NCBI GenBank assembly: GCA_021324015.1 | Contig: JAJPJX010000136.1 | Span: 62,001 to 126,000 of the forward strand | Length of the DNA stretch: 64,000 bases | Source of the DNA: Solibacteraceae bacterium | GTDB taxonomy: Bacteria > Acidobacteriota > Terriglobia > Bryobacterales > Bryobacteraceae | Direction of reading: 5' to 3' | Part shown: piece after piece, positions 1-64,000 of the stretch | How the letters are laid out: every line of letters begins with the position of its first letter | How positions within the stretch are numbered: the first letter of the stretch is position 1 | Notes under the pieces: model-generated | Seen by the model: the letters and a program-made list of their open reading frames with translations, nothing else | What the model was told of the DNA's origin: nothing | The model's database searches: none | Position numbers and translations under genes: made by a program

Positions 1-1
1 T

Positions 2-1015
2 GTCGCCGCGGTTCGGGAAGCCTCCGGCGCGGCCCCGGAGCAGTATGTGCACTATCAGGATCTGCTAGCCGACCGCCACATCGACGCCGTGGTCATCGGC
101 ACCCCCGACCATCAGCACTGCACCATGCTCACGGCAGCCGCCCGCGCGGGCAAGGACGCCTACGTCGAGAAGCCCCTGGCGATGGACATGAAGGAACTCA
201 TCGAGGCGGTGGACGCGGTCAAGAAGCACGACCGCGTCGTACAATGCGGCACGCAGATCCGCAGCCTGCCGGCGTCGGTGGCCGCACGGGCGTTTGTGAC
301 CTCCGGCGGCCTGGGCAAGATCCTTAAGGTCGAGCAGGTGCGCAACAGCTACAAGCCCTACTGGCACGGCTACGGAGAACGCAAAGTGGAAGAAGCCGAC
401 GTAGACTGGAAGGCCTTCCTCATGCACCGCAAATACCGACCCTTCCAGGCGGACCAGTACGCCGCCTGGTATGGCTACCGGGAATTCTCGCGCGGGCCGC
501 AGACCAACCTGGCGGTTCACTTCATCGACCTGGCGCACTACATCACCGGCGCGCAGTTTCCCAAGCGTGCCGTGGCCATCGGCGGCATCTATCGCTGGAA
601 AGACCAGCGTACCGTGCCGGATTCCGTGGAACTCACTCTGGAGTACCCCGACAACGGCGGCTTTCTGGTGCGCTACACCACCGTGTTCGGCACCAACGCC
701 GGCAACTACCTGAAGTTCTTTGGCACTCGCGGCGTGATCGACGCCACCCGCTGGCGCTGGGAGGAGCCTTTTGTGCTCACCGGGGAGGGCTCCGGCGAGC
801 CTGACCGCATCGAACCCGGCGCGCGGATTCCGCCCATGGAAAGCACGCCCCACATGAAGAACTTTCTGGAGTGCCTGCGCACGCGCCGGGCGCCCAACGC
901 TCCCATCGAGGCAGGTTACGCCCACTCGGTGGCCACCATCCTGGTGGACGAAGCCCTGGTGCGGGGCACCCGCATGGTCTACGACCCCGCCAAGCGGGCA
1001 GTCCACCCCGGCTAG
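2..1015 (+). CDS. Gfo/Idh/MocA family oxidoreductase, 5' truncated by the window edge
   Basis: The reading frame is open from base 2, so the gene begins upstream of the window; the GTG at 47 is probably an internal codon. The visible part ends a Rossmann fold (VVIGTPDHQH) and carries the family signature YVEKPLAM, whose lysine is the usual catalytic residue, followed by a C-terminal half with LAVHFIDLAHY, typical of Gfo/Idh/MocA proteins. The N-terminal glycine-rich NAD(P) motif and any signal peptide lie outside the window. Members oxidise or reduce sugars, inositols and related polyols with NAD(P). The substrate cannot be deduced. It converges with the minus-strand operon that ends at 1026. 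Confidence 0.9.
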   Translation, partial: VAAVREASGAAPEQYVHYQDLLADRHIDAVVIGTPDHQHCTMLTAAARAGKDAYVEKPLAMDMKELIEAVDAVKKHDRVVQCGTQIRSLPASVAARAFVTSGGLGKILKVEQVRNSYKPYWHGYGERKVEEADVDWKAFLMHRKYRPFQADQYAAWYGYREFSRGPQTNLAVHFIDLAHYITGAQFPKRAVAIGGIYRWKDQRTVPDSVELTLEYPDNGGFLVRYTTVFGTNAGNYLKFFGTRGVIDATRWRWEEPFVLTGEGSGEPDRIEPGARIPPMESTPHMKNFLECLRTRRAPNAPIEAGYAHSVATILVDEALVRGTRMVYDPAKRAVHPG

Positions 1016-1025
1016 CCGCGGCCGG

Positions 1026-2348
1026 CTATCTGGCCGAAGTGCGGACCGTCTCTTCGAACCGCCGGCGCTCGCGCGTCTTGGCGGCGGGGTCGATGATTGC
1101 CTCAGCGTCCTGACGCGCGTCGAAGGCGATCTCCATGAAGCCGATATGCATCTCGTCCCAACTCTGGTCGCCCCACGTCACGGTCTTGGCCGGGTCCGGG
1201 TTGAACGGGTTGTTGGGAGAATTGTCGAAGACGGCCACGGATCGAATGGTGGTCCCGGCCGGCAGCCGCTTGGGATCTTTCAGGAAATAGGTGGTCTGCC
1301 AGTTGAAGCTGTAGTGCGGCACGTTCAGCAGGGTCTCGTCATGCCCATCCGGAAACTGCGCGGTGATCCGCATGGCTTTCCCGCGCAGGTGCATGTGCGG
1401 CTGCAGCGAAATCAGCGTCACAGGTTTGCCGAAGGTAATCTCCGCCGTCGAGGAGAAGGCCGGGGCCCCAGGCGGAATGCGAATGCCCATATCCTGCGTC
1501 TGCGTCGAAAGCACCCGCTCGCGCGGCGCCTCACGCGCGAAATACAGGCCCAGCTCGGAATCGTCGGTCTGCTCGTGCCCGTTGGCCGTGAAGTGCATTT
1601 CCAGCACGATGTCCGACCCGGCGCGGATCAGCTTGGCCTGGCCTTCGCGCCAGGGAATGGGGCGGTAGCCGGGCTCATAGCCGATCAGCAGTTCGCGCCG
1701 TTCGAAGACCCCCTCCTGCGGGCGGCCGATCCGGCGTTGTGCCAGGGTCGGCACCACAAACTGATCACGCGGCAGCCCTTCCAGGTAACTGGATCCCGGC
1801 GGGCGCACGAACGCGTTCATATGGTGCACTACCGCGCGCTTGTCGATGCGGAACTCCGCCGCGCGAATCCAATGGTCCTGGGTGAAACGGGTGGGCAGGA
1901 TCAGGAATGTATACGGGATCTCGCCCTTGGCGGCCACGCGATAACTGGGCACGCGGACCACCAAGTCGGGCTTGCCCAGCCTCCAGCCAGTCTCGGATTT
2001 CAGCGGCGGCGGATACTCCGTGGCGGGGCCTTCCGGAGCGCCGGCATCTACCCAGGCAGCGATGGTATGGATCTCCCCTTCCGTCAGGGTCCGCTCATTC
2101 TGGAAGCGCTCGCCCGTGCCTGCCTCTGCGTGCCAAGGGGGCATGCTGCGGCTCAGCACCGCCTCGCGGATGGCTTTGGCCCACGGGCGGGTGTCGCGGT
2201 AGGTAGTGAAGGCCATGGGGCCGATCTCCCCCGCCTGATGGCATCCCTGGCACTTGGCCCGCAGGATGGGATACACAGCCCCGGAGAAGGTCTGCGCCCC
2301 AGCCAGCGCGGCAAACCCAAACCAAACCACTCCATGCAACATCCGCAT
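1026..2348 (-). CDS. Exported cytochrome c / PHM-like copper monooxygenase fusion
   Basis: A 440-residue protein with a short signal peptide ending near AGAQ (residue 19). A cytochrome c-like segment follows: CQGCH at 33-37 is a CxxCH heme-attachment motif, and Met69 in RSMPPW is a plausible axial ligand. The remaining two thirds resemble the two-copper peptidylglycine/dopamine monooxygenase core. VVHHM matches the paired histidines and LEMHF the third histidine of CuH; PHMHLRG matches the HxH of CuM and SWDEM its methionine. The copper set therefore looks complete, and heme c could supply electrons. The substrate is unknown. It is the last gene of the run of four exported proteins, 18 bases after the dehydrogenase gene. 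The family match is from motifs, not a search. Confidence 0.8.
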   Translation of the reverse strand: MRMLHGVVWFGFAALAGAQTFSGAVYPILRAKCQGCHQAGEIGPMAFTTYRDTRPWAKAIREAVLSRSMPPWHAEAGTGERFQNERTLTEGEIHTIAAWVDAGAPEGPATEYPPPLKSETGWRLGKPDLVVRVPSYRVAAKGEIPYTFLILPTRFTQDHWIRAAEFRIDKRAVVHHMNAFVRPPGSSYLEGLPRDQFVVPTLAQRRIGRPQEGVFERRELLIGYEPGYRPIPWREGQAKLIRAGSDIVLEMHFTANGHEQTDDSELGLYFAREAPRERVLSTQTQDMGIRIPPGAPAFSSTAEITFGKPVTLISLQPHMHLRGKAMRITAQFPDGHDETLLNVPHYSFNWQTTYFLKDPKRLPAGTTIRSVAVFDNSPNNPFNPDPAKTVTWGDQSWDEMHIGFMEIAFDARQDAEAIIDPAAKTRERRRFEETVRTSAR

Positions 2349-2366
2349 ATGGGCTCCGGCAGGCCT

Positions 2367-3377
2367 TCAGTAACCCTTTTGCTTGTTCACCACGTTGATG
2401 AGCGGCTTACCGTCTACAAAACGCTCGATGTTTTCCTTCACCGTTTCGACCATGCGGTCGTGGTCCCGGTCGGAGCGCCCGGCGATGTGCGGCGTAATGA
2501 TCACGTTGTTGAATTTCCAGAGGGGGTGGCCCTTCGGCAGAGGCTCGGGATCGGTGACATCCACGCCGGCGCCGGAGAGCCGCTGTCCGTCTAGCGCGCG
2601 CACCAGGCTGTCCAGATCGTAGATCCCGCCGCGACTGACGGCAATAAACCAGGCGCCCTTTTTCATCAGATCGAATTGCTTCGGCCCCATCATCTTGTGG
2701 CTTTGAGGGGTGTGCGGCGCGGAGATAAACACCACGTCCGCCTGGGGGAGAACGTCATTGAGCTGATCGGGCTTGACTACTTTCACCAGGAACGGACTGA
2801 AAGGCTTGTCTTCCGGATCGACGCCGATCACGTTCATCCCGAAAGCCCAGGCTCGCGCCGAGATCTGCATCCCGATGCCGCCCACACCGATGACCACCGC
2901 GGTCTTCCCCCGCAGTTCGATGCCCGGATACGGCCGCGGCGTCTCCCACTTCTCTTCCTGCTTATTCTGCCAGTAAAGTTGCAGGTGTCGCGAGAGCATC
3001 AACAGCATGGCCATGGCGTGATCGGCGATCTCCGGGCCTTGCACCTCTTTGTTGTTGGTGAGCACGATGTTGCTGTCCCGCAGATCGTTGCCGCCGGAGA
3101 GAAACAGCACGTTCTCGACGCCGGCGCTCATCACCTGCACCCATTTCAAATGCGTGCCGGCGCGCACCTCGGCGGGCCTGATGTTCCCAATGAAGGCGTC
3201 GGCATCCGGGACTTCCTGCATCACGTTGGCCTTGTTGACAGGGACAATCCGGGCCTTATCGGTGACCGCCTGGAGTTCCTTTACGAACCCGGGGTCATTG
3301 GTTTCGACCAGAATCTTTTTGGTCTGTCCGCAAAGCGCGGCGGCACAGACGGCGACTAGCAGAACCAGACGACGCAT
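2367..3377 (-). CDS. D-2-hydroxyacid dehydrogenase with an N-terminal signal sequence
   Basis: 336 residues of the NAD-dependent D-isomer 2-hydroxyacid dehydrogenase family, which interconverts 2-hydroxy and 2-keto acids. The nucleotide-binding motif GVGGIG is at 164-169. The expected catalytic residues are Arg249 (VSRGG), Glu278 (DPEPLP) and His297 (TPHIAG). Unusually for a cofactor-dependent cytoplasmic family, the protein starts with MRRLVLLVAVCAAALCGQ, a basic n-region plus hydrophobic core resembling a Sec signal. The catalytic domain starts right after it, so this is an addition to the usual length. It lies 44 bases downstream of the lactonase gene in a run of exported proteins. Location in the periplasm is inferred, not shown. 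Confidence 0.88.
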   Translation of the reverse strand: MRRLVLLVAVCAAALCGQTKKILVETNDPGFVKELQAVTDKARIVPVNKANVMQEVPDADAFIGNIRPAEVRAGTHLKWVQVMSAGVENVLFLSGGNDLRDSNIVLTNNKEVQGPEIADHAMAMLLMLSRHLQLYWQNKQEEKWETPRPYPGIELRGKTAVVIGVGGIGMQISARAWAFGMNVIGVDPEDKPFSPFLVKVVKPDQLNDVLPQADVVFISAPHTPQSHKMMGPKQFDLMKKGAWFIAVSRGGIYDLDSLVRALDGQRLSGAGVDVTDPEPLPKGHPLWKFNNVIITPHIAGRSDRDHDRMVETVKENIERFVDGKPLINVVNKQKGY

Positions 3378-3421
3378 GGTTTTGTCTCCTTAGCGAAAAC
3401 CGGAATTCTATCGCAAACCTC

Positions 3422-4471
3422 TCACGCGATGTGGGCGCCCTGCGTCTCCACATAAACCGCGTACAGCGACTGGCTGGCGGCCATGAACAGGCGATTGCGC
3501 CGGCGCCCGCCGAAGCACACGTTGGCGCAGATCTCCGGCAGCCGGATCATTCCGATGCGCTCGCCGGATGGCGTAAAGACGTGAACCCCGTCATATCCCG
3601 GCCCTACCCAGCCCGCGCCCACCCAGATATTCCCGTCGATATCGGCGCGAATCCCGTCCGCCAGCCCGGCTTTGCCGGCAAGCTCCATGGAGCAGAACTG
3701 GCGCCCGTTCCGCAGCGACCTGCCATCCACGATGTCGTAAACCCGGATCACTTTCGGGGCGTTGGGATAGTGCGTGGCGCCGGTGTCGCACACGTAGAGT
3801 TTTTTGTAATCCGGGGAGAAGCACAGGCCGTTCTGTTTGTAGCCTTCGTCGGTGACCTTTTCCATTCTGCCGGTCTTGCCGTCCACCCGATAGACGGCCT
3901 CTTTGAGCTCCAGTTCGCCCTTGGCGCCTTCATAGTTGCTGAGCGCTCCGTAGCCGGGGTCCGAAAACCAGATGCCGCCGTCCGGGTGCACGATCACGTC
4001 GTTGGGCGCATTCAGCGGTTTGCCGTCCCACTTGTCCGCCAGCACCGTGATCTTACCGTTCGGCTCGTAGCGCACCACACGGCGGTTGCCGTGCTCGCAG
4101 GAAATCTGGCGGCCCTCGTAATCGAAGGTGTTGCCGTTGCTGTTGCCCGCCGGGCTGCGCATCACGCTGACGTGGCCGTCCTCTTCCAGCCAGCGCAACT
4201 GGCGGTTGTTCGGAATGTCGCTCCAGACCAGGTATTGACCCCACCCGCTCCAGGCCGGACCCTCGGCCCACAGGCAGCCGGTGAACAGGCGCTCGATGTG
4301 CGTGTTGGTCACCCTGTACTTGTCGAAGCGCTTGTCCAGGCTGATGATGTCCGGATCCGGATAGCGAATGGGGTTCTTGCCGCTCCAGTCGCGCTCAGCG
4401 CGCGCGGAGGCGGCCAGAGCCGCGCCGGCGGCGGCGAACAGGGAGCGCCGGCTGAGGTTCATATCGGGCAT
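3422..4471 (-). CDS. Exported SMP-30/gluconolactonase/LRE family protein
   Basis: 349 residues (346 if the second ATG at 4462 is used). The N-terminus SRRSLFAAAGAALAAS is a twin-arginine type signal. The body is a six-bladed beta-propeller of the SMP-30/gluconolactonase family, with CLWAEGPAW near the start (metal-binding Glu), LNAPNDVIVHPDGGIWFSDP (the conserved Asn and Asp of the calcium site) and QNGLCFSPD. Such enzymes hydrolyse sugar lactones. A TATACT hexamer sits between this gene and the upstream DUF1080 stop (17-base gap), 11 bases before the start. Its neighbours suggest a role in extracytoplasmic sugar oxidation; the substrate is not known. Confidence 0.9.
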   Translation of the reverse strand: MPDMNLSRRSLFAAAGAALAASARAERDWSGKNPIRYPDPDIISLDKRFDKYRVTNTHIERLFTGCLWAEGPAWSGWGQYLVWSDIPNNRQLRWLEEDGHVSVMRSPAGNSNGNTFDYEGRQISCEHGNRRVVRYEPNGKITVLADKWDGKPLNAPNDVIVHPDGGIWFSDPGYGALSNYEGAKGELELKEAVYRVDGKTGRMEKVTDEGYKQNGLCFSPDYKKLYVCDTGATHYPNAPKVIRVYDIVDGRSLRNGRQFCSMELAGKAGLADGIRADIDGNIWVGAGWVGPGYDGVHVFTPSGERIGMIRLPEICANVCFGGRRRNRLFMAASQSLYAVYVETQGAHIA

Positions 4472-4488
4472 AAGCGCATGACAGTATA

Positions 4489-5361
4489 TCAGGGCCGGTG
4501 CCTTCGCGGCCCACGATCAGGGCTGATCGTAGCCGCCCAGACGCGGATCCAGATGTTGCGGTAGCGCACCGGTGTGTCGTGATCCTGCAGGCCCAGGGGT
4601 TCCTCCGGACCGTGCGGCGCGTAAGTGCCCACCACGCGGTGCGCCATGCGCCCGATGACCTGCTGGTGGTTCTGCACCACCACGCCGTTGAAGAAAATCG
4701 TCTCATAAGCGGGCTTCACCACCTTCTCGCCCTCGAAATGCGGCGCCTCGAATACGATGTCGTAGACATTCCACTCGCCCGGCTTCCGCGCCGGGTTCAC
4801 CAGCGGAGGCCACTGCCCATAAATGGCGCCTGCCTGGCCATCGGCATAGGTGGGATTGTTGTAGGAATCCAGCACCTGAATTTCGTAGCGGTGCATCATA
4901 AGCACGCCGCTGTTGCCGCGCCACTGGCTGTCGCCGGTGATCTCCGCGGGCGCGGACCATTCGATATGCAATTGGCAGTCACCGAACTTTTCCTTGGTGA
5001 CCAGGTCGCCTGTGCCGGGAACGATCTCCATGTACCCGTTCTCCACCTTCCATCGCGGGGGCAAAATCTGGTCACGGTCCTTGCCCTTGCCGTACTGCAC
5101 CCACTGCGAAAGGTCCTTGCCGTCAAACAGTACTACGGCATCCGAGGGAGGGTCGCCGGGTCTTTCACCCGGCGCCACCACGCGGGGATGCGGCCGGTTG
5201 ATATCGTGCACCCGCCATTTCTGGCCTGGCAGATAGGGGGTATCGGAGTAGCCTATGGGAGAAGTGCGGTATTTCGGCTTGGCTGCCTGCCCTAAGATGC
5301 TCACTGCCGCGACGGCCATCAGAAGCACACCGGCGGCGCAATACAGAGATTTCCTGGTCAT
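4489..5361 (-). CDS. Exported DUF1080 (3-keto-disaccharide hydrolase domain) protein
   Basis: 290 residues with a signal peptide (cleavage near LGQA, about residue 26). The DUF1080 jelly-roll starts at VVLFDGKDLSQW, the usual entry motif, and continues with WKVENGYMEI, GDCQLHIEW and GNSGVLMMHRYEIQVLD, all characteristic of the family. Members hydrolyse 3-keto-glycosides or act as glycan-binding modules. It is the first gene of the four-gene minus-strand run that also encodes the lactonase, dehydrogenase and heme/copper monooxygenase. The C-terminus after IWIRVW is arginine- and proline-rich and less family-like. Confidence 0.9.
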   Translation of the reverse strand: MTRKSLYCAAGVLLMAVAAVSILGQAAKPKYRTSPIGYSDTPYLPGQKWRVHDINRPHPRVVAPGERPGDPPSDAVVLFDGKDLSQWVQYGKGKDRDQILPPRWKVENGYMEIVPGTGDLVTKEKFGDCQLHIEWSAPAEITGDSQWRGNSGVLMMHRYEIQVLDSYNNPTYADGQAGAIYGQWPPLVNPARKPGEWNVYDIVFEAPHFEGEKVVKPAYETIFFNGVVVQNHQQVIGRMAHRVVGTYAPHGPEEPLGLQDHDTPVRYRNIWIRVWAATISPDRGPRRHRP

Positions 5362-5390
5362 CGTGGGTCCTCGAATGCTACCAGGATATT

Positions 5391-6140
5391 CTATGACGCC
5401 AGCACATTCAGATTGTGGACGATGTCGTCGCTCTCGACCGCGCGGATGGACGCAAGTTCCATGTTCAGGGGTGGGGGCGGACGCACGATCAACCTGCCCA
5501 GTAGTTCCACCTCCAGGTCCACGAGTCCGATCTCCACGTCCCTTCCCCGGGGCGGCGCGGCATTGAGCTTCAGCGCCACATCCCAGGCGTGCGCGCGCGC
5601 CTTTTCCAAGCTGAAGTTGATGATCCGCGTGTCCGTACGCAGCCCCAGCTTTTCGAGCAGCCCGATCATCGGAGAGATGGCGGCCATCTGCAGTTCCACC
5701 GCACCCACCTGTTCCGCCAGGACGGCGTTGATCTCGTCAAAGTCGCCCTCCAGGCCGGCGAGGGCCGCACCCGGCGCGACCTCCGCGGCGGCAATCCCCA
5801 GGTCCAGGTTGATATGCGCGTTCATCCCCACCAGAAGCTGCTGCACAACCAGTAGCGCGGGATTCGCGGCGGCCTGGAATGCCACCATCCAACTGCCCGT
5901 CACCGCGGCGCCCGCGCGAAACTGGCCGTAGGCGTCCAGGTAGCGGCGCGCAAACAGGACGTCGAAACGCTCCATGCGCGGGCCATCCTGGAAGCGCCCG
6001 GCCGCGATTCCGAACTTGACCGCGCGAGTGACCCGGCGGTAGAGGGCAGCGAAGTAGCCCAGCCGGCTGTGCTCCGCCCGCGCCTGGTCGATGATGGCAT
6101 CGAGCGCCTCCAGAACGTCGTCAATTGTCTCCACCGGCAT
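5391..6140 (-). CDS. DUF5995 family protein
   Basis: 249 residues from the ATG at 6140, which follows the upstream gene's TGA after two bases; a frame extension upstream of this ATG is ignored because it lies inside that gene. The sequence is alpha-helical, with RYLDAYGQF, GSWMVAF and the strongly conserved GMNAHINLDLGIAAA, matching DUF5995. The function of this family is unknown; the paired histidines and acidic residues could bind a metal, but this is speculation. No signal peptide is seen. The tight junction with the upstream small helical protein suggests a two-gene unit. Confidence 0.8.
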   Translation of the reverse strand: MPVETIDDVLEALDAIIDQARAEHSRLGYFAALYRRVTRAVKFGIAAGRFQDGPRMERFDVLFARRYLDAYGQFRAGAAVTGSWMVAFQAAANPALLVVQQLLVGMNAHINLDLGIAAAEVAPGAALAGLEGDFDEINAVLAEQVGAVELQMAAISPMIGLLEKLGLRTDTRIINFSLEKARAHAWDVALKLNAAPPRGRDVEIGLVDLEVELLGRLIVRPPPPLNMELASIRAVESDDIVHNLNVLAS

Positions 6141-6142
6141 GC

Positions 6143-6544
6143 TCAGCAGGGCTGCCCCAGCGCCGAAAGCAGCTTGCGCATCTCCGAGTGGCACATCACA
6201 ACGTTGGGGTCGCGCTGCAAGGCCTCAAAATAGCACTTCTCGAAGCCCCGCCCGTTCTCGGCCGGCACCAACAGGCTGCGCGCCTGCCGCAGCAGGCAAA
6301 AAGCGTCCTCAACGGTCGGCGCCTCTTCCGAGTCCAGCGTCTCGTCGATTCGCACGATAAACTCCGAAAGCTCGTGCAGCCAGGCAAACCAGGGGTCGTG
6401 CAGGACCAGTTCCAGCAGGTGCGAACTCGACCGGATGCGGGCCACATCGTGCTCATACGTGCCGCGCTCAGAGTCCAGCAGCGTCTTATGCAGACGCAGC
6501 AACCCGTTGCGCAGCGCGGTCAGGTCTCGGCGGACAGCATCCAT
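6143..6544 (-). CDS. Small conserved helical protein of unknown function
   Basis: 133 residues from ATG 6544; upstream in-frame codons run into the divergent dehydrogenase gene, so this start is preferred. The protein is predicted all-helical and cytoplasmic, with RLHKTLLDSERGTYE, DPWFAWLHELSEFIVRIDE and a final FEKCYFEALQRDPNVV. It resembles small uncharacterised proteins I recall from other bacterial genomes but cannot name. The stop is two bases before the DUF5995 start, so the two are almost certainly co-translated. The 79 bases to the divergent ALDH gene should contain the promoter. Confidence 0.7.
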   Translation of the reverse strand: MDAVRRDLTALRNGLLRLHKTLLDSERGTYEHDVARIRSSSHLLELVLHDPWFAWLHELSEFIVRIDETLDSEEAPTVEDAFCLLRQARSLLVPAENGRGFEKCYFEALQRDPNVVMCHSEMRKLLSALGQPC

Positions 6545-6623
6545 GACAACAAAGTTATGGTAGCGCACCGCATCGCACGGCCGATGGTTTGATTTCAGAG
6601 CAGCAGCGTCCGCACAATGAATT

Positions 6624-8136
6624 ATGCAGACCAGCGGCATTCTGGAACGGCTGGAGATTGAGCCCGTGAATTCCGGCGCCTGCCACGGCGACTGGATTGC
6701 GCAGCCCGGCGGGGGAGACCTGGCCTCCATCAGCCCGCGCGACGGATGCGTGCTGGGACATGTGCAGATGGCCGCCCGCCAGGACTACGAGGAGGTGCTC
6801 TGCCGGGCGGCGGAGACGTTCCGGCGGTGGCGCATGTTCCCCGCGCCCAAACGCGGCGAGATCGTTCGCCAGATGGCCGAGGAACTGCGCCGCTCGAAGG
6901 ACGACCTGGGCGCCCTGGTCTCCCTGGAAATGGGCAAAATCCTCGCCGAAGGCCGCGGCGAGGTACAGGAGATGATCGACGTCGCCGACTTCGCCGTGGG
7001 GCTCTCCCGGCAGTTGTACGGTCTCACCATGCAGAGCGAGCGTCCCGCCCACCGCATGTACGAGCAGTGGCATCCCCTGGGACCGGTCGGCGTCATCAGC
7101 GCCTTCAATTTCCCCGTGGCGGTCTGGTCCTGGAACGCTATGATCGCGGCGGTTTGCGGCGACGTCGTGGTCTGGAAGCCCTCTTCGGAAACCCCGCTCA
7201 CCGCTATCGCCGTGCAAAAGATCTGCAACCGAGTCCTGGCGCGGAACGGCTGGCCGGGCGTCTTCAATCTGGTGATCGGCCGGGGCGGCGCCGTGGGTGA
7301 CCCTGCTGGCGGATCCACGCATCCCCCTGGTGAGTTTCACCGGCTCCACCGAAGTGGGCCGCCACGTGGCCCGCGCGGTTGCCGGCCGGTTGGGCCGCAC
7401 CATCCTGGAACTGGGCGGCAACAACGGCGTCCTGGTGATGAACGATGCCAACCTGGATCTCGCTCTGCGGGCCGTGCTGTTCGGCGCGGTCGGCACCGCC
7501 GGACAGCGCTGCACCACCACCCGGCGTCTCTTCCTTCAGCGTGGCATCGCGCGAAAAATGACCCAAGCGCTGGTCGAGGCCTACCGGCAGGTGCGTATTG
7601 GCGACCCGTTGGACGAGCGCACCGTGATGGGCCCCCTGGTAAACCAGCAGGCGGTTGAGGACATGATGCGAGGCCTGGAGGCCGTGCGCGCCCAGGGGGG
7701 CGAGATCCTCTACGGCGGCAGGCTCCTGGGCGGCTGTTTCGCCGAGCCCACCCTTGTACGAGCTCATCCGGAGATGCCCATCCTTCGGGAAGAGCTGTTC
7801 GCGCCGGTGCTCTACCTGGTTGAATTCGATGCCCTCGCGGACGCCCTTCGCTGGCACAATGACGTCCCCCAGGGGCTTTCCTCGGCGATGTTCACCACCA
7901 GCCTCATCTCCGCCGAGACTTTCCTCAGCCACACCGGCAGCGACTGCGGCATCGCCAACATCAATCTTGGCACCAGCGGCGCGGAGATCGGCGGAGCCTT
8001 CGGCGGGGAAAAAGACACGGGAGGAGGACGCGAATCCGGAAGCGACGCCTGGAAGGCCTACATGCGCCGCCAGACCAACACCCTGAACTGGTCCACGGAC
8101 CTTCCGTTGGCGCAGGGCATCCGCTTCGACGTGTGA
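6624..8136 (+). pseudogene. ALDH7-type aldehyde dehydrogenase interrupted by a frameshift
   Basis: Two adjacent frames together encode a full aldehyde dehydrogenase of the ALDH7/AmaB type (2-aminoadipic semialdehyde or piperideine-6-carboxylate dehydrogenase group). The first frame runs from ATG 6624 through GPVGVISAFNFPVAVW and WKPSSETPL to GRGGAVG near 7298. The second frame resumes at about 7297-7300 with LLADPRIPLVSFTGSTEVG, the catalytic Glu region LELGGNN and the nucleophile GQRCTTTRR. The frame change is one extra base or two missing bases in GTGGGTGACC (7293-7302). Alignment length favours a two-base loss. Everything else is intact, so this is either a very recent inactivation or an assembly error. 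Confidence 0.85.
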
Positions 8137-8170
8137 CCGATGCCGCTCAGTTGCCGCCGAGGGTAGGGGA

Positions 8171-9115
8171 TTATTCCTCGTCGTCGCTGGTGTCGCACAC
8201 CCCCGGACAGGTGCCGCTCATGTAGCCGTATCCGCATTGCAGGCTGTGCGCGTCGCCCAGCGAGGAGAAGTTCAGTTCGAGGAGGTCTTCGCCTAGCTCC
8301 AGGAAGACCGCCAACGTCTGCGCGGCCCAGGACTCGTTCGAGATGACGTCGAAGTTCTCGGTAATGAACTCCTCGCTGCCTACCGCCTGGTAGTCCCATC
8401 CTTCCGCGCTCTTGAACAGGTTGGCCAGATCCTGTCCCACGTCAGGAATCAACGCCAGCAGCGCTACCATCAGGGCGATGAAGGTGTCCGATGGCGGAAG
8501 CAGAGGTACGATATCGCCGTAGTTCTCGTAGCGCACCTGGTTGCCGATCACGGACTCGTAGCCAGTCTGAAAATCGCCATCGCCCGGCTTGGGGGACGCG
8601 AATGTCACCACCTGCTGGATGGGAACCTGGTAGCTCTGGCTCAAGACGTACGCGCTGATGGAAGCCATGGCGCCGCCTTTGCTGTGCCCGGTGACGTAGA
8701 CCGGCGGCGGCGTCTCGCTGCCGGTCAGCAAGGTTTGCACGGCGTTGTTGACGTCCGTGAGGATGGACATCACGGCTTGGTAGAAGCCACTGTGCACCTT
8801 GCCCGGCACGTTGCTGCCGGTCGTGGGAGCCGCAAAAAAGTCTTGCAGCCAGTCCAGGACCGAGTCCGGGTCGTCCAGGTCCGGCGGCAGCGTCCCGCGA
8901 AACGCCACGATAATGCCGTCGGCATTCTGCCCCACCAGGCAGGCGTTGAGTTGGTCCTGGCTTTGTATGGCCGTGGGTGTGCCGCTGAAATTCACGGTTC
9001 CCGTGAAAGGATTGCTGGGTGGCGGGTTGTATTGCCCGTCGCTGGTTTGGATGTAATAGGCGCAGCCGCAGGCGCACATCAGGCGGCAGTCCAGACTTGT
9101 CGTAGTCGCGCTCAT
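8171..9115 (-). CDS. Class 3 lipase family alpha/beta hydrolase
   Basis: 314 residues. The oxyanion-hole motif FRGT is at 73-75, and the nucleophile elbow GHSKGG gives Ser145. GDIVP gives the likely Asp201, and His290 in DAHSLQC completes the triad expected for class 3 (lipase_3) triacylglycerol lipases. The N-terminus has no classical signal peptide but a Cys-rich stretch LDCRLMCACGCAYY, and there are more cysteines near the C-terminus (CGYGYMSGTCPGVC), suggesting disulfides or metal binding. It ends in an acidic tail (SDDEE). It is probably monocistronic: it converges with the ALDH gene and has 131 free bases upstream. Confidence 0.85.
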   Translation of the reverse strand: MSATTTSLDCRLMCACGCAYYIQTSDGQYNPPPSNPFTGTVNFSGTPTAIQSQDQLNACLVGQNADGIIVAFRGTLPPDLDDPDSVLDWLQDFFAAPTTGSNVPGKVHSGFYQAVMSILTDVNNAVQTLLTGSETPPPVYVTGHSKGGAMASISAYVLSQSYQVPIQQVVTFASPKPGDGDFQTGYESVIGNQVRYENYGDIVPLLPPSDTFIALMVALLALIPDVGQDLANLFKSAEGWDYQAVGSEEFITENFDVISNESWAAQTLAVFLELGEDLLELNFSSLGDAHSLQCGYGYMSGTCPGVCDTSDDEE

Positions 9116-9246
9116 TTTCCGGAAATCTCCTCCATGCCCCAGGGGTGATTGCTGAGTGGCAGCTCTTATTGTCCTACAATTTCTGTTATTTCCACAGAAA
9201 ATGAGGGGAAATCCGAGCGAAGCTGTGCCGGATTCCGGAATATTTC

Positions 9247-10266
9247 TTACCCCGGGCCTTCCAGGTAACGCGCCAGTTCGTCGCGCGCAAACCTCGGCAG
9301 CGGCTGGACTTGCCCGCCCAGCCTCCAGGTGCGGCCCTCCTGCTCGGGCACGATTTCGCCGATCCTGGCCGCCGGAATGCCGCGGTTCGCCAGGCGGTCC
9401 AGCGCCGCTGGCACCTCTGCGGGATCAATCGCCGCCACCAGCGCGCCCGAGGCCAGCAGTCCCAGCGGGTCGAGTTCGAGCGCTTCGCAGATCGTGCGGC
9501 AGGCCGGCAGCACCGGGATGCCGTCCCCCTCGATCCGCAGCCCCACTCCGGCGGCCTCCGCCAGTTCATGCAGAGCGGTCACCAGACCGCCTTCGGTGGG
9601 ATCGTGCATGGCGTGGACGGCGCCGGTGGCGTGCAAGGCCCGGGCCGCGGGCAGGATGGAAATTCCGGGCTCGCACAGCCAGGCGGCCACGGTTTCGATC
9701 ACGGCCGGCTCAATCCCTCGCGCGGACAGGCGTTGCCGATGTTCGCGGGCCAGAATCGCCGATCCTTCGACCGCGATCCCGCCCGCCAGCACCAGGGCGT
9801 CCCCCACTCGCGCACCCCCGGTGCGCACCAGCCGCTCACGCGCCACCGTCCCCAACAGGCAACCAATGAGGATCGCCCGGTCCAGCCCCACGGTGATCTC
9901 GGTGTGTCCGCCCACCAGCGCCACATCCGCTTCCTCGCACGCCCGCCGCACACTTTCGAACAGACACTCCGCGTCTTCACCGGCGATTCCTTCGGGAAGC
10001 AGGGCGGTCACCAGCAGCCAGCGCGGACGCGCCCCCATGGTTGCCAGGTCGTTGCTATTCACGGCCAGCAGGTAGCGCCCCATGTCCTGTGTGGCGAAGG
10101 TGATCGGGTCCGTTTTGACCACGACCAGATCGGTGCCGCCCAGATCCAGCACTGCGGCATCCTCCCCTATCGCCGGGCCCACGAGTACCGCGGGATCAGC
10201 CGGGCGAACCGAGGCCAACAGTTTGCCGAGGAGATCGGCCGGAAGCTTTCCGGCGGGAAGGGGCAT
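9247..10266 (-). CDS. AIR synthase-related protein (HypE/ThiL/SelD superfamily)
   Basis: 339 residues with the PurM/AIR-synthase fold. GPAIGEDAAVLDLG is the N-terminal nucleotide and metal motif; VNSNDLATMGARP, VGGHTEITVGLD and HDPTEGGLVTALHELAEAAGVG are the other hallmarks of the HypE/ThiL branch. It lacks the C-terminal PxxC cysteine tail of true HypE, and no hyp genes are nearby, so a hydrogenase role is doubtful. An ATP-dependent phosphotransfer or phosphoester reaction on an unknown small molecule is the safe inference. It is divergent from the sigma-like gene with 77 bases between. Confidence 0.8.
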   Translation of the reverse strand: MPLPAGKLPADLLGKLLASVRPADPAVLVGPAIGEDAAVLDLGGTDLVVVKTDPITFATQDMGRYLLAVNSNDLATMGARPRWLLVTALLPEGIAGEDAECLFESVRRACEEADVALVGGHTEITVGLDRAILIGCLLGTVARERLVRTGGARVGDALVLAGGIAVEGSAILAREHRQRLSARGIEPAVIETVAAWLCEPGISILPAARALHATGAVHAMHDPTEGGLVTALHELAEAAGVGLRIEGDGIPVLPACRTICEALELDPLGLLASGALVAAIDPAEVPAALDRLANRGIPAARIGEIVPEQEGRTWRLGGQVQPLPRFARDELARYLEGPG

Positions 10267-10305
10267 ACGTGCGCTCAGTATACCCGAGCATCCGTCTCGA
10301 GCGGC

Positions 10306-10311
10306 TATACT
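10306..10311 (+). promoter_or_regulatory. Possible -10 element (TATACT) for the sigma-like gene
   Basis: TATACT lies 32 bases before the ATG at 10344 in the 77-base divergent region. No good -35 hexamer is visible at 16-18 bases upstream, so this is a weak call. Confidence 0.3.
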
Positions 10312-10343
10312 GGCGATAGATCCCGCGAATCGGTTCAGGCTGC

Positions 10344-11141
10344 ATGATTTATACCTGCTACGAGATGATCCAGGACTGCCGCGCCGGAAAGCCCGCCGGT
10401 TGGAGATACTTTGTTACGGAGTATGTTCCGGTAATGCGCCGGCTGCTGGAGCACTATTTTCCAGAGCGCGCCAGCGACCGGGACCTACTCGAACGCGTGC
10501 TGGCGGCCCTCTACCGTCCGGAATCCAGCCTGTTCGCCTCGCTGGAGCCGGCGCCGGAGCGGGCCTTTGTGGCCGAATTGCGGCAGCACCTGCTCGCGGC
10601 CGTCGAAGCGGACCGGGCTTCGGCGGCGCCGGAGATCGAGTTGGATCTCGAGACCCTGGCCTCGGCGCTCGAGCCCCTCACCCTGGTGGAAAAGCAGGCG
10701 GTCTGGACCGAGACCATGCGCTACGGCGCCCCCGACGCGGCACGCATCCTACACATCGATGCCCGCACCGTGGAGAAGAACCGTGGGCGCGCAGCCGAAC
10801 TGGTGCGCGGCAAACTGGACACCTGGCGGCAAAGCTTGCTCGCCGACAACGGCGCCGCCCTGGGCCGCGCGGCCGCGGCTTCCCGCACCGCCGCCTGCTG
10901 CCCCGCGAAAACCTTTTTCAATGCCATGGACGGCCGCCTCACCTGGCGCGACCGCGAAAACATGGAGGCGCACGCCGCCGCCTGCCCGCATTGTGTGGAT
11001 CACTACTGCCGCCTGCTGGAGGTCGCCGACCTGCTGCGGACCGCCCAACCGCTCTCCCCGGAGGCCGCCCAACCTTACTGGCGCCGGCTCGGTCTGGAGA
11101 CCCCTAAGGTGAGCGTTTGGAAGAAGATGTTCGCGCCCTAG
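10344..11141 (+). CDS. Sigma-like helix-turn-helix protein fused to an anti-sigma-type zinc finger
   Basis: 265 residues. The first 160 residues are helical and look like a divergent RNA polymerase sigma factor: residues 100-160 contain LEPLTLVEKQAVWTE and then APDAARILHIDARTVEKNRG, a region-4-like helix-turn-helix. The C-terminal third contains MDGRLTWRDRENMEAH followed by AAACPHC, giving His210, Cys214 and Cys217. That is the HxxxCxxC zinc-binding pattern of anti-sigma ZAS domains. Both halves in one chain is unusual. The gene is directly upstream of mreBCD on the same strand with an 83-base gap, so it could regulate or simply be transcribed with the cell-shape operon. DNA binding is inferred. 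Confidence 0.6.
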   Translation: MIYTCYEMIQDCRAGKPAGWRYFVTEYVPVMRRLLEHYFPERASDRDLLERVLAALYRPESSLFASLEPAPERAFVAELRQHLLAAVEADRASAAPEIELDLETLASALEPLTLVEKQAVWTETMRYGAPDAARILHIDARTVEKNRGRAAELVRGKLDTWRQSLLADNGAALGRAAAASRTAACCPAKTFFNAMDGRLTWRDRENMEAHAAACPHCVDHYCRLLEVADLLRTAQPLSPEAAQPYWRRLGLETPKVSVWKKMFAP

Positions 11142-11194
11142 AGGGTCGTTCTATGCTACCATTCGAGTGGACTTGCTTCATCGCGGCCGAGTGA

Positions 11195-12250
<1,056 letters not shown>

Positions 12251-12276
12251 ATACAGAGCCAGGCGGTTCGCCCCCT

Positions 12277-13533
12277 ATGGAGTCGTTGCTCAACCGCTAC
12301 CGCAACATCACCGTCCTGCTGCTGGTGATCTTTGCCCAACTGGTGCTGGTCGCCGTACAGGTCAAAAATGATCAGGACGTGCGCATGATCCGGGTGTGGT
12401 CGGTCACCGCCGTCACTCCCCTGGCTCGCGCGCTCGAAGGGGTTCGCAGCGGCACCGTGGGCGTCGTCGAGAACTACGTGCTTCTCAAGAACGCCGACGC
12501 GGAGAACCGGCGCCTCAAGTCCCAGTTGGACCAGCTCAAGATGGAAAACCAATTCCTGCGTCAGCAGCTGGCCACCGCAGATCGGGCTAAAGCGCTGAGT
12601 CTGTTCCAGACCCGCACTCCCTCCAAGACCCTCGCCGCCCGGGTGATCGCCACCGGTGCAGGCGCCGGGACCAATTCCAAGGTCGTCTTCGTGGATACCG
12701 GATCCACGGCTGGCGTGCAGAAAGGCTTGGGTGTGGTCACGCCGGACGGCATTGTGGGAAAGGTGATCGCATCTTATCCCACCGCTTCCATGGTCATGCT
12801 GGCCACTGACCCCGACTTCGCCGCCGGCGTCGTCTCCCAGAAGCACCAGGTCAAGGGTGTCCTCAAAGGACAGGGCTACGCCGAGTGCAAAGTGGACTTC
12901 GTCCCCAACGAGGAGAAGGTGGATGTGGGCGAGGTTTTCTATACGTCTGGCGACGATCGGATCTTCCCAAAGGGCTTCCCAGCCGCCATAGTCCGAGTGG
13001 TGCGTCCTGGCAGTGAGTTCAAGGAAATTCTGGTCGATCCTATTGGGCTGGAGCACGGCGCCGAAGAAGTGCTCATACTCCTCGAAGGCGTCTCCCAGGC
13101 CATTCCGGAGGTACAGGCCGCAGGTGGACCGGTTTACCTAGCGCCGCCGCCCCCGGGCGAGCCCGTTGCCGCACCCGCAGAACCAGGCTCCACGGCCGCC
13201 AGTGGCACCGAGGCCGACCGGCTGCTTGAGCGCTACAGACAGATCGGCGCCGCCCAGGGACATAAGTTCGGCGAAGGGCTCCCCGGATCGAAGCCCCCGG
13301 ATTTCAACCTGAAGGTTCCGCCCGCCGGTGCGCCGGGCGCTACTGCCTCCGGCAGCGCCCAGGCTCCTCTCGCCGTTCCGGGCGCAACCGGGACGACCGG
13401 TGCGGGACAGCGTCCCGCAGCTCCTCCAACCGCTGTTCCCAAGCAGAGTTCCCCGCCCGCCACCACCCTGCCTGCGCGCCAGTCTCCGCCCCCGGCGCCC
13501 AAAGCCGCCGAACCCTCGGCGCCGCCGCAATGA
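12277..13533 (+). CDS. mreC: Rod shape-determining protein MreC with a long Pro/Ala-rich tail
   Basis: 418 residues. There is one N-terminal membrane segment (ITVLLLVIFAQLVLVAV), a coiled coil at about 68-105 (ADAENRRLKSQLDQLKMENQ) and the periplasmic MreC beta-barrel pair with VFVDTGSTAGVQKGLGV and LATDPDF. The core ends near residue 285. The remaining 130 residues are rich in Pro, Ala and Gly and are predicted disordered, longer than typical MreC. MreC links MreB and MreD to penicillin-binding proteins. The stop overlaps the mreD start by ATGA. Confidence 0.95.
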   Translation: MESLLNRYRNITVLLLVIFAQLVLVAVQVKNDQDVRMIRVWSVTAVTPLARALEGVRSGTVGVVENYVLLKNADAENRRLKSQLDQLKMENQFLRQQLATADRAKALSLFQTRTPSKTLAARVIATGAGAGTNSKVVFVDTGSTAGVQKGLGVVTPDGIVGKVIASYPTASMVMLATDPDFAAGVVSQKHQVKGVLKGQGYAECKVDFVPNEEKVDVGEVFYTSGDDRIFPKGFPAAIVRVVRPGSEFKEILVDPIGLEHGAEEVLILLEGVSQAIPEVQAAGGPVYLAPPPPGEPVAAPAEPGSTAASGTEADRLLERYRQIGAAQGHKFGEGLPGSKPPDFNLKVPPAGAPGATASGSAQAPLAVPGATGTTGAGQRPAAPPTAVPKQSSPPATTLPARQSPPPAPKAAEPSAPPQ

Positions 13534-14060
13534 CCTCCGGGGACCGCATCCTGATTGGCAGCCAGCGTGAAAGCCAGATCTCGCGTTTCCGCGCCTGGGT
13601 CCTGCTGATCGTCCCGCTGGCCGCCATCCTCTTTCAGGTCTACGTCCCGCTGTTCTTCCAGTTCCTGGCCTACCTCGAACTGCCGCTGCTGGTGACCGTA
13701 TATTTCGCCCTCATGCAGCGCAGCCCCATTCGCGGCCTCCTGGTCGGCGCCGCCGTGGGTCTGGCCCAGGATTCGCTCTCCAAGAATCCCCTCGGCATGT
13801 TCGGCATCGTCAAGACTCTGGTCGGGTATTTCGCTGCCTCCGCCGGACAGCGCTTCGACGTGGACCATCCCTTCATCCGCCTTCTCCTGGGCTTCTTCTT
13901 CTATTTCTTTCACCAGTTCTTCTATTGGCTGCTTTCCCGTGCGCTTCTCGGCCGCCAACTGGTTTTCGAAATCCAGCGCACCATGGTCATCGGCCTGCTG
14001 AACGCCATCGTTGGCCTGGCCCTGTTCCGCTTCCTGGATCGGCTGAAAGAACGATCCTAG
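13530..14060 (+). CDS. mreD: Rod shape-determining protein MreD
   Basis: 176 residues, highly hydrophobic with about five membrane helices (AWVLLIVPLAAILFQVYV, ELPLLVTVYFALM, LLLGFFFYFFHQFFYWLL, MVIGLLNAIVGLALF). GLAQDSLSKNPLGMFGIVKTLVGYFA is the conserved MreD stretch. It is translationally coupled to mreC through an ATGA overlap at 13530. It is an inner-membrane partner of MreC and the elongasome. No rodA or mrdA gene follows; 208 bases without a convincing gene separate it from the tRNA. Confidence 0.93.
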   Translation: MTSGDRILIGSQRESQISRFRAWVLLIVPLAAILFQVYVPLFFQFLAYLELPLLVTVYFALMQRSPIRGLLVGAAVGLAQDSLSKNPLGMFGIVKTLVGYFAASAGQRFDVDHPFIRLLLGFFFYFFHQFFYWLLSRALLGRQLVFEIQRTMVIGLLNAIVGLALFRFLDRLKERS

Positions 14061-14268
14061 CGATGCTCACCCGGTCTGGCTTGTCCAATTTCGCAGTCGC
14101 GGGGCACTGCCTGCGCCGGAAAGCATTCGGAATCCGTGAGGCGTGGAGATGGTCCTTGAGTCCCGCAAAACGGAGGAAGGCAACGGCAAGAAGCAGCCGA
14201 TGGCTGTTATTGGGGGCTAAAGGGAGTTGGTCTCGGTCTTAGAAATCCGCACAACCGATTGAGAGGAT
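14061..14268. other. Intergenic region after mreD, no gene seen
   Basis: These 208 bases hold no convincing gene, terminator hairpin or repeat. The best open frame is a 23-codon one at 14149-14220 without conserved features. Transcription of mreBCD would converge with the tRNA gene here. Confidence 0.5.
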
Positions 14269-14345
<77 letters not shown>

Positions 14346-14350
14346 TTCAC

Positions 14351-14379
14351 ATCGTAGCTTACCCTCCCCGGAAGGTCAA
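14351..14379 (-). promoter_or_regulatory. Promoter of the initiator tRNA gene
   Basis: On the minus strand TTGACC (14379-14374), a 17-base spacer and TACGAT (14356-14351) form a near-consensus sigma-70 promoter. Only five bases separate the -10 box from the mature tRNA 5' end at 14345, so transcription should start at or within a base or two of the mature 5' end. Confidence 0.75.
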
Positions 14380-14487
14380 ATTTGCGCGACAAATTTGTGA
14401 ACGCGGGCGTCACCCGGCCTGGTGAGTACGCCGCGCTGTTAAAAAAAACCACACGCACGAGGCGATCCTTGCGGTTTCTGCCGCGGA

Positions 14488-15270
14488 TTACAACTTGAAC
14501 CGGCGGCCCAGGATCATTTTCACCAGCAGGTGGTCGGTGCCGTGGGTCATGCCGACACCCACCCCCAGGTTGAATTCCCACTTGTCGCCCAGGTTCACAT
14601 CGATGGCCGGAAGCAACTGTTGCTGCTGATCTCTCAAGGGATCGAACCCGGTCACGGGGCCCAGGGCGCCATAGTACTCGAAGCCGCCCGTGATTCGCTT
14701 GGTGAAGTCGTAACTGATTTTGAAATTCGGCGAAAATTCGAAGCCCCTGTCCGCCGAGGGGCCGTGGAACGACCGGTCGAACGTCGGATTGAACGACCAG
14801 TACCACGGGCCCAGCTTCTTGTCGATGATAGGGCGGATTTCCCACGTCCAGGTGTCCGGGGAGATGACCGGCCGCTGATAGCCGAATTCCTGGGAGAGGC
14901 TCAAACCCACGGGGAGGTGGTAGCTTTCGGGTACGGAGATGCGCGGCCGGATGTGATCGCCCACCCACATCCACCCCTGGTCGGCCTGGTGGTTGGTGAA
15001 GAAATAAAAACCAGTCTCGAACCATTCGTTGAACCCGTGCGTGATTTCCACGGTCTCGTGAAACTGGTGCTCGGTCGGCAAACTGCCGTCATCTGTGGTT
15101 TTGCTCCCCTCCACGGTGACATTGCTGTGCAGTTCCACCATGGTGGTGCGGGGCGGAACCAGCTCCGAGCCATACACTTGAACCTCGTAGTTGCCTTGGG
15201 CGAACAGCAAACCCGCGGGCAGACACAAAAAAGACACAAACAGACTGGACGCACGCGCGGACAGACGCAA
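14488..15270 (-). CDS. Outer-membrane beta-barrel protein of unknown function
   Basis: 260 residues with a signal peptide (cleavage near LLFAQG, about residue 25). The mature part is made of amphipathic strands with many aromatic residues (WFETGFYFFTN, GPWYWSFNPTF, FEFSPNFKISYDF, GFEYYGALGPV) and ends in GRRFKL, which fits an outer-membrane barrel. It resembles the small PF13557-like outer-membrane family, but I cannot assign a substrate. It follows the RND pump gene by only 27 bases on the same strand, so the two are probably co-transcribed. It is not a TolC-type channel: it is too short and lacks the helical barrel. Confidence 0.7.
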   Translation of the reverse strand: MRLSARASSLFVSFLCLPAGLLFAQGNYEVQVYGSELVPPRTTMVELHSNVTVEGSKTTDDGSLPTEHQFHETVEITHGFNEWFETGFYFFTNHQADQGWMWVGDHIRPRISVPESYHLPVGLSLSQEFGYQRPVISPDTWTWEIRPIIDKKLGPWYWSFNPTFDRSFHGPSADRGFEFSPNFKISYDFTKRITGGFEYYGALGPVTGFDPLRDQQQQLLPAIDVNLGDKWEFNLGVGVGMTHGTDHLLVKMILGRRFKL

Positions 15271-15297
15271 CCCGGTTCCCTCGCTTTTTCGACGCCA

Positions 15298-18200
15298 CTA
15301 CTGGTGCAACGGTTCAGCCGCCTGGAGCTGCGGCAGGGCAGGCGCTTTGCGCCGCCGGACCCACCCGCCCAGTTGGCGAGACTTCTCCATATAAATGTAA
15401 ACCACCGGCGTGAGGTAAAGGGTGAGCAGTTGGGAAACTACCAGGCCGCCCTCCACGGCCAGACCCAGCGGGCGGCGCGCTTCCGAACCGGCGCCGAAGC
15501 CTAGCGCGATCGGCAGCGTTCCCATCAGCGCCGCCATTGTGGTCATCATGATGGGCCGGAAACGCACCAAGCAAGCCTGGTAAATGGCCTCGGCCGGCGG
15601 CTTGCCCTCGTTGCGCTGCGCATCCAGCGCGAAATCGATCATCATGATGGCGTTCTTCTTTACAATCCCGATCAGCATGATGATGCCGACGAACGAATAG
15701 ATGTTCAGATCGGTGCGAAACAGCAGCAGCGTGACCAGCGCTCCGAAACCGGCTGAGGGAAGGCCGGAAAGGATGGTGATGGGGTGGATGAAGCTTTCAT
15801 ACAGGATCCCCAGGACCATGTAGATGACCAGGATCGCGGTCACCAGCAGGAAGCCCATGCCCTTGAGCGACGATTGGAAGGCCTGCGCCACACCTTGGAA
15901 GCTGGTGCTGATCGTGTCCGGCAGGGTGTTCCGGGCCAATTCCTCCACCTGGTCGACGGCCTCGCCCAGAGACGCGCCAGGCTTCAGGTTGAAGGAGATG
16001 GTGACCGAGGGCAACTGCCCCAGATGCGGCACAGTGAGGGGGCCGACGCCTGGCGAGAGCCGGGCCACCGCGCTCAAAGGAACTAGCCGTCCGGCGGAAG
16101 ATCGCACATACAGCAGAGACAGTCCGTTCGGGTCCCGCTGGTAGCGCGGCTCCACCTCCAGAATCACCCAATACTCGTTGATGGGCGTGTAGATCGTGGA
16201 GACCTGGCGCTGGCCGTAGGCATTGTAAAGGGCGTTTTCGATCTGCGCGGGCGTCACTCCGTAAGAAGACGCCGTGTCCCGGTCGATCTGGACGTTGACC
16301 TGCGGACTGCTGATCAGCATGTCGGTGGTCACGTCCTGCAAACCGGGCAGCGTGCGTACCTGCCTCTCCAGCCGGCTCGCCGAGCGATAGAGTTCCTGCG
16401 TATCCGGACCCTGCAGCGTGAACTGATACAGACTCTTCGTCATCTGGCCGCCAATGCGAATCAAAGGCGGGTTCTGCAGGTAAACGTTGATACCCGGAAT
16501 GGCGGCCAGTTTAGGCCGGAGCTCCTCGATCACCTGCTCCGGGGTCAGTTTTCGTTCCGCGCGCGGCTTCAGCCGCAGGAAAATTCGTCCAGTGTTCCCT
16601 ACCCCGCTGGGCCCGCCAGCTCCCACGCTGGAGGAAAAAGATTCGACGTTCGGGTCCTCCTGCACGATCTGGGCCACGGCCTGCTGGCGGCGCACCATGG
16701 CGTCGAAGGAAACGTCCTGGGAAGACTCGGTGAAGCCGAAGAGTTGTCCGGTATCCTGGCTGGGGATGAAGCCTTTGGGGATGCGCACGAACAGGTAGCC
16801 GGTGGCCACCAGCAGGGCGGCCGAGAACGCCAGCGTAGCCGCCCTGTGCCGCAGCACCCCGGTCAAGGTCCGGTCGTACAGGCGCAGCATGCCCTGGAAA
16901 ACACGTTCGGACGAGCGGTAGAATCGTCCGTGCTGCTCGCCGGGGGGCCGCAGGAAGCGGCTGCACAGCATGGGAGTCAGGGTCAGCGAGACAAAGCCGG
17001 AGATCAGAATCGCCACGCCGATCGTCACGGCAAACTCGTGAAACAGCCGCCCCATGATGCCGCCCATGAACAATACGGGGATGAACACCGCGGCCAGCGA
17101 GAGCGTCATGGAGAGAATCGTGAAGCCGATCTCCCGCGAGCCTTCGAGCGCGGCGGCCATGCGGCCCTGGCCCATCTCCATGTGCCGCACGATGTTTTCC
17201 AGGATCACGATGGCGTCGTCCACGACGAAGCCCACCGACAGCGTCAGGGCCATCAGCGAGAGATTGTCCAGCGTGTAGCCCATCAGGTACATGACTGCGA
17301 AAGTGCCCACGATCGACATGGGCAGGGCCAGGCTGGGAATCACGGTCGCGGAGACGTTCCGCAGGAACAGAAAGATCACCAGCACGACCAGCGCCACGGT
17401 CAGCATCAGGGTGAACTTGACGTCGTTGACCGAATCGCGAATGGACTCGGAGCGGTCGTAGCGGACATCCAGATTAACGGACGGCGGCATCTGCCGCGCC
17501 AGTGTCGGCAGCAGGGCGCGGATGTTGTCCACCACCTCCACCGTGTTGGTGCCGGGTTGGCGCTGCACGGCGAGCACAATGGCGCGCGCGTTATTGAACC
17601 AGCTAGCGACTTTGTCGTTCTGCACGCTGTCGATCACCCGCCCGATATCCTGGAGGCGCACCGGCGAGCCGTTGCGGTAAGCCACGATCATGGGGCGGTA
17701 GGCCGCCGCCCGCAACAATTGTCCGTTGTCCCGCACCGTGAACGCCTGGTGCTGCCCGTAAAGCGTGCCCAGGGGCAGATTCACGTTGTGTTTCTGCAAT
17801 GCCGCCTCTACCTCGTCGATGCCGATGCCGCGGTGGGCCAGCGCATTGGGGTCCACCTGCACATGCACGGCATACTTCTGCGATCCGTACACCTGCACCT
17901 GGGCGACGCCGTTGACCATGGAGATGCGCTGCGCGACGAGGGTCTCCGCATATTCGTCCACGTCGGAGAGCGGGAGGGTCGGTGAATTGAGCGAGAGATA
18001 GAGGATGGGCTGGTCCGCGGGATTCACCTTCTGGAGCGTGGGAGGGCTGGGCATGCCCGGGGGCAGTTGCCGCTGAGCCGCCGTGATGGCAGCCTGCACG
18101 TCCTGCGCGGCGCCGTCCAGGGAGCGGTCCAGGCTGAACTGCAAGGTAATGGAAGTGAGTCCCAGAGCGCTGGTGGAATTCATCGAATCCAGGCCCGCGA

Positions 18201-18417
18201 TCGTGGAAAACTGGCGTTCCAAGGGCGTAGCCACGGCCGCGGCCATGGTTTCCGGGTTGGCGCCCGGCAGTGACGCCGACACCTGGATGGTGGGGAAGTC
18301 CACGTTGGGAAGGTCGCTCACGGGCAGCGAACGGTAACCCGCGACGCCGAACAGCAAGATGCCCATCATGACCAGCGTGGTCATGACCGGCCGGCGGATA
18401 AAAAGTTCGGTGTTCAT
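15298..18417 (-). CDS. RND family efflux pump, inner-membrane subunit (MdtB/MdtC-like)
   Basis: 1039 residues, normal length for an HAE1-type RND transporter, with twelve membrane helices in two repeats. The N-terminus FIRRPVMTTLVMMGILLFG is typical. GFVVDDAIVILENIVRH carries the paired aspartates of the proton relay in TM4, and KNAIMMIDFALD is the matching TM10 region. The sequence PVSDLPNVDFPTIQVSASLPGA resembles MdtB/MdtC more than AcrB. It should export hydrophobic or anionic compounds driven by protons. No membrane fusion protein gene is adjacent, which is unusual; the next gene encodes a small outer-membrane barrel. Confidence 0.93.
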   Translation of the reverse strand: MNTELFIRRPVMTTLVMMGILLFGVAGYRSLPVSDLPNVDFPTIQVSASLPGANPETMAAAVATPLERQFSTIAGLDSMNSTSALGLTSITLQFSLDRSLDGAAQDVQAAITAAQRQLPPGMPSPPTLQKVNPADQPILYLSLNSPTLPLSDVDEYAETLVAQRISMVNGVAQVQVYGSQKYAVHVQVDPNALAHRGIGIDEVEAALQKHNVNLPLGTLYGQHQAFTVRDNGQLLRAAAYRPMIVAYRNGSPVRLQDIGRVIDSVQNDKVASWFNNARAIVLAVQRQPGTNTVEVVDNIRALLPTLARQMPPSVNLDVRYDRSESIRDSVNDVKFTLMLTVALVVLVIFLFLRNVSATVIPSLALPMSIVGTFAVMYLMGYTLDNLSLMALTLSVGFVVDDAIVILENIVRHMEMGQGRMAAALEGSREIGFTILSMTLSLAAVFIPVLFMGGIMGRLFHEFAVTIGVAILISGFVSLTLTPMLCSRFLRPPGEQHGRFYRSSERVFQGMLRLYDRTLTGVLRHRAATLAFSAALLVATGYLFVRIPKGFIPSQDTGQLFGFTESSQDVSFDAMVRRQQAVAQIVQEDPNVESFSSSVGAGGPSGVGNTGRIFLRLKPRAERKLTPEQVIEELRPKLAAIPGINVYLQNPPLIRIGGQMTKSLYQFTLQGPDTQELYRSASRLERQVRTLPGLQDVTTDMLISSPQVNVQIDRDTASSYGVTPAQIENALYNAYGQRQVSTIYTPINEYWVILEVEPRYQRDPNGLSLLYVRSSAGRLVPLSAVARLSPGVGPLTVPHLGQLPSVTISFNLKPGASLGEAVDQVEELARNTLPDTISTSFQGVAQAFQSSLKGMGFLLVTAILVIYMVLGILYESFIHPITILSGLPSAGFGALVTLLLFRTDLNIYSFVGIIMLIGIVKKNAIMMIDFALDAQRNEGKPPAEAIYQACLVRFRPIMMTTMAALMGTLPIALGFGAGSEARRPLGLAVEGGLVVSQLLTLYLTPVVYIYMEKSRQLGGWVRRRKAPALPQLQAAEPLHQ

Positions 18418-18510
18418 ACCAGGCTCACCACGCGTCCTGGAGCGCGCGCGGCTCGGTTCTGCTTCTATCCTACCGTTAAACAGATAAACTTGTCGAAATC
18501 GCTGATTTCA

Positions 18511-20046
18511 CTAACGCGGGCCGGGGAAGATGGCCTGGGTGGGGGCGGCCTTGGCCAGCGTGCTGTGCTTCCGCCCGAAGGGAAAGTAAATGCCGAAGCC
18601 GATGAACAACCACACGATGAAACGCACCCAGGTTTCCAGCGGCAAGGCCATCATGAGGACGAGGCAGAAGCCGATGGAGACACAGGGCAAAACCGGCGAC
18701 CACGGAACGCGGAAACTGCGCGGCCGGTCCGGCTGGGTGCGCCGCAACCGGATCACGCCGCAGGCCACCACAATGAAGGCGAACAGCGTGCCGATGTTCG
18801 CCAAATCGGCGAAGGTACCGATATCCCAGATTCCGGCCGGAATCCCCACCACCAGTCCGGCGATCCAGGTGCTCACATGTGGCGTCTTATGCACCGGGTG
18901 CACCTTGGAGAACGCTTTGGGCAGCAGTCCGTCGCGCGACATGGCAAACCAGATGCGCGCCTGGCCGTACTGGAAAACCAGCAGGGAGGAGATCATGCCC
19001 ATGATGGCCCCTACGCCGACCCACTCGCGGATGCGTTCGTAGCCCAGGGTTTTGAGTGCGTTGGCCACCGGGGCGGCGTTGTTCAGCGTGCGGTAGTTGG
19101 CGATGCCGGTCAGGACCAGGGCCACGGAAATATAGAGAGCGGCGCAAACGATCAATGTGGCGATAATGCCCAGCGGCAGGTCGCGCTGCGGCCTCCGGCA
19201 TTCCTCAGCGGCAGTGGATACCGAATCGAAGCCGATGTAGGTGAAAAAAACGATGGCGGCTCCGGTCATTACGCCCGAAAATCCGTTCGGCAGAAACGGG
19301 TGCCAGTTGTCGGCGCGCACCGCCTTCGCCGCGCCGAAGACGAAGATCAGGATGGCCGCAATCTTGACCATCACCATGGTGTTGTTGGCGCCAGCGCTTT
19401 CGCGCACGCCGCGCACCAGGATGTAGCTGAGCGCCAGCAGAATGAGCAGCGCCGGCAGGTTGAACCAGGCGCCGGTGAAGCGTCCCTCCGCGATGATGGG
19501 CCCGGAGATCTGGTCCGGAAGATGCATGCCGAACAGGCTGTCCAAGATATCGTTCAGGTAGGCCGAAAAACCAACCGCCACGGCCATGTTTGAGACGGCA
19601 TACTCCAGGATGAGATCCCACCCGATGATCCAGGCGATGATTTCGCCCAGCGTGGCGTAGGCGTAGGTGTACGCGCTGCCCGCGACGGGGATCATGGACG
19701 CCAGTTCTGCGTAGCATAAGGCGGCAAAGCTGCACGCCAGGGCCGTGAGCAGGAACGAGAGCGCAATCCCGGGCCCAGCCCCCGGCCGCCCGATCGTCGA
19801 ATGCGTCTCCGCCCCATGCAGGATCAGGTCCAGTACGGGGGCGTGCAGAATGGACCTGAATGCGAGGGTTTCTCCGGCCGCCGCCGTGCCCGTGAGAATG
19901 AAAATTCCGGAACCGATGACGGCGCCAACGCCAAACGCCGTGAGGCTCCACGGGCCCAGGGTCCGGCGTAGCCGGGTTGTGGCTTCCTCGGAGGCTGCAA
20001 TCAGAGATTCGATGCTCTTGGTGCGGAAGAGTTGGCTCACGACCAT
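18511..20046 (-). CDS. APC family amino acid permease (CAT-like)
   Basis: 511 residues with about twelve to fourteen membrane helices. TAFGVGAVIGSGIFILTGTAA is the TM1 signature with the substrate-binding unwound glycines, VAGSAYTYAYATLGEIIAWIIGWDLILEY is the TM3 region, and FFTYIGFDSVSTAAEECRRPQRDLP is the conserved TM6 segment of cationic amino acid transporters. It is close in sequence to the permease at 34316-35773, suggesting duplication within the genome. It starts 27 bases after the tiny basic protein gene, so it may share a transcript with uvrD. Confidence 0.92.
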   Translation of the reverse strand: MVVSQLFRTKSIESLIAASEEATTRLRRTLGPWSLTAFGVGAVIGSGIFILTGTAAAGETLAFRSILHAPVLDLILHGAETHSTIGRPGAGPGIALSFLLTALACSFAALCYAELASMIPVAGSAYTYAYATLGEIIAWIIGWDLILEYAVSNMAVAVGFSAYLNDILDSLFGMHLPDQISGPIIAEGRFTGAWFNLPALLILLALSYILVRGVRESAGANNTMVMVKIAAILIFVFGAAKAVRADNWHPFLPNGFSGVMTGAAIVFFTYIGFDSVSTAAEECRRPQRDLPLGIIATLIVCAALYISVALVLTGIANYRTLNNAAPVANALKTLGYERIREWVGVGAIMGMISSLLVFQYGQARIWFAMSRDGLLPKAFSKVHPVHKTPHVSTWIAGLVVGIPAGIWDIGTFADLANIGTLFAFIVVACGVIRLRRTQPDRPRSFRVPWSPVLPCVSIGFCLVLMMALPLETWVRFIVWLFIGFGIYFPFGRKHSTLAKAAPTQAIFPGPR

Positions 20047-20073
20047 CTTCCTCCGGCCGGGGAGGCCCGCCGG

Positions 20074-20232
20074 CTAACGTTTGCGCTGGCCTTGCGCCAT
20101 CTTCCTGACTTTGCGCTTCATGGAGCCGCGCGCCACCCCCGAAGCTCGCTTGGCCTTGGGAGCCGCTTTCTTGCGGGCTGCGCGCTTCACCTTCTTTCGC
20201 TCTACTTTGTCCGTGATTGCTTTGGTGTTCAT
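20074..20232 (-). CDS. 52-residue lysine/arginine-rich (histone H1-like) peptide coupled to uvrD
   Basis: The ATG at 20232 overlaps the uvrD stop as ATGA, and the frame runs to TAG at 20074. The product starts MNTKAITDKVERKKVKRAAR and continues with alternating Lys, Arg, Ala and Pro to the end at GQRKR. About 40 percent of residues are basic and there are almost no acidic residues after residue 12. This is the composition of bacterial H1-like or AlgP-type DNA-binding tails, so nucleic-acid binding is a reasonable inference. It is too short for most gene finders. Support for being real: the exact stop-start overlap, the coherent composition along the whole frame, and the 27-base gap to the next gene on the strand. 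Confidence 0.65.
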   Translation of the reverse strand: MNTKAITDKVERKKVKRAARKKAAPKAKRASGVARGSMKRKVRKMAQGQRKR

Positions 20233-22568
20233 GATTCTTTCTTCAATCCTGCGTATTTTTCAACCAGCTTCTTGAGGCCGTATCCGGGAAAGCTGATGGT
20301 CAGCTTGGCGTCCTCGCCTTCGCCCTCGCGCCGCACCACGACTCCGGTGCCGTATTTGGGGTGCTGCACGGTCATGCCGGTGCGGGCACTCTTGGCCGCC
20401 GGGCGCGCCGGAGCCGCAGCAGGACGCGCGGCCGGAGGCTTCAGCGGACTTGGCGCCGCTGCCGGACGGGGAGGCGCACCCGCGGCCGGGTACGCGATTC
20501 CGCGCTCGGTGAAGAATTGCGAAATATTGTCCAGAGAGTTGTAGGTCTTTCCCGTGAAGGTGTTGCGCCGGACGCTCTGGCGCACGTCGTATCGCTCGGC
20601 GGTCAAGTCCACCTGCGGCACGGTATCCTCCTCACCCAGGTTGGCAATCAGGTGCGGCGGGATTTCGTCCAGGAAGCGCGAGCGCATAGACCGCTCCTGC
20701 TCGCCGCCCCCAAAACGCCGGCGATACCGTGCCCAGGTGAGGATCAGGCGCTTCTGCGCGCGGGTCATGCCCACGTAACAAAGACGGCGCTCTTCCTCCA
20801 GCATGTCCGGCGAGTTGAGCGAGCGGCTGTGCGGAAACAGGCCTTCCTCCATGCCGGCCAGGAAAACGATCGGGAACTCCAGGCCCTTGGCGTTGTGCAG
20901 GGTGAGTAGGATGACCTGGGCGCGGGCGTCGTAGGCGTCGGCGTCCGAGACCAGGGCAGCGTGATCCAGAAAATCCGCCACGGTCTCTCCGCGCTCCTGG
21001 GCTTCCGCGGCCGCATTCGCGAGTTCGTTCAGATTCTCGATTCGCGCCTCCGCCTCCGGGGTGTTCTCTTCCTCCAGCATCCGCCGGTAGCCGGTGCGCT
21101 CGGCCAGGAAGCGGATGGCCTCGTCCAGCCGCTTGGAACTGACCGCCAGGGTGATCTCATCCACCAGGTTCTTGAAGGCCACCGCGGCGGATTGAGCGCG
21201 GGTGGGAAACAACTGCTGATCGATGAGGCGGCCAAGCGCGGCCCACAGGCTGATGCCCTGCTCGCGGGCATAGCGCTCGATCTGCTCGACCGTGGTGCGG
21301 CCAATACCGCGGGCCGGCGTATTGATGATCCGCAGCAGGCTGACCGAATCGTGGTTCGAGCTCGCCAGCTTCAGGTAGGCGACGATGTCCTTGATCTCGG
21401 CGCGCTGATAGAAACTGAATCCGCCCACGATGAGATACTTGCGGCCATAGCGGCGCAGCGCCTCTTCGATCTGGCGGGACTGAAAGTTGGTCCGGTAGAG
21501 CACGGCCACCCGCTCGCCGGGATTGGCTGCGAGCACGCGCTCGATCGTGTCGGCGATGAAGAGCGCCTCGTTTTCGGCATCGTAGCCGGCGTAATAGGCC
21601 AGCGGGTCTCCGAAATCGGCCTCCGTCCAGAGGTTCTTGCCCTTGCGGGCTTTGTTGTTGGCCACCACCGCGCCCGCCGCCGCCAGGATGTTTTTCGTGG
21701 AACGGTAGTTCTGCTCCAGGCGGATAGTCAGGGCTTCCGGATAGTCCTTCTCAAAATCCAGAATGTTGCGGATGTCCGCGCCGCGCCAGCTATAGATGGA
21801 CTGGTCCTCATCCCCCACCACGCATACGTTGTGATGCTCGCGGGAGAGCAGGCGCATGAGCTCGTACTGGCTGCGGTTGGTGTCCTGGTACTCGTCGATC
21901 ATGATGTAGCTCAGGCGGCGATTGTAGGCGTCGCGCGTCGCAGCATCGTGATACAACAGGCGGACGGTTTCGAGAAGGAGATCGTCGAAGTCCAGGGCAT
22001 TGGCGGTGCGCAGGGCCTTTTCGTATTCCTCGAAGAGGACCGCCAGCTTGCTCACGCGCGGATCGGTCGCCTGGTTGTAGAGGTCCTGCGGGGTCTGCTT
22101 GAGATTCTTGGCCTGGCTGATGCGCGAGAGCACGGCGCGGTACTGCATGAACTTCTCGTCCAGCCCGAGGTGGCGGAAGGAGGCTTTGACCAGCGCGAGT
22201 TGATCTTCCTCGTCGTAGATACTAAAGCGCCGGGTGAAACCCGGGCGAATCTCGGCCAGCGGATCGCCGTCGCGGCGCAGCAGGCGAACGCAGAATGAAT
22301 GGAAGGTGGAAATATTGGCTCGCGACGACAGTGCCTCATCGTCCAGCAGGACCGCCACCCGCTCACGCATCTCGCCCGCCGCCTTATTTGTAAAAGTCAC
22401 CGCCAGCACGGCCGAGGGCGGCACATGGTGGCCGCGGATGATGTGTGCGATGCGATGCGTGATGACCCTGGTCTTGCCGCTGCCGGCGCCGGCCAGAATC
22501 AGAAGCGGCCCTTCGATGTGGGCCACGGCTTCACGCTGCTGGGGATTCAACCCTGTGAGAAAGTCCAT
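20229..22568 (-). CDS. ATP-dependent DNA helicase UvrD/PcrA
   Basis: 779 residues from the ATG at 22568 (MDFLTGLNPQQREAV). Upstream in-frame ATG codons exist to 22667, but the family normally starts just before LNPQQREAV. Superfamily 1 motifs: Walker A GAGSGKTR, motif Ia TFTNKAAGEMRERV, Walker B MIDEYQDTN, motif III VCVVGDEDQSIYSWRGAD, motif IV LEQNYRST, motif V LLTLHNAKGLEF and motif VI YVGMTRAQKRLI. It unwinds DNA 3'-5' in repair and replication-fork clearance. The C-terminal part holds an Ala/Pro-rich linker and then GMTVQHPKYGTGVVVRREG, the Tudor-like RNA polymerase-binding domain typical of PcrA. Confidence 0.95.
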   Translation of the reverse strand: MDFLTGLNPQQREAVAHIEGPLLILAGAGSGKTRVITHRIAHIIRGHHVPPSAVLAVTFTNKAAGEMRERVAVLLDDEALSSRANISTFHSFCVRLLRRDGDPLAEIRPGFTRRFSIYDEEDQLALVKASFRHLGLDEKFMQYRAVLSRISQAKNLKQTPQDLYNQATDPRVSKLAVLFEEYEKALRTANALDFDDLLLETVRLLYHDAATRDAYNRRLSYIMIDEYQDTNRSQYELMRLLSREHHNVCVVGDEDQSIYSWRGADIRNILDFEKDYPEALTIRLEQNYRSTKNILAAAGAVVANNKARKGKNLWTEADFGDPLAYYAGYDAENEALFIADTIERVLAANPGERVAVLYRTNFQSRQIEEALRRYGRKYLIVGGFSFYQRAEIKDIVAYLKLASSNHDSVSLLRIINTPARGIGRTTVEQIERYAREQGISLWAALGRLIDQQLFPTRAQSAAVAFKNLVDEITLAVSSKRLDEAIRFLAERTGYRRMLEEENTPEAEARIENLNELANAAAEAQERGETVADFLDHAALVSDADAYDARAQVILLTLHNAKGLEFPIVFLAGMEEGLFPHSRSLNSPDMLEEERRLCYVGMTRAQKRLILTWARYRRRFGGGEQERSMRSRFLDEIPPHLIANLGEEDTVPQVDLTAERYDVRQSVRRNTFTGKTYNSLDNISQFFTERGIAYPAAGAPPRPAAAPSPLKPPAARPAAAPARPAAKSARTGMTVQHPKYGTGVVVRREGEGEDAKLTISFPGYGLKKLVEKYAGLKKES

Positions 22569-22698
22569 GCGTGGGGAGACACTTCGGATTTTACCATGGG
22601 CGTGTTTCCGTATCGTCGCGCACCTTCCCTTGGTCTCATCCATCACACTGGCAGGCAACCGCGGCAATTCTGCAGCGGTCCAAAATTAGTGGAGGTTC

Positions 22699-23076
22699 AT
22701 GGCGATGTTAAGTGAGAAACGATTAGCCTTGACCACCGCACTCGGGGTGATCGCTGGCTTGTGCACCTGGTGGTATCTGGGACGTATCCCCCCGTCCGAA
22801 GTCTGGACAGTCGTGCTGTCACGCGCCGTTTTGGGCTTCGCCATCGGATTGAGCGCTTGGAGGACGCACTGGTCGATCCACGGGATCCTGATGGGAATCG
22901 TCTTCAGTCTCCCGGGAGCGACCGATGCCGTATGGGTCCACATGGGGATGAAGGGCTCAGTGGAATGGCTCGTCTCGGGCCTGGTGATTGGTTTCCTGAT
23001 CGAACTCATCACCACCACGCTCTTCCATGCGACGCCGCACTGGACTATGACGCCCGAGCCGCGTCCATCTGTCTGA
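22699..23076 (+). CDS. Small multi-pass membrane protein
   Basis: 125 residues with a good ribosome site (GTGGAGG, about four bases before ATG). Four hydrophobic segments are seen: ALTTALGVIAGLCTWWYL, VLSRAVLGFAIGLSAW, IHGILMGIVFSLPGATDAVWV and WLVSGLVIGFLIELITTTLF. I do not recognise the family with certainty; it may be a small uncharacterised integral membrane protein of a soil-bacterial lineage. It is divergent from uvrD with 130 bases between and is followed by mtaB on the same strand, which has its own TATAAT box. Confidence 0.75.
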   Translation: MAMLSEKRLALTTALGVIAGLCTWWYLGRIPPSEVWTVVLSRAVLGFAIGLSAWRTHWSIHGILMGIVFSLPGATDAVWVHMGMKGSVEWLVSGLVIGFLIELITTTLFHATPHWTMTPEPRPSV

Positions 23077-23140
23077 TGTGCGCCTGAGCCGGGCTGCACG
23101 CTCTGGCGGGAGCGTGTCGCCCGGCCGCGGCCACGGCCGC

Positions 23141-23146
23141 TATAAT
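23141..23146 (+). promoter_or_regulatory. -10 element (TATAAT) for mtaB
   Basis: A perfect TATAAT lies nine bases before the likely GTG start at 23156, with GGAGG directly before that codon. The expected transcription start would fall within about four bases of the start codon. No clear -35 hexamer is present. Confidence 0.5.
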
Positions 23147-23155
23147 CGAAGGAGG

Positions 23156-24472
23156 GTGGGGAGATTCTTTGTTCAAAACTTCGGCTGCCGCGCCACTCAG
23201 GCGGACGGCGCCGCGCTCGAGTCCATGCTGGCTGCCCGGGGACTCGAGGCAACCGCGAACCGTAAAGAAGCCGAACTGGTGATCCTCAACACCTGCACGG
23301 TCACCGCCGCCGCGGATGAAGACGTGCGGCACACCGTCCGGCGAGTGCACCGCGAGAACCCCGCCGCCCGCATCCTGCTCACCGGTTGCTACGCGCAGCG
23401 CGCCCCGGAAGAACTTGCGGCCCTGCCGGGCGTCGAGTGGGTGGTCGGCAATTCACACAAGACGCGCATCGCCGAACTGCTCACCGCCGCCCCCTATCAC
23501 GGCAACATCCTGGTAGGCGACATCTTCGCGCAGCACGAATTCCTCTCCGCGCCTGTCGAAGACGCCGCCGGCGACCGCACCCGGCCCAACCTCAAGATCC
23601 AGGACGGCTGCAGCAACCGCTGCTCCTTCTGCGTGATCCCTTACGTGCGCGGCCGCAGCCGCAGCGCGCCGGCCGATGAGGTGGTCGCACAGGTTCGCGC
23701 GCTGGCCCAAAAATATTGCGAAGTCGTGCTGAGCGGGATCAATCTGGGTCGCTGGGGCCGCGAGCCCGGCGGCGAGATGCGCCTGGCCGGCCTCATCCGG
23801 CGTCTGCTGGCCGAGACTGGTATTCAGCGCCTCCGCCTCAGTTCCGTCGAGCCCATGGACTTCTCCGACGACTTACTGGAGCTCATGGCTTCCTCCGGAC
23901 GGATCGCGCACCACGTTCACGCGCCCCTGCAATCCGGCTCGGATCGCGTCCTTCGCCGCATGCACCGCAAGTACCGCCCGCGGCACTACGCCGGTCGCAT
24001 CGAGAAGACGCGCGCCCTTATGCCCGATGCGGCCATCGGCGCCGATGTGATGGTCGGCTTTCCCGGGGAAACGGACGCCGAGTTCGAAGAAAGCCGCCGC
24101 TTCATCGAAAGCCTGCCCTTTACCTACCTGCACGTGTTCACCTATTCGGAGCGGCCCGGGACTCCGGCGGCCGCGCTGCCCAGCCAGGTACCTATGCCTG
24201 TGCGCAAGGAGCGCAATCGCATTTTGCGGGAACTGGCAGCCGCGAAGAACCTGACATTCCGGCGCAGCATAGTGGGCCGCAAGCTCTCCGTAGTCACGTT
24301 GCACGAGCCGGGGACGGCGCTAAGCGGGAATTATCTGAAGGTGGAACTGACCCGGCCGTACTCGGCGAACCGGATCGTGGAGGTCGAGATCGCCGCAGTG
24401 ACCGATGACGGCCTGCGCGAGGCTGCCGCGCCTACATCTCCCTCCGTCCTTCGAGTGCTTTCCAAATCGTAA
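23156..24472 (+). CDS. mtaB: tRNA (N6-threonylcarbamoyladenosine-C2)-methylthiotransferase MtaB
   Basis: 438 residues from GTG 23156; an open frame extends up to ATG 23078, but homologs begin just before RFFVQNFGC. The N-terminal cluster-binding cysteines are NFGC, NTCTVT and LTGCYAQ. The radical-SAM motif is CSNRCSFC, followed by [13 protein letters not shown]-terminal TRAM-like domain includes [13 protein letters not shown]. The enzyme adds methylthio groups to t6A37 of ANN-decoding tRNAs. The order of three N-terminal cysteines and a C-x3-C-x2-C triad fits MtaB rather than MiaB. Its 3' end overlaps recR by 41 bases in convergent orientation. Confidence 0.9.
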
Positions 24473-25031
24473 CCTCATCGGCGAACTCCAGGTCGCTGCC
24501 TACCGGGATGCCCATGGCGATGCGGCTTACCTTCACTCCCAGGGGCTTAAGCAGCTTCGAAAGATAGACCGCGGTGGCTTCGCCTTCCACCGTGGGATTG
24601 GTGGCCACGATCACCTCCTCGATCGCCCCGGCGCCGATCCGCTCCACCAGGCCCTTGATCTTGAGCTGCTCCGGACTCACTCCCCGCAGCGGCGAGAGCG
24701 ACCCGTGCAGCACGTGGTACAGGCCGTTGTATTGGCGCGTAGTCTCGATTCCCGCGATGTTGTGCGGTTCCTCCACCACGCAGATCAGTTTCGGGTCGCG
24801 GTTCAGGTCGCGGCAGAACAGGCAGAGTTCGCTCTCGGTGATGTTGTAGCAAATCCGGCAGAGCCCCAGCCTGTCCTTCACATCCAGCAACGCCTGGGCC
24901 AGATGCTCGGCGTCTTCGCGGCTGGCGCGGAGCACATGGAATGCCAGGCGCTGCGCGGATTTCTGTCCGATCCCTGGAAGGCGTTTGAACTCCGTGATCA
25001 GGCGGGCCAGCGGCTCAGCGAAGTCGGCCAT
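24432..25031 (-). CDS. recR: Recombination mediator protein RecR
   Basis: 199 residues, standard length. The N-terminal helix-hairpin-helix reads [18 protein letters not shown]. The four zinc cysteines lie in LCRICYN and LCLFCRD, and the Toprim domain includes [14 protein letters not shown] and [15 protein letters not shown]. RecR works with RecF and RecO to load RecA on gapped DNA. It lies three bases after ybaB in the conserved order dnaX-ybaB-recR. The last 41 bases overlap the end of mtaB on the other strand. Confidence 0.98.
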
Positions 25032-25034
25032 GGT

Positions 25035-25343
25035 CTAGAAGAGTCCGGGAGGCAGGCCCAGCCCGCCCAGCAAGCCGCCCATTTTTTCCTTGGTCGCCTC
25101 GTCCACTTTCTTCACGGCTTCGTTGCAGGCTGCCACCACCATGTCTTGCAGCATCTCCACGTCGCCGGCCACCTCGGGGTCGATCTTTACCGCGAGAACG
25201 TTTTTGTGACCGTCCATCTTGACAGTCACCATGCCGCCGCCCGCCGAGGCGTCCACGCGGATCTGCGCAACCTCCTGCTGCAGGCGCTCCTGCATCTGCT
25301 GCGCCTGTTTCATCATGGCCTGCATGTTACCCGGTAATTTCAC
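25035..25343 (-). CDS. ybaB: YbaB/EbfC family nucleoid-associated protein
   Basis: 102 residues. MKLPGNMQAMMKQAQQMQERLQ is the amphipathic N-terminal helix of the family, followed by GGGMVTVKMDGHKNVLAVKIDP and DMVVAACNEAVKKV. It binds DNA as a dimer. It lies four bases downstream of dnaX and three bases upstream of recR, an arrangement conserved in many bacteria. It ends with a glycine/leucine-rich tail GLLGGLGLPPGLF, common in the family. Confidence 0.97.
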   Translation of the reverse strand: MKLPGNMQAMMKQAQQMQERLQQEVAQIRVDASAGGGMVTVKMDGHKNVLAVKIDPEVAGDVEMLQDMVVAACNEAVKKVDEATKEKMGGLLGGLGLPPGLF

Positions 25344-25347
25344 GTCA

Positions 25348-27042
25348 TCACTCCTTTAGATTGCGTATCGCGCGAACTTCTCCGCCGAACACCTCCCGGA
25401 AGCGCCGCACCTCCGGGTTGGAAAGCGCCCGCTCGGCCAGCTCGTTCTCCTGCTTCGCCTTGGATTCGAGCGGAGCCGTATCCCCGGCAGCCACCTCGCC
25501 GATCAGGATCTTCACCCTCAGGGGCTTGCCGCCCATCTGCCGGAGCACCTTCTGAACGTCCTCGGCCTTGAGCGCCAGGGAGTGCTCCCGCGGCGTGGTA
25601 ATCTGCAATTCCCCTCCCCCCTCCGCCACCTGGGAGTGCTCGATCGCATCGGCGGTGAACGGCATGCCCGCCTCCATGAATGCCGCATGAAGGCGTTCGC
25701 GCCAGTTTGAGATGCCTCCCTCGCCCGGCGCGGCGGACGCCTGCGCAGCGGGAGAAGCCTGCGGAGCCGCGGACGGAGGGAGTTGGAGAGGTAACGCCGA
25801 CTTCTTGGCCCGGTCCAATTCAAACGGAGACGGTCCCCTGGCGGGCTGCGGCTTCGGGGGCGGCGCCGGCGCCGCGACCCGCGCGGCGGCTGCCGGAGCC
25901 TGCGCGCCAGCCATAGCGCTCCCCAAGCCGGCCAGCGCCTCCTCGATCGCCACCAGCTTGCCGGCCTGCACCAGCCGCAGAAGCCCCAGTTCCAGGTGGA
26001 AGCGCGGCTGCAGTGAAAACTGCAGATCACGGAAGAGGTCCAGCGTCAGTTTCAAGTAGCGGGTCAAGTCCTCTTCGGAAAACTCCCCGGCAATCTGCGC
26101 CATCCGCTCCCTCTGCGCTGCCGACGCAGCTACCAGCCGCGTATCGGCTCCAGCGATGCGCGCCACCAGCAGGTTTCGGAAATAGCGCGACAGTTCCCGG
26201 CTGAAATGCTGCAGGTTGTGCCCGTTACGCTCCAGTTCGTCCACCACCTGGAGCATCCTGGCCGAATCGCTCCCGCGTAGCGCCTGCGTCACCTGCTCCA
26301 GCGAATCCAGGGAGAAGGCGCCCAACAGCGCTCGCACCTCGGCCGCCGAGAGCTTCGACCCGCAGCAGGCGATCGCCTGGTCCAGCGCCGAAAGCGAATC
26401 CCGCACGCTGCCTTCGCCCGCCTGCGCCAGTACCGCCAGCACATCCGCGTCGGCCTCGATGCCCTCCTGGCGGCAGATCCAGTCCATGCGCGCCACCAGG
26501 TCGTCGAAATCCACGGACCGGAAGCTGAAGTGCTGGCAGCGCGAAGCGATCGTCGCCGGAATCTTGTGCGCCTCGGTCGTGCACAGCACGAACACCACCC
26601 AGGCCGGCGGCTCCTCGATGGTCTTGAGCAGCGCATTGAACGCTTCGTTCGTGATTTGGTGGGCCTCGTCGATGATGAAAACCTTGAACCGATCACGCGC
26701 CGGCTGGTAGCGTACGTTCTCCCGCAGCTCGCGCATCTCGTTGATGCCGCGGTTCGAGGCCGCGTCGATCTCGATCACGTCCACCGACCCTCCGGCGCTG
26801 ATCTCCTTGCAGCTTGCGCACACGCCGCAGGGCGTCACTGCCGGTCCCTGTACGCAGTTCAGACAGCGCGCCAGAATCCGCGCCACCGTGGTCTTGCCCG
26901 TACCGCGCTGGCCCGAAAAGATATAGCCGTGCGCGATGCGGTTTTGTGCGATCGCGTTCTCCAGCGTGGTCTTCACGTGTTCCTGGTTGACCACATCCTG
27001 GAACGTCTGGGGCCGGTATTTGCGGGCGATCACCTGGTACAT
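25348..27042 (-). CDS. dnaX: DNA polymerase III subunit gamma/tau
   Basis: 564 residues. ARKYRPQTFQDVVNQEHV opens the clamp-loader ATPase. Walker A is GQRGTGKTT and the zinc site is CLNC with CGVCASC. FIIDEAHQ is Walker B and SRCQHFSFR is sensor 1 and the SRC motif. Domain III follows; residues 375-440 are a Pro/Ala-rich linker, and a short tau-type C-terminal domain ends the protein. The start is 14 bases downstream of the SRP RNA, with no Shine-Dalgarno, so expression may depend on read-through or processing of that RNA. Confidence 0.97.
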   Translation of the reverse strand: MYQVIARKYRPQTFQDVVNQEHVKTTLENAIAQNRIAHGYIFSGQRGTGKTTVARILARCLNCVQGPAVTPCGVCASCKEISAGGSVDVIEIDAASNRGINEMRELRENVRYQPARDRFKVFIIDEAHQITNEAFNALLKTIEEPPAWVVFVLCTTEAHKIPATIASRCQHFSFRSVDFDDLVARMDWICRQEGIEADADVLAVLAQAGEGSVRDSLSALDQAIACCGSKLSAAEVRALLGAFSLDSLEQVTQALRGSDSARMLQVVDELERNGHNLQHFSRELSRYFRNLLVARIAGADTRLVAASAAQRERMAQIAGEFSEEDLTRYLKLTLDLFRDLQFSLQPRFHLELGLLRLVQAGKLVAIEEALAGLGSAMAGAQAPAAAARVAAPAPPPKPQPARGPSPFELDRAKKSALPLQLPPSAAPQASPAAQASAAPGEGGISNWRERLHAAFMEAGMPFTADAIEHSQVAEGGGELQITTPREHSLALKAEDVQKVLRQMGGKPLRVKILIGEVAAGDTAPLESKAKQENELAERALSNPEVRRFREVFGGEVRAIRNLKE

Positions 27043-27056
27043 GGGCGGGAGAATGC

Positions 27057-27159
27057 CAGGCCCCGGGTGATCCGCGGCACACAGGTTAAACCACTACCGT
27101 TGCTTCCTTCCGGACCTGGCGGGGTTTGCGGCCGCCCGTTGCACGGAGCCCGAGACCTG
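27057..27159 (-). ncRNA. ffs: Signal recognition particle RNA (bacterial small 4.5S type)
   Basis: On the minus strand the invariant SRP core CAGGTCCGGAAGGAAGCA lies at about 27100-27117, with the GGAA tetraloop and the asymmetric internal loop that bind Ffh. The ends pair perfectly over 11 bases: CAGGTCTCGGG (27159-27149) with CCCGGGGCCTG (27067-27057), counting G:U pairs. This gives a 103-base hairpin of the short bacterial type. A TAGGAT hexamer at 27175-27170 may be its -10 box. It precedes dnaX-ybaB-recR, the classic gene order. Confidence 0.95.
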
Positions 27160-27202
27160 ACAATTACCCATCCTAGCACGGGCCGTGCCGCCCTCCCTCA
27201 GC

Positions 27203-27245
27203 ACAATAAAGACAGCGGCGGCGCACGCTTTTCGCGGCGCCGCTG
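27203..27245 (-). terminator. Rho-independent terminator of the TonB-type receptor gene
   Basis: On the minus strand CAGCGGCG (27245-27238) pairs with CGCCGCTG (27220-27213) around a 17-base loop that can pair further, followed by TCTTTATT. It starts 24 bases after the receptor's stop codon and lies just upstream of the SRP RNA promoter region, so it insulates the two. Confidence 0.6.
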
Positions 27246-27268
27246 CCGAACTGAACGCTTAGCGAATA

Positions 27269-30200
27269 TCAGAAATGGAGCCGCAGTGTGTACTGCAACT
27301 GGCGGCCCAGGTTCGCCTGTCCGGTCGAACGCCCGAACAGCGAACTGTATACGCTCATGTTGGGGTCGCTGGCCATGAAGCTGTTGGAGAGGTTGTAGGC
27401 TTCCATCTTGAACTCCAGCCGCAGACGTTCTCCCTTCAGCGGGAAGAACTTCGAGAGGGTGGCGTCCAGATTGCCGTATCGCGGACCGGTCACGCCCGGA
27501 TATTGCCAGGGGTTGGTGCGCGGTGTGTATGGGGTGGGTGGAGAGAACACCGAGGTGTCGAAGTAGCGGGACCGGGTGGGGTTGTCGATCGCCGGGTTGC
27601 CGCTTACGTTCATCTGTCCGAACCGCAGGAAATCCCCCGAGTTATAGGTGAAAATCCAGCTCGTTGACCATCCGCCGAGAATGGCGTTGACCAACGGGTG
27701 AGCCTGAGACAACAGCATGCGGCCCTTTCCGAAAGGCAGATCATATGTGCCGGCGATATTCATCCGGTGCCGCGGGTTGTTGCTGTCGATGAACGTGAAC
27801 CGGTTGGCGTACTGGTCCGGAGCATTGAAGAAGTTCTGCGTGGTTTCGCGGTTGTAGTTGTAGGTCCACAGGAAGCTGAAACCCTTCGAGAATTGCCGCT
27901 GCACCCGCAGTTGCAACGCCTGGTAATGGTCCCCGACACCGGGGGTGTTCAACTGTCCGAGACTGCCATACTGCGGATACGGAGTGAGCAGGCTGCCTAT
28001 CGTGACGGTCTTCTGGTTCCGCAACTGTCCGGGAAACGTGGTCGGCGTGAGGTAGTTGTAGAACGGGTTCGGCACGGTCTGGGACAGCAGGCCCTTGTTG
28101 GTGTAACTGAGTTGCGGATCCATCTGGTTCAGTTGCAGCGTATACGGCAGGTTGTAGCCCAGGTTGAGGAAGTAGGTCGCATCCAGCATGAACTGCAGGG
28201 GCAACTGCCGCTGGATGGAGAAGTTCACCCGGTCGCTGACGCCAGTCAGGAAATTCTGCGCCTCCCAGGTAGCGCTGGCGCCGAGATTCTGATAACGGCC
28301 TAGAGATGATCCGGTTGGCAGAATCAGCGGATTCGTAGACGGAAACGGGTCGCTCAGTACTCCACCGGGGATTCCTTGTAGCACCGGCGCCACGGTGGTA
28401 CTCGCCGTGTAACCGTAAATCGGCATCGAGGACTGGAACGGCTGGGTCATCGATGGCGGGATGACATAGCGGGCATACCCGGCCCTCAGCACGGTCTTGT
28501 CATTCAACTTGAATGCCAGTCCGGCACGCGGCATGAAAGCCGCCTTGCTGGTCTGGTAAACCGCGGGGTTATTGCCGTCCGCGAAGTACCAGGCGCCGTT
28601 CCATTTATACGGGATATTGGCGATCGCCGTAACCTGCGAGGGAATGACCGGCGGCGTCGCCTGCATTTCCGGAATCGGGTTGGTCAGGTCGAGATAGCGC
28701 GAAATCCGGTTGTTGGCGTCCGTCATGGCGCCCGAATATTCGTAGCGCAGGCCCAGGTTCAGGGTCAGGCGCTGGGTCAGCTTGATGTCGTCCTGAAAGA
28801 ACCCGGCGTAGGCGTTCACGCGCGGCTCGTGCGGCGCGATATAGCTCGCCGAGGAGTCGCTGCCGAGCGCGCCCAGCAGGAACGTGGCGTAGGGGCTCCC
28901 GACCAAGGCCGTGTTGGGCTCAATGAAAGTGTTTGCGGTCAGTTCAGGCCCGAAATTGAAGCTCCACGGGCTCGGGTAGGAAATGTACCCGAACGAGCGG
29001 CGGTACTCGAAGCCGTACTTCATGTCGTGCTTGCCCATGTTCTGCCCGATCTTGGCCCGGAACGATCCGTTCTTGGGATGCTCCACCCACCAGAAGCCAT
29101 GCCCGAAGGTGGCGTCGCCCACGGTCATATTCGGATAATACACGGGCGTCAAGTCCTTGGTGTACGGTTTGAACCACTGGTTCGGCCAGATGGAAGCCAG
29201 GGTCTGTTCGCTCATCTTGCCTGTGGGGTCGTCGTAGTCATCGTGGATCGATCCGTAGCTGCCACTGAGTTCCAGCACCATATTGGGCCGAAGCATGTAG
29301 ACGGAGTCGCCGGCAATGTTCAACGCATACATGGCCCCGCCATCCCATCTTGGAATGGCCGGCGATTGGACACTGTGAGTTTCGTCGATGGTGTTGCGGA
29401 ACTGGCTGTAGCGGCCGAAGACGCGCCACTTGTCGTTGATGTTCCAGTCCGTCCGATTCGAGAGGTTCCAATAATTGGTCCCCAGATAGTAATTTTCTTT
29501 GAAGTTGTTCACGCCCGTGATGTCGTCGCCGGGGTTGTTCGGCTGCCACACATCCTGCATGATGCGCTTGGCCGTCGCGTCGATGCGGTCGGCGGGAATG
29601 ATGTTGTTCGGGAAGGGCGTGCGGGTGGCGGTGGAGGACGCGGCATTGAATACCGTGGTCCACGGGTCGTAGACGGTGCGGAGTCCGCCCTGGGCGTTCA
29701 AAGACTTCGAGAAGTCCCCGGTTCGCTCGAGCGAGGTGGGCAGGGTTTCTATGTTCTCCCGCGGCGTCTTGGTGCGCCACTGCTCCCAGGACGTGAACGT
29801 GAACAGCTTGTTCTTTTTGATCGGATTGCCCAGCGTGCCGCCCCAGATGTTGTTGCGCACCTGGTTGGGCTGGTGGGCCACGGCATCGGCAACCGCGTTC
29901 AAGGCCGGGTTGCGGCCGAAATAGTAGGCCGTGCCGTGGAAATCGTTCGTGCCGGATTTCAGCGACAGGCTCAGCACCCCTCCGGCGCCGTTGCCCGACT
30001 CTGCATCCACACTGTTCTGCTGCACGGTGAACTCCTGCACCGCGTCCATGGGCGGCGCATAGGAGCCTTTGTTGGTCATCATCAGGGGCGCGCCATCCAG
30101 CAGCAGATCGTTCTTTCCGGACGTGCTGCCTCCCACATCGATACTGCTCGAAGACCACATGTAGAACGGATTGCGATCCGTCCAGTAGCGGTTCACGACT

Positions 30201-30694
30201 GCCGGATCGAGCAGCGCCAGCGTGAACGGGTTGCGCGCCAGAATCGGCAGGTCGGTCAGCATCTTTCGGTCCACCGTGAGGTCCATGGTGGAAGTATTGA
30301 ACTGGAGGCTGCTGATCTGCTCGGCGACCGTAACGGCCTCGGAAACATTCCCGACTGCCAAAACGGCGTTCACCGTCACGTCGCCGCGGACCTGAACGCG
30401 GATGTCGCCTTGAACGAATCTGCTGAACCCGGTCTGTTCAACGGCGACCGAGTACGTACCCGGCTCAACCAGGTCGAATACGTAGTGCCCGTCAGGTCCG
30501 GTTTCCTTGACGGCGGAAATTCCGGTATTGACGTTTGTGAGCGTGACTTTCGCTCCCACCACAACCGCCTGCGTCGGGTCCGTGACAGTACCCTGGACTT
30601 TGGCGCGATAGTCCTGCCCACTGGCCAGCAGGGCAATCATTGTGACGAGCACGAAAATCTTCAAGACCGAGGCAATCGCTCGGTAGCGAGCCAT
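27269..30694 (-). CDS. TonB-type outer-membrane receptor with N-terminal carboxypeptidase-regulatory domain (Oar-like)
   Basis: 1141 residues from the ATG at 30694, chosen because GAGGAGG stands seven bases before it; an upstream ATG at 30727 has no such site. The order is: signal peptide (IFVLVTMIALLASGQ); a carboxypeptidase-regulatory-like Ig fold (VQGTVTDPTQAVVVGAKVTLTN, GPDGHYVFDLVEPGTYSVAV); a plug; then a long barrel ending LQYTLRLHF with a terminal Phe. This is the acidobacterial Oar-like receptor type. There is no SusD partner. The ligand is unknown; large oligosaccharides or peptides are usual guesses. A perfect 8-bp inverted repeat lies in the leader just before the ribosome site. 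Confidence 0.9.
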   Translation of the reverse strand: MARYRAIASVLKIFVLVTMIALLASGQDYRAKVQGTVTDPTQAVVVGAKVTLTNVNTGISAVKETGPDGHYVFDLVEPGTYSVAVEQTGFSRFVQGDIRVQVRGDVTVNAVLAVGNVSEAVTVAEQISSLQFNTSTMDLTVDRKMLTDLPILARNPFTLALLDPAVVNRYWTDRNPFYMWSSSSIDVGGSTSGKNDLLLDGAPLMMTNKGSYAPPMDAVQEFTVQQNSVDAESGNGAGGVLSLSLKSGTNDFHGTAYYFGRNPALNAVADAVAHQPNQVRNNIWGGTLGNPIKKNKLFTFTSWEQWRTKTPRENIETLPTSLERTGDFSKSLNAQGGLRTVYDPWTTVFNAASSTATRTPFPNNIIPADRIDATAKRIMQDVWQPNNPGDDITGVNNFKENYYLGTNYWNLSNRTDWNINDKWRVFGRYSQFRNTIDETHSVQSPAIPRWDGGAMYALNIAGDSVYMLRPNMVLELSGSYGSIHDDYDDPTGKMSEQTLASIWPNQWFKPYTKDLTPVYYPNMTVGDATFGHGFWWVEHPKNGSFRAKIGQNMGKHDMKYGFEYRRSFGYISYPSPWSFNFGPELTANTFIEPNTALVGSPYATFLLGALGSDSSASYIAPHEPRVNAYAGFFQDDIKLTQRLTLNLGLRYEYSGAMTDANNRISRYLDLTNPIPEMQATPPVIPSQVTAIANIPYKWNGAWYFADGNNPAVYQTSKAAFMPRAGLAFKLNDKTVLRAGYARYVIPPSMTQPFQSSMPIYGYTASTTVAPVLQGIPGGVLSDPFPSTNPLILPTGSSLGRYQNLGASATWEAQNFLTGVSDRVNFSIQRQLPLQFMLDATYFLNLGYNLPYTLQLNQMDPQLSYTNKGLLSQTVPNPFYNYLTPTTFPGQLRNQKTVTIGSLLTPYPQYGSLGQLNTPGVGDHYQALQLRVQRQFSKGFSFLWTYNYNRETTQNFFNAPDQYANRFTFIDSNNPRHRMNIAGTYDLPFGKGRMLLSQAHPLVNAILGGWSTSWIFTYNSGDFLRFGQMNVSGNPAIDNPTRSRYFDTSVFSPPTPYTPRTNPWQYPGVTGPRYGNLDATLSKFFPLKGERLRLEFKMEAYNLSNSFMASDPNMSVYSSLFGRSTGQANLGRQLQYTLRLHF

Positions 30695-30707
30695 ATAACC
30701 TCCTCGA

Positions 30708-30728
30708 GATGGCTCGATGAGAGCCATC
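30708..30728 (-). promoter_or_regulatory. Leader hairpin or operator before the TonB-type receptor gene
   Basis: GATGGCTC (30708-30715), a five-base loop and GAGCCATC (30721-30728) form a perfect 8-bp inverted repeat whose inner edge is seven bases from the GAGGAGG ribosome site. In RNA it is a stable hairpin; in DNA it could be an operator. A TATAAT on the minus strand at 30853-30848, inside an AT-rich patch, is the best -10 candidate and would place this repeat in the transcript. Confidence 0.5.
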
Positions 30729-30847
30729 CCGTGCTGTTGTCAAGCTAATTCGAGCTTGGTTGAGAGCAGACCCCATAGATGCCGAAGCTCCGGCGCTGCG
30801 GACCCCGGCCGCTCCCACCCAAACAATATATCCTATTTTCAGACCTG

Positions 30848-30853
30848 ATTATA
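30848..30853 (-). promoter_or_regulatory. -10 element (TATAAT) for the TonB-type receptor gene
   Basis: A perfect TATAAT on the minus strand sits in an AT-rich patch (30826-30880) that stands out in this GC-rich sequence, about 155 bases before the receptor start. The -35 region is not clear. Confidence 0.45.
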
Positions 30854-30927
30854 CCTCTATGTTGAAAAATTAAGTAATGGCCCAGGCCGGCTCACTCCGC
30901 CTCGGCCCGCGTTACCATTGACTGACG

Positions 30928-33045
30928 ATGCCCGAACTGGTTCGCTACCACGTACAAGAGGAAGTCGCCGTCGTGACGGTGGATAACCCGCCCGTGAACG
31001 CCCTGAGCCCGGGCGTCCCCGAAGGCATCAGCGAAATGGTCGCGCGCGCCGCCGCGGACCCAGCCGCTCGCGCCGTGGTGCTCATCGGAGCCGGCACGAC
31101 CTTCATCGCCGGAGCCGATATCCGCATCTTCGGCACGATTCCCGACCGTGAAGCCTCCCTTCGGCGTTCGCGCGAGATCCACGCCCGCCTGCTGGCGCTC
31201 GAAGACTGCCCCAAGCCGCTGGTTGCGGCTATTCACGGCACTGCCTTGGGCGGCGGCCTGGAATTCGCCATGGCCTGCCACTATCGCGTGGGGGTGCCCG
31301 CGGCCAGGGTGGGCCAGCCCGAAGTGCTGCTGGGCATCATTCCCGGAGCAGGCGGCACGCAGCGCCTTCCCCGACTGGCGGGCGTGCCCACTGCCCTGGA
31401 ACTCTGCACCCAGGGCAACCATAGCTCCGCCTCTCGGGCGCTGGCCGAGGGTATCCTCGATCAGATCGTCGAGGGCGACCTGCTCGCCGGAGCCATCGCC
31501 TTCGCCCGCGCCAAAGCTGCGGCCGGCGAGATCCGCAAAACCCGCCATCTCGACGCCAGGATCGCTGATCGCCAGGCCGGCTTGACCGCCTGCGCCGCCG
31601 CGCGCGCCGGCCTCCGGAAGATCGCCCGCGGAGCGCGCGCCCCCTACGCCTGCGTGGACGCCATCGAGGCCGCCCTCACGCTGGATTTCGGCGGCGGCTG
31701 CCAGCGGGAAATCGAGATTTTCGCCGACTGCGTGCTCTCCGCCGAGTCGCGCAACCTGGTGCGCCTGTTCTTCGCCGAGCGTGAGGTGGCCAAAGTCCCC
31801 GGCATTGCCAAGGACTCCCCCGCCCGCCAGATCCGCTCCGCCGCCGTGGTGGGCGCCGGCACCATGGGCGGAGGAATCGCCATGTCCTATGTTAATGCCG
31901 GCATCCCAGTGATCCTGCGCGAAGCCGGCCAGGAGGCACTCGACCGCGGCCTCTCCGTTATTCGCAAGAACTATGAAATCTCCGCCTCCAAGGGCAAAAT
32001 CAGCAAAGAGCAGGTCGAGCGCGCCCTGTCGCTCATCCGCCCGACCCTCGGCTGGGAGGGCTTCGACCAGGTGGATATTGTGGTGGAAGCCGTCTTCGAA
32101 AACTTCGAGCTCAAAAAGTCCGTCTTCGCCGAACTGGGCCGGGTCACCCGCCCCGACTGCATTCTGGCCTCCAACACCTCCACCCTGGATATTGATCAAT
32201 TTGCACAGGCCAGCGGCCGGCCCGCCAGCGTCGTCGGCCATCACTTCTTCAGCCCGGCCAACGTGATGAAGCTGCTCGAAATTGTCCGCGGCAAGCACAG
32301 CAGTCTGGAAACCATCGCCACTTCGCTCCAACTTGCTAAGAAGCTCGGCAAGGTGGGCGTAGTCGTAGGCAACTGCTTCGGCTTTGTAGCCAACCGGATG
32401 CTCGCCTATTACCTGCGCGAAGCTCACTTGCTGCTCGAAGAAGGCGCCAGTGTCTCGCAGATCGACCAGGCGCTGACCGATTTCGGCTTCCCGGTCGGGC
32501 CCTACGCCATGCAGGACATCGCCGGCATCGACGTGGGCGCACGCATCCGCCAGTATCTCCGTTCCATCGGAAAAACCCGCGCCGAGGGACCTCAGTCGGT
32601 TATCCCCGATCAGCTCTACGAGATGGGCCGCTACGGGCAGAAGACCGGCGCCGGCTGGTACCGCTACGAACCGGGCAACCGCGCGCCCGTTCCCGATCCG
32701 TTGATCGAAGAACTGGCGGAGAAAGCCGCCGCGGCGCGAGGCCTCACCCGCCGGCCGATTGCCGCGGAGGAAATCGTCTCCCGCGTCATGACGGCCCTCG
32801 CCAATGAGGGCGCCAACGTTCTGGCCGAGGGCATGGCCCTGCGCCCCGGCGATATCGACGTGATCTACGTCCACGGCTTCGGCTTCCCGCGCCACCGCGG
32901 AGGTCCCATGGCCTATGCCGACCACCTCGGCCTCCCTGCCATGCTGGCGAAAGTGCGCGAATACCGCCAGACATTCGGGGATCACTGGAGCGCCTCGCCA
33001 CTGCTCGAACGCCTCGCCGCCGAAGGCAAAGGCTTCTATTCGTAA
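30928..33045 (+). CDS. Bifunctional enoyl-CoA hydratase / 3-hydroxyacyl-CoA dehydrogenase (FadB-like)
   Basis: 705 residues. The N-terminal crotonase domain contains IAGADIRIF (oxyanion hole), GGGLEFAMACHY and GQPEVLLGIIPGAGGTQRLPRL with the two expected glutamates. From about residue 305 the NAD-binding domain reads AAVVGAGTMGGGIAMSY. Then come ILASNTSTLDI and GHHFFSPANVMKLLEIV with the catalytic His. C-terminal helical domains follow, with GVVVGNCFGFVANRM and VDVIY-like ends. It catalyses the hydration and NAD-dependent oxidation steps of fatty-acid beta-oxidation. No thiolase gene is adjacent, so it acts with a partner encoded elsewhere. Confidence 0.95.
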   Translation: MPELVRYHVQEEVAVVTVDNPPVNALSPGVPEGISEMVARAAADPAARAVVLIGAGTTFIAGADIRIFGTIPDREASLRRSREIHARLLALEDCPKPLVAAIHGTALGGGLEFAMACHYRVGVPAARVGQPEVLLGIIPGAGGTQRLPRLAGVPTALELCTQGNHSSASRALAEGILDQIVEGDLLAGAIAFARAKAAAGEIRKTRHLDARIADRQAGLTACAAARAGLRKIARGARAPYACVDAIEAALTLDFGGGCQREIEIFADCVLSAESRNLVRLFFAEREVAKVPGIAKDSPARQIRSAAVVGAGTMGGGIAMSYVNAGIPVILREAGQEALDRGLSVIRKNYEISASKGKISKEQVERALSLIRPTLGWEGFDQVDIVVEAVFENFELKKSVFAELGRVTRPDCILASNTSTLDIDQFAQASGRPASVVGHHFFSPANVMKLLEIVRGKHSSLETIATSLQLAKKLGKVGVVVGNCFGFVANRMLAYYLREAHLLLEEGASVSQIDQALTDFGFPVGPYAMQDIAGIDVGARIRQYLRSIGKTRAEGPQSVIPDQLYEMGRYGQKTGAGWYRYEPGNRAPVPDPLIEELAEKAAAARGLTRRPIAAEEIVSRVMTALANEGANVLAEGMALRPGDIDVIYVHGFGFPRHRGGPMAYADHLGLPAMLAKVREYRQTFGDHWSASPLLERLAAEGKGFYS

Positions 33046-33084
33046 GGTGGGTCCCGCCCGCGGTAGGATAGGCGGTTGACCGCC

Positions 33085-34314
33085 ATGAACATCCGAACCG
33101 TCTTCCTTCTGGCCTGTGTCTCGGCCGCCTTCGCTGCCCCGCAGACGCACTGGGTGGCCACCTGGGGAGCAAGTCCCGCGCCGCAACTCCCCGATGAAGC
33201 GCAGATGCGCGCCGCGAAGCTGGAGTTCCAGAACCAGACGGTGCGCGAAATCGTCCACACCAGCATCGGCGGAAACACCGTGCGGGTCCGGCTTTCGAAC
33301 GCCTACGGGAAACAACCTGTGGAAATCGGCGCCGCCCACATCGCGGTACGCGCCAAGGGATCGGTGATCGCGCCGGGCTCCGACCGCACGCTCATCTTCG
33401 GCGGCCGCACTGCCATCACGATTCCGGCGGGCGCGCCGGTGTTGAGCGATCCCGTAGAGCTGGATGTGCCCTCGGCCGGTGAACTGGCGATCAGTCTGTT
33501 CCTCCCCAAGGCAACCGCCGGCTCGGGTATCCACTATGCGGCCCTCCAGACGTCGTATCTCGGGCAGGGCGACCTCACGGGAGCCTCCGAGATCCCGGAC
33601 GCCGCCACCATCACCTCCTGGGTGTTCCTTACAGGCGTGGAAGTGCTGGCGCCCGAGTCTGTTTCGGCGGTGGTTGCGTTTGGCGACTCCATCACGGACG
33701 GCGCCCGCTCCACCGTGGATGCCAACCGGCGCTGGCCGGACATTCTGGCCGCGCGTCTGCTCGCGCGCCGCGGCGGCCGGCAAGTCGCGGTGTTGGACGA
33801 GGGTATCGGAGGCAACCGGATTCTGCATGATGCCGCATCCAACCTGCGCTTCGGGGTGAATGCCCTGGCGCGCTTTGATCGCGACGTTCTGGCGCAGCCG
33901 GGCGTGCGCTACGTGATCGTACTCGAAGGAATCAATGATCTGGGCCACCCCGGTTCGTCAGCGCCAGAGTCAGAAACGGTGAGCGCGGAAGACATCATCG
34001 CGGGACTGAAGCAGATGATCGCCAGGGCGCACGAGAAGGGCCTCAAGATCTTCGGCGGAACCCTGACGCCCTTCGAGGGCACGCCTTTTCCCGGCTACTT
34101 CACGTCAGAAAAAGAAACCAGGCGAAAGACCGTAAACCAATGGATCCGCACCTCCCGCGCTTTCGATGGAGTGATCGATTTTGAGAAGGCCGTGCGCGAC
34201 CCCAGCCATCCGGATCGCATGCTGCCAGCCTACGACGGCGGGGACCACCTCCACCCCGGCGATGCCGGCTACAAGGCCATGGGCGAGGCCGTCGACCTGG
34301 CGCTGTTCCAGTAG
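33085..34314 (+). CDS. Secreted SGNH/GDSL-family esterase
   Basis: 409 residues from ATG 33085; a TTG nine bases upstream is possible but less likely. The signal peptide ends near AFAAPQ. An N-terminal jelly-roll (residues 20-185) starts HWVATWGASP, the usual opening of this subfamily. The hydrolase has block I FGDSITDG (Ser202), GIGGNRI (block II Gly), EGINDLG (block III Asn) and DHLHPGD (Asp387/His390). This architecture is seen in carbohydrate esterases and lipase-type GDSL enzymes of soil bacteria. It follows fadB-like by 39 bases but is probably functionally separate. Confidence 0.9.
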   Translation: MNIRTVFLLACVSAAFAAPQTHWVATWGASPAPQLPDEAQMRAAKLEFQNQTVREIVHTSIGGNTVRVRLSNAYGKQPVEIGAAHIAVRAKGSVIAPGSDRTLIFGGRTAITIPAGAPVLSDPVELDVPSAGELAISLFLPKATAGSGIHYAALQTSYLGQGDLTGASEIPDAATITSWVFLTGVEVLAPESVSAVVAFGDSITDGARSTVDANRRWPDILAARLLARRGGRQVAVLDEGIGGNRILHDAASNLRFGVNALARFDRDVLAQPGVRYVIVLEGINDLGHPGSSAPESETVSAEDIIAGLKQMIARAHEKGLKIFGGTLTPFEGTPFPGYFTSEKETRRKTVNQWIRTSRAFDGVIDFEKAVRDPSHPDRMLPAYDGGDHLHPGDAGYKAMGEAVDLALFQ

Positions 34315-34315
34315 T

Positions 34316-35773
34316 CTACTCGCGCGCTTCCGCCGCCCGCCGTAGCGCCAGGTGGCTGTGATGCCGGCTGTACGAGAAGTAGATGACCTGCCCGATGACC
34401 AGCCAGATGATCAGCCGGAGCCAGTTGTCGATCCCCAGCGAGTACATCATCGCGAAGTTCCAGACCATCCCCAGAACCGGAACCCAGGGCACCCAAGGCG
34501 TGCGGAACGGCCGCGGCGTTTCCGGATGCTTGCGCCGCATCACCCACACGCTGGCACACACGATTACGAACGCGAACAGCGTACCGATGCTGGTCATGTG
34601 TCCCACCACCGAGAGCGGCAGGAAAGCCGAGAATGGAGACACGAACAGGCAGAACAGCAGGTTCGAGCGCCACGGCGTGCGGAACCTCGGATGCACGTCG
34701 GAAAAGACCTTCGGCACCAGCCCGTCCCGGGACATGGAATAAAACACCCGCGATTGTCCCAGCAGCATCACCAGGATCACGCTGGTGAATCCCGCAATGA
34801 TCCCGAGCTTCACCAGTTTGTTCAGCCACAAGTAGGGAGTCTTGTCGATGGCCACCGCGACAGGCGCGGCCACGCCCAGCTTGGTGTAGCTCACCATGCC
34901 CGTCAGCACCGTCGCAAACAGCACGTACAGGATGGTGCAGATCACCAGCGAACCGATAATCCCGGTGGGCATGTCCTTCTGTGGGTTGCGGGCTTCCTGC
35001 GCCGCCGTCGAGACCGCGTCGAAGCCGATATAAGCGAAGAAGATTGTCCCCGCCCCCGCCATGATCCCACTCAGACCGAACTTTCCGAAAACGCCCTGGT
35101 TCGCCGGGATATACGGCGTGTAGTTGCCCTTGTCGATGTACATCCAACCCAGCCCGATGAACACCACCACCACGGTCAGCTTGATGACCACGATCAGCGC
35201 GTTGGTGCGCGCGGATTCCTTGATCCCCACCATCAGCAGCAGCGAAATCACCACGATGATAAACACCGCGGGCAGGTTGATCATTCCTTGCAGGCTGCGT
35301 CCGTCCGGCAAGTGCAACGTCTCGAACGGCCCCGCCACGAGCTGTGCCGGCAGTTCGATGCCCAGGTCGTGCAGCAGGGAGACGACATAGCCCGACCAAC
35401 TGATCGACACCGTGGCCGCGCCCACCGCGTACTCCAGCACCAGGTCCCAGCCGATGATCCAGGCCAGCCACTCGCCTAGCGTGGTGTACGCATACGTGTA
35501 CGCGCTGCCGGCGACCGGGATCATGCAGGAAAATTCGCTGTAGCACAAGCCCGCGAATGCGCACCCGATGCCCGCCACCACCATCGAGAGGGCCACCGCC
35601 GGCCCCGCGTTCTGCGCGGCCGCAATCCCGGTCAGCGAAAACAATCCCGCCCCGATGATGGCCCCGATTCCCAGGGCAATCAGGTTGCCCGGCCCCAGTG
35701 TCCGCCGGAGTTGGTGGCCGCTCTCCGATTCCTCCAGAATCCGGCTTACCGATTTCGTCGCGAACAGGTTCAT
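34316..35773 (-). CDS. APC family amino acid permease, second gene of a coupled pair
   Basis: 485 residues from ATG 35773, with AAAGGAGG nine bases before it; longer in-frame extension upstream lies in the neighbouring permease gene. TM1 reads IALGIGAIIGAGLFSLTG, followed by VAGSAYTYAYTTLGEWLAWIIGWD and FFAYIGFDAVSTAAQEARNPQKDMP, typical of cationic amino acid transporters. It is very similar to the permease at 18511-20046. The start overlaps the stop of the upstream permease by ATGA, so the two permeases and thiE form one coupled unit. It converges with the esterase gene, one base apart. Confidence 0.9.
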   Translation of the reverse strand: MNLFATKSVSRILEESESGHQLRRTLGPGNLIALGIGAIIGAGLFSLTGIAAAQNAGPAVALSMVVAGIGCAFAGLCYSEFSCMIPVAGSAYTYAYTTLGEWLAWIIGWDLVLEYAVGAATVSISWSGYVVSLLHDLGIELPAQLVAGPFETLHLPDGRSLQGMINLPAVFIIVVISLLLMVGIKESARTNALIVVIKLTVVVVFIGLGWMYIDKGNYTPYIPANQGVFGKFGLSGIMAGAGTIFFAYIGFDAVSTAAQEARNPQKDMPTGIIGSLVICTILYVLFATVLTGMVSYTKLGVAAPVAVAIDKTPYLWLNKLVKLGIIAGFTSVILVMLLGQSRVFYSMSRDGLVPKVFSDVHPRFRTPWRSNLLFCLFVSPFSAFLPLSVVGHMTSIGTLFAFVIVCASVWVMRRKHPETPRPFRTPWVPWVPVLGMVWNFAMMYSLGIDNWLRLIIWLVIGQVIYFSYSRHHSHLALRRAAEARE

Positions 35774-37167
35774 CCGGATGCCTCCTTTTTGCGCCACAAG
35801 AAATAGACCGGTACCCCCAGCAGCACGATGATCAACCCGGGCCAGGTGTAGTTGGGCTTGTACAGTAGCAACAGGATTTCGATCGTTGCGGCGATCACCA
35901 CATATGCAGCCGGCAGCAGCGGGTATCCCCACGCGCGGTAGGGGCGCTCCAGGTCCGGCCGCGTGCGGCGCAGCACGAAGATGCCGGAGATCGTGAGGAT
36001 ATAGAAGAGCAGAACCGCGAAAATCACGTAGTCCAGCAAATCGCTGTAGCTGCCGCTCAAGGTCAGCACCATGGTCCACGCGCATTGGATGGCCAGGGAG
36101 AAGGCCGGCGTATGGCTTCGCGGGTTGAGCGTGGCGGCCCGCCGGAAGAACAGTCCGTCCTTGGCCATGGCGTAATACACCCGTGCGCCCGCCAGAATCA
36201 GGCCGTTGGCGCAGCCGAACGTCGAGATCATGATGGCCGCCGCCATCACCTGCACCGCCAACGGCCCCAGCACCTTCGCCACCGCCGCCGTGGCCACGCG
36301 GTCCTCCGGCGCGTGCTGGATGGCCTCCAGCGTCAGCACGTTGAGATACCCGAAGTTGCATGCGATATACAGCACGGAAACGATGCCCACGCCCAGCGCC
36401 AGCGAAAGCGGCAGGTTCCGCCGCGGATTGCGCACCTCGCCCGCCGTGAAGGTTACGTTATTCCACGCGTCGGACGAGAATAGCGCGCCCACCATCGCCA
36501 CGCCCACCAGCCGGACCGCCTGGAAGCCCCACGTGGCCTGCCCCCAGAAATCCCCGCGGTTGCGCGCCACGGCCTCCGTGTTGCGCCCCAGCAGGAACTC
36601 CAGCGCCACCAGGCCGAGCAGAGCCGCCGTTTTGGCGAACGTGAAAGTGTTCTGCACCGCCACCCCGGCGCGCAGCCCACGCGAGTTCAGCCAGGTGAGC
36701 AGCAGCACCACCGCGATGGCCAGAAGCTGCTGCGTGGTCAGCCCCAGCTTGCCGCTCCCTATGAGGTACCGCTCGGCGGAGATCGCCGGCACAAAGACCC
36801 CGGTGTACTTGGCGAACGCCACCGCCACCGCCGCGATAGTGCCCGTCTGAATCACCAGGAACGTCGTCCAGCCGAACAGAAATCCGCTGAGCGGCCCCCA
36901 GGCCTCGCGCAGGTACACATACTGCCCGCCCGCGTGCGGCATGGCCGCCGCCAGCTCGCCGTAGCTCAGCGCCGCCACCATGGTCAGGAAGGCGGCCACG
37001 AACCAGGTAGCCAGCAGCAGTCCGGGCGAGTTCACCTGCCGGCCGATATCTGCCGACACGATGAAAATGCCCGAGCCGATCATGGACCCCATCACCAGCG
37101 TGGTGGCATCCACCAGTCCGAGCCCCTTCACCAGGCCGGTGCTTACTTCCTCACGAGTCGTTGCCAT
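35770..37167 (-). CDS. APC family permease overlapping thiE
   Basis: 465 residues from ATG 37167 (MATTREEVSTGLVKGLGLVD). The start lies inside the 3' end of thiE (25-base overlap), with GGAGG just before it. Twelve membrane helices are predicted. TM1 reads LVMGSMIGSGIFIVSADIGR, and further motifs are MPHAGGQYVYLREAWGPLSGFLFGW and SSDAWNNVTFTAGEVRNPRRNLP, closer to the LAT/YhdG-like branch than to its neighbour. It is translationally coupled both to thiE upstream and to the next permease downstream. The substrate is unknown; an amino acid is the family default. Confidence 0.88.
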   Translation of the reverse strand: MATTREEVSTGLVKGLGLVDATTLVMGSMIGSGIFIVSADIGRQVNSPGLLLATWFVAAFLTMVAALSYGELAAAMPHAGGQYVYLREAWGPLSGFLFGWTTFLVIQTGTIAAVAVAFAKYTGVFVPAISAERYLIGSGKLGLTTQQLLAIAVVLLLTWLNSRGLRAGVAVQNTFTFAKTAALLGLVALEFLLGRNTEAVARNRGDFWGQATWGFQAVRLVGVAMVGALFSSDAWNNVTFTAGEVRNPRRNLPLSLALGVGIVSVLYIACNFGYLNVLTLEAIQHAPEDRVATAAVAKVLGPLAVQVMAAAIMISTFGCANGLILAGARVYYAMAKDGLFFRRAATLNPRSHTPAFSLAIQCAWTMVLTLSGSYSDLLDYVIFAVLLFYILTISGIFVLRRTRPDLERPYRAWGYPLLPAAYVVIAATIEILLLLYKPNYTWPGLIIVLLGVPVYFLWRKKEASG

Positions 37168-37787
37168 TCCTCCACCCGTTCGCGCAGAGACTTCGCGGTG
37201 CACGGCTCCGGCAGCAGGTCGGCGATCACCGCCACTGCGTCCGCTCCCGCCGCCAGCACTTCCGCCGCGTTCTGCCGCGTGATGCCGCCGATCGCCACCA
37301 GCGGCTGTTCCACCAGCGCCCGGCACTCCCGCAACTGCTCTAACCCCACCACCGGGTCGGGGTTCTGCTTCGACATCGTCCGGAATATCGGCCCCAGCGC
37401 CACGTAGTTCACCGGCTCGCCGCCCGCTTCCCGCAACTGCGGCGGATTGTGGCTCGAAAAGCCCACCACCGCATCCGGGCCCATCAGCCTGCGCGCCTCC
37501 CGCGGCGGCAGGTCGTCCTGCCCCACGTGCAGCCCCGCTCCGAGCAGCAGGGCGAAGTCCGCGCGATCGTCCACGATCAGCAGCGCCCCTTCCTCCGCGC
37601 ACCGCCCCGCCACGCGTTGGGCCTCCTCGTAAAGCCCCCGGCTCCAGTGGCCCTTGTGCCGCAGTTGCAGAATCCCGGCCCCACTTTCCAGCATCGCCTC
37701 CGCCGCGCGCTCCACGGCCATACCCCGCGCCGCAAGCGCCGCCGTGTCCAGGATCGGATAAAGCCGTGGCAGCTTCATCATCTTCAT
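37143..37787 (-). CDS. thiE: Thiamine-phosphate synthase ThiE
   Basis: 214 residues. It joins hydroxymethylpyrimidine diphosphate and thiazole phosphate to make thiamine phosphate. Motifs in order: ILQLRHK, LLIVDDRADFALLLGAGLHVGQDDLP, VVGFSSHNPPQL, YVALGPIFRTMSKQNPDP and VAIGGITRQNAAEVLAAGADAVAV, all diagnostic. The exact start is unsure because Met codons at positions 1, 3 and 4 are all possible. No other thi genes are nearby. Only 30 bases separate it from the divergent IolB-like gene, leaving no room for a TPP riboswitch. Confidence 0.95.
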   Translation of the reverse strand: MKMMKLPRLYPILDTAALAARGMAVERAAEAMLESGAGILQLRHKGHWSRGLYEEAQRVAGRCAEEGALLIVDDRADFALLLGAGLHVGQDDLPPREARRLMGPDAVVGFSSHNPPQLREAGGEPVNYVALGPIFRTMSKQNPDPVVGLEQLRECRALVEQPLVAIGGITRQNAAEVLAAGADAVAVIADLLPEPCTAKSLRERVEEWQRLVRK

Positions 37788-37800
37788 GGGAACGATTGCC

Positions 37801-37806
37801 TATGAT
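37801..37806 (+). promoter_or_regulatory. -10 element (TATGAT) for the IolB-like gene
   Basis: TATGAT lies 11 bases before the ATG at 37818 within a 30-base divergent region. With normal promoter geometry the transcript would start about four bases before the ATG. Confidence 0.4.
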
Positions 37807-37817
37807 AGCTTGAAGCC

Positions 37818-38621
37818 ATGACGCTGCACATCAAGTCTCCCGGCGACGCCCCCGGAGTCTACCCCATAGTGCGCCGCGGCCAGGGTCTGAAATACCTGTC
37901 GTTCACTGTGATCCGCTTGGGCGGTTCCCTCCGCGAGCACGTCTTCGAAAGCGGCGAGGAGGAGATCTCCCTGGATTTCTACAGCGGCCCGGTGCGCGTG
38001 GAATCCGAAGGCTGGTCTGCGGACGTTCCCGCGCGAGCTTCCATCGGCGAGCCCGGCTCCATGGTCTACATCCCCGCCGGACGCAAAGTGAAGCTCACCT
38101 GCCTGGACGGCGAAGCCCGCATCACCGCCGCCGGAGCCCAGGGGAAATCCGGCATCGAGCCCGCGCACATCCCCCCGACCGGCGCCATGAAAAATTCCGT
38201 GGGCAAGGACAATTGGTCGCGAACGGTCTACACCCACATCGGAAACAATCTGGCCGCCGCACACCTCATCTGCGGCGAAACCATCAATCGCCCCGGCGGC
38301 TGGTCCAGTTGCCCGCCGCATAAGCACGACCGCTTCGCGCCGCCATCCGAAGTCCCCATGGAGGAGGCCTACTCCTTCCTCGTGGAGCCCCGCCAGGGCT
38401 TCGGCTTCATGCGTGTCTACACCGACCCGGCTGATCCCGACCCCTTCGACCATGCCTACGCCGTCGAAAACGGCGACACCGTGCTGATCCCCCGCGGCTA
38501 CCACCCCGTGGTCGCCTGCCCCGGCTACACCTTGAATTACACCTGGGTGCTGGCGGGAGAAGGGCGCACCTACGGAGCCTGGAGCGACGACCCCAAACAC
38601 GCCTGGATCAAAACTGCCTGA
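37818..38621 (+). CDS. iolB: IolB-type 5-deoxy-glucuronate isomerase (cupin)
   Basis: 267 residues with two cupin halves. GGWSSCPPHKHD carries His168 and His170, MEEAYSFLVEPRQGFGFMRVY holds the metal-binding Glu, and LIPRGYHPVVACPGYTLNYTWVLAG carries the last His; these are the family motifs. IolB converts 5-deoxy-glucuronate to 2-deoxy-5-keto-gluconate in myo-inositol breakdown. No iolC, D or E gene is in the window, although Gfo/Idh proteins and a sugar isomerase occur elsewhere in it. It is divergent from thiE. Confidence 0.88.
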   Translation: MTLHIKSPGDAPGVYPIVRRGQGLKYLSFTVIRLGGSLREHVFESGEEEISLDFYSGPVRVESEGWSADVPARASIGEPGSMVYIPAGRKVKLTCLDGEARITAAGAQGKSGIEPAHIPPTGAMKNSVGKDNWSRTVYTHIGNNLAAAHLICGETINRPGGWSSCPPHKHDRFAPPSEVPMEEAYSFLVEPRQGFGFMRVYTDPADPDPFDHAYAVENGDTVLIPRGYHPVVACPGYTLNYTWVLAGEGRTYGAWSDDPKHAWIKTA

Positions 38622-38630
38622 TTTCGCTAG

Positions 38631-39074
38631 TCATTGCGCCGCTGCCAGCACTTCCTCCGGGAGGGGCTTGCCCCGTTTCGCGTACCGGATCACCCCGTCC
38701 GGCCCGATCAGGTAGACCGTGCGTTTGACCACCAGCCCGTTCGCATGATACAGCCCCGCGACTTTCTGCCCCTCGTCCACCAGCAACGGAAACGGAAATT
38801 TGTACTTCTCCTGGAACTTGGTATGGCTGGCGGCGCTCTGCGGATTGACCCCGAACACCAAGGCGTTGTGCCGGCGCGCTTCGTCCCAGCGGTCGCGGAA
38901 TTCGCACAGTTGCTTGCGGCAAACCATCGTATCGTCGCCCGGGTAGAACACCAGCACGACGTTCTTGCCGCGCAAAGACGAAAGCTGCACGGTCTTGCCC
39001 GCGCCCGTGGGCAGTGTGAAATCCGGGGCCTTCGAGCCCACCGGCAGCGGATCGGAAAAAAGCCAGGAAAACAT
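38631..39074 (-). CDS. Peroxiredoxin of the BCP/PrxQ type
   Basis: 147 residues from ATG 39074. The opening VGSKAPDFTLPTGAGKTVQLS is typical. The active site FYPGDDTMVCRKQLCEF has peroxidatic Cys52 in a TxxC setting and Cys57 five residues on, the C-x4-C spacing of atypical two-Cys PrxQ/BCP enzymes. It reduces hydroperoxides with thioredoxin. There is no signal peptide, so it is cytoplasmic. The start codon overlaps the stop of the large secreted protein gene as TGATG. A much longer open frame continues upstream but lies inside that gene. Confidence 0.92.
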   Translation of the reverse strand: MFSWLFSDPLPVGSKAPDFTLPTGAGKTVQLSSLRGKNVVLVFYPGDDTMVCRKQLCEFRDRWDEARRHNALVFGVNPQSAASHTKFQEKYKFPFPLLVDEGQKVAGLYHANGLVVKRTVYLIGPDGVIRYAKRGKPLPEEVLAAAQ

Positions 39075-42001
39075 CACTGCACTCCTATCTGCACTTCGTT
39101 GCTGCGCACCCCATTCACCATCACCACCAGCGGCTGCGCTCCGGAAGGCGCCGTGGAGGGAATCCGCGCATTGATCTGATAGAGCCCCGGAATGCCGGGC
39201 GCCAGGCCGCTGAAAGCCACCTCCGCGGGAATTCCGGCGATCCATACCTGCGGGGTAACCAACGTCTGTGACAAGTTCCCCCCACTTGCGATGCTGGTAG
39301 GCCCCAGCCCGGTACCGTAAATCTCGACGTAGTCGCCGTGCCCGGCTGGGCGCGCCTGCGTTGTGTCGGCGCTGCCGGCATCCAGCACCGCGCCGAACCG
39401 CGTGGCGGGATCGAAGAAAATGCCCGGCGCAACCGCGGCCACCGTCGCCGTAAGGCTTCCGGTCAGGCCCCGCGGATTCGTCACCGTCAGCATCACCGGA
39501 CCTGCCGGCAGATTTGCCGGCGTCAGAAAATTGATCTGCTGGCTGTTCGAAAACAGCACCTGCGCCGCCTGCCCGCCCAGGCTGACGCTCGCGCCCGCCA
39601 GGTTCCCGCCGAACAGCGTGGCCAGCGATCCGGGCGAGATCGTAGGAGCAAACGATGCCGCGTTCACCGCCGCCGCGGCCGTCACCACTCCGGTCAGCGC
39701 ATTCGCCTCCACGCTGGGTCCGCCGGCCACGGAGATCGTCAGTTGCGCCGCACCCGTTGTGCCCGTGGTCCACTGGAAACTCGCCTGCCCGCTGGGGTCC
39801 GTGACGGCCGCCGGCGATACGCTGCCGCCCGCACCGGTGCTCGCAGTCAGCCGCACGCCAACATACGGCAGTTGATTGACATCCGTCAGCCGTACCACCA
39901 CCGGATTGGCAAGCGGCGCATTTCCATTCGAGACCTGCTGATCGCCAGAAACGACGGCCAGCGTGAGCGCGGAGAGCGGTGCCACCTGCACGCGCGCATA
40001 GCCGGACTCGTAGCTCCCGTCGCTGGGGATGGCGCTGATTTCCTCTACCCCCGCCCGCAGCCCAGTGATCTGGAAAGAGGCGCTGCGCGCGCCCGCCGGA
40101 ATCGTAACCGCCGCCGGCGCGCCGGCGGCACCCGTCTGCGTCTGGAAATTCACGGTTAGCGCCGCCGGCGGCGGCGTCTGCACCGTGACCGCGGCGGTGG
40201 CCGTCTGCCCAGCCACCACTCCCGCCGCCGGAGCCACCGACAGTGCCAACCCCTTCCGCAGCGAAGCGTCCGCATACGCCCGGTTGGAGGCCGCCTGCTG
40301 ATAGAACGCCTCGAACTTCGCCCGGTATGCCTCCACCTGCGCCAGGTCCGCCGCCGAAGGCTGCGATCCCTCGTGAACCACCAGGATGAAGGCAAATCGG
40401 AAATGCCGCTGCGCCACCGTGGAATCCGGCGTCCGCCGGCCCACCGCCTGAATCAGCTCCGCCAGGTGAATGTCCAGCCGTTTTCCGTCGAATCCCACGC
40501 CCACCTGCGGGTGCCGCGACTTGAACGATGCCGGCACCCCCGTCACCAGGAACATCTGGTGCGCCGGCTCCACCTCGCCCGGCGCACGGAAGCCCATCAG
40601 GTATTGATCCAGGGGTGAGTACCACTCCACGGCGTCCGTGGTCAGAAACCGCGGCGAGACGGCCGTTCCTTTGTCCTGGATGCGGTTTCCTTCGAGCAGC
40701 GACGCTTCCGAGTTGAACGCAAAGTTCCAGTGCGAGTTCTGGTATCCCAGCATGGGCCGCGCCGCGGGATCGTTTTCGTCCGGGATGCTGGCGTAGGCCA
40801 GGAACAGGTGCCCGGCTTCATGCGCCAGCACCGTCACCGGCGTGTCTCCCGAAGTGGCGCGCGCCGCTACCGTGCCGTTGGGATCGGGCGGATACTGGTT
40901 GAGCGGCCCCATGTTCAGCACGGCCTGCAGGCGTCCGGCGGACCCGAACTCCTGCCCGATATCGATTGGCACGTCTCCATACCCGCTGCGGTTGTTCCGC
41001 ACCGTGGACTCCCAGGAAACTGCGCTGTCGCCCGCCGCCACCCCTTCGTTGTTGTAGAAGACCAGGTAGTCGTAGGCGTCGTCGTGTGTTTGATAGAAGC
41101 GTTGGGCCGCCAGCGCCACGTCCAGCTCCACCGTGCTGCCGAAGCGCTCCTCGACAGCCGCTCCGTACTCCGACGTGCTCCCCCCGAAAAACGAAACCAG
41201 TGTGCTTGAGCCCCGCAAATTGCCCGGCGCGATCCCCACCACCGCCCCGCTCGTGGTCACTCCCGCATAGGCGAACTCGATGCGCCCGTCCGGATACAGC
41301 CGGGCCTGGAAAGTCTCCTTCAGGCCCAGGCCGCTCGCCTGGTACTCCGGCACCTGCACCCAGCTCACCACCAGCCGTCCGCTTTCCGCCAGCACGCGCA
41401 CCCCCTGCGAAGAGAGGTCGGGGTTCAAGTCCTCAAACAGCGGGGAAATCCGCGGTGGACCCGCGTTCATCCGGCCCAGCGAGCGCGCCGTCGACGCGCT
41501 ATCCCCGCTTACGAAGGTCAGGTTCCCGTCCGAGTTCACGAAAACCTGCCGGTAGGAGGCGCCGAAAAACGGAAACGCGAAAGGCATCGTCACCGCCTGG
41601 CTGTCGTCATCGTGAAGCGAGAGGGGCGTACCCGAAGCCGCCGCGGCCATGTCGTAGCTCGCCGCCGCAGTCTGAAACCGGTACTTCGCCGCCCGCGCCG
41701 CCGAAGGCAGAAACGTCAGGGTCGCCCCATCCAGGTTGAAGTCGTTTTGACGGGCCACCACGCCGTCCGAGTCTTCGAGTACGGCGATGTTTCCGGCGTC
41801 TTGCGAGATCGCGTCGGCAGACGGCGCGGCGAGCGGGCGCACCGCGCGGCTCCGCAGCACGTGCCGGTGGAACGCCAGCGTCTGCTTCCAACGTTCCGGA
41901 TAGGTTCCGCAAATCTCCGGATCCTGGCGTGCAAAGCCCGGAGTTGCCCACAGCACCCCGGCCAGGACGTAGCATCCCCATCGCTTTATGCCGTGCCGCA
42001 A
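39074..42001 (-). CDS. Large secreted protein with HEAGH motif and TIGR03437 C-terminal domain
   Basis: 975 residues with a signal peptide (WATPGFARQ, about residue 25). Residues 115-300 look like a nidogen/PQQ-type beta domain (FFGASYRQVFVNSDGNLTF). TVLAHEAGHLFLAYA at 390-404 is an HExxH zincin motif; His424, Glu432 or Glu437 could be the third zinc ligand. Two Ig-like segments follow at about 600-790. The last 200 residues match the Solibacter-type TIGR03437 domain: VNAASFAPTISPGSLATLFG, PAQV-like ligand strands, ATLFGGNLAGASVSLGG and a final VMVNGVRSNEVQIGVQ. Protease activity is inferred from the motif only. It lies 25 bases after the Gfo/Idh gene. Confidence 0.8.
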   Translation of the reverse strand: MRHGIKRWGCYVLAGVLWATPGFARQDPEICGTYPERWKQTLAFHRHVLRSRAVRPLAAPSADAISQDAGNIAVLEDSDGVVARQNDFNLDGATLTFLPSAARAAKYRFQTAAASYDMAAAASGTPLSLHDDDSQAVTMPFAFPFFGASYRQVFVNSDGNLTFVSGDSASTARSLGRMNAGPPRISPLFEDLNPDLSSQGVRVLAESGRLVVSWVQVPEYQASGLGLKETFQARLYPDGRIEFAYAGVTTSGAVVGIAPGNLRGSSTLVSFFGGSTSEYGAAVEERFGSTVELDVALAAQRFYQTHDDAYDYLVFYNNEGVAAGDSAVSWESTVRNNRSGYGDVPIDIGQEFGSAGRLQAVLNMGPLNQYPPDPNGTVAARATSGDTPVTVLAHEAGHLFLAYASIPDENDPAARPMLGYQNSHWNFAFNSEASLLEGNRIQDKGTAVSPRFLTTDAVEWYSPLDQYLMGFRAPGEVEPAHQMFLVTGVPASFKSRHPQVGVGFDGKRLDIHLAELIQAVGRRTPDSTVAQRHFRFAFILVVHEGSQPSAADLAQVEAYRAKFEAFYQQAASNRAYADASLRKGLALSVAPAAGVVAGQTATAAVTVQTPPPAALTVNFQTQTGAAGAPAAVTIPAGARSASFQITGLRAGVEEISAIPSDGSYESGYARVQVAPLSALTLAVVSGDQQVSNGNAPLANPVVVRLTDVNQLPYVGVRLTASTGAGGSVSPAAVTDPSGQASFQWTTGTTGAAQLTISVAGGPSVEANALTGVVTAAAAVNAASFAPTISPGSLATLFGGNLAGASVSLGGQAAQVLFSNSQQINFLTPANLPAGPVMLTVTNPRGLTGSLTATVAAVAPGIFFDPATRFGAVLDAGSADTTQARPAGHGDYVEIYGTGLGPTSIASGGNLSQTLVTPQVWIAGIPAEVAFSGLAPGIPGLYQINARIPSTAPSGAQPLVVMVNGVRSNEVQIGVQ

Positions 42002-42026
42002 ACCCCTATTTTCCCACGGGCGAATA

Positions 42027-43337
42027 CTACGCTCGCCGTGACGACAATTGGCTGAGTTCGACGCCCTTCGTGCTTACCAGGTACTTGGCCAGCATGTCGG
42101 GTTTTTCCCACGCCGGCAGCGTCTTGGGATCGCGCAGGTAGCCGAAGAACTGGTTGGTCACCTGGGCGAAATGGGCTTCGTGCCCCACACGATAGCCGTC
42201 GGGAATCGAGATGTGGAGCCGCTCGCCGCGATCCTCTACTCCGAGGCCCGGAAAGCGTACGGCAAGCTGCGTGATGCGGTGCCGCGCGGCGGCCAGCACC
42301 TGCGCCTTGGCGTCGCGGCTCGCCGGAACCACGAAGAGTTCGGGCCGGTAGCTCTCCTCTTTCCCCTGGCGGATCTCCACGCGGGCGCGCGTGCCGCGGA
42401 ACACCGCGAAGTAGGTATCGCCGGTTCCGGCGGGCGCCTCGTAGTTCCAGAGCACGTCCAGGCGGGCGTGGATTCCTCGAATGGCGTAAGAAACGCGCGT
42501 GTTGCAAAAATACTCCAGGTTGCCGCCTTTCAGATAGGGCTCCAGGAGCCTCGGAAAGGCAGCCTCGGCGGTGGCCTGCTGAAATTGGCGCAAGGAAAGC
42601 ACCGTGGGCCAGCGGGCGGCGGCGGTCAGCTCGATTTCCCGGCGGAAGTCCACTGCCTGGTTCGGAAACAAAGTCCATTGCACCAGGTCCACCAGATGCG
42701 TGCCGACGTCGGAAAGCGCTTCGCCCTGCTGCGCGATATCGAAGAACCAGGCGGGGCGCAGGTTCGGTACGCCGGCGACCGCCTTGTACAAATGGTGCAC
42801 GCTCTCCATGGAAACGCCCGGCTCCTGGAGCGTGCCGGCCGCCCGCTCGCCGAACACGTCCGGATCCTGCACCAGTTCGCGCTGTAGGATCGAGGTGATC
42901 TCGAAGCGCTCCGTCATGATGTCGTAGGCCACCAGCCCACGCTGGTCGGCCAGATCCAGTGCCTCGGCCAGCTTGGGCAGATCCGCGGAGCGGATGATCC
43001 AGGGCTTGTCGGCCAGGACGTTCAGGCCGGCATCCAGCGCCGCGCGGATGCGCTCGATTTTGCCGCGGTTGCGGCCGGAGATGACCACGATGTTACCCGG
43101 GCGCTCGCGGCACATACGCTCCAGGAAGTCCGGACCGGTGTGCACCTCCAGTCGCCAGGCGGTGGGATTTTCGGGGCGCGCGTTGAAGCGCGAGATGCGG
43201 CCAAGGTGCTCGATCAGGTCGGGGCCCAGAGGCGCATAAACATGCACCTGTGGGGAGACCCCGGCATACATCTCTTTCTGGATCAATCCGGCGTGGAAGT
43301 GGCCGGGATCGAGCGTGATGAGCTTGAATTCTGGCAT
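42027..43337 (-). CDS. Gfo/Idh/MocA-like oxidoreductase with oxidoreductase C-terminal domain
   Basis: 436 residues, cytoplasmic (no signal). The N-terminal half is a Rossmann fold that begins [17 protein letters not shown], an unusual replacement for the GxGxxG motif. The catalytic Lys motif appears as VLADKPWII. The C-terminal half fits the putative oxidoreductase C-terminal domain ([17 protein letters not shown] and later [13 protein letters not shown]). It is thought to act on sugars with a tightly bound nicotinamide cofactor. It lies in the minus-strand run VOC, fucosidase, oxidoreductase, HEAGH protein, peroxiredoxin, which suggests a glycan degradation role. Confidence 0.85.
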
Positions 43338-43395
43338 GCCTCAGCCCATCTTAACCCGGCGCGGTGCTGCGCGAAGTGCGCCGAATGCGGCCGTC

Positions 43396-44718
43396 CTAGT
43401 GCGATCCGTCGTAGAGTTGAAATTCCCGGATCCGCGGCGCCCCGGCCGCCATGCGGATGCGCAGGCGCACCTCCCGCGCGGTCGTGCGGGGGAAAATGTC
43501 GATCTTCTTGTGGCCGACGCTGGTGCCGGTGTAGAGCGTCCGCCAACCGTTCTCCACCCGGGCCTGGATGTCGTATTTCTGCACGTTCTGGCCGTTGTTG
43601 AGCCACTCCATGGTGAGCGCGCGGTCGAAGGTGACTGGCGCCAGGAAACGCACGCCGATTTCTGCATTGCGCGCGTCCGGCGGCGCGGACCAGAACGTAT
43701 CCGGGTCGCCGTCCAGGGCAGCCGCCCAGGGTGAGCCGGCCGCAGCCCCCGCAGCCAGGTTGTGGCCGTAGAGCCGCCGCAGGGCATCGCCGAACTCGCG
43801 CAACCGGGCCACGTCCGCGTCCGGCAGCAGGCCGCGATCATCCGGCGCGAGCCCCAGCACCAATTGCGCGCCGCGCCCGACCGAGTGATGGTAGATCTCG
43901 AGCAGCTTCTCCAAGGACTTGACACTGCGCTCGTCGTGCGGGTGCCAGAACCAGTGCGCCTCGCGCAGCGGCGTGTCGCACTCGGCGGGGCGCCATCGCA
44001 GGACCCCATAAGCATCCACCACGTTCCAGTTTTCCTCCGGCGCGGCGCCGGCTTCGTTGCCCACCCAGCGGATGTCGCCGTAGGGGAGCAGCCCCACATC
44101 AGCGAAGATCAGCGCATTCGGCTGATAGGTGTGCAGCGTGCGGATATAGGTCTGAAAGTCGTAGACGTGCCCTTCGCTGCCGGCGCCATCCAGCCAGAAC
44201 TCGCGGATCTCGCCGTAGCGGGAAGCCAGTTCGGCCACCTGCGCGTTGTAGTGCCGGTCATAGGCGGCATTGTCGCGGTAGCTGGGTTCGTGGCGGTCCC
44301 ACGGCGAGAGATAGACGCCGAATCGCAAGCCCTGCCGCCGGCAGGCGTCCGAGACTTCCCGCAGCACATCGCCCTTGCCCGATTTCCATGGGCTGCTCTG
44401 CACGCTATAGCGCGTGTAGCGGCTGGGCCAAAGGCAGAAGCCATCATGATGCTTGGCGACCATGATCAGGTAGCGCGCGCCGGCAGCTTTCGCCGCGGCC
44501 ACCCACTGCCCGGCATCCAGCTGCGCCGGGTTGAAGACTTTGGGATCGACGGTGCCGTCGCCCCACTCTTTGTCCGTGTAGGTGTTCAGGCCGAAGTGGA
44601 TGAGGACGCCGATCTCCATATCCTGCCACTCGGTCTGCTGGGGGCTGGGCTGGATATCCGTGAAGTTCTGCGCGCCGAGCGCCGCCAGGACGACCGGCAA
44701 CCCCAGGAACCAACGCAT
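43396..44718 (-). CDS. Alpha-L-fucosidase (GH29), exported, with C-terminal sugar-binding domain
   Basis: 440 residues with a signal peptide (VVLAALGAQ). The (beta/alpha)8 domain has WQDMEIGVLIHFGLNTYTDKEW, AKHHDGFCLWPSRYT (His pair of the active site) and REFWLDGAG, where the Asp is the expected nucleophile. Residues about 320-440 form a discoidin-like (F5/8 type C, CBM32) beta-sandwich with AALDGDPDTFWSAPP. It removes alpha-L-fucose from glycans. It lies eight bases after the VOC gene and 58 bases before the oxidoreductase gene. The general acid is not identifiable by eye. Confidence 0.92.
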   Translation of the reverse strand: MRWFLGLPVVLAALGAQNFTDIQPSPQQTEWQDMEIGVLIHFGLNTYTDKEWGDGTVDPKVFNPAQLDAGQWVAAAKAAGARYLIMVAKHHDGFCLWPSRYTRYSVQSSPWKSGKGDVLREVSDACRRQGLRFGVYLSPWDRHEPSYRDNAAYDRHYNAQVAELASRYGEIREFWLDGAGSEGHVYDFQTYIRTLHTYQPNALIFADVGLLPYGDIRWVGNEAGAAPEENWNVVDAYGVLRWRPAECDTPLREAHWFWHPHDERSVKSLEKLLEIYHHSVGRGAQLVLGLAPDDRGLLPDADVARLREFGDALRRLYGHNLAAGAAAGSPWAAALDGDPDTFWSAPPDARNAEIGVRFLAPVTFDRALTMEWLNNGQNVQKYDIQARVENGWRTLYTGTSVGHKKIDIFPRTTAREVRLRIRMAAGAPRIREFQLYDGSH

Positions 44719-44726
44719 GGCCGGGC

Positions 44727-45098
44727 CTACGGCGGCGTTTCGCGCTGGATGAGGTGCAGAATGTTGCCGTCCGGGTCGGTAAAGAACACCACGCGGACGC
44801 CCTTACTCGATACCGGCTCGGCCAGGAAGGCAGCGCCGCCAGCTTTCAGTTGCTGGTAGGTGGCATCGAAGTCATCCACCGCCAGCGCCAGGTGACGGAT
44901 GCCCGGGTCCTTCATGGTCTGCGGCTGCCGCTCGCCCTCCGAGGTGATGATCTCGAGCATGGAGCCGTTGGGCGCCTTCACGAACACAGTCCTGCCGGAG
45001 TCGTAATTGATCACGAAACCAAGTTGCTCCACGTACCAGTGGGCCAGTTTCTGCGGATCGGGCGAAGCGATCGCCGTATGTTCCAATCCAAGCACCAT
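44727..45098 (-). CDS. VOC family (glyoxalase/dioxygenase fold) protein
   Basis: 123 residues from ATG 45098. LEHTAIASPDPQKLAHWYVEQLGF and IRHLALAVDDFDATYQQLKAGG are the two beta-alpha-beta repeats of the vicinal oxygen chelate fold, with metal-binding His7 and Glu in GSMLEII, His in RHLAL and Glu/Asp near the end (FFTDPDGNILHLIQ). The substrate is unknown. An open frame upstream of the ATG is not conserved-looking. It precedes the fucosidase gene by eight bases and is likely the first gene of that operon. Confidence 0.85.
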   Translation of the reverse strand: MVLGLEHTAIASPDPQKLAHWYVEQLGFVINYDSGRTVFVKAPNGSMLEIITSEGERQPQTMKDPGIRHLALAVDDFDATYQQLKAGGAAFLAEPVSSKGVRVVFFTDPDGNILHLIQRETPP

Positions 45099-45161
45099 GC
45101 CTGGATTGTAGCAGCCGGCAAGTGAAGCAAAGCAGGGTCTGAGCGCAACACCGCTCCAGTA

Positions 45162-45203
45162 GCCCGAAAGGGCGCTAGAATGTAGCCCACGGCGCAAGCC
45201 GTG
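45162..45203. repeat. Two adjacent GNRA-capped small hairpins in an intergenic region
   Basis: GCCC-GAAA-GGGC (45162-45173) and CACGGC-GCAA-GCCGTG (45188-45203) are perfect stems with GAAA and GCAA tetraloops in a 215-base gap between the VOC gene start (45098) and the end of the next minus-strand gene (45314). They look like a dispersed intergenic repeat or a structured 3' end. No T-tract follows on either strand. Confidence 0.5.
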
Positions 45204-45313
45204 TGGTTTCGGCCACAATAGCAAAGAGCCCTGGCGCGGGCGGAAGAGCCGCCTCTCCGAATGCCGGACATGACCCACGACCGGCAGCGGCTTCAACAAC
45301 AACCCCTCCCGCC

Positions 45314-46480
45314 TCACATCTCCCGAATCTCGATGTAGCTGACGGAAAACCGCTGGCTGGAGGAGAACCACCGGGAGTAGCCGCATTCCCCCTTGCTGCC
45401 CACCTGGGCGTCGTTGTAGTACAGGTAGCTCCGCCAGATGCGCGGCAGGCCGGGAACGTCCGGAACGGGAACAATATACCCGTATTCGTTTCTGGCCAGG
45501 CGCGGCCGGAACATGCGCGGGCCGTTGTCATCATTGGCCACGGATTCGAGCGAACCCGGGAAGAACATCCCCGGCGCCGGGGGAACCGGGCGGCCGGAGG
45601 CGGGCGTCAGATCGTTGTACAGACCGATGCCATAGACGTATTGATAGCGGCCGTCACCCGCGCCGCAATTCGATTCAAGCCCGATCGCCGGATCGCCCAA
45701 AGCCGCCGCATCCTGCGTATTCGCCAGAATCGCATCCGGAAGCACCAGCGTCTGGTGGTCGCTGTCGTAAGCCACCGGGACGTCGTACCAGGTTTCGAGA
45801 TCATTCGTGCCATCGGAGCGCGAGGCAAGCACGTTCGTGTCCGGCCGCCCCCAGTCGTTGTACGTCACCAGGAATGGCGGCGAAGGGTCGTCCCCGCTTG
45901 CGCCGGTGAAAAACCACTGCATGTCCTCGGCGACACCCTTGCTTCCCGTGCCGGCGACAATCGGGCGCACCTGGTTGGTGCCCGGATACGTCACCCACGA
46001 GAGCGAAGTCAGGCTCCCTCCGGCGGCTTCGAAGACCACGGCGGTCTGGCCGCACTTGTTGGTGTGATAGTCGCCCTGGACCGCGTAGACATAAACGTGC
46101 CACTGAGCGCCGTCCCACACGGGGCGCGCGTCGCCCATGTCGCAGAGGTCCTGGACGGAGGTGTTCGTCAGAATGGGCTGCGGGTCGCTGAATTGGGAAT
46201 ATCCGTTGGGCGAGGTGGAAAGAAAGATCGCCTCTCCGTGGTCGATATCCTTGCCGCTTTCGAGATTCGAGGAGAACAGCAGCAGGTAGTTCCCCCCGGT
46301 GAGGCCGGAGGGAGTCACGATGGAAGGCTCGTACAACCAGTGGCCGGGAAACTCAAGGACCCTGCCGATCTGCCGCGTGACCACCTCGTAAAGCCTGCCG
46401 CGGGCCACAAATACAAACATCTGGTCCGCGCCGAGCGGCGCTCCGAACACCACGCCCAGAAGAACGAGCCAGGATCGCAT
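45314..46480 (-). CDS. Secreted protein, possibly a five-bladed propeller glycosidase fold
   Basis: 388 residues with a signal peptide (VVFGAPLGADQ). The mature protein is rich in beta-strands and aromatic residues, with YEPSIVTPSGLTGGNYLLLFSSN, GDARPVWDGAQWHVYVYAV, VRPIVAGTGSK and ADWG-like repeats (YNDWGRPDTN). WYEPS, DARPVW and the Asp/Glu-rich turns resemble a GH43/GH32-type five-bladed beta-propeller, but I see no certain catalytic triad, so no activity is assigned. It stands alone between the VOC gene (215-base gap) and the GH20 gene (85-base gap), both on the same strand. Confidence 0.6.
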   Translation of the reverse strand: MRSWLVLLGVVFGAPLGADQMFVFVARGRLYEVVTRQIGRVLEFPGHWLYEPSIVTPSGLTGGNYLLLFSSNLESGKDIDHGEAIFLSTSPNGYSQFSDPQPILTNTSVQDLCDMGDARPVWDGAQWHVYVYAVQGDYHTNKCGQTAVVFEAAGGSLTSLSWVTYPGTNQVRPIVAGTGSKGVAEDMQWFFTGASGDDPSPPFLVTYNDWGRPDTNVLASRSDGTNDLETWYDVPVAYDSDHQTLVLPDAILANTQDAAALGDPAIGLESNCGAGDGRYQYVYGIGLYNDLTPASGRPVPPAPGMFFPGSLESVANDDNGPRMFRPRLARNEYGYIVPVPDVPGLPRIWRSYLYYNDAQVGSKGECGYSRWFSSSQRFSVSYIEIREM

Positions 46481-46565
46481 ACCGGTCCCTGTTCTCCCTT
46501 GGCAGCCCCTGAGCTACCTCTGGAGGCGATCCTACCAAAGATGCGGACCGGGCGACAATCCGCAC

Positions 46566-48851
46566 TCAGCGCCTGATGTTCAAATCCGTCCAGTCCCAGG
46601 ATGCCTCGCGCGCCGGAATCTGGTGCGCCTTGGCGTACTGGTTGCGAGCCGCCTGCACCTGCTTGACCCACTCGCCGAAGGGCAGCAGAAGCTCGCGGTA
46701 GACCAGGTAGCGCATGTCCACGGTGCGGTCGGGCAGGTGGTCCTTCACGTCGTCGAGTTCATGCCGGAACTTGCGCCCATTGGCTTCCGCCACGCGCGGA
46801 TGCCAGCTCTTGTACCAGGTGGCGGTGGCGTCCTCCAGGGCCGCGTTCCTCCCGGCCCGGATGGCGCCGGCCGCTTCGAGCGCCTGGTCTGCGGCGGCCA
46901 CGGCCCTCCGCGCCTGGTTGGCCTTGGCGGCCGCCGCGGCCGACTGGAGCAGCGTGTCCATGCGCCCCAGGTCCAGTAGCATCTCCAGATTCTGCCGATA
47001 CAGGCCCGCAATCGCCAGAAAGACCTCCAGGTTGTAGCGGTTCAGTGTCGCCCGCTGCAAGTTCATGCGCAGTAATCCCAGCAGCTCGTCGTTCTGCGGA
47101 AGGAAGTTCGCCGCCAGCTCCAGCCGGCGCGCGTTGGCTTTCGACCAGGTGGCCGGGTAAGCCAGATCCGCGGCTCCGGGCGCGGGTGGCAGTGGGATCG
47201 CCTGGTCGTGTGCCGCATGTGGCGGCTGGAAGATGCGGTCCGAGTTTCCCCAGATCGGCTTGCGGGCTTTGGACTCCACGGTGTCCCAACTGTCCGACCA
47301 GAACTGGGCTTGGAGGCTCATGAGCTGGTAGACACGGTCCATCTGGACGACACCCCCACCGTAAAACAGCGGGTAGAACGCGCTCATGGACTCCTCCGGC
47401 GCGGGCGATCCGGGGTGCCAGCCGGTGCCCACGGCAGTTGCATAGCCCAGCCAGAAGGTTTCCGGGTGCAGACCCATATCCGCCCACCCGGCGTTCACCA
47501 TACCCATCAGGTCCGCGTCCCGCCGCGCGGAATCGAACGAAATCTTCTGAAACGTATCCGCCACGCGCTCGGAGATGGAACGGTCTGTGTGCAATCGGTG
47601 GGTAGTGGGCAGGACAAAGTAGTTGGGAAACATCTTCTCCTCGCCTTCGCTGGAGGTGTAGATCATCTCCCGGATGCCGTGCCGGCGGAAGACCGGGTCA
47701 AATTGCGAGCCGTATACTTCACCGTTCACCAGGTGCGCGGGCAGGGCGGAAATGTCGTCGGGTTTCATGGGATACTCGCCCCAGAAAATTACGGTCCGCC
47801 CGCGCTCGTGCAGGTAGTCGGCGGTCTTGGTGACGAACTCCGCCAGCAGCTTGCCCACGCTGCCCAACTGTTTGGCGCGGGGCGCCTCGCGGCACTGCGC
47901 GTTGTCGGCCATGCCCACGTAGTACGGCTCATCGGTCGAAAGGTAGAAGTATTTCACGCCCCGGTTGGCGTCCAGCAGGTCCTGGAACATGCCGAACATC
48001 AGCTTGTAGGAGTCCGGATTGGTGACGCAGAGTTCGTAGTTGCTGTCCGGGAAGGCGCGCAGCGGAGCGTATTCCGGGTGTTTGAGAATGAAGGCGATGT
48101 GCGCCGGTCCGTCCAGATACGGAATCAATTGCACGTAATAACGCAGCCCGTAATCGGTCAGCTCCTGGAGCTGGGCAGGAGAGAGCGCGTTCGGCTCCAC
48201 CAGTGCCGGAGCGCTCTTGAACTGGAAATGGCCTTCCAGCTTGATGGCGAAACCGTTCGCCTTAAAAAACGCGGCCTGCCGGATCGCGTGCTTCAGAACC
48301 TCCATTCGATCCAGGTGGTGCGCGTCGTCCCAGTAGATGTTGCGCAACTGTAGGTCGGGCCAGTCCGTGATTTCGCCTTCCGGCAGCCGCAGTCCGCCGA
48401 AGCCTGGCTTCAACAACTGCACCAGCGTCTCGACCCCGTAGAACAGCCCCTCCGGCGCGTTGGCGGTGATGGTGATGGAATTCGGGCGCAGCTCCAGCCG
48501 GTACGCCTGCGCGGCCAGCATCTGCCGGTCGCGGTCCGTGGCGGAGCCGATCTCCACGGAATGAGGGGCAATTGCCAGGCGCACGGTCTTGGTTCCAGCC
48601 GCACCCAGCCGCAGGTGGAACCGCGTCTCGAGTTCCTCCCGCAGCGTCTCGAGCGCCACGCCGTCGGCGCCCACGCCCGCCCCGGGCGCCACGCGCCAGT
48701 CCGGGCCGAAATCAAAATCGCGCGCCCCCAGCTTGACCATTTGGGGCTCGGGAATCACGGAATAGCCGCGCCCGAACAAGGGCGAAACCGTGGCTGCGGG
48801 CGCCTGGCAGGCGAGTGCGAGGAAAACTGTTGCACAATACTTAAGACGCAT
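46566..48851 (-). CDS. GH20-type beta-N-acetylhexosaminidase, exported
   Basis: 761 residues with a signal peptide (FLALACQAPAATV). Residues 30-150 are the GH20b alpha/beta domain (YSVIPEPQMVKL, NAPEGLFYGVETLVQLL). The catalytic TIM barrel follows from about 155 (DLQLRNIYWDD). The expected Asp-Glu pair is in YLSTDEPYYVG, but preceded by Ser-Thr rather than the usual Gly-Gly, a variation worth noting. The last 200 residues are helical. It releases N-acetylhexosamine from glycans. The start codon shares its CATG with the divergent DUF4091 gene. Confidence 0.82.
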   Translation of the reverse strand: MRLKYCATVFLALACQAPAATVSPLFGRGYSVIPEPQMVKLGARDFDFGPDWRVAPGAGVGADGVALETLREELETRFHLRLGAAGTKTVRLAIAPHSVEIGSATDRDRQMLAAQAYRLELRPNSITITANAPEGLFYGVETLVQLLKPGFGGLRLPEGEITDWPDLQLRNIYWDDAHHLDRMEVLKHAIRQAAFFKANGFAIKLEGHFQFKSAPALVEPNALSPAQLQELTDYGLRYYVQLIPYLDGPAHIAFILKHPEYAPLRAFPDSNYELCVTNPDSYKLMFGMFQDLLDANRGVKYFYLSTDEPYYVGMADNAQCREAPRAKQLGSVGKLLAEFVTKTADYLHERGRTVIFWGEYPMKPDDISALPAHLVNGEVYGSQFDPVFRRHGIREMIYTSSEGEEKMFPNYFVLPTTHRLHTDRSISERVADTFQKISFDSARRDADLMGMVNAGWADMGLHPETFWLGYATAVGTGWHPGSPAPEESMSAFYPLFYGGGVVQMDRVYQLMSLQAQFWSDSWDTVESKARKPIWGNSDRIFQPPHAAHDQAIPLPPAPGAADLAYPATWSKANARRLELAANFLPQNDELLGLLRMNLQRATLNRYNLEVFLAIAGLYRQNLEMLLDLGRMDTLLQSAAAAAKANQARRAVAAADQALEAAGAIRAGRNAALEDATATWYKSWHPRVAEANGRKFRHELDDVKDHLPDRTVDMRYLVYRELLLPFGEWVKQVQAARNQYAKAHQIPAREASWDWTDLNIRR

Positions 48852-50694
48852 GGATCTTTTTTATCACAAGCCCTTCTCGCGCCGGACGGCGTGGCTCGCG
48901 GGAGTGCTGGCACTGGCCGCCCTCCCCCTCGCCGCGGGGGCCAGCCTCGAAGCGCTGCCCGAGTATCTGCGGCCCGATCCCTTCGGTGGCCTCGTTGCGG
49001 TGGATAGCAGTCCGGGTGCGGCGCCCCCGAAGACGCTGCGGCTCACCGGCGCGCGCGCCGGTTACCTCTCCTTCCACCTGGTGGTCAAAGCGCCGGAGGG
49101 CGACTACCGCCTGGGACTCCAACTGGCGGATCCCTCCGGCCGGCTGCAAGTGGACGCCTACCGTGAGTGGTTCCACTTTACGGACTCCGAAAAACTCTAC
49201 TACCCGGATGCGCTGGTGCCCGTACGCCTGCCCTACCGTTCCAGTCTCCCGGAACCCGACAACCGCATCGTGCATCAGACCGCCCAGGCTTTCTGGATCG
49301 ATTTGTGGATTCCGCCGGACGCCCGGCCGGGAGTTTATCCCTTCCGCGCCACGCTCGAATCCAAAGGCGGCCCCGCCGATCTGACGCTCGAGGTCCGCGT
49401 CCTCGCGGCGGTCATCCCCAACGAGGATGTGGTGACCATGGACCACAACTCCTACGGCACCTCCTGGATCGCCGAACAGTATCCCCAGGCCCGCGCGCAA
49501 ACCGCCGGAGATTTCTTCCAGAGCGACGCCTTGTTCCGGCTGATCCACGCCTACCACCGCATCTTTTATGAAAACCGGGGCATCTTCCACCAATTGGGAT
49601 ACGGCCACGGCGGTAAGGTGGGCCCGGAATTCGCGCCCGCGCTGGAAGGCTCCGGCCGCAACAAGCACATCGCGAACTGGAATCTCTTTGACCGGCACTA
49701 CAGCTCGCTGCTCGATGGCTCGGCATTCGCCGCCACCCGCCGCGGCTCGCAGCCCATCCCCTTCGTCTATCTGCCGATCAACCCGGAATGGCCGGCTTCC
49801 TACCTGTGGTGGGGAGAGCCGGGCTACGAAACGGAGTTCGTGAATGTGGTCTCCGCCATGGAGCGGCACTTCCGCGAGAAGGGCTGGACCCGCACACGCT
49901 TCGAAATGTTCTTCAACCACAAGAAGCGCTACATGGGCTTTTCCTGGGATGGCGACGAAGTGCGCTTCCTCAAGGACGAATCGTACTTCCGGGAGTTCGG
50001 CCGCCTGCTGCGCAAGGCGCTCCCGCCGGATACGCCGGTGCGGTTCGTGTTCCGCGCCGACGTGAGCTGGGCCATGGAGCGGCAGTTTCAAGATCTGGCC
50101 GGGGTGGTGAACCTGTGGGTGACGAGCGGCGGCATCCTGAGCTGGTATCCTCGGGCCCCCGAGATGCTGCGCCGCCGTGGCGACGTGGTGTGGTACTACT
50201 CCGGCCCGCCGCCCGTTACCAAACCCGCCTCCACCATCACGCGCTTCCCATTTCAGGCCTGGCTGTGGGGTGTGAACGGCTACGTCCACTGGCTGACCGT
50301 GGATGCGGGCCGCGACCCCTGGTTTCACTTCGGCGGCGGCGGCACGGCGCTGGTATACCCCGGCGAGCGCTTCGGCGTGGAAGGTCCCATCCCCAGCGTG
50401 CGGCTCAAGATCCAGCGGAATGCCGTAGAAGACCTGGCGCTGCTGGCCGCTTTGGAAAAGAGCCGGCCCGCGGCGGAACTGCGGGAGGAAGCCGCCCCGC
50501 GCTTCAACGGCTCGCGCCTCGCCGGCTGGTGGAATCCGCGCCCCGCCTTTGCCGCCCGTCCCCCGGACGAGTGGTCCGGCACGGATATCGACGAGGCCAC
50601 CCAGGCGACCGACCGGATGCTGGCGCGCATCCCGCCGGAAGCCTGGCAGCACGTGCGGGAGTTCATCCTGCAACTCGCATCGGAGGAGAAATGA
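48850..50694 (+). CDS. GH123-like (DUF4091) secreted glycosidase
   Basis: 614 residues from ATG 48850, which overlaps the GH20 start on the other strand; an in-frame ATG at 48790 is possible but lies inside GH20. The signal peptide reads RRTAWLAGVLALAALPLAAGAS. A beta-sandwich region (FWIDLWIPPDARPGVYPF) precedes the TIM-barrel DUF4091 domain with MDHNSYGTSW, INPEWPASYLWW, MFFNHKKRYMGFSW, FRADVSW and WLWGVNGYVHW. The family includes GH123 N-acetylgalactosaminidases. The stop overlaps the next gene as ATGA. Confidence 0.8.
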   Translation: MDLFYHKPFSRRTAWLAGVLALAALPLAAGASLEALPEYLRPDPFGGLVAVDSSPGAAPPKTLRLTGARAGYLSFHLVVKAPEGDYRLGLQLADPSGRLQVDAYREWFHFTDSEKLYYPDALVPVRLPYRSSLPEPDNRIVHQTAQAFWIDLWIPPDARPGVYPFRATLESKGGPADLTLEVRVLAAVIPNEDVVTMDHNSYGTSWIAEQYPQARAQTAGDFFQSDALFRLIHAYHRIFYENRGIFHQLGYGHGGKVGPEFAPALEGSGRNKHIANWNLFDRHYSSLLDGSAFAATRRGSQPIPFVYLPINPEWPASYLWWGEPGYETEFVNVVSAMERHFREKGWTRTRFEMFFNHKKRYMGFSWDGDEVRFLKDESYFREFGRLLRKALPPDTPVRFVFRADVSWAMERQFQDLAGVVNLWVTSGGILSWYPRAPEMLRRRGDVVWYYSGPPPVTKPASTITRFPFQAWLWGVNGYVHWLTVDAGRDPWFHFGGGGTALVYPGERFGVEGPIPSVRLKIQRNAVEDLALLAALEKSRPAAELREEAAPRFNGSRLAGWWNPRPAFAARPPDEWSGTDIDEATQATDRMLARIPPEAWQHVREFILQLASEEK

Positions 50695-51248
50695 GGATCG
50701 CCGCATTGCTGCTCATTGCCGGCATGCCCGCCGCAGCCGCAGATTCCTGGACGGTGGCGCTCGACGAGGCCGCCCGTGTGGCGAGCGTTATGGTGGATGG
50801 CGACCTCTGCCAGCGCATCGTCACGCCGCGGGCCTGGGAATACATGTTCCAGGAAAACCCGCGCGACCGTTTCCTCTCGAGTGACAATTACGACGTCGAT
50901 GATCAGGCGTTCCTGGCCGTGAAAAAGACCCTCATCCGCATCGGCCGCCTCGTGCCCTTCCCCGCCGACGCTAATCTGTGGCTGCCCGTCCCCGGCCACC
51001 CCGATAAAATCCACGTGACCATCCGCAACGCGCATGAACTGAGCCAGTTCTGGCCCTGGGGTGCGCTCTATCAGGAGATGCCCGCGCCTATGAAGACCGT
51101 GCTCGAGACCGGCCGCCGCATCACGGTGACTGCCAAACCCGGTTGGATCTCGGTGCTCTCACCCGTACATAACAGCCTGGGGGATATCGTCGGCCTCGTG
51201 GAGGTGGCCGCTCAACGAACCCCGGACGCGCACGCAAACGTAAAGTGA
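50691..51248 (+). CDS. Small exported protein with a cache-like C-terminus
   Basis: 185 residues from ATG 50691, which overlaps the DUF4091 stop. The signal peptide MRIAALLLIAGMPAAAADS is clear. The rest has helices and then RRITVTAKPGWISVLSPVHNSLGDIVGLVEVAAQ, close to the end of extracellular cache/PDC sensor domains (ISVLSPVxNSxGxIVGLVEV). Here there is no membrane segment or output domain after it. I do not recognise the family. Being coupled to the glycosidase gene suggests a periplasmic binding or accessory role. Confidence 0.65.
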   Translation: MRIAALLLIAGMPAAAADSWTVALDEAARVASVMVDGDLCQRIVTPRAWEYMFQENPRDRFLSSDNYDVDDQAFLAVKKTLIRIGRLVPFPADANLWLPVPGHPDKIHVTIRNAHELSQFWPWGALYQEMPAPMKTVLETGRRITVTAKPGWISVLSPVHNSLGDIVGLVEVAAQRTPDAHANVK

Positions 51249-51257
51249 CGCCCCGCC

Positions 51258-52022
51258 TCAGAAGGTCGTGGCCGGATTCGCAGCCCACGCCGTGGCCCGC
51301 ACGAATGCCCGCTCGAAACCGGGCTGCGACATGGCCGCCACATCGTGCCCCAACGTCAGGTGGACCACCCTTCCCCGGCCGTAGTCCACGGTCCAAAGGA
51401 CCGGCTCGTTCTTACCGGTTCCCCCGATCCGCGGATCGTCGAATGCCGTGGCGAGCACGTGAATGCCGGCCAGATGCGTCATCCGGTGGTACAGTTCGTC
51501 GTTGGCTGTGAAGGTGGGTGGCAGCCCGCGTGAGATCGGGTGTTCCCGGTCCACCCACTCCACGGCGAACTCATGTCTTCGGGCGTGCCCGATGCTCTCC
51601 GGCGCCCAGGTGACGCCCAGCATGTGCGAGTATGCGCGCCAGCCCGGATCCCCCGTCGGGGAGGCCGCCCACCGGTTGTTCTTCCACTCCATGCCGAAAA
51701 ACAAGCCGTAGCTCACGCCGTGCACGGCGATCATCCCCTTCCCGGATCGGATGCACTGCTCCACCGCCTCTTCGGCCTCCGGGCCCCACCGCGGCCCGTT
51801 GTAGTTCAGCACCAGCACGTCATAGTTTGCGGGCCTCCGGCCATTCAGCCGCGCCGGCTGCTCTTCCACCTGCACCTCGAACCGCGATGTGGCCGCCAGC
51901 AGGCGCTCCAGGTGCGCCGTGGTGGCGCGCCAGTCGTGATAGGGCACATCGCTCTGGCCCGTCAGAATCAGCACGCGGAGCGCTGCCGCCGCCAGCGCCG
52001 GGCACCACAGCGCGGCCATCAT
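51258..52022 (-). CDS. ThuA-like domain protein
   Basis: 254 residues, short signal-like N-terminus (MMAALWCPALAAAALRVLILTG). The glutamine-amidotransferase-like fold of ThuA is shown by RVLILTGQSDVPYHDWR, YDVLVLNYNGPRW, IRSGKGMIAVHGVSYG, HPISRGLPPTF and YGRGRVVHLTLGHD. These proteins act in trehalose or other sugar use; the exact reaction is not known. Two ATG codons (52022 and 52019) are possible; the first overlaps the stop of the sugar isomerase gene as ATGA. It converges with the preceding plus-strand gene. Confidence 0.85.
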   Translation of the reverse strand: MMAALWCPALAAAALRVLILTGQSDVPYHDWRATTAHLERLLAATSRFEVQVEEQPARLNGRRPANYDVLVLNYNGPRWGPEAEEAVEQCIRSGKGMIAVHGVSYGLFFGMEWKNNRWAASPTGDPGWRAYSHMLGVTWAPESIGHARRHEFAVEWVDREHPISRGLPPTFTANDELYHRMTHLAGIHVLATAFDDPRIGGTGKNEPVLWTVDYGRGRVVHLTLGHDVAAMSQPGFERAFVRATAWAANPATTF

Positions 52023-52888
52023 GCCGCCCGCCTGCCGGCCCGTTCCACCGGTTCGCGTACCCAGGCCAGGCTGCGCTCGATCATGGGTCCGCCGTGGCCT
52101 TCACATTCCAGGCTCAGCACTCCGTTGTACCCGTACTGCGCCAGCAGCGAGACACACCGCCGGATGTTTTCCGCGTTGACGCCTTCGCCGATGGCGCAGT
52201 GACTGACGGCAATGCCGGTCAGTTCCCCGCGTGCCACCGCCGCCAGGCCCGCGCTCACGTCTTTGATGTGCACGTGGTTGATGCGCTCGTGAAAGCGCTG
52301 GAGAAAAGCCACTGGATCTTCTCCGGCGATAAACGTGTTGCCCGTATCGAAGTTCAGGCCCAGCCACGGAGAATCGGAGAAAGCCAGCATCTCCTCCAGG
52401 AAATCGGGCCGCGTGGTGTAGTAGCCGTGGGGCTCGATGTTCACCGTGATCTCGTACGCCTCGGCGACCTTGAGGATCTGGAGATAATTGCGCCGCATCA
52501 GGTCGAGCGCTTCGCGGTCGGTGAGTCCCGCGGGCCGCGAGCGGTCGTCGGTGGTGTCCACCCGCGGGCAGCCCGCCAGGCTGGCCCAGCGGATCGTGTT
52601 CAGCACGTACTCCACGCCCAGCGTGGCGCCCTCCGGCCGGGAAAGCGGGAACGCCGCGTCGATCTGCGAGAATTGCATCTCGCACCGGTCCATTTTCCGG
52701 CGTAGCAGCAGCGGATCTTCCCAAAGCGCCACGTGAGGCTGATAGCCCAGGCCGTGGATCCAACTCACGCCGTCGATGGCCCCGCATTCGATGTAGTGCA
52801 GACCGTGGCGCTGCGCCCATTCGAGACACTGCTCGAAGTTCCAGTAACTGCTGTTGAATGCATCCGTATGAAAGCCGATCTCGAGCAT
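52019..52888 (-). CDS. Sugar phosphate isomerase/epimerase (AP endonuclease-2 TIM barrel)
   Basis: 289 residues. The xylose isomerase-like TIM barrel is recognisable from IGFHTDAFNSSYWNFEQCLEWA, YIECGAIDG, VNIEPHGYYTTRPDFLEEML (metal Glu), LNFDTGNTFIAGEDP (Asp), INHVHIKDV (His and Asp) and VLSLECEGHGG (Glu). Such enzymes epimerise or isomerise sugars or keto-inositols with a divalent metal. It is coupled to ThuA downstream. With IolB and Gfo/Idh proteins in the window, inositol or rare sugar metabolism is plausible, but not shown. Confidence 0.87.
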   Translation of the reverse strand: MLEIGFHTDAFNSSYWNFEQCLEWAQRHGLHYIECGAIDGVSWIHGLGYQPHVALWEDPLLLRRKMDRCEMQFSQIDAAFPLSRPEGATLGVEYVLNTIRWASLAGCPRVDTTDDRSRPAGLTDREALDLMRRNYLQILKVAEAYEITVNIEPHGYYTTRPDFLEEMLAFSDSPWLGLNFDTGNTFIAGEDPVAFLQRFHERINHVHIKDVSAGLAAVARGELTGIAVSHCAIGEGVNAENIRRCVSLLAQYGYNGVLSLECEGHGGPMIERSLAWVREPVERAGRRAA

Positions 52889-52963
52889 CGGGGAACTCCC
52901 GTCCCAATTATAGGTCTTGGCGGTCTTTTTATCTCCTGGCCACCGAAGTCATAATAAAAATAG

Positions 52964-53695
52964 ATGCCCTTGGAACTTGTCTCCGCGCCCCCACGGCCCG
53001 TGAGCCGCCCCCTGGTGATGCCCCGTTGGAACCGGAGCCTTCCTGCGCGCCTGGTGCGCGATTTCAGCCACGCCACCTGGATCAACTGGTTCACGCACAC
53101 CTTCGCACGGATGCGCGTGGACGGCCTGGAGCATCTGCGGACGCTGTCTCCGCCCGTGATCTTCGCCGCCAATCATCAGAGTCATTTCGATACCCCGGTG
53201 CTGTTTGCGGCCCTGCCGCGGCGCTGGCGCCGCCGCCTCGCTCCGCTGATGCTCAAGGACTATTTCCACGCCCATTTCCACCCCGAAGAGCACAGCCGGG
53301 CGGCGCGGCTGTCCTCCGGCACGCAGTACTATCTCTCGGCGCTCCTGTTTGGCGCCTTTCCCCTGCCGCAGAACGAAACCGGCCTGCGCACCGCGCTACG
53401 CTATGCGGCCGAGTTGGCGGCGGCGGGCTGGAGCCTGCTGATCTTCCCCGAAGGCCAGCGCAATGACACGGGCGAGATGACGGACTTCCTGCCTGGCGTG
53501 GGCCTGCTGGCCGCGCGGCTCAAGATCCCCGTGGTGCCGGTCCGGCTGCGAGGCACCGGGGCGGCGCTGCCGAAAGAAGCTAATATGATCCGCCGTGCGG
53601 CGGTAGAGGTGCGCTTCGGCCCGCCGCTCCGGCTCGCGGGCCGGAACTACGAGGCCCTTGCGGACCAGATCGAGCGCGCCGTCCGCGCCTTGTGA
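52964..53695 (+). CDS. 1-acyl-sn-glycerol-3-phosphate acyltransferase (PlsC-like)
   Basis: 243 residues. The HX4D motif is NHQSHFD (His71, Asp76), followed by the glycerophosphate-binding block FPEGQRNDTGEM and VPVVPVRLRGTG. Members add a second acyl chain to lysophosphatidic acid or acylate other lysolipids at the inner membrane. CATAAT at 52950-52955 lies eight bases before the ATG. It is divergent from the isomerase gene (75-base gap) and converges with the SDR gene. No long hydrophobic N-terminal anchor is seen. Confidence 0.9.
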   Translation: MPLELVSAPPRPVSRPLVMPRWNRSLPARLVRDFSHATWINWFTHTFARMRVDGLEHLRTLSPPVIFAANHQSHFDTPVLFAALPRRWRRRLAPLMLKDYFHAHFHPEEHSRAARLSSGTQYYLSALLFGAFPLPQNETGLRTALRYAAELAAAGWSLLIFPEGQRNDTGEMTDFLPGVGLLAARLKIPVVPVRLRGTGAALPKEANMIRRAAVEVRFGPPLRLAGRNYEALADQIERAVRAL

Positions 53696-53742
53696 CCGCC
53701 CCTACCGAGCCGCGACCGCCAGGGAGCGGTATCTTTCGGCCC

Positions 53743-54504
53743 CTATCGCGGGATCTCCAGCGGCCACGGCGAACCTGCGGTGAAACCCCCATCCACGTAG
53801 ATCACCTGCCCGGTCAGGAAATCGCTGGCCGCGCTGGCCAGGAAGATGGCCGTGCCCACCAGGTCGTGCGGGGCTCCCAGCCGCCGCGCCGGGGTGCGCT
53901 GTTCCACCCACGCCCGCATCTCCGGCCGCTCCCACAGTGCGGCATTCAGATCCGTGCGGATGAAGCCGGGGGCGATGGCATTCACCTGCACATTGTGCGC
54001 CGCCCACTCCACGGCCAGGGCCCGCGTCATGGAGCCGATGGCGCCTTTGCTCGTGCCGTAGACGCTTACCCCCGGCAGGCTCTCGTGCGTGTGCAGGCTG
54101 GCGATGTTCACGATCTTGCCACGCCCCTGCTTTACCATGACCTTGCCGCAGCGGCTGGCCATCAGGTAATTGCCCCGTACGTTGACGGCGAGAATCTCGT
54201 CCAGCCGGCTTTCGGGAAAGATCTCGGCGGCAAATCGGAAATTGATGCCGGCTACGTTGAACAGCGCGTTGATGCGGCCGTACTTTCGAGCTACCGCGTC
54301 CACGCAGGCGGCAATCTGCCCGGAGTCGGCCACGTCGCAGACCTGGTAGTCCAGGCCGGTTCCCTTCAGGGAAAGTTCGTTCCGCGCGCTGACCACCACT
54401 CGCGCGCCCTCTAAGTGAAACGCCTCGGCGATGGCGCGCCCGATGCCGCGCGACCCGCCGCTCACCAGCACGATCTTGCCTTGAACCGAGAAAAGCTCGT
54501 TCAT
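53743..54504 (-). CDS. SDR family oxidoreductase
   Basis: 253 residues from ATG 54504, with AGGAG five bases upstream; a longer frame reaches into the alcohol dehydrogenase gene. NAD(P)-binding GGSRGIGRAIA, NVAG, the catalytic Ser in NIASLH, Tyr-x3-Lys in YGTSKGA and VNAIAPGFIRTDL mark a classical short-chain dehydrogenase; IYVDGGF ends it. It resembles the gluconate 5-dehydrogenase/2-deoxy-gluconate dehydrogenase group. The start overlaps the stop of the zinc alcohol dehydrogenase gene as ATGA, so both may act on one sugar acid or polyol. Confidence 0.92.
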   Translation of the reverse strand: MNELFSVQGKIVLVSGGSRGIGRAIAEAFHLEGARVVVSARNELSLKGTGLDYQVCDVADSGQIAACVDAVARKYGRINALFNVAGINFRFAAEIFPESRLDEILAVNVRGNYLMASRCGKVMVKQGRGKIVNIASLHTHESLPGVSVYGTSKGAIGSMTRALAVEWAAHNVQVNAIAPGFIRTDLNAALWERPEMRAWVEQRTPARRLGAPHDLVGTAIFLASAASDFLTGQVIYVDGGFTAGSPWPLEIPR

Positions 54505-55508
54505 AGCGCTCCTGGGGAAATCATGACCTTGATGGCGGCCTCCCGGCCGTCCATCACGCGCGAGATCAGGCCGGGCGCTTCCTCCAGCACCACACGGTGG
54601 GTGATGATCTCTTTGACTCGCACCTGTCCCTCGGTCACCAGCCGTTGCGCGGTCTCGAAATTCGCGTCGTAGAGTCGGCTGGTCGCGAGCGTCACGTCTT
54701 TGGAAAAGGCTGCGTTCAAGGCAAAGGTAATGTCGCCCGCCGGCACGCCGTAGACTACGATGCGGCCTCCGCGCGTGCAAGCCGTCAGCGCGTCCCCCAC
54801 GGTCGCCGCGCTGCCCACGCCGTCGATCACCACGTCAAACTGCTTCTCATAGCGGGCCGCGCGGAAACTCTCCCCGGCCAGGACCGCTTCGCCGGCGCCC
54901 AACCGCCTCGCCAACTCCAGCCGCGCCGGCACCAGGTCCGTCACCACTACCCGGCCCGCGCCGAGCGCTCGGGCCGTTTGCACCAGCAGCAGGCCGATGT
55001 TGCCCGCGCCGAACACCAGCACGCTCTCGCCCGCCCGCAGCGTGCTCCGTTCGACCGCGCGCACGGCAACGGCTACCGGCTCCACCATGGCGGCGGATTC
55101 GTCATCCATCTCCGGCGGAACCGCGCGAAGCATGTAATCCTCTACCACGACTTCCTCGGCGTAGGCCCCGTTTCGCGACACCACGCCGAGCACCTCGGTC
55201 GCTTCGGTGTGATGCACCTCGCCGCGGGCGAAGATCGGGTCGGCCCGGTTGCCCAGGATGGGATGGATGAGCACCCGGTCGCCGGGCCGCCAGCCGGCGG
55301 CGGCGCTTTCGACGACCTCCCCGCTGGCCTCATGCCCTGGCACAATCGGAAACCGCGTGAAGGGCAGTTTGCCCGCAATACTGGAGTAGTCCGAGCCGCA
55401 AACGCCCACCTTGCATACCCGCACGCGGACCTGGCCGCCGGCCAGCGCCGGGCTCGGCAATTCCGCCACCTCCAGTTGGCGCGGACCTCTCAGCAGCAAC
55501 GCTTTCAT
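54501..55508 (-). CDS. Zinc-type alcohol dehydrogenase (MDR family), structural zinc lobe lost
   Basis: 335 residues. Catalytic zinc ligands are in GVCGSD (Cys37) and GHE (His59, Glu60); NAD binding is through LVFGAGNIGLLLVQTA. The loop at about 85-110, which normally holds four cysteines for a structural zinc, reads GNRADPIFARGEVHH and has none. The closest relatives by eye are L-threonine/sorbitol-type and galactitol dehydrogenases. It oxidises an alcohol or polyol. It is coupled to the SDR gene downstream; the upstream DUF362 gene is 30 bases away on the same strand. Confidence 0.9.
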   Translation of the reverse strand: MKALLLRGPRQLEVAELPSPALAGGQVRVRVCKVGVCGSDYSSIAGKLPFTRFPIVPGHEASGEVVESAAAGWRPGDRVLIHPILGNRADPIFARGEVHHTEATEVLGVVSRNGAYAEEVVVEDYMLRAVPPEMDDESAAMVEPVAVAVRAVERSTLRAGESVLVFGAGNIGLLLVQTARALGAGRVVVTDLVPARLELARRLGAGEAVLAGESFRAARYEKQFDVVIDGVGSAATVGDALTACTRGGRIVVYGVPAGDITFALNAAFSKDVTLATSRLYDANFETAQRLVTEGQVRVKEIITHRVVLEEAPGLISRVMDGREAAIKVMISPGAL

Positions 55509-55538
55509 GGCGTCTTCACTTTATCGCAGACCGGTCCG

Positions 55539-56705
55539 CTACGCCTTCTTCCAATCCCTCGGCTTGCGGAATGGCCGCCGCGCCTGCTCGATCTCGTTGC
55601 CGCGGGTCCAGATGGAATCGACCTCGTAGATCCTCAGGCCGTTCCGCCACGCCAGTTGCAGGCAGGCCAGTTCAGTTGGCGGGAAGCCCATGATGTCCGC
55701 CGCTACGGCGTCCGTAGCCACGGCGTTGGCGCCCGCCAGAATCAGGTTGTGGTGCACGCTGGCGGAGCCTGAGGCGCAGGGACCGTCGCCTTCCAGACCA
55801 TAACTGCCGCCGAGCAAGACATAATCCGCCGGCCGGAAGTTGAACAGGTCGATCATGACCTCTTCCGGACTTCCCAGCTTGGTGAGCCCCTCTTTGGGGA
55901 AGCCGTACTTCGACCCCGGTGCGATGCCGAAGTAGTTGTCGAGAGAGAGCGACACCCCCACCTCCGCGCGGGTCCCGAGCGGCGCCACGCTGATCATCCG
56001 GTCGCACTGCTGAATCGTCTTGGGAATCTGGTACATCCCGTCCGGGTTGTTGCGCGCCAGGGCTTTGCCCGGCACCGGCATCTCCAGGCACTCGTCAAAG
56101 TTCAGGTCCACGATCTCGCAGCGGATTTGGGGATACTTCCGCGAAAATTCGCCCACTACCTGCCGGTAGCTCACCCCGCCGAAGGCAGCCCCCCATTCCG
56201 CGCACCACCCGTCCGTCTTGGCTTTCGAGTGTTCCACAGGCTGCCACGAAGCGGCGCCGTCGGCGATCGTGATGCGCTGCCCGCAGTGGCTTTCCGCCAT
56301 CCAGTGGATCAGGCTGCGGACCACCCGCGGGTCCGTGGCCGCTCCCGGCTTGAATCCCTCCTGCCCGGGGTACGCGGCCAGGTTGACCTTCACCACCACC
56401 CACTCTTCCGGCCCGATGATCTTGGTGAGCCCGCCGGTACGCGCGTCGCCGAGCTCGATGGCTTTCCGCACCATCCCATCGATCTGCGCAGCGGTCAGGT
56501 CCGCGTCCACCGGGCGCGGATCCCGCAGGCCCTTGATCGCCGTGCCGTCGTGATCGCTCGATCCGCCGAAGCTCGAAAGCACGATCCCCACGCGCGGAGT
56601 CTTATCCTGGCTGGCCGTCGCCGTGACCGATTCTTCCACCGGCTTCTTCTGCGCCGCGGCAATACCCGCCGCCACACCCAGTCCCAAGAAATGCCTTCTG
56701 TTCAT
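55539..56705 (-). CDS. DUF362 protein with a twin-arginine-like signal
   Basis: 388 residues. The N-terminus MNRRHFLGLGVAAGIAAAQ is a twin-arginine type signal. DUF362 features: WVVVKVNLAAYPGQEG, ITIADGAASWQPVEHS, ISVAPLGTRAEVGVSLSLDNYFGIAP and LILAGANAVATDAVAADIMGFPP. DUF362 proteins are often associated with iron-sulfur or ferredoxin functions, but no Cys cluster is visible here, so the activity is unknown. It is divergent from a second DUF362 gene with 55 bases between and precedes the alcohol dehydrogenase gene on the same strand. Confidence 0.85.
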   Translation of the reverse strand: MNRRHFLGLGVAAGIAAAQKKPVEESVTATASQDKTPRVGIVLSSFGGSSDHDGTAIKGLRDPRPVDADLTAAQIDGMVRKAIELGDARTGGLTKIIGPEEWVVVKVNLAAYPGQEGFKPGAATDPRVVRSLIHWMAESHCGQRITIADGAASWQPVEHSKAKTDGWCAEWGAAFGGVSYRQVVGEFSRKYPQIRCEIVDLNFDECLEMPVPGKALARNNPDGMYQIPKTIQQCDRMISVAPLGTRAEVGVSLSLDNYFGIAPGSKYGFPKEGLTKLGSPEEVMIDLFNFRPADYVLLGGSYGLEGDGPCASGSASVHHNLILAGANAVATDAVAADIMGFPPTELACLQLAWRNGLRIYEVDSIWTRGNEIEQARRPFRKPRDWKKA

Positions 56706-56760
56706 TCACGGTCTCCGATCCCAGTATACGGTGTTTCAGATCTTGTTATATAACATAGAC

Positions 56761-58359
56761 ATGGCGATCATGAACCGGCGTGCTTTTCTAGCGGCCCCGC
56801 TGGGAGCCGCCGCGGCCGCGCGTCTGGGCGGCTTCGCTCCCGAAAAGAACCAGCTCGGCCTGGTCCGTTCCACGCACCCGCGCTTGTCGCGGCCCGCTTC
56901 GCCCGAAGATCCGCTGGATTACGAACGCGTCCGCGACATGGTGTGGCAGGCGATCCGCTACGCCGGAGGCCTGGAGGACCGCATCCGATCCGGCTCCTGG
57001 GTGGTGATCAAGCCCAACATCGTCTCCCTCCGCCCCATGCCCCACTACCGCACCGGAGACGTCACGGACCTCCGCGTGACCAGGGCGGTGGTGGAATACG
57101 TGGCGCGTCATTCCCAGGCCGCCAGAGTCACCGTCGCCGAGGGCGGCAGTTACCGCGCCCCCCACGACCCCACCCCGGATTCCGTGGTGATGCAAAACGG
57201 CCGGCATACCGACGCTCTGAACTTCGACTGGGGCGCTCAGGAGTTCCCCGGCCTCGCCGGCTCGCTCGCGGACGTCCTGCATGGAGCCTCCGCTGCATTC
57301 CCTGCAAAACGCTTCGATTACGTGGACCTGAGCTACGACGCGGTGCGCGATCCCGCCGGCACGTTCCAGCGGATCGAGGTGCCACGCTCGGCCACCGGAG
57401 TGGGCGGCTTCGGTGAGCGCACCGACTACTTCGTCACCAATGCCATCCGGAATTGCGATTTCCTCATCAGCGTGCCGGTTATGAAGGTGCACCTGATGTG
57501 CGGCATCACCGCCTGCCTGAAGAACTACGTCGGCACCGCGCCGCGGCAGTGCTACGCCAGTCCCGGCGGTTTCTCGAACGACCGCTTGCACGCCCAGCAC
57601 TCCCTCGACGGGCGCATCGATTCCTTCATCACCGATCTGGCTGCTTTCCACCCGCCCGATTTCAACGTGGTGGACGGCATCCGCGGCCTGCAATACGAGG
57701 AGCACGGCAACGGCAAGCCGGACCAGATGATCCGCAGCAACCTGATTCTGGCGGGGCGCGACCCGGTAGCCACCGATGCTTTGGTGGCCCGCCTGGTGGG
57801 TTTCCAGCCCTGGGACATCGAGTTTCTGCACATGGCTTCCCAACGCGCAATGGGGACTTTCGATCTCGGCCGGGTGAAAGTGACGGGCGACGATCCCTCC
57901 CCCCTGTTCGCCCGTTGGGCAAAGCCCAAAGGCTGGTTCGGCCGCTGCAACCGGGAGTGGCGCGTGACGCGGGATCCTTCCGCGCCGGTTGCTGAATGGT
58001 GTCCGTATCAGGCGCCCACCGAGACGCTGCACTTCACGCGCTGGCCCGGCGCCGGCGGCCCCGCCCCGGCCTACGCGGCCGCCACCCACGTCCGTGCCGG
58101 TGAAAGCCGCAAGGTCTGGCTGTGGATGGGTGTGCACGGCCGGGCAGTCGCCTGGCTCAACGACCAGAAGGTGTTGGAAGAGGAAAATCTCACCCGCTAC
58201 CGCATCGGCCAGTTCCGCAAAGCGGTGGAACTTCGCTCAGGAGACAACCTGCTGGTCTTCCACGTGAAAGCCGCTGCCGGCCTGCCGCGGCTGAGCGCCC
58301 TGCTGGTCGGGCCGCAAAACGACGGCGATTCCGCCTGGGGGATTCGCTGGTCCGCTTGA
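56761..58359 (+). CDS. DUF362 protein with C-terminal beta-sandwich domain
   Basis: 532 residues from ATG 56761. The signal NRRAFLAAPLGAAAAARLGG is of twin-arginine type. The DUF362 part (about 40-410) includes GSWVVIKPNIVSLRP, VTVAEGGSY, ISVPVMKVHLMCGITACLKNYVG and LILAGRDPVATDALVARLVGF. The last 110 residues (GESRKVWLWMGVHGRAVAWLNDQKV, NLLVFHVKAAAGLPR) form a galactose-binding-like sandwich absent from the divergent copy. TATAAC at 56749-56754 is six bases before the ATG. A role on a cell-surface glycan is a guess from context. Confidence 0.85.
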   Translation: MAIMNRRAFLAAPLGAAAAARLGGFAPEKNQLGLVRSTHPRLSRPASPEDPLDYERVRDMVWQAIRYAGGLEDRIRSGSWVVIKPNIVSLRPMPHYRTGDVTDLRVTRAVVEYVARHSQAARVTVAEGGSYRAPHDPTPDSVVMQNGRHTDALNFDWGAQEFPGLAGSLADVLHGASAAFPAKRFDYVDLSYDAVRDPAGTFQRIEVPRSATGVGGFGERTDYFVTNAIRNCDFLISVPVMKVHLMCGITACLKNYVGTAPRQCYASPGGFSNDRLHAQHSLDGRIDSFITDLAAFHPPDFNVVDGIRGLQYEEHGNGKPDQMIRSNLILAGRDPVATDALVARLVGFQPWDIEFLHMASQRAMGTFDLGRVKVTGDDPSPLFARWAKPKGWFGRCNREWRVTRDPSAPVAEWCPYQAPTETLHFTRWPGAGGPAPAYAAATHVRAGESRKVWLWMGVHGRAVAWLNDQKVLEEENLTRYRIGQFRKAVELRSGDNLLVFHVKAAAGLPRLSALLVGPQNDGDSAWGIRWSA

Positions 58360-58495
58360 ATCCCATCTCCGGGACGGCTCATCCCACCGCCGGACACTTT
58401 CGCCGCCGCGTCTCCATCGTGCCAAAGCACTTCCGCGTGGCACCTAGTTTGCACATGGCGTCGATTGGGCTGATGAGTCACCGAAAGGAGGCGCT

Positions 58496-58957
58496 ATGCC
58501 CAGAATCGAACACCTGCGGGAGGTTCCGCCGGCTCCACCCGTTTCCTATTACTGGCAAGCCAGGCTCGCCGCGGGCTGGATGCCGGTGGCCGTGGTGTGG
58601 GAACGCCAGGTGGAAGGAGAACCCGAGCCGTCCGGGGAGTTGGACGAGGACGTCCCGTACGGGCTCCAGGTGGCAGCGGACGGATCGCGCCTGGTCGAGC
58701 ACCCGGCCGAAAAACAGGCCCTGTTGCTGATGATGTCGCTCATCGTCGAGGACGCGCCCCTCGCCAGGGTGGCCGTCGAACTGAACGGCCAGGGTCTGCG
58801 CACCCGCCAGGGAACCCCCTGGGGCCCGGACTCTGTGTTCGACATGCTCCCGCGCCTGATCCAGGTGGGCCCGCGCGTCTTCTCCAGCGAAGAATGGGCC
58901 GCCCGGCGGCAGCAATTGCGCTACAGGATGTCCGCGAACGACTTGCGCAGTTTGTAG
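58496..58957 (+). CDS. Small protein with a serine-recombinase-like helical segment
   Basis: 153 residues with a strong ribosome site (GAAAGGAGG, five bases before ATG). The first 80 residues are a beta-rich unknown region (PVSYYWQARLAAGWMPVAVVWERQ). Residues 80-130, RVAVELNGQGLRTRQGTPWGPDSVFDMLP, resemble the recombinase (PF07508) helix-turn-helix of large serine recombinases (IARELNxxGIxTRxGxxW), followed by RVFSSEEWAARRQQL. There is no serine resolvase catalytic domain, so it is not a recombinase by itself; DNA binding is inferred. The 3' end overlaps the permease gene on the other strand by 37 bases. Confidence 0.6.
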   Translation: MPRIEHLREVPPAPPVSYYWQARLAAGWMPVAVVWERQVEGEPEPSGELDEDVPYGLQVAADGSRLVEHPAEKQALLLMMSLIVEDAPLARVAVELNGQGLRTRQGTPWGPDSVFDMLPRLIQVGPRVFSSEEWAARRQQLRYRMSANDLRSL

Positions 58958-60159
58958 AACCAGGCGTGCCCCGCTAGAAACACCACGCCGGCCACCGCCC
59001 ACAGCTTCCACAACGGCCGGAATCCCGGTGCGTGCCCCTCCAGCAAAATCGCCCTGTAGGCGTGCACCAGCACGAACATGGGATTCTTGCCCAGAATCGC
59101 CAGCGCCCAGTGCGGCAGCCTTTGCAACTCGGTCTCCGGATAGCAGATGGGAACCAGGAAGAAGCACAGCGTCAGCAGAAAGCCGATCACCTGTCCCAGG
59201 TCGCGTACAAACGCGCCCAGCGCCGCTAGAAACCAGCATAATCCGGCCGTAAACAGAATTTGCGGCGCCAGCAGCACAGGCAGCCACAGCACTGTAGCGT
59301 ACACGTGCCCGCGCAGCAGAAGAAAGCCGGCCACGTACAGCGCCAGCGCGAACAGTTCGCTCACCAGTCCCGCGATCACCAGGTTGAACGGCAGCGTCTC
59401 CACCGCGAAGACCAGCTTCTTGACGAAGTTGCGATGCTCCAGCATGACCGTAGGGGCGCGCCCCACCGCTTCCGCAAACGGCAGCCAGGCCAGGAACCCG
59501 GCGAAAAAGTAGAGTGCGAAGCCCGAGCGGCTGGGATCGTTATGATAGCGCGCCTGCAGCACCAACCCGAACACGAAGAAGTAGGTGAGCATCAGCAGCA
59601 GCGGGTTCAGAATGGTCCAGAAAGCCCCGCCCAGCGAGCCGCGGTAGCGGCCCAGGACGTCGCGCCGGACCATGGTGCGGATCAGGCTGCGGTTGCGACA
59701 GATGGTCTGGAAGGGCAAGGTAAAAGCGCGCCCGACGGAGTGCACCAGGCGCTCCCGGCGCACGGTACCGCGTGAGGCCACCCGAACCCGCCCCAACTTT
59801 GCCCTCCCGTCTTCGACCGCCAGATCGATCAACAGGAAGGGCCATCCACGCTCGTAAAACCAGCACTGCCCTTCCCGCATGGGAGAGAGAAAAACCTGAT
59901 AGCGGCCGGATTCCGCGGGTAAAGCGAAGCCCATTTCTACCGGCGCGGACTCGCCCGGCGCTACCTCCCGCGCAGGCGCCACGCGCTCGCCATCCACTAG
60001 CAGCGTGCCGCTCTCAGCATCAAAGAGATGATAGCCGAGGGCAAAGCCTTCCTCCGGACGCCACGCCGCCGGGGAGAGATTCTGGATGCGGAAAGCAGCG
60101 TGCAGCACGTTGCCTTCAAGGCCTAGCCGGACATCGGTTTCCAGGTACGCGGCGCTCAC
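58921..60159 (-). CDS. ABC-2 polysaccharide export permease with an N-terminal Wzt-like domain
   Basis: 412 residues. Residues 1-125 are a beta-sandwich: VRLGLEGNVLHAAFRIQNLS, LGYHLFDAESGTLLVDGER, APGESAPVEMGFALPAESGRYQVFLS and GWPFLLIDLAVED. This is the layout of the glycan-recognition domain normally at the C-terminus of Wzt ATPases. From about 165 the TagG/Wzm-type permease begins (ICRNRSLIRTMVRRDVLGRYRGSLGG) with six membrane helices. It should export a polysaccharide made by the adjacent glycosyltransferases. No ATPase gene is in the window; it may lie to the right. It starts 12 bases after the glycosyltransferase stop. Confidence 0.8.
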   Translation of the reverse strand: MSAAYLETDVRLGLEGNVLHAAFRIQNLSPAAWRPEEGFALGYHLFDAESGTLLVDGERVAPAREVAPGESAPVEMGFALPAESGRYQVFLSPMREGQCWFYERGWPFLLIDLAVEDGRAKLGRVRVASRGTVRRERLVHSVGRAFTLPFQTICRNRSLIRTMVRRDVLGRYRGSLGGAFWTILNPLLLMLTYFFVFGLVLQARYHNDPSRSGFALYFFAGFLAWLPFAEAVGRAPTVMLEHRNFVKKLVFAVETLPFNLVIAGLVSELFALALYVAGFLLLRGHVYATVLWLPVLLAPQILFTAGLCWFLAALGAFVRDLGQVIGFLLTLCFFLVPICYPETELQRLPHWALAILGKNPMFVLVHAYRAILLEGHAPGFRPLWKLWAVAGVVFLAGHAWFYKLRKSFADIL

Positions 60160-60171
60160 GGATTCTCGCCT

Positions 60172-62139
60172 TCAGGAATACAACCACGCAGGATACCGCT
60201 CGCGCACGCCGCCCGTCTTGCGCCCTACCGCGTAGATCCCGTCACCTCGCAGCGCCGTGGAAAGCGAGTAGCGCTCCAGTAGATGCATCACCCAGGCATA
60301 TTCCGGCCGAGGCTCGTCCCGGAAAGGACCGGTCTCGAGCAGCGCCACCTCAAAACCCGCGTTCTCCAAGAGTTGATGGATCTCCCGCGGCGTGTACTCC
60401 CGGTTGTGCCGCGCATCCACCTGGCCCTCCGCCGACGGGCGCAGATAAGCATGAAAAAACCCCGGGTGATAGCCCTGCAAGATGGCGGAGAGCCCCCGTA
60501 GCGCCACTATGTTGGGGGTGGTCAGCACCAGGTGACCGCCCCGCCTCAGGATGCGGTTCACCTCCGCCATCAGGTGCATGGGATCCTCGAACAGGTGCTC
60601 GATCAGCTCGCAGCAAAGCACCGTGGAAAAGTACTGGTCCGCATACGGAAACTGGTCCTTCTCGGCGTTAAACAGGTCCACGGCGCACTCGAATTTTTCT
60701 CCCTCGGCCGAAACCACCGCGCGGTGATCCGTCTGTCCTAGCGGTCCGTAGTAGCAGCCGCGCACCTCGCCGTACCCCAGGCGCGTCTTGAGCGCCGGAG
60801 TGATTTGCAGATACGCACCCATCTCCAGAACGCGGTCCTCCGGTCCGCCCGGCGGCGTGATCTCCAGCGTCTTTTGCAGCCGCGTAAGGTGCGTCTCGAT
60901 ATAGGTTCGCGCCTCGGGGGTGGCTGCCCAGCTTTTGAGAAATTCGGTGGGAGGAGCAGGCGGCCCGGCTGCCGGTACCGGCGCCTGGGGCTGCACGGGG
61001 GACTCGGATTCCTGCCATTCGCGCCCTTCCGCAATGCACCGCAGGAAGTCGGCATAGCGTCCGGCCACCGCGTCCCATCGGCACTCCTGCTCCACGTAGC
61101 GGCGCGCTCGCACGCCTAACTCGCGCGCAATCGTGGGCCGGGAAACGAGCAGGTTCAAATACTCGAACAGCAGGTTCTCTTCCCCGGCGTCTACCGGTAC
61201 CTTGAGGCACACGTCCTCGGGGAGCTCCCGAAACGCGCCGACGTCCGACACCAGCACCGCCTTGCCTAGGCCCAGCGCCCGCAGCAGGCTGCCAGAACTC
61301 TCCCCCACCGTGGGATAGCGCAGGTTCAGCACGATATCGCAGGCGGCGATGTATCCTTCAAAATCCTCAATCGGCGTGAAGCCCAGCACGCGCACATTGG
61401 CCCACAGCCCCAGGGAGTGGATCAACTGCTCCACCTCCAGATCCGGATGTGGCTCGCCCACCAGGATCATTTTGGCTTGCGGAACCATCCTCAGCAGGCG
61501 GCGGAAGGCGCGCAGCGATTCGGCGATCCGCTTGTACGGCTTCAGAAACCCGAAGATCCCCACGAGCGGCGTTAACTCGTCCAGCCCCAGGCGCTCGCGG
61601 TAAGCCTGCCGGTCGGTCTGCGGAATCCAGGCGCCGTGCGGCACGCGGGCCACCGGTCCGTGGAATCCCTGCACGCGCATCTCCTCCACCATGAAACGGC
61701 TGTGTACGATCAGCGCCCGCGAGCGCTCCAGCAGCCGCCGCGTCATGGGCAGCCCGTCGTAATCCGGCCCTACCTCCAGAGCGCGCACCCGGCGGGCATA
61801 CGCCAGCGCCTCCGGACCCCCGTTGTACTCGCACTCCGCCAGGTACCCCTCCCAGTCTCCCCGCCGGATGGTCAGGTCCGTCATCAGGTGATGCAGGTTG
61901 GATTCGTGCATCACCACCACGCCGGGGTGCCGCATGGCGGCCTCGTAGGTAAACACGTGGTACGGATTGTTGCCCATATGGTAGAGAGCCACGTCGAAAC
62001 GCGAAGGATCAAGCGGCCGGCTGTCGTCCGGAAAGGCTTCCACTTCCACCAGCCGCTCCAGGTGCTTCAACAGAGTTTCGGAATAATCCGCGATCCCGCT
62101 GCGCGAAGGCGGCAGCGGTGAAAAGAAAGCTACGCGCAT
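60172..62139 (-). CDS. GT4 glycosyltransferase fused to a SAM methyltransferase
   Basis: 655 residues. The N-terminal half is a GT-B glycosyltransferase (RVAFFSPLPPSRSGIADYSETL, VGIFGFLKPYKRIAESLRAFRRLL, LRYPTVGESSGSLLRALGLGKAVLVSDVG). A Pro-rich linker at about 385-400 leads to a class I methyltransferase domain (DRVLEMGAYLQITPAL, FSTVLCCELIEHLFEDPMHLMAEVNRILRRGGHLVLTTPN). It probably adds and caps or methylates sugars of the exported glycan. Its ATG directly follows the TGA of the DUF3108 gene with no spacer. Cytoplasmic. Confidence 0.88.
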   Translation of the reverse strand: MRVAFFSPLPPSRSGIADYSETLLKHLERLVEVEAFPDDSRPLDPSRFDVALYHMGNNPYHVFTYEAAMRHPGVVVMHESNLHHLMTDLTIRRGDWEGYLAECEYNGGPEALAYARRVRALEVGPDYDGLPMTRRLLERSRALIVHSRFMVEEMRVQGFHGPVARVPHGAWIPQTDRQAYRERLGLDELTPLVGIFGFLKPYKRIAESLRAFRRLLRMVPQAKMILVGEPHPDLEVEQLIHSLGLWANVRVLGFTPIEDFEGYIAACDIVLNLRYPTVGESSGSLLRALGLGKAVLVSDVGAFRELPEDVCLKVPVDAGEENLLFEYLNLLVSRPTIARELGVRARRYVEQECRWDAVAGRYADFLRCIAEGREWQESESPVQPQAPVPAAGPPAPPTEFLKSWAATPEARTYIETHLTRLQKTLEITPPGGPEDRVLEMGAYLQITPALKTRLGYGEVRGCYYGPLGQTDHRAVVSAEGEKFECAVDLFNAEKDQFPYADQYFSTVLCCELIEHLFEDPMHLMAEVNRILRRGGHLVLTTPNIVALRGLSAILQGYHPGFFHAYLRPSAEGQVDARHNREYTPREIHQLLENAGFEVALLETGPFRDEPRPEYAWVMHLLERYSLSTALRGDGIYAVGRKTGGVRERYPAWLYS

Positions 62140-62844
62140 TCAGCGAACCAGTTCCATGGAGAAGGTGCCTAGTGCAAACGGAGCCCGGATCACCAGCGGC
62201 GTTCGCGCCGGGTCGCGGGCGAAGAACATTTCGAAGCTGAAATTGGAGGCGGGCCCCTTGAAGGTCGCGATCAGCCGGTCTGCCTGCACTTTGACGTCGT
62301 TGACCGAAACCACCTGCGGTCCGGTGTATTCCAGCCGTACGTCATAGGCGGCGCCGAACATTACGGTCTGCGGAGGCGCCACTCTTCCCTGCCCCAGCTC
62401 CCGGCGCACGAAGTACAGCAAATCCAGTGCGTCTCGGGCGCAGTCAGAGATGGAAAACTCCGTCTTGCCGCCGTTCAGAGTCGTTCGGCGGCCGGTGCTC
62501 TCACGGTAATCGAAAGAGGTGGTTTCCTTCGCACGCCGGGTGCCGTGGCTTAGGTCCTTCTCGAACTCCAGGGAGCACAGGTTGCCCGTGGCGGCGGAGC
62601 GATAGTGGTCGTGCACCGAGAACCCTGGGATCGAAGCGTCTAGGTTGAACTCGAAGTCCCAACGATCCACGCCTTGATGGGCTGTCAGGTGCGCCTCGCC
62701 TAGGCCCAGCCCGCTCGGCCAGTTCACCGAATAATTCAGGCTTTCGCTGGTAAAAGGAAATCCGCTTTGGGCCGCTGCCGGAACGGCGGCCGTCAGGACC
62801 ACAACCGCGAGGCCGGCCCACAAACTGCTCCCGGTCCAGCTCAT
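62140..62844 (-). CDS. DUF3108 domain protein, exported
   Basis: 234 residues with a signal peptide (VVLTAAVPAAAQS). ESLNYSVNWPSGLGLGEAHLTA, FEKDLSHGTRRAKETTSFDY, CARDALDLLYFVRRE and VMFGAAYDVRLEYTG match DUF3108, a periplasmic beta-barrel-like family often found near glycan and envelope genes. Function is unknown. The start overlaps the stop of the downstream-numbered glycosyltransferase gene as ATGA, and its own stop abuts the GT-methyltransferase start, so all three are coupled. Confidence 0.85.
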   Translation of the reverse strand: MSWTGSSLWAGLAVVVLTAAVPAAAQSGFPFTSESLNYSVNWPSGLGLGEAHLTAHQGVDRWDFEFNLDASIPGFSVHDHYRSAATGNLCSLEFEKDLSHGTRRAKETTSFDYRESTGRRTTLNGGKTEFSISDCARDALDLLYFVRRELGQGRVAPPQTVMFGAAYDVRLEYTGPQVVSVNDVKVQADRLIATFKGPASNFSFEMFFARDPARTPLVIRAPFALGTFSMELVR

Positions 62845-63998
62845 CGCTGTGGAATCGGCGCCGGTCTGAGGGCCTTTCCCACCGCGCGGGACTCTTCAAC
62901 TACCTGGTAGTAGATCTCCAGCGTCTTCTGCGCCGTCCGACACCAACTGAAATGCGCCGAGCGCTGCAGGCCCAGCCGCTCCATCCGCGCCCGCAATTCC
63001 GTGTCGCGGATCAGGTCCAGCATGGCGCGCGTGATCTCCCCCGGCGTGTACGGATCGAACAGCAGGGCGGCGCCGTCGGCTACCTCGGGCACTGCGGAAG
63101 CACTCGAACATGCCACTGCCTTGGAGCAGGCCATGGCCTCCAGCACCGGCAGCCCGAATCCCTCATAAAACGACGGGAAGACGAACACCTCGCAGGCATT
63201 GTACAGGTGCTGCAACTGCTCGTCCGTCACGAACCCGGTGAAATGAATCCGCTCCGCAATCCCGGATTGCCGGGCCGCCTCCCGGACGCGTGGCGCGAAC
63301 CACGTCTCCTTACCCGCCAGCACCAGGTGGTGCGGCAGCTCGGGACAGGCGCGCAGCATATCGGCAAACGCCGTGATCAGACCGATCTGGTTCTTGCGTG
63401 GCTGTAAATCGCCGACCGAGAGAACAAAGGGCGTATTCACCCGGAGCGCCGCACGCACGTTGGCCGCCGCTTGCAACCGCGAGGTGGGCCGGAAGCTGCT
63501 CTCCGCGGCGTTCGGCACCGCCACCACGCGATCGGGGTTCACCTCCGGATACGCCCGCAAAATCGAATGCCGCGAGAAATCACTGCCGGTCACAATCCGG
63601 GCAGCCTGGCGCACCGTGCGCCCCACGGTCCAGCGGAGTTGCATCGCCCGCAAGGGCGTGAAGTATTCCGGATGCTCCAGGAAGCTGACGTCGTGTACGC
63701 TGACGACCACCGGCACCGGGCAGCCGACCGGTGCGGTGTACTGCACATGGATCAGATCCGGCTGGTCCTCGCGGAGCTTCATGGCCAGATCGAAGCCCAA
63801 GCGCAGGAATGGGTTAGGCGAAACCCAGCGCACGTGGAAACGGGCCGGAATCCACGCCCGGGCGGTCTCCACCGAGAGGTAGGCAAAGAACTCGGAATCC
63901 TGATCCTGAGCCGCAAACCCGCCCGCCAGGTTCCGCGCGTATACCTCGTTTCCCGTCAGATGCCGTCCGATGGCGTGAGCGTCCAGAGCGAAGCGCAT
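62841..63998 (-). CDS. GT4 family glycosyltransferase
   Basis: 385 residues, complete. The GT-B fold is shown by DAHAIGRHLTGNEVYARNL (N-terminal nucleotide region), VVVSVHDVSFLEHPEYF, FVLSVGDLQPRKNQIGLITAF and PSFYEGFGLPVLEAMACSKAVACS with the catalytic EX7E-type motif, resembling mannosyl- or N-acetylhexosaminyl-transferases. The last three bases of the window read TGA on this strand and overlap the ATG as TGATG, which would be the stop of an upstream gene outside the window. It is the first visible gene of the polysaccharide operon. Confidence 0.92.
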   Translation of the reverse strand: MRFALDAHAIGRHLTGNEVYARNLAGGFAAQDQDSEFFAYLSVETARAWIPARFHVRWVSPNPFLRLGFDLAMKLREDQPDLIHVQYTAPVGCPVPVVVSVHDVSFLEHPEYFTPLRAMQLRWTVGRTVRQAARIVTGSDFSRHSILRAYPEVNPDRVVAVPNAAESSFRPTSRLQAAANVRAALRVNTPFVLSVGDLQPRKNQIGLITAFADMLRACPELPHHLVLAGKETWFAPRVREAARQSGIAERIHFTGFVTDEQLQHLYNACEVFVFPSFYEGFGLPVLEAMACSKAVACSSASAVPEVADGAALLFDPYTPGEITRAMLDLIRDTELRARMERLGLQRSAHFSWCRTAQKTLEIYYQVVEESRAVGKALRPAPIPQR

Positions 63999-64000
63999 CA

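Follow-up and report, generated by a model that had tools for sequence, protein, structure and literature searches.

Does the additional beta-sandwich at the N-terminus of a Wzm-type permease represent the glycan-recognition domain of its partner ATPase, moved to another subunit, or a domain of a different family, and what could it do for the exporter? The question arises from the window, i.e. the whole 64,000-nt stretch of DNA analysed here, in which an initial annotation had placed such a permease and had proposed that its first 125 residues resemble the Wzt_C domain of Wzt. In the ABC polysaccharide exporters for which a check of the finished chain is described, that check lies on the ATPase, as far as the relevant passages of the papers cited here go. 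The features concerned are listed in Table 1.

Table 1. Features of the permease locus and related genes. Positions without a prefix are those of the window; G000 is the window's own genome.
Feature	Position	Strand	Evidence
Wzm-type ABC-2 permease, 412 aa, GTG start	58921..60159	-	ABC2_membrane, PDB profile match, predicted fold
N-terminal Ig-like beta-sandwich, residues 1-128, FW-like family	59776..60159	-	predicted fold, profile
Linker helix (130-155) and interface-type helix (157-172), from the N-domain to TM1	59644..59772	-	DSSP on model
ABC2_membrane transmembrane domain, residues 159-372	59044..59685	-	Pfam match
Fused GT4 glycosyltransferase and SAM methyltransferase (GT-methyltransferase), directly upstream of the permease	60172..62139	-	Glycos_transf_1 4.6e-14, Methyltransf_23 3.2e-10
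DUF3108 protein	62140..62844	-	Pfam 2.3e-18
GT4 glycosyltransferase	62841..63998	-	Pfam, same cluster
Best partner Wzt ATPase, with its own Wzt_C	G000:C198:22133-23371		PF14524 111 bits, cut-off 30.4
Second Wzm-type permease, no N-domain	G000:C178:77054-77830		34% identity
Second intact Wzt, with Wzt_C	G000:C48:61898-62311		
Wzt-like protein, 345 aa, intact Wzt_C	G000:C25:73052-74086	-	Wzt_C 112.6 bits (L001, L119:10636-11673, L200)

The permease and its gene cluster

The open frame of the permease comprises 412 codons, and a start codon is present at the aligned position in several homologues as well. The Pfam scan identified ABC2_membrane on residues 159-372 (E 1.9e-16, 60.7 bits, cut-off 26.9), and a PDB search with a profile of 52 homologues recovered the Wzm chain of A. 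aeolicus (6m96, E 9.3e-37) and TarG (E 9.2e-29). The AlphaFold2 model of the whole permease (pLDDT 89.4) was superposed on Wzm 7k2t (Z 27.3, rmsd 2.1, 247 residues aligned) and on TarG 9cfl (Z 29.1, rmsd 2.2, 266 residues aligned). The Pfam match, the PDB profile matches and the fold of the model therefore confirm the original call: by profile and predicted fold, the gene product is a Wzm-type polysaccharide exporter permease.

The permease is the last gene of a minus-strand cluster in the order rmlA, rmlC, rmlB, three GT4-type glycosyltransferases, DUF3108, GT-methyltransferase and permease. Two of the glycosyltransferases and the three rml genes are outside the window, further along the contig on the same strand. 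This set of glycan genes suggests that the permease exports a lipid-linked polysaccharide. The exported chain likely contains a deoxyhexose such as rhamnose, because the cluster has glycosyltransferases together with rmlA, rmlC and rmlB in the window's own genome, and the GT-methyltransferase is a candidate for the chain-terminating enzyme. Among 80 related loci, 75 have the GT-methyltransferase gene; four of the five exceptions have no upstream sequence and the fifth is L074. Where at least 9 kb of upstream sequence is available (36 loci), the cluster genes GT_A (34 loci), GT_C (34), DUF3108 (32) and GT_B (30) are generally present, and rmlA (19), rmlC (17) and rmlB (13) were found in about half of the loci or fewer. 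Meanwhile, L074 is the only one of these 36 loci without the GT-methyltransferase; with the cut-off applied, the 21 kb of this locus contain none of the genes that normally accompany the permease (L074:9833-11200).

The N-terminal domain belongs to an FW-like family

The presence of an N-terminal sandwich on the permease, also part of the initial annotation, was borne out by the model: residues 1-128 form a separate beta-sandwich of eight strands, which reached a pLDDT of 96.3 when folded alone by AlphaFold2. N_BRCA1_IG (FW, PF16158) comes closest among the Pfam families; it was found below the cut-off in 32 of 52 homologous N-domains with a best E of 1.9e-4. Against the present protein, PF16158 scored 18.5 bits for the N-domain alone and 15.2 bits for the full sequence, and thus did not reach its cut-off of 28. 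No match was obtained in PHROGs or NCBIfam, apart from scattered single NCBIfam matches among the 52 members.

The top VIA-align rows for the N-domain are Ig-like domains of GH2 enzymes, ASF1 and FW, and the best 50 rows all fall between Z 8.7 and 9.9; therefore no single relative is picked out by fold. For example, the FW domain 6vhi (Z 9.3, rmsd 2.9, 98 residues aligned, 24% identity) is level with the GH2 and ASF1 rows. Wzt_C is not among the best 50 rows, an absence that excludes nothing. Foldseek returned Ig-like and other beta-sandwich domains at E values of 2e-4 to 3e-3, including a GH3 enzyme, the FW domain of ILRUN, ApaG and the carbohydrate-binding domains (CBD) of Wzt (8dky, 5.9e-4; 5hno, 9.4e-4). 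These matches are generic Ig-like domains and therefore carry no information on the ligand.

Conservation is lower in the N-domain than across the membrane part (mean top-residue frequency 0.56 versus 0.75). W100 is invariant and W33, Y87 and Y102 are near-invariant in the alignment, wherein W33 and W100 are the only tryptophan positions conserved in at least 90% of the 52 homologues. The FW domain, according to the passages of PMC9233695 concerned with it, is named for four tryptophans. Although FW (6vhi, 4ole) gives the best Pfam resemblance and the 6vhi match points to a similar Ig-like fold, the N-domain remains below the family cut-off, has two conserved tryptophans instead of four and resides on another host protein. 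The N-domain is a member of an FW-like family, which is apparently without a name and is defined here by alignment A2, and not a member of Wzt_C.

Relation to Wzt_C

A profile search of the whole genome with PF14524 (Wzt_C) did not match the permease, and three other proteins of the same genome, serving as the positive control, were found at 94-115 bits. Nor did PF14524 appear in the Pfam scan of the permease or among the families reported for the 52 homologous N-domains. The N-domain lies N-terminal to ABC2_membrane, not C-terminal to an ABC ATPase domain as Wzt_C does. Wzt_C is likewise a beta-sandwich in a polysaccharide ABC exporter, and the resemblance of the first 125 residues to it is a likeness at the level of the Ig-like fold, where the Foldseek match to 8dky is level with those to FW, ApaG and GH domains, but not one of sequence. 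In other words, the two domains are unrelated at the family level only, and their overall Ig-like fold is similar.

Profiles were also compared directly, using a Wzt_C alignment of 34 rows from the present study and a broad profile of the N-domain family that combines the 52 N-domains with 40 copies from other proteins. The hhalign score of the broad profile was 23.2, from a collinear alignment of 101 columns with a single-comparison E of 0.004 and a probability of 8%. The highest control scores were 16.8 among 60 column shuffles and 15.2 among eight unrelated families. The profile of the N-domain alone scored 21.0, with maxima of 19.0 for the shuffles and 17.2 for the same eight families. Since there is no Ig-like domain among these controls, the score fits a shared layout as well as a very old kinship. 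The link between the N-domain and Wzt_C is a generic Ig-like fold plus a weak profile signal, and not family membership.

The partner ATPase

A location of the ATPase gene just beyond base 64000 was rejected: the cluster continues there with glycosyltransferases, rmlB, rmlC and rmlA, followed by a DNA polymerase I gene (named by eye), and includes no ATPase. No Wzt-like ATPase was found on the window's contig, C64, where two general ABC matches (E 1.7e-16 and 4.9e-9) are the only ones. Downstream of the permease, at least 1.5 kb of sequence is available in 66 of the 80 loci, and a Wzt-type ATPase directly behind the permease was found in two of them, L109 and L093, both with PF14524 (123 and 115 bits, respectively). 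Behind the adjacent ATPase lies an M24 peptidase gene in both loci, together with a sodium:solute symporter gene in L093. A symporter or M24 gene also flanks the separate ATPase of the C198 type in 14 of its 30 family loci, surveyed with about 1.5 kb of flank (five with the symporter, including the own genome, and nine with M24). The permease tree gives no indication whether the adjacent ATPase is ancestral. Weaker ABC ATPase matches in seven loci (L060, L069, L083, L088, L094, L103 and L114; E 2e-18 to 1e-6) were rejected as partners; none adjoins the permease and they were taken as general ABC proteins.

Co-occurrence was then counted in 121 family genomes, with the permease called present at a best E of 1e-80 or lower and the C198-type ATPase at 1e-120 or lower; both cut-offs were set at gaps in the E-value lists after the lists had been viewed. 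Both genes are present in 87 genomes, the permease only in 12, the ATPase only in three, and 19 genomes have neither (Fisher p 2e-11). When each genus is represented by a single genome (n=76), the corresponding counts are 55, 7, 3 and 11 (p 1.5e-6). Among the 12 genomes without the ATPase, G035 has a truncated match of 79% identity and G055 and G103 have full-length matches of 51%; the nine others are unexplained.

The own genome has a second Wzm-type permease, on C178, and a second intact Wzt, on C48. No Wzt-like ATPase was found within the 20 kb fetched around the former, and no permease within the 19 kb fetched around the latter. With neither having a partner nearby, gene order in the own genome is compatible with crossed pairing too, of the window's permease with the C48 ATPase or of the C198 ATPase with the C178 permease. 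The C198-type Wzt is favoured because of the co-occurrence and the gene order in L093 and L109, and it is likely the partner of the permease. The C198 ATPase keeps its own Wzt_C, which is one of the two findings that the initial annotation named as refuting it, provided that a C198-type ATPase is the partner.

Distribution and loss of the N-domain

Among the 99 family genomes with the permease, 95 have a permease match that at least partly covers the N-domain, so the reading frame of the N-domain is not a chance frame. The permeases of G012, G111, G070 and G109, four genomes of three genera, have no recognisable N-domain on inspection and still follow the GT-methyltransferase gene; for G012 and G111, ABC2_membrane is the only Pfam family. 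The N-domain of the G096 permease is much shortened, and G073, of the same genus as G111, retains a full one. On the permease tree, G111, G012 and the pair G070/G109 (one genus) occupy three places; the bootstrap is not settled, and the label count of N-domain loss gives one change, as unlabelled rows were ignored. The absence of the N-domain in four genomes indicates that it is not essential for export.

The ATPases fetched from G012, G111 and G070 each carry ABC_tran and Wzt_C (Wzt_C 103-115 bits), and the best ATPase match of G109 is weak (8.6e-42). Wzt_C is thus retained whether or not the permease has an N-domain, contrary to what would be expected of a domain passed from ATPase to permease. 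A transfer of this kind, with a partner ATPase devoid of Wzt_C, appears very improbable to us. It would account for the similar Ig-like fold and for a profile score above controls that contain no Ig-like domain; however, the hhalign probability is low, PF14524 is not listed for any of the N-domains, the likely partner on C198 and the permease-adjacent ATPases of L093 and L109 all retain Wzt_C, and in the three genomes whose ATPase was fetched, the permeases without an N-domain occur together with Wzt_C ATPases.

Beyond the permease, the A2 profile gave significant matches (E 0.001 or lower) in 78 of the 297 phylum genomes; two of these genomes belong to the window's own family, and the best match outside it is 2e-16. 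By eye, the copies in other proteins have an N near strand 2 and a conserved Trp, and most have a C-terminal E-x-x-W-(F/Y). Of 10 proteins picked from 32 with such copies, four had SAM methyltransferase domains, two had Wzy_C (O-antigen ligase) and four showed no other family. Single or tandem copies occur across Acidobacteriota (L154-L182) on methyltransferases, Wzy_C proteins and unassigned proteins, for example with three copies in L158 and L175 and two in L154, L155, L159, L162 and L167. The permease is the only strong copy in the own genome, where the next match has an E of 0.01.

Searching the phylum sample with the whole-permease profile, the N-domain was reached without internal stops only in G000 and G024 among the matches listed, and for G088, the third genome of the window's family in the sample, no such match was listed. 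Because the matches of this kind among those listed come from the window's family only, the fusion of permease and N-domain looks like a speciality of Bryobacteraceae, a family name taken from the names on the best contig matches, where a few records are named otherwise.

Comparison with known exporters

The Wzm of A. aeolicus (6m96, 7k2t, 8dku) has the same ABC-2 fold over residues 156-412 of the present permease. In the passages of PMC9445017 on the A. aeolicus WzmWzt, an N-terminal interface helix before TM1 and a partner Wzt with a CBD are described as well. The A. aeolicus chain (256 residues) begins at residue 155 of the present permease, and therefore no domain precedes the interface helix there. 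In contrast, the present permease adds an Ig-like domain of 128 residues, and its likely ATPase gene is on another contig. Similarly, the fold match to the wall teichoic acid exporter TarG (9cfl, 6jbh) starts at residue 143 and includes part of the linker helix; the matched chain of 270 residues has no N-terminal beta-sandwich. Unlike Wzt_C, the N-domain sits at the permease N-terminus and is unmatched by PF14524, and the likely ATPase still has Wzt_C. The permease with its N-domain is a real and conserved variant of the Wzm architecture rather than a case of Wzt_C relocation. A literature search by titles and abstract openings returned no such permease; the survey by Mann, Kimber and Whitfield (Glycobiology 2019) could mention one. 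The variant is of interest to specialists in polysaccharide export.

A putative ATPase-dead Wzt paralogue

The own genome encodes a further Wzt-like protein, on C25, whose Wzt_C is intact. In an alignment of 12 copies of this type, inspected by eye, all 12 lack the helical subdomain and the ABC signature and have another residue in place of the catalytic Glu that follows Walker B; nine of them also have the Ser/Thr of Walker A replaced. Relatives are present in 38 of 61 family genomes (E at most 1e-65, identity at least 47%), and in five of the 38 (G012, G014, G023, G041 and G055) the match misses the start of the protein. They were found in 36 of 49 genomes with the permease versus two of 12 without it (p 5e-4). 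A divergent methyltransferase gene resembling the one in the own genome (SAM family by Pfam) lies beside the C25-type gene in nine of 12 fetched loci.

Its conservation makes the C25 paralogue a candidate for an ATPase-dead subunit with a recognition role in this exporter. It is conceivable, though doubtful, that the cargo is checked by three beta-sandwich modules, namely the FW-like domain that the permease carries at the channel entrance and two Wzt_C domains, one of the active ATPase and one of the C25 paralogue. The methyltransferase often found beside the dead paralogue could then make the cap. If this were true, recognition and energy supply would be divided among subunits rather than combined on one Wzt, and the ATPase-dead paralogue makes their separation directly testable.

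Possible role of the N-domain

With moderate confidence, we propose that the permease carries a cytosolic FW-like docking module in addition to the Wzt_C of the C198 ATPase. The product of 58921-60159 would be the permease of an ABC-transporter-dependent surface-glycan exporter and the Wzt on C198 its ATPase, whose own Wzt_C would perform the usual check of the chain end, by analogy with Klebsiella systems; those in which Wzt bears the module export terminated chains exclusively, according to the passages of PMC11231755 that deal with them. The N-domain, connected through a single helix to the interface helix that precedes TM1, would thereby be placed at the entrance, on the cytosolic side if the Wzm topology applies. 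At the channel's lateral entrance it would hold either the chain end or the GT-methyltransferase encoded just upstream of the permease.

The beta-sandwich could thus take part in recognition in two ways. In the passages of PMC9233695 on Nbr1, the FW domain binds a protein, namely a protein N-terminus; docking of an enzyme is therefore no less likely than binding of a sugar. We tentatively regard it as possible that the N-domain is purely a protein docking site, which would tether the GT-methyltransferase or a Wzt-like subunit without sugar contact. The GT-methyltransferase gene in 75 of the 80 related loci is in line with such a site, as is the protein recognised by the Nbr1 domain; however, in G111 and G012 the permease still adjoins the GT-methyltransferase gene but has no N-domain. 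Slightly less probable is that the N-domain itself binds the glycan end, providing a second carbohydrate site beside Wzt_C and a double check before export. The overall fold like that of the Wzt CBD, the invariant W100 with the near-invariant W33, Y87 and Y102, and the occurrence of the family on methyltransferases and ligase-type proteins would agree with glycan binding, but the conserved aromatics may be structural and the Nbr1 FW domain binds a protein N-terminus.

An appendage serving structure or stability, with no role in recognition, seems improbable. Its absence in four genomes of three genera and its moderate conservation might be read in this way; against it, the N-domain is kept at least partly in 95 of the 99 family genomes with the permease, and its pattern of conserved residues is common to other proteins. 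If the N-domain were structural only, the finding would be a modest architectural variant. Returning to the docking module that we favour, an Ig-like module at the permease entrance, together with orthologues that have lost it, offers a ready comparison of what the module contributes.

A minor feature of the locus is a small plus-strand frame (58496-58957), which is convergent with the permease gene and overlaps its 3' end by 37 bases. Its match to Recombinase (PF07508) is barely above the cut-off (23.9 versus 21.1 bits), and the frame is perhaps a resolvase remnant.
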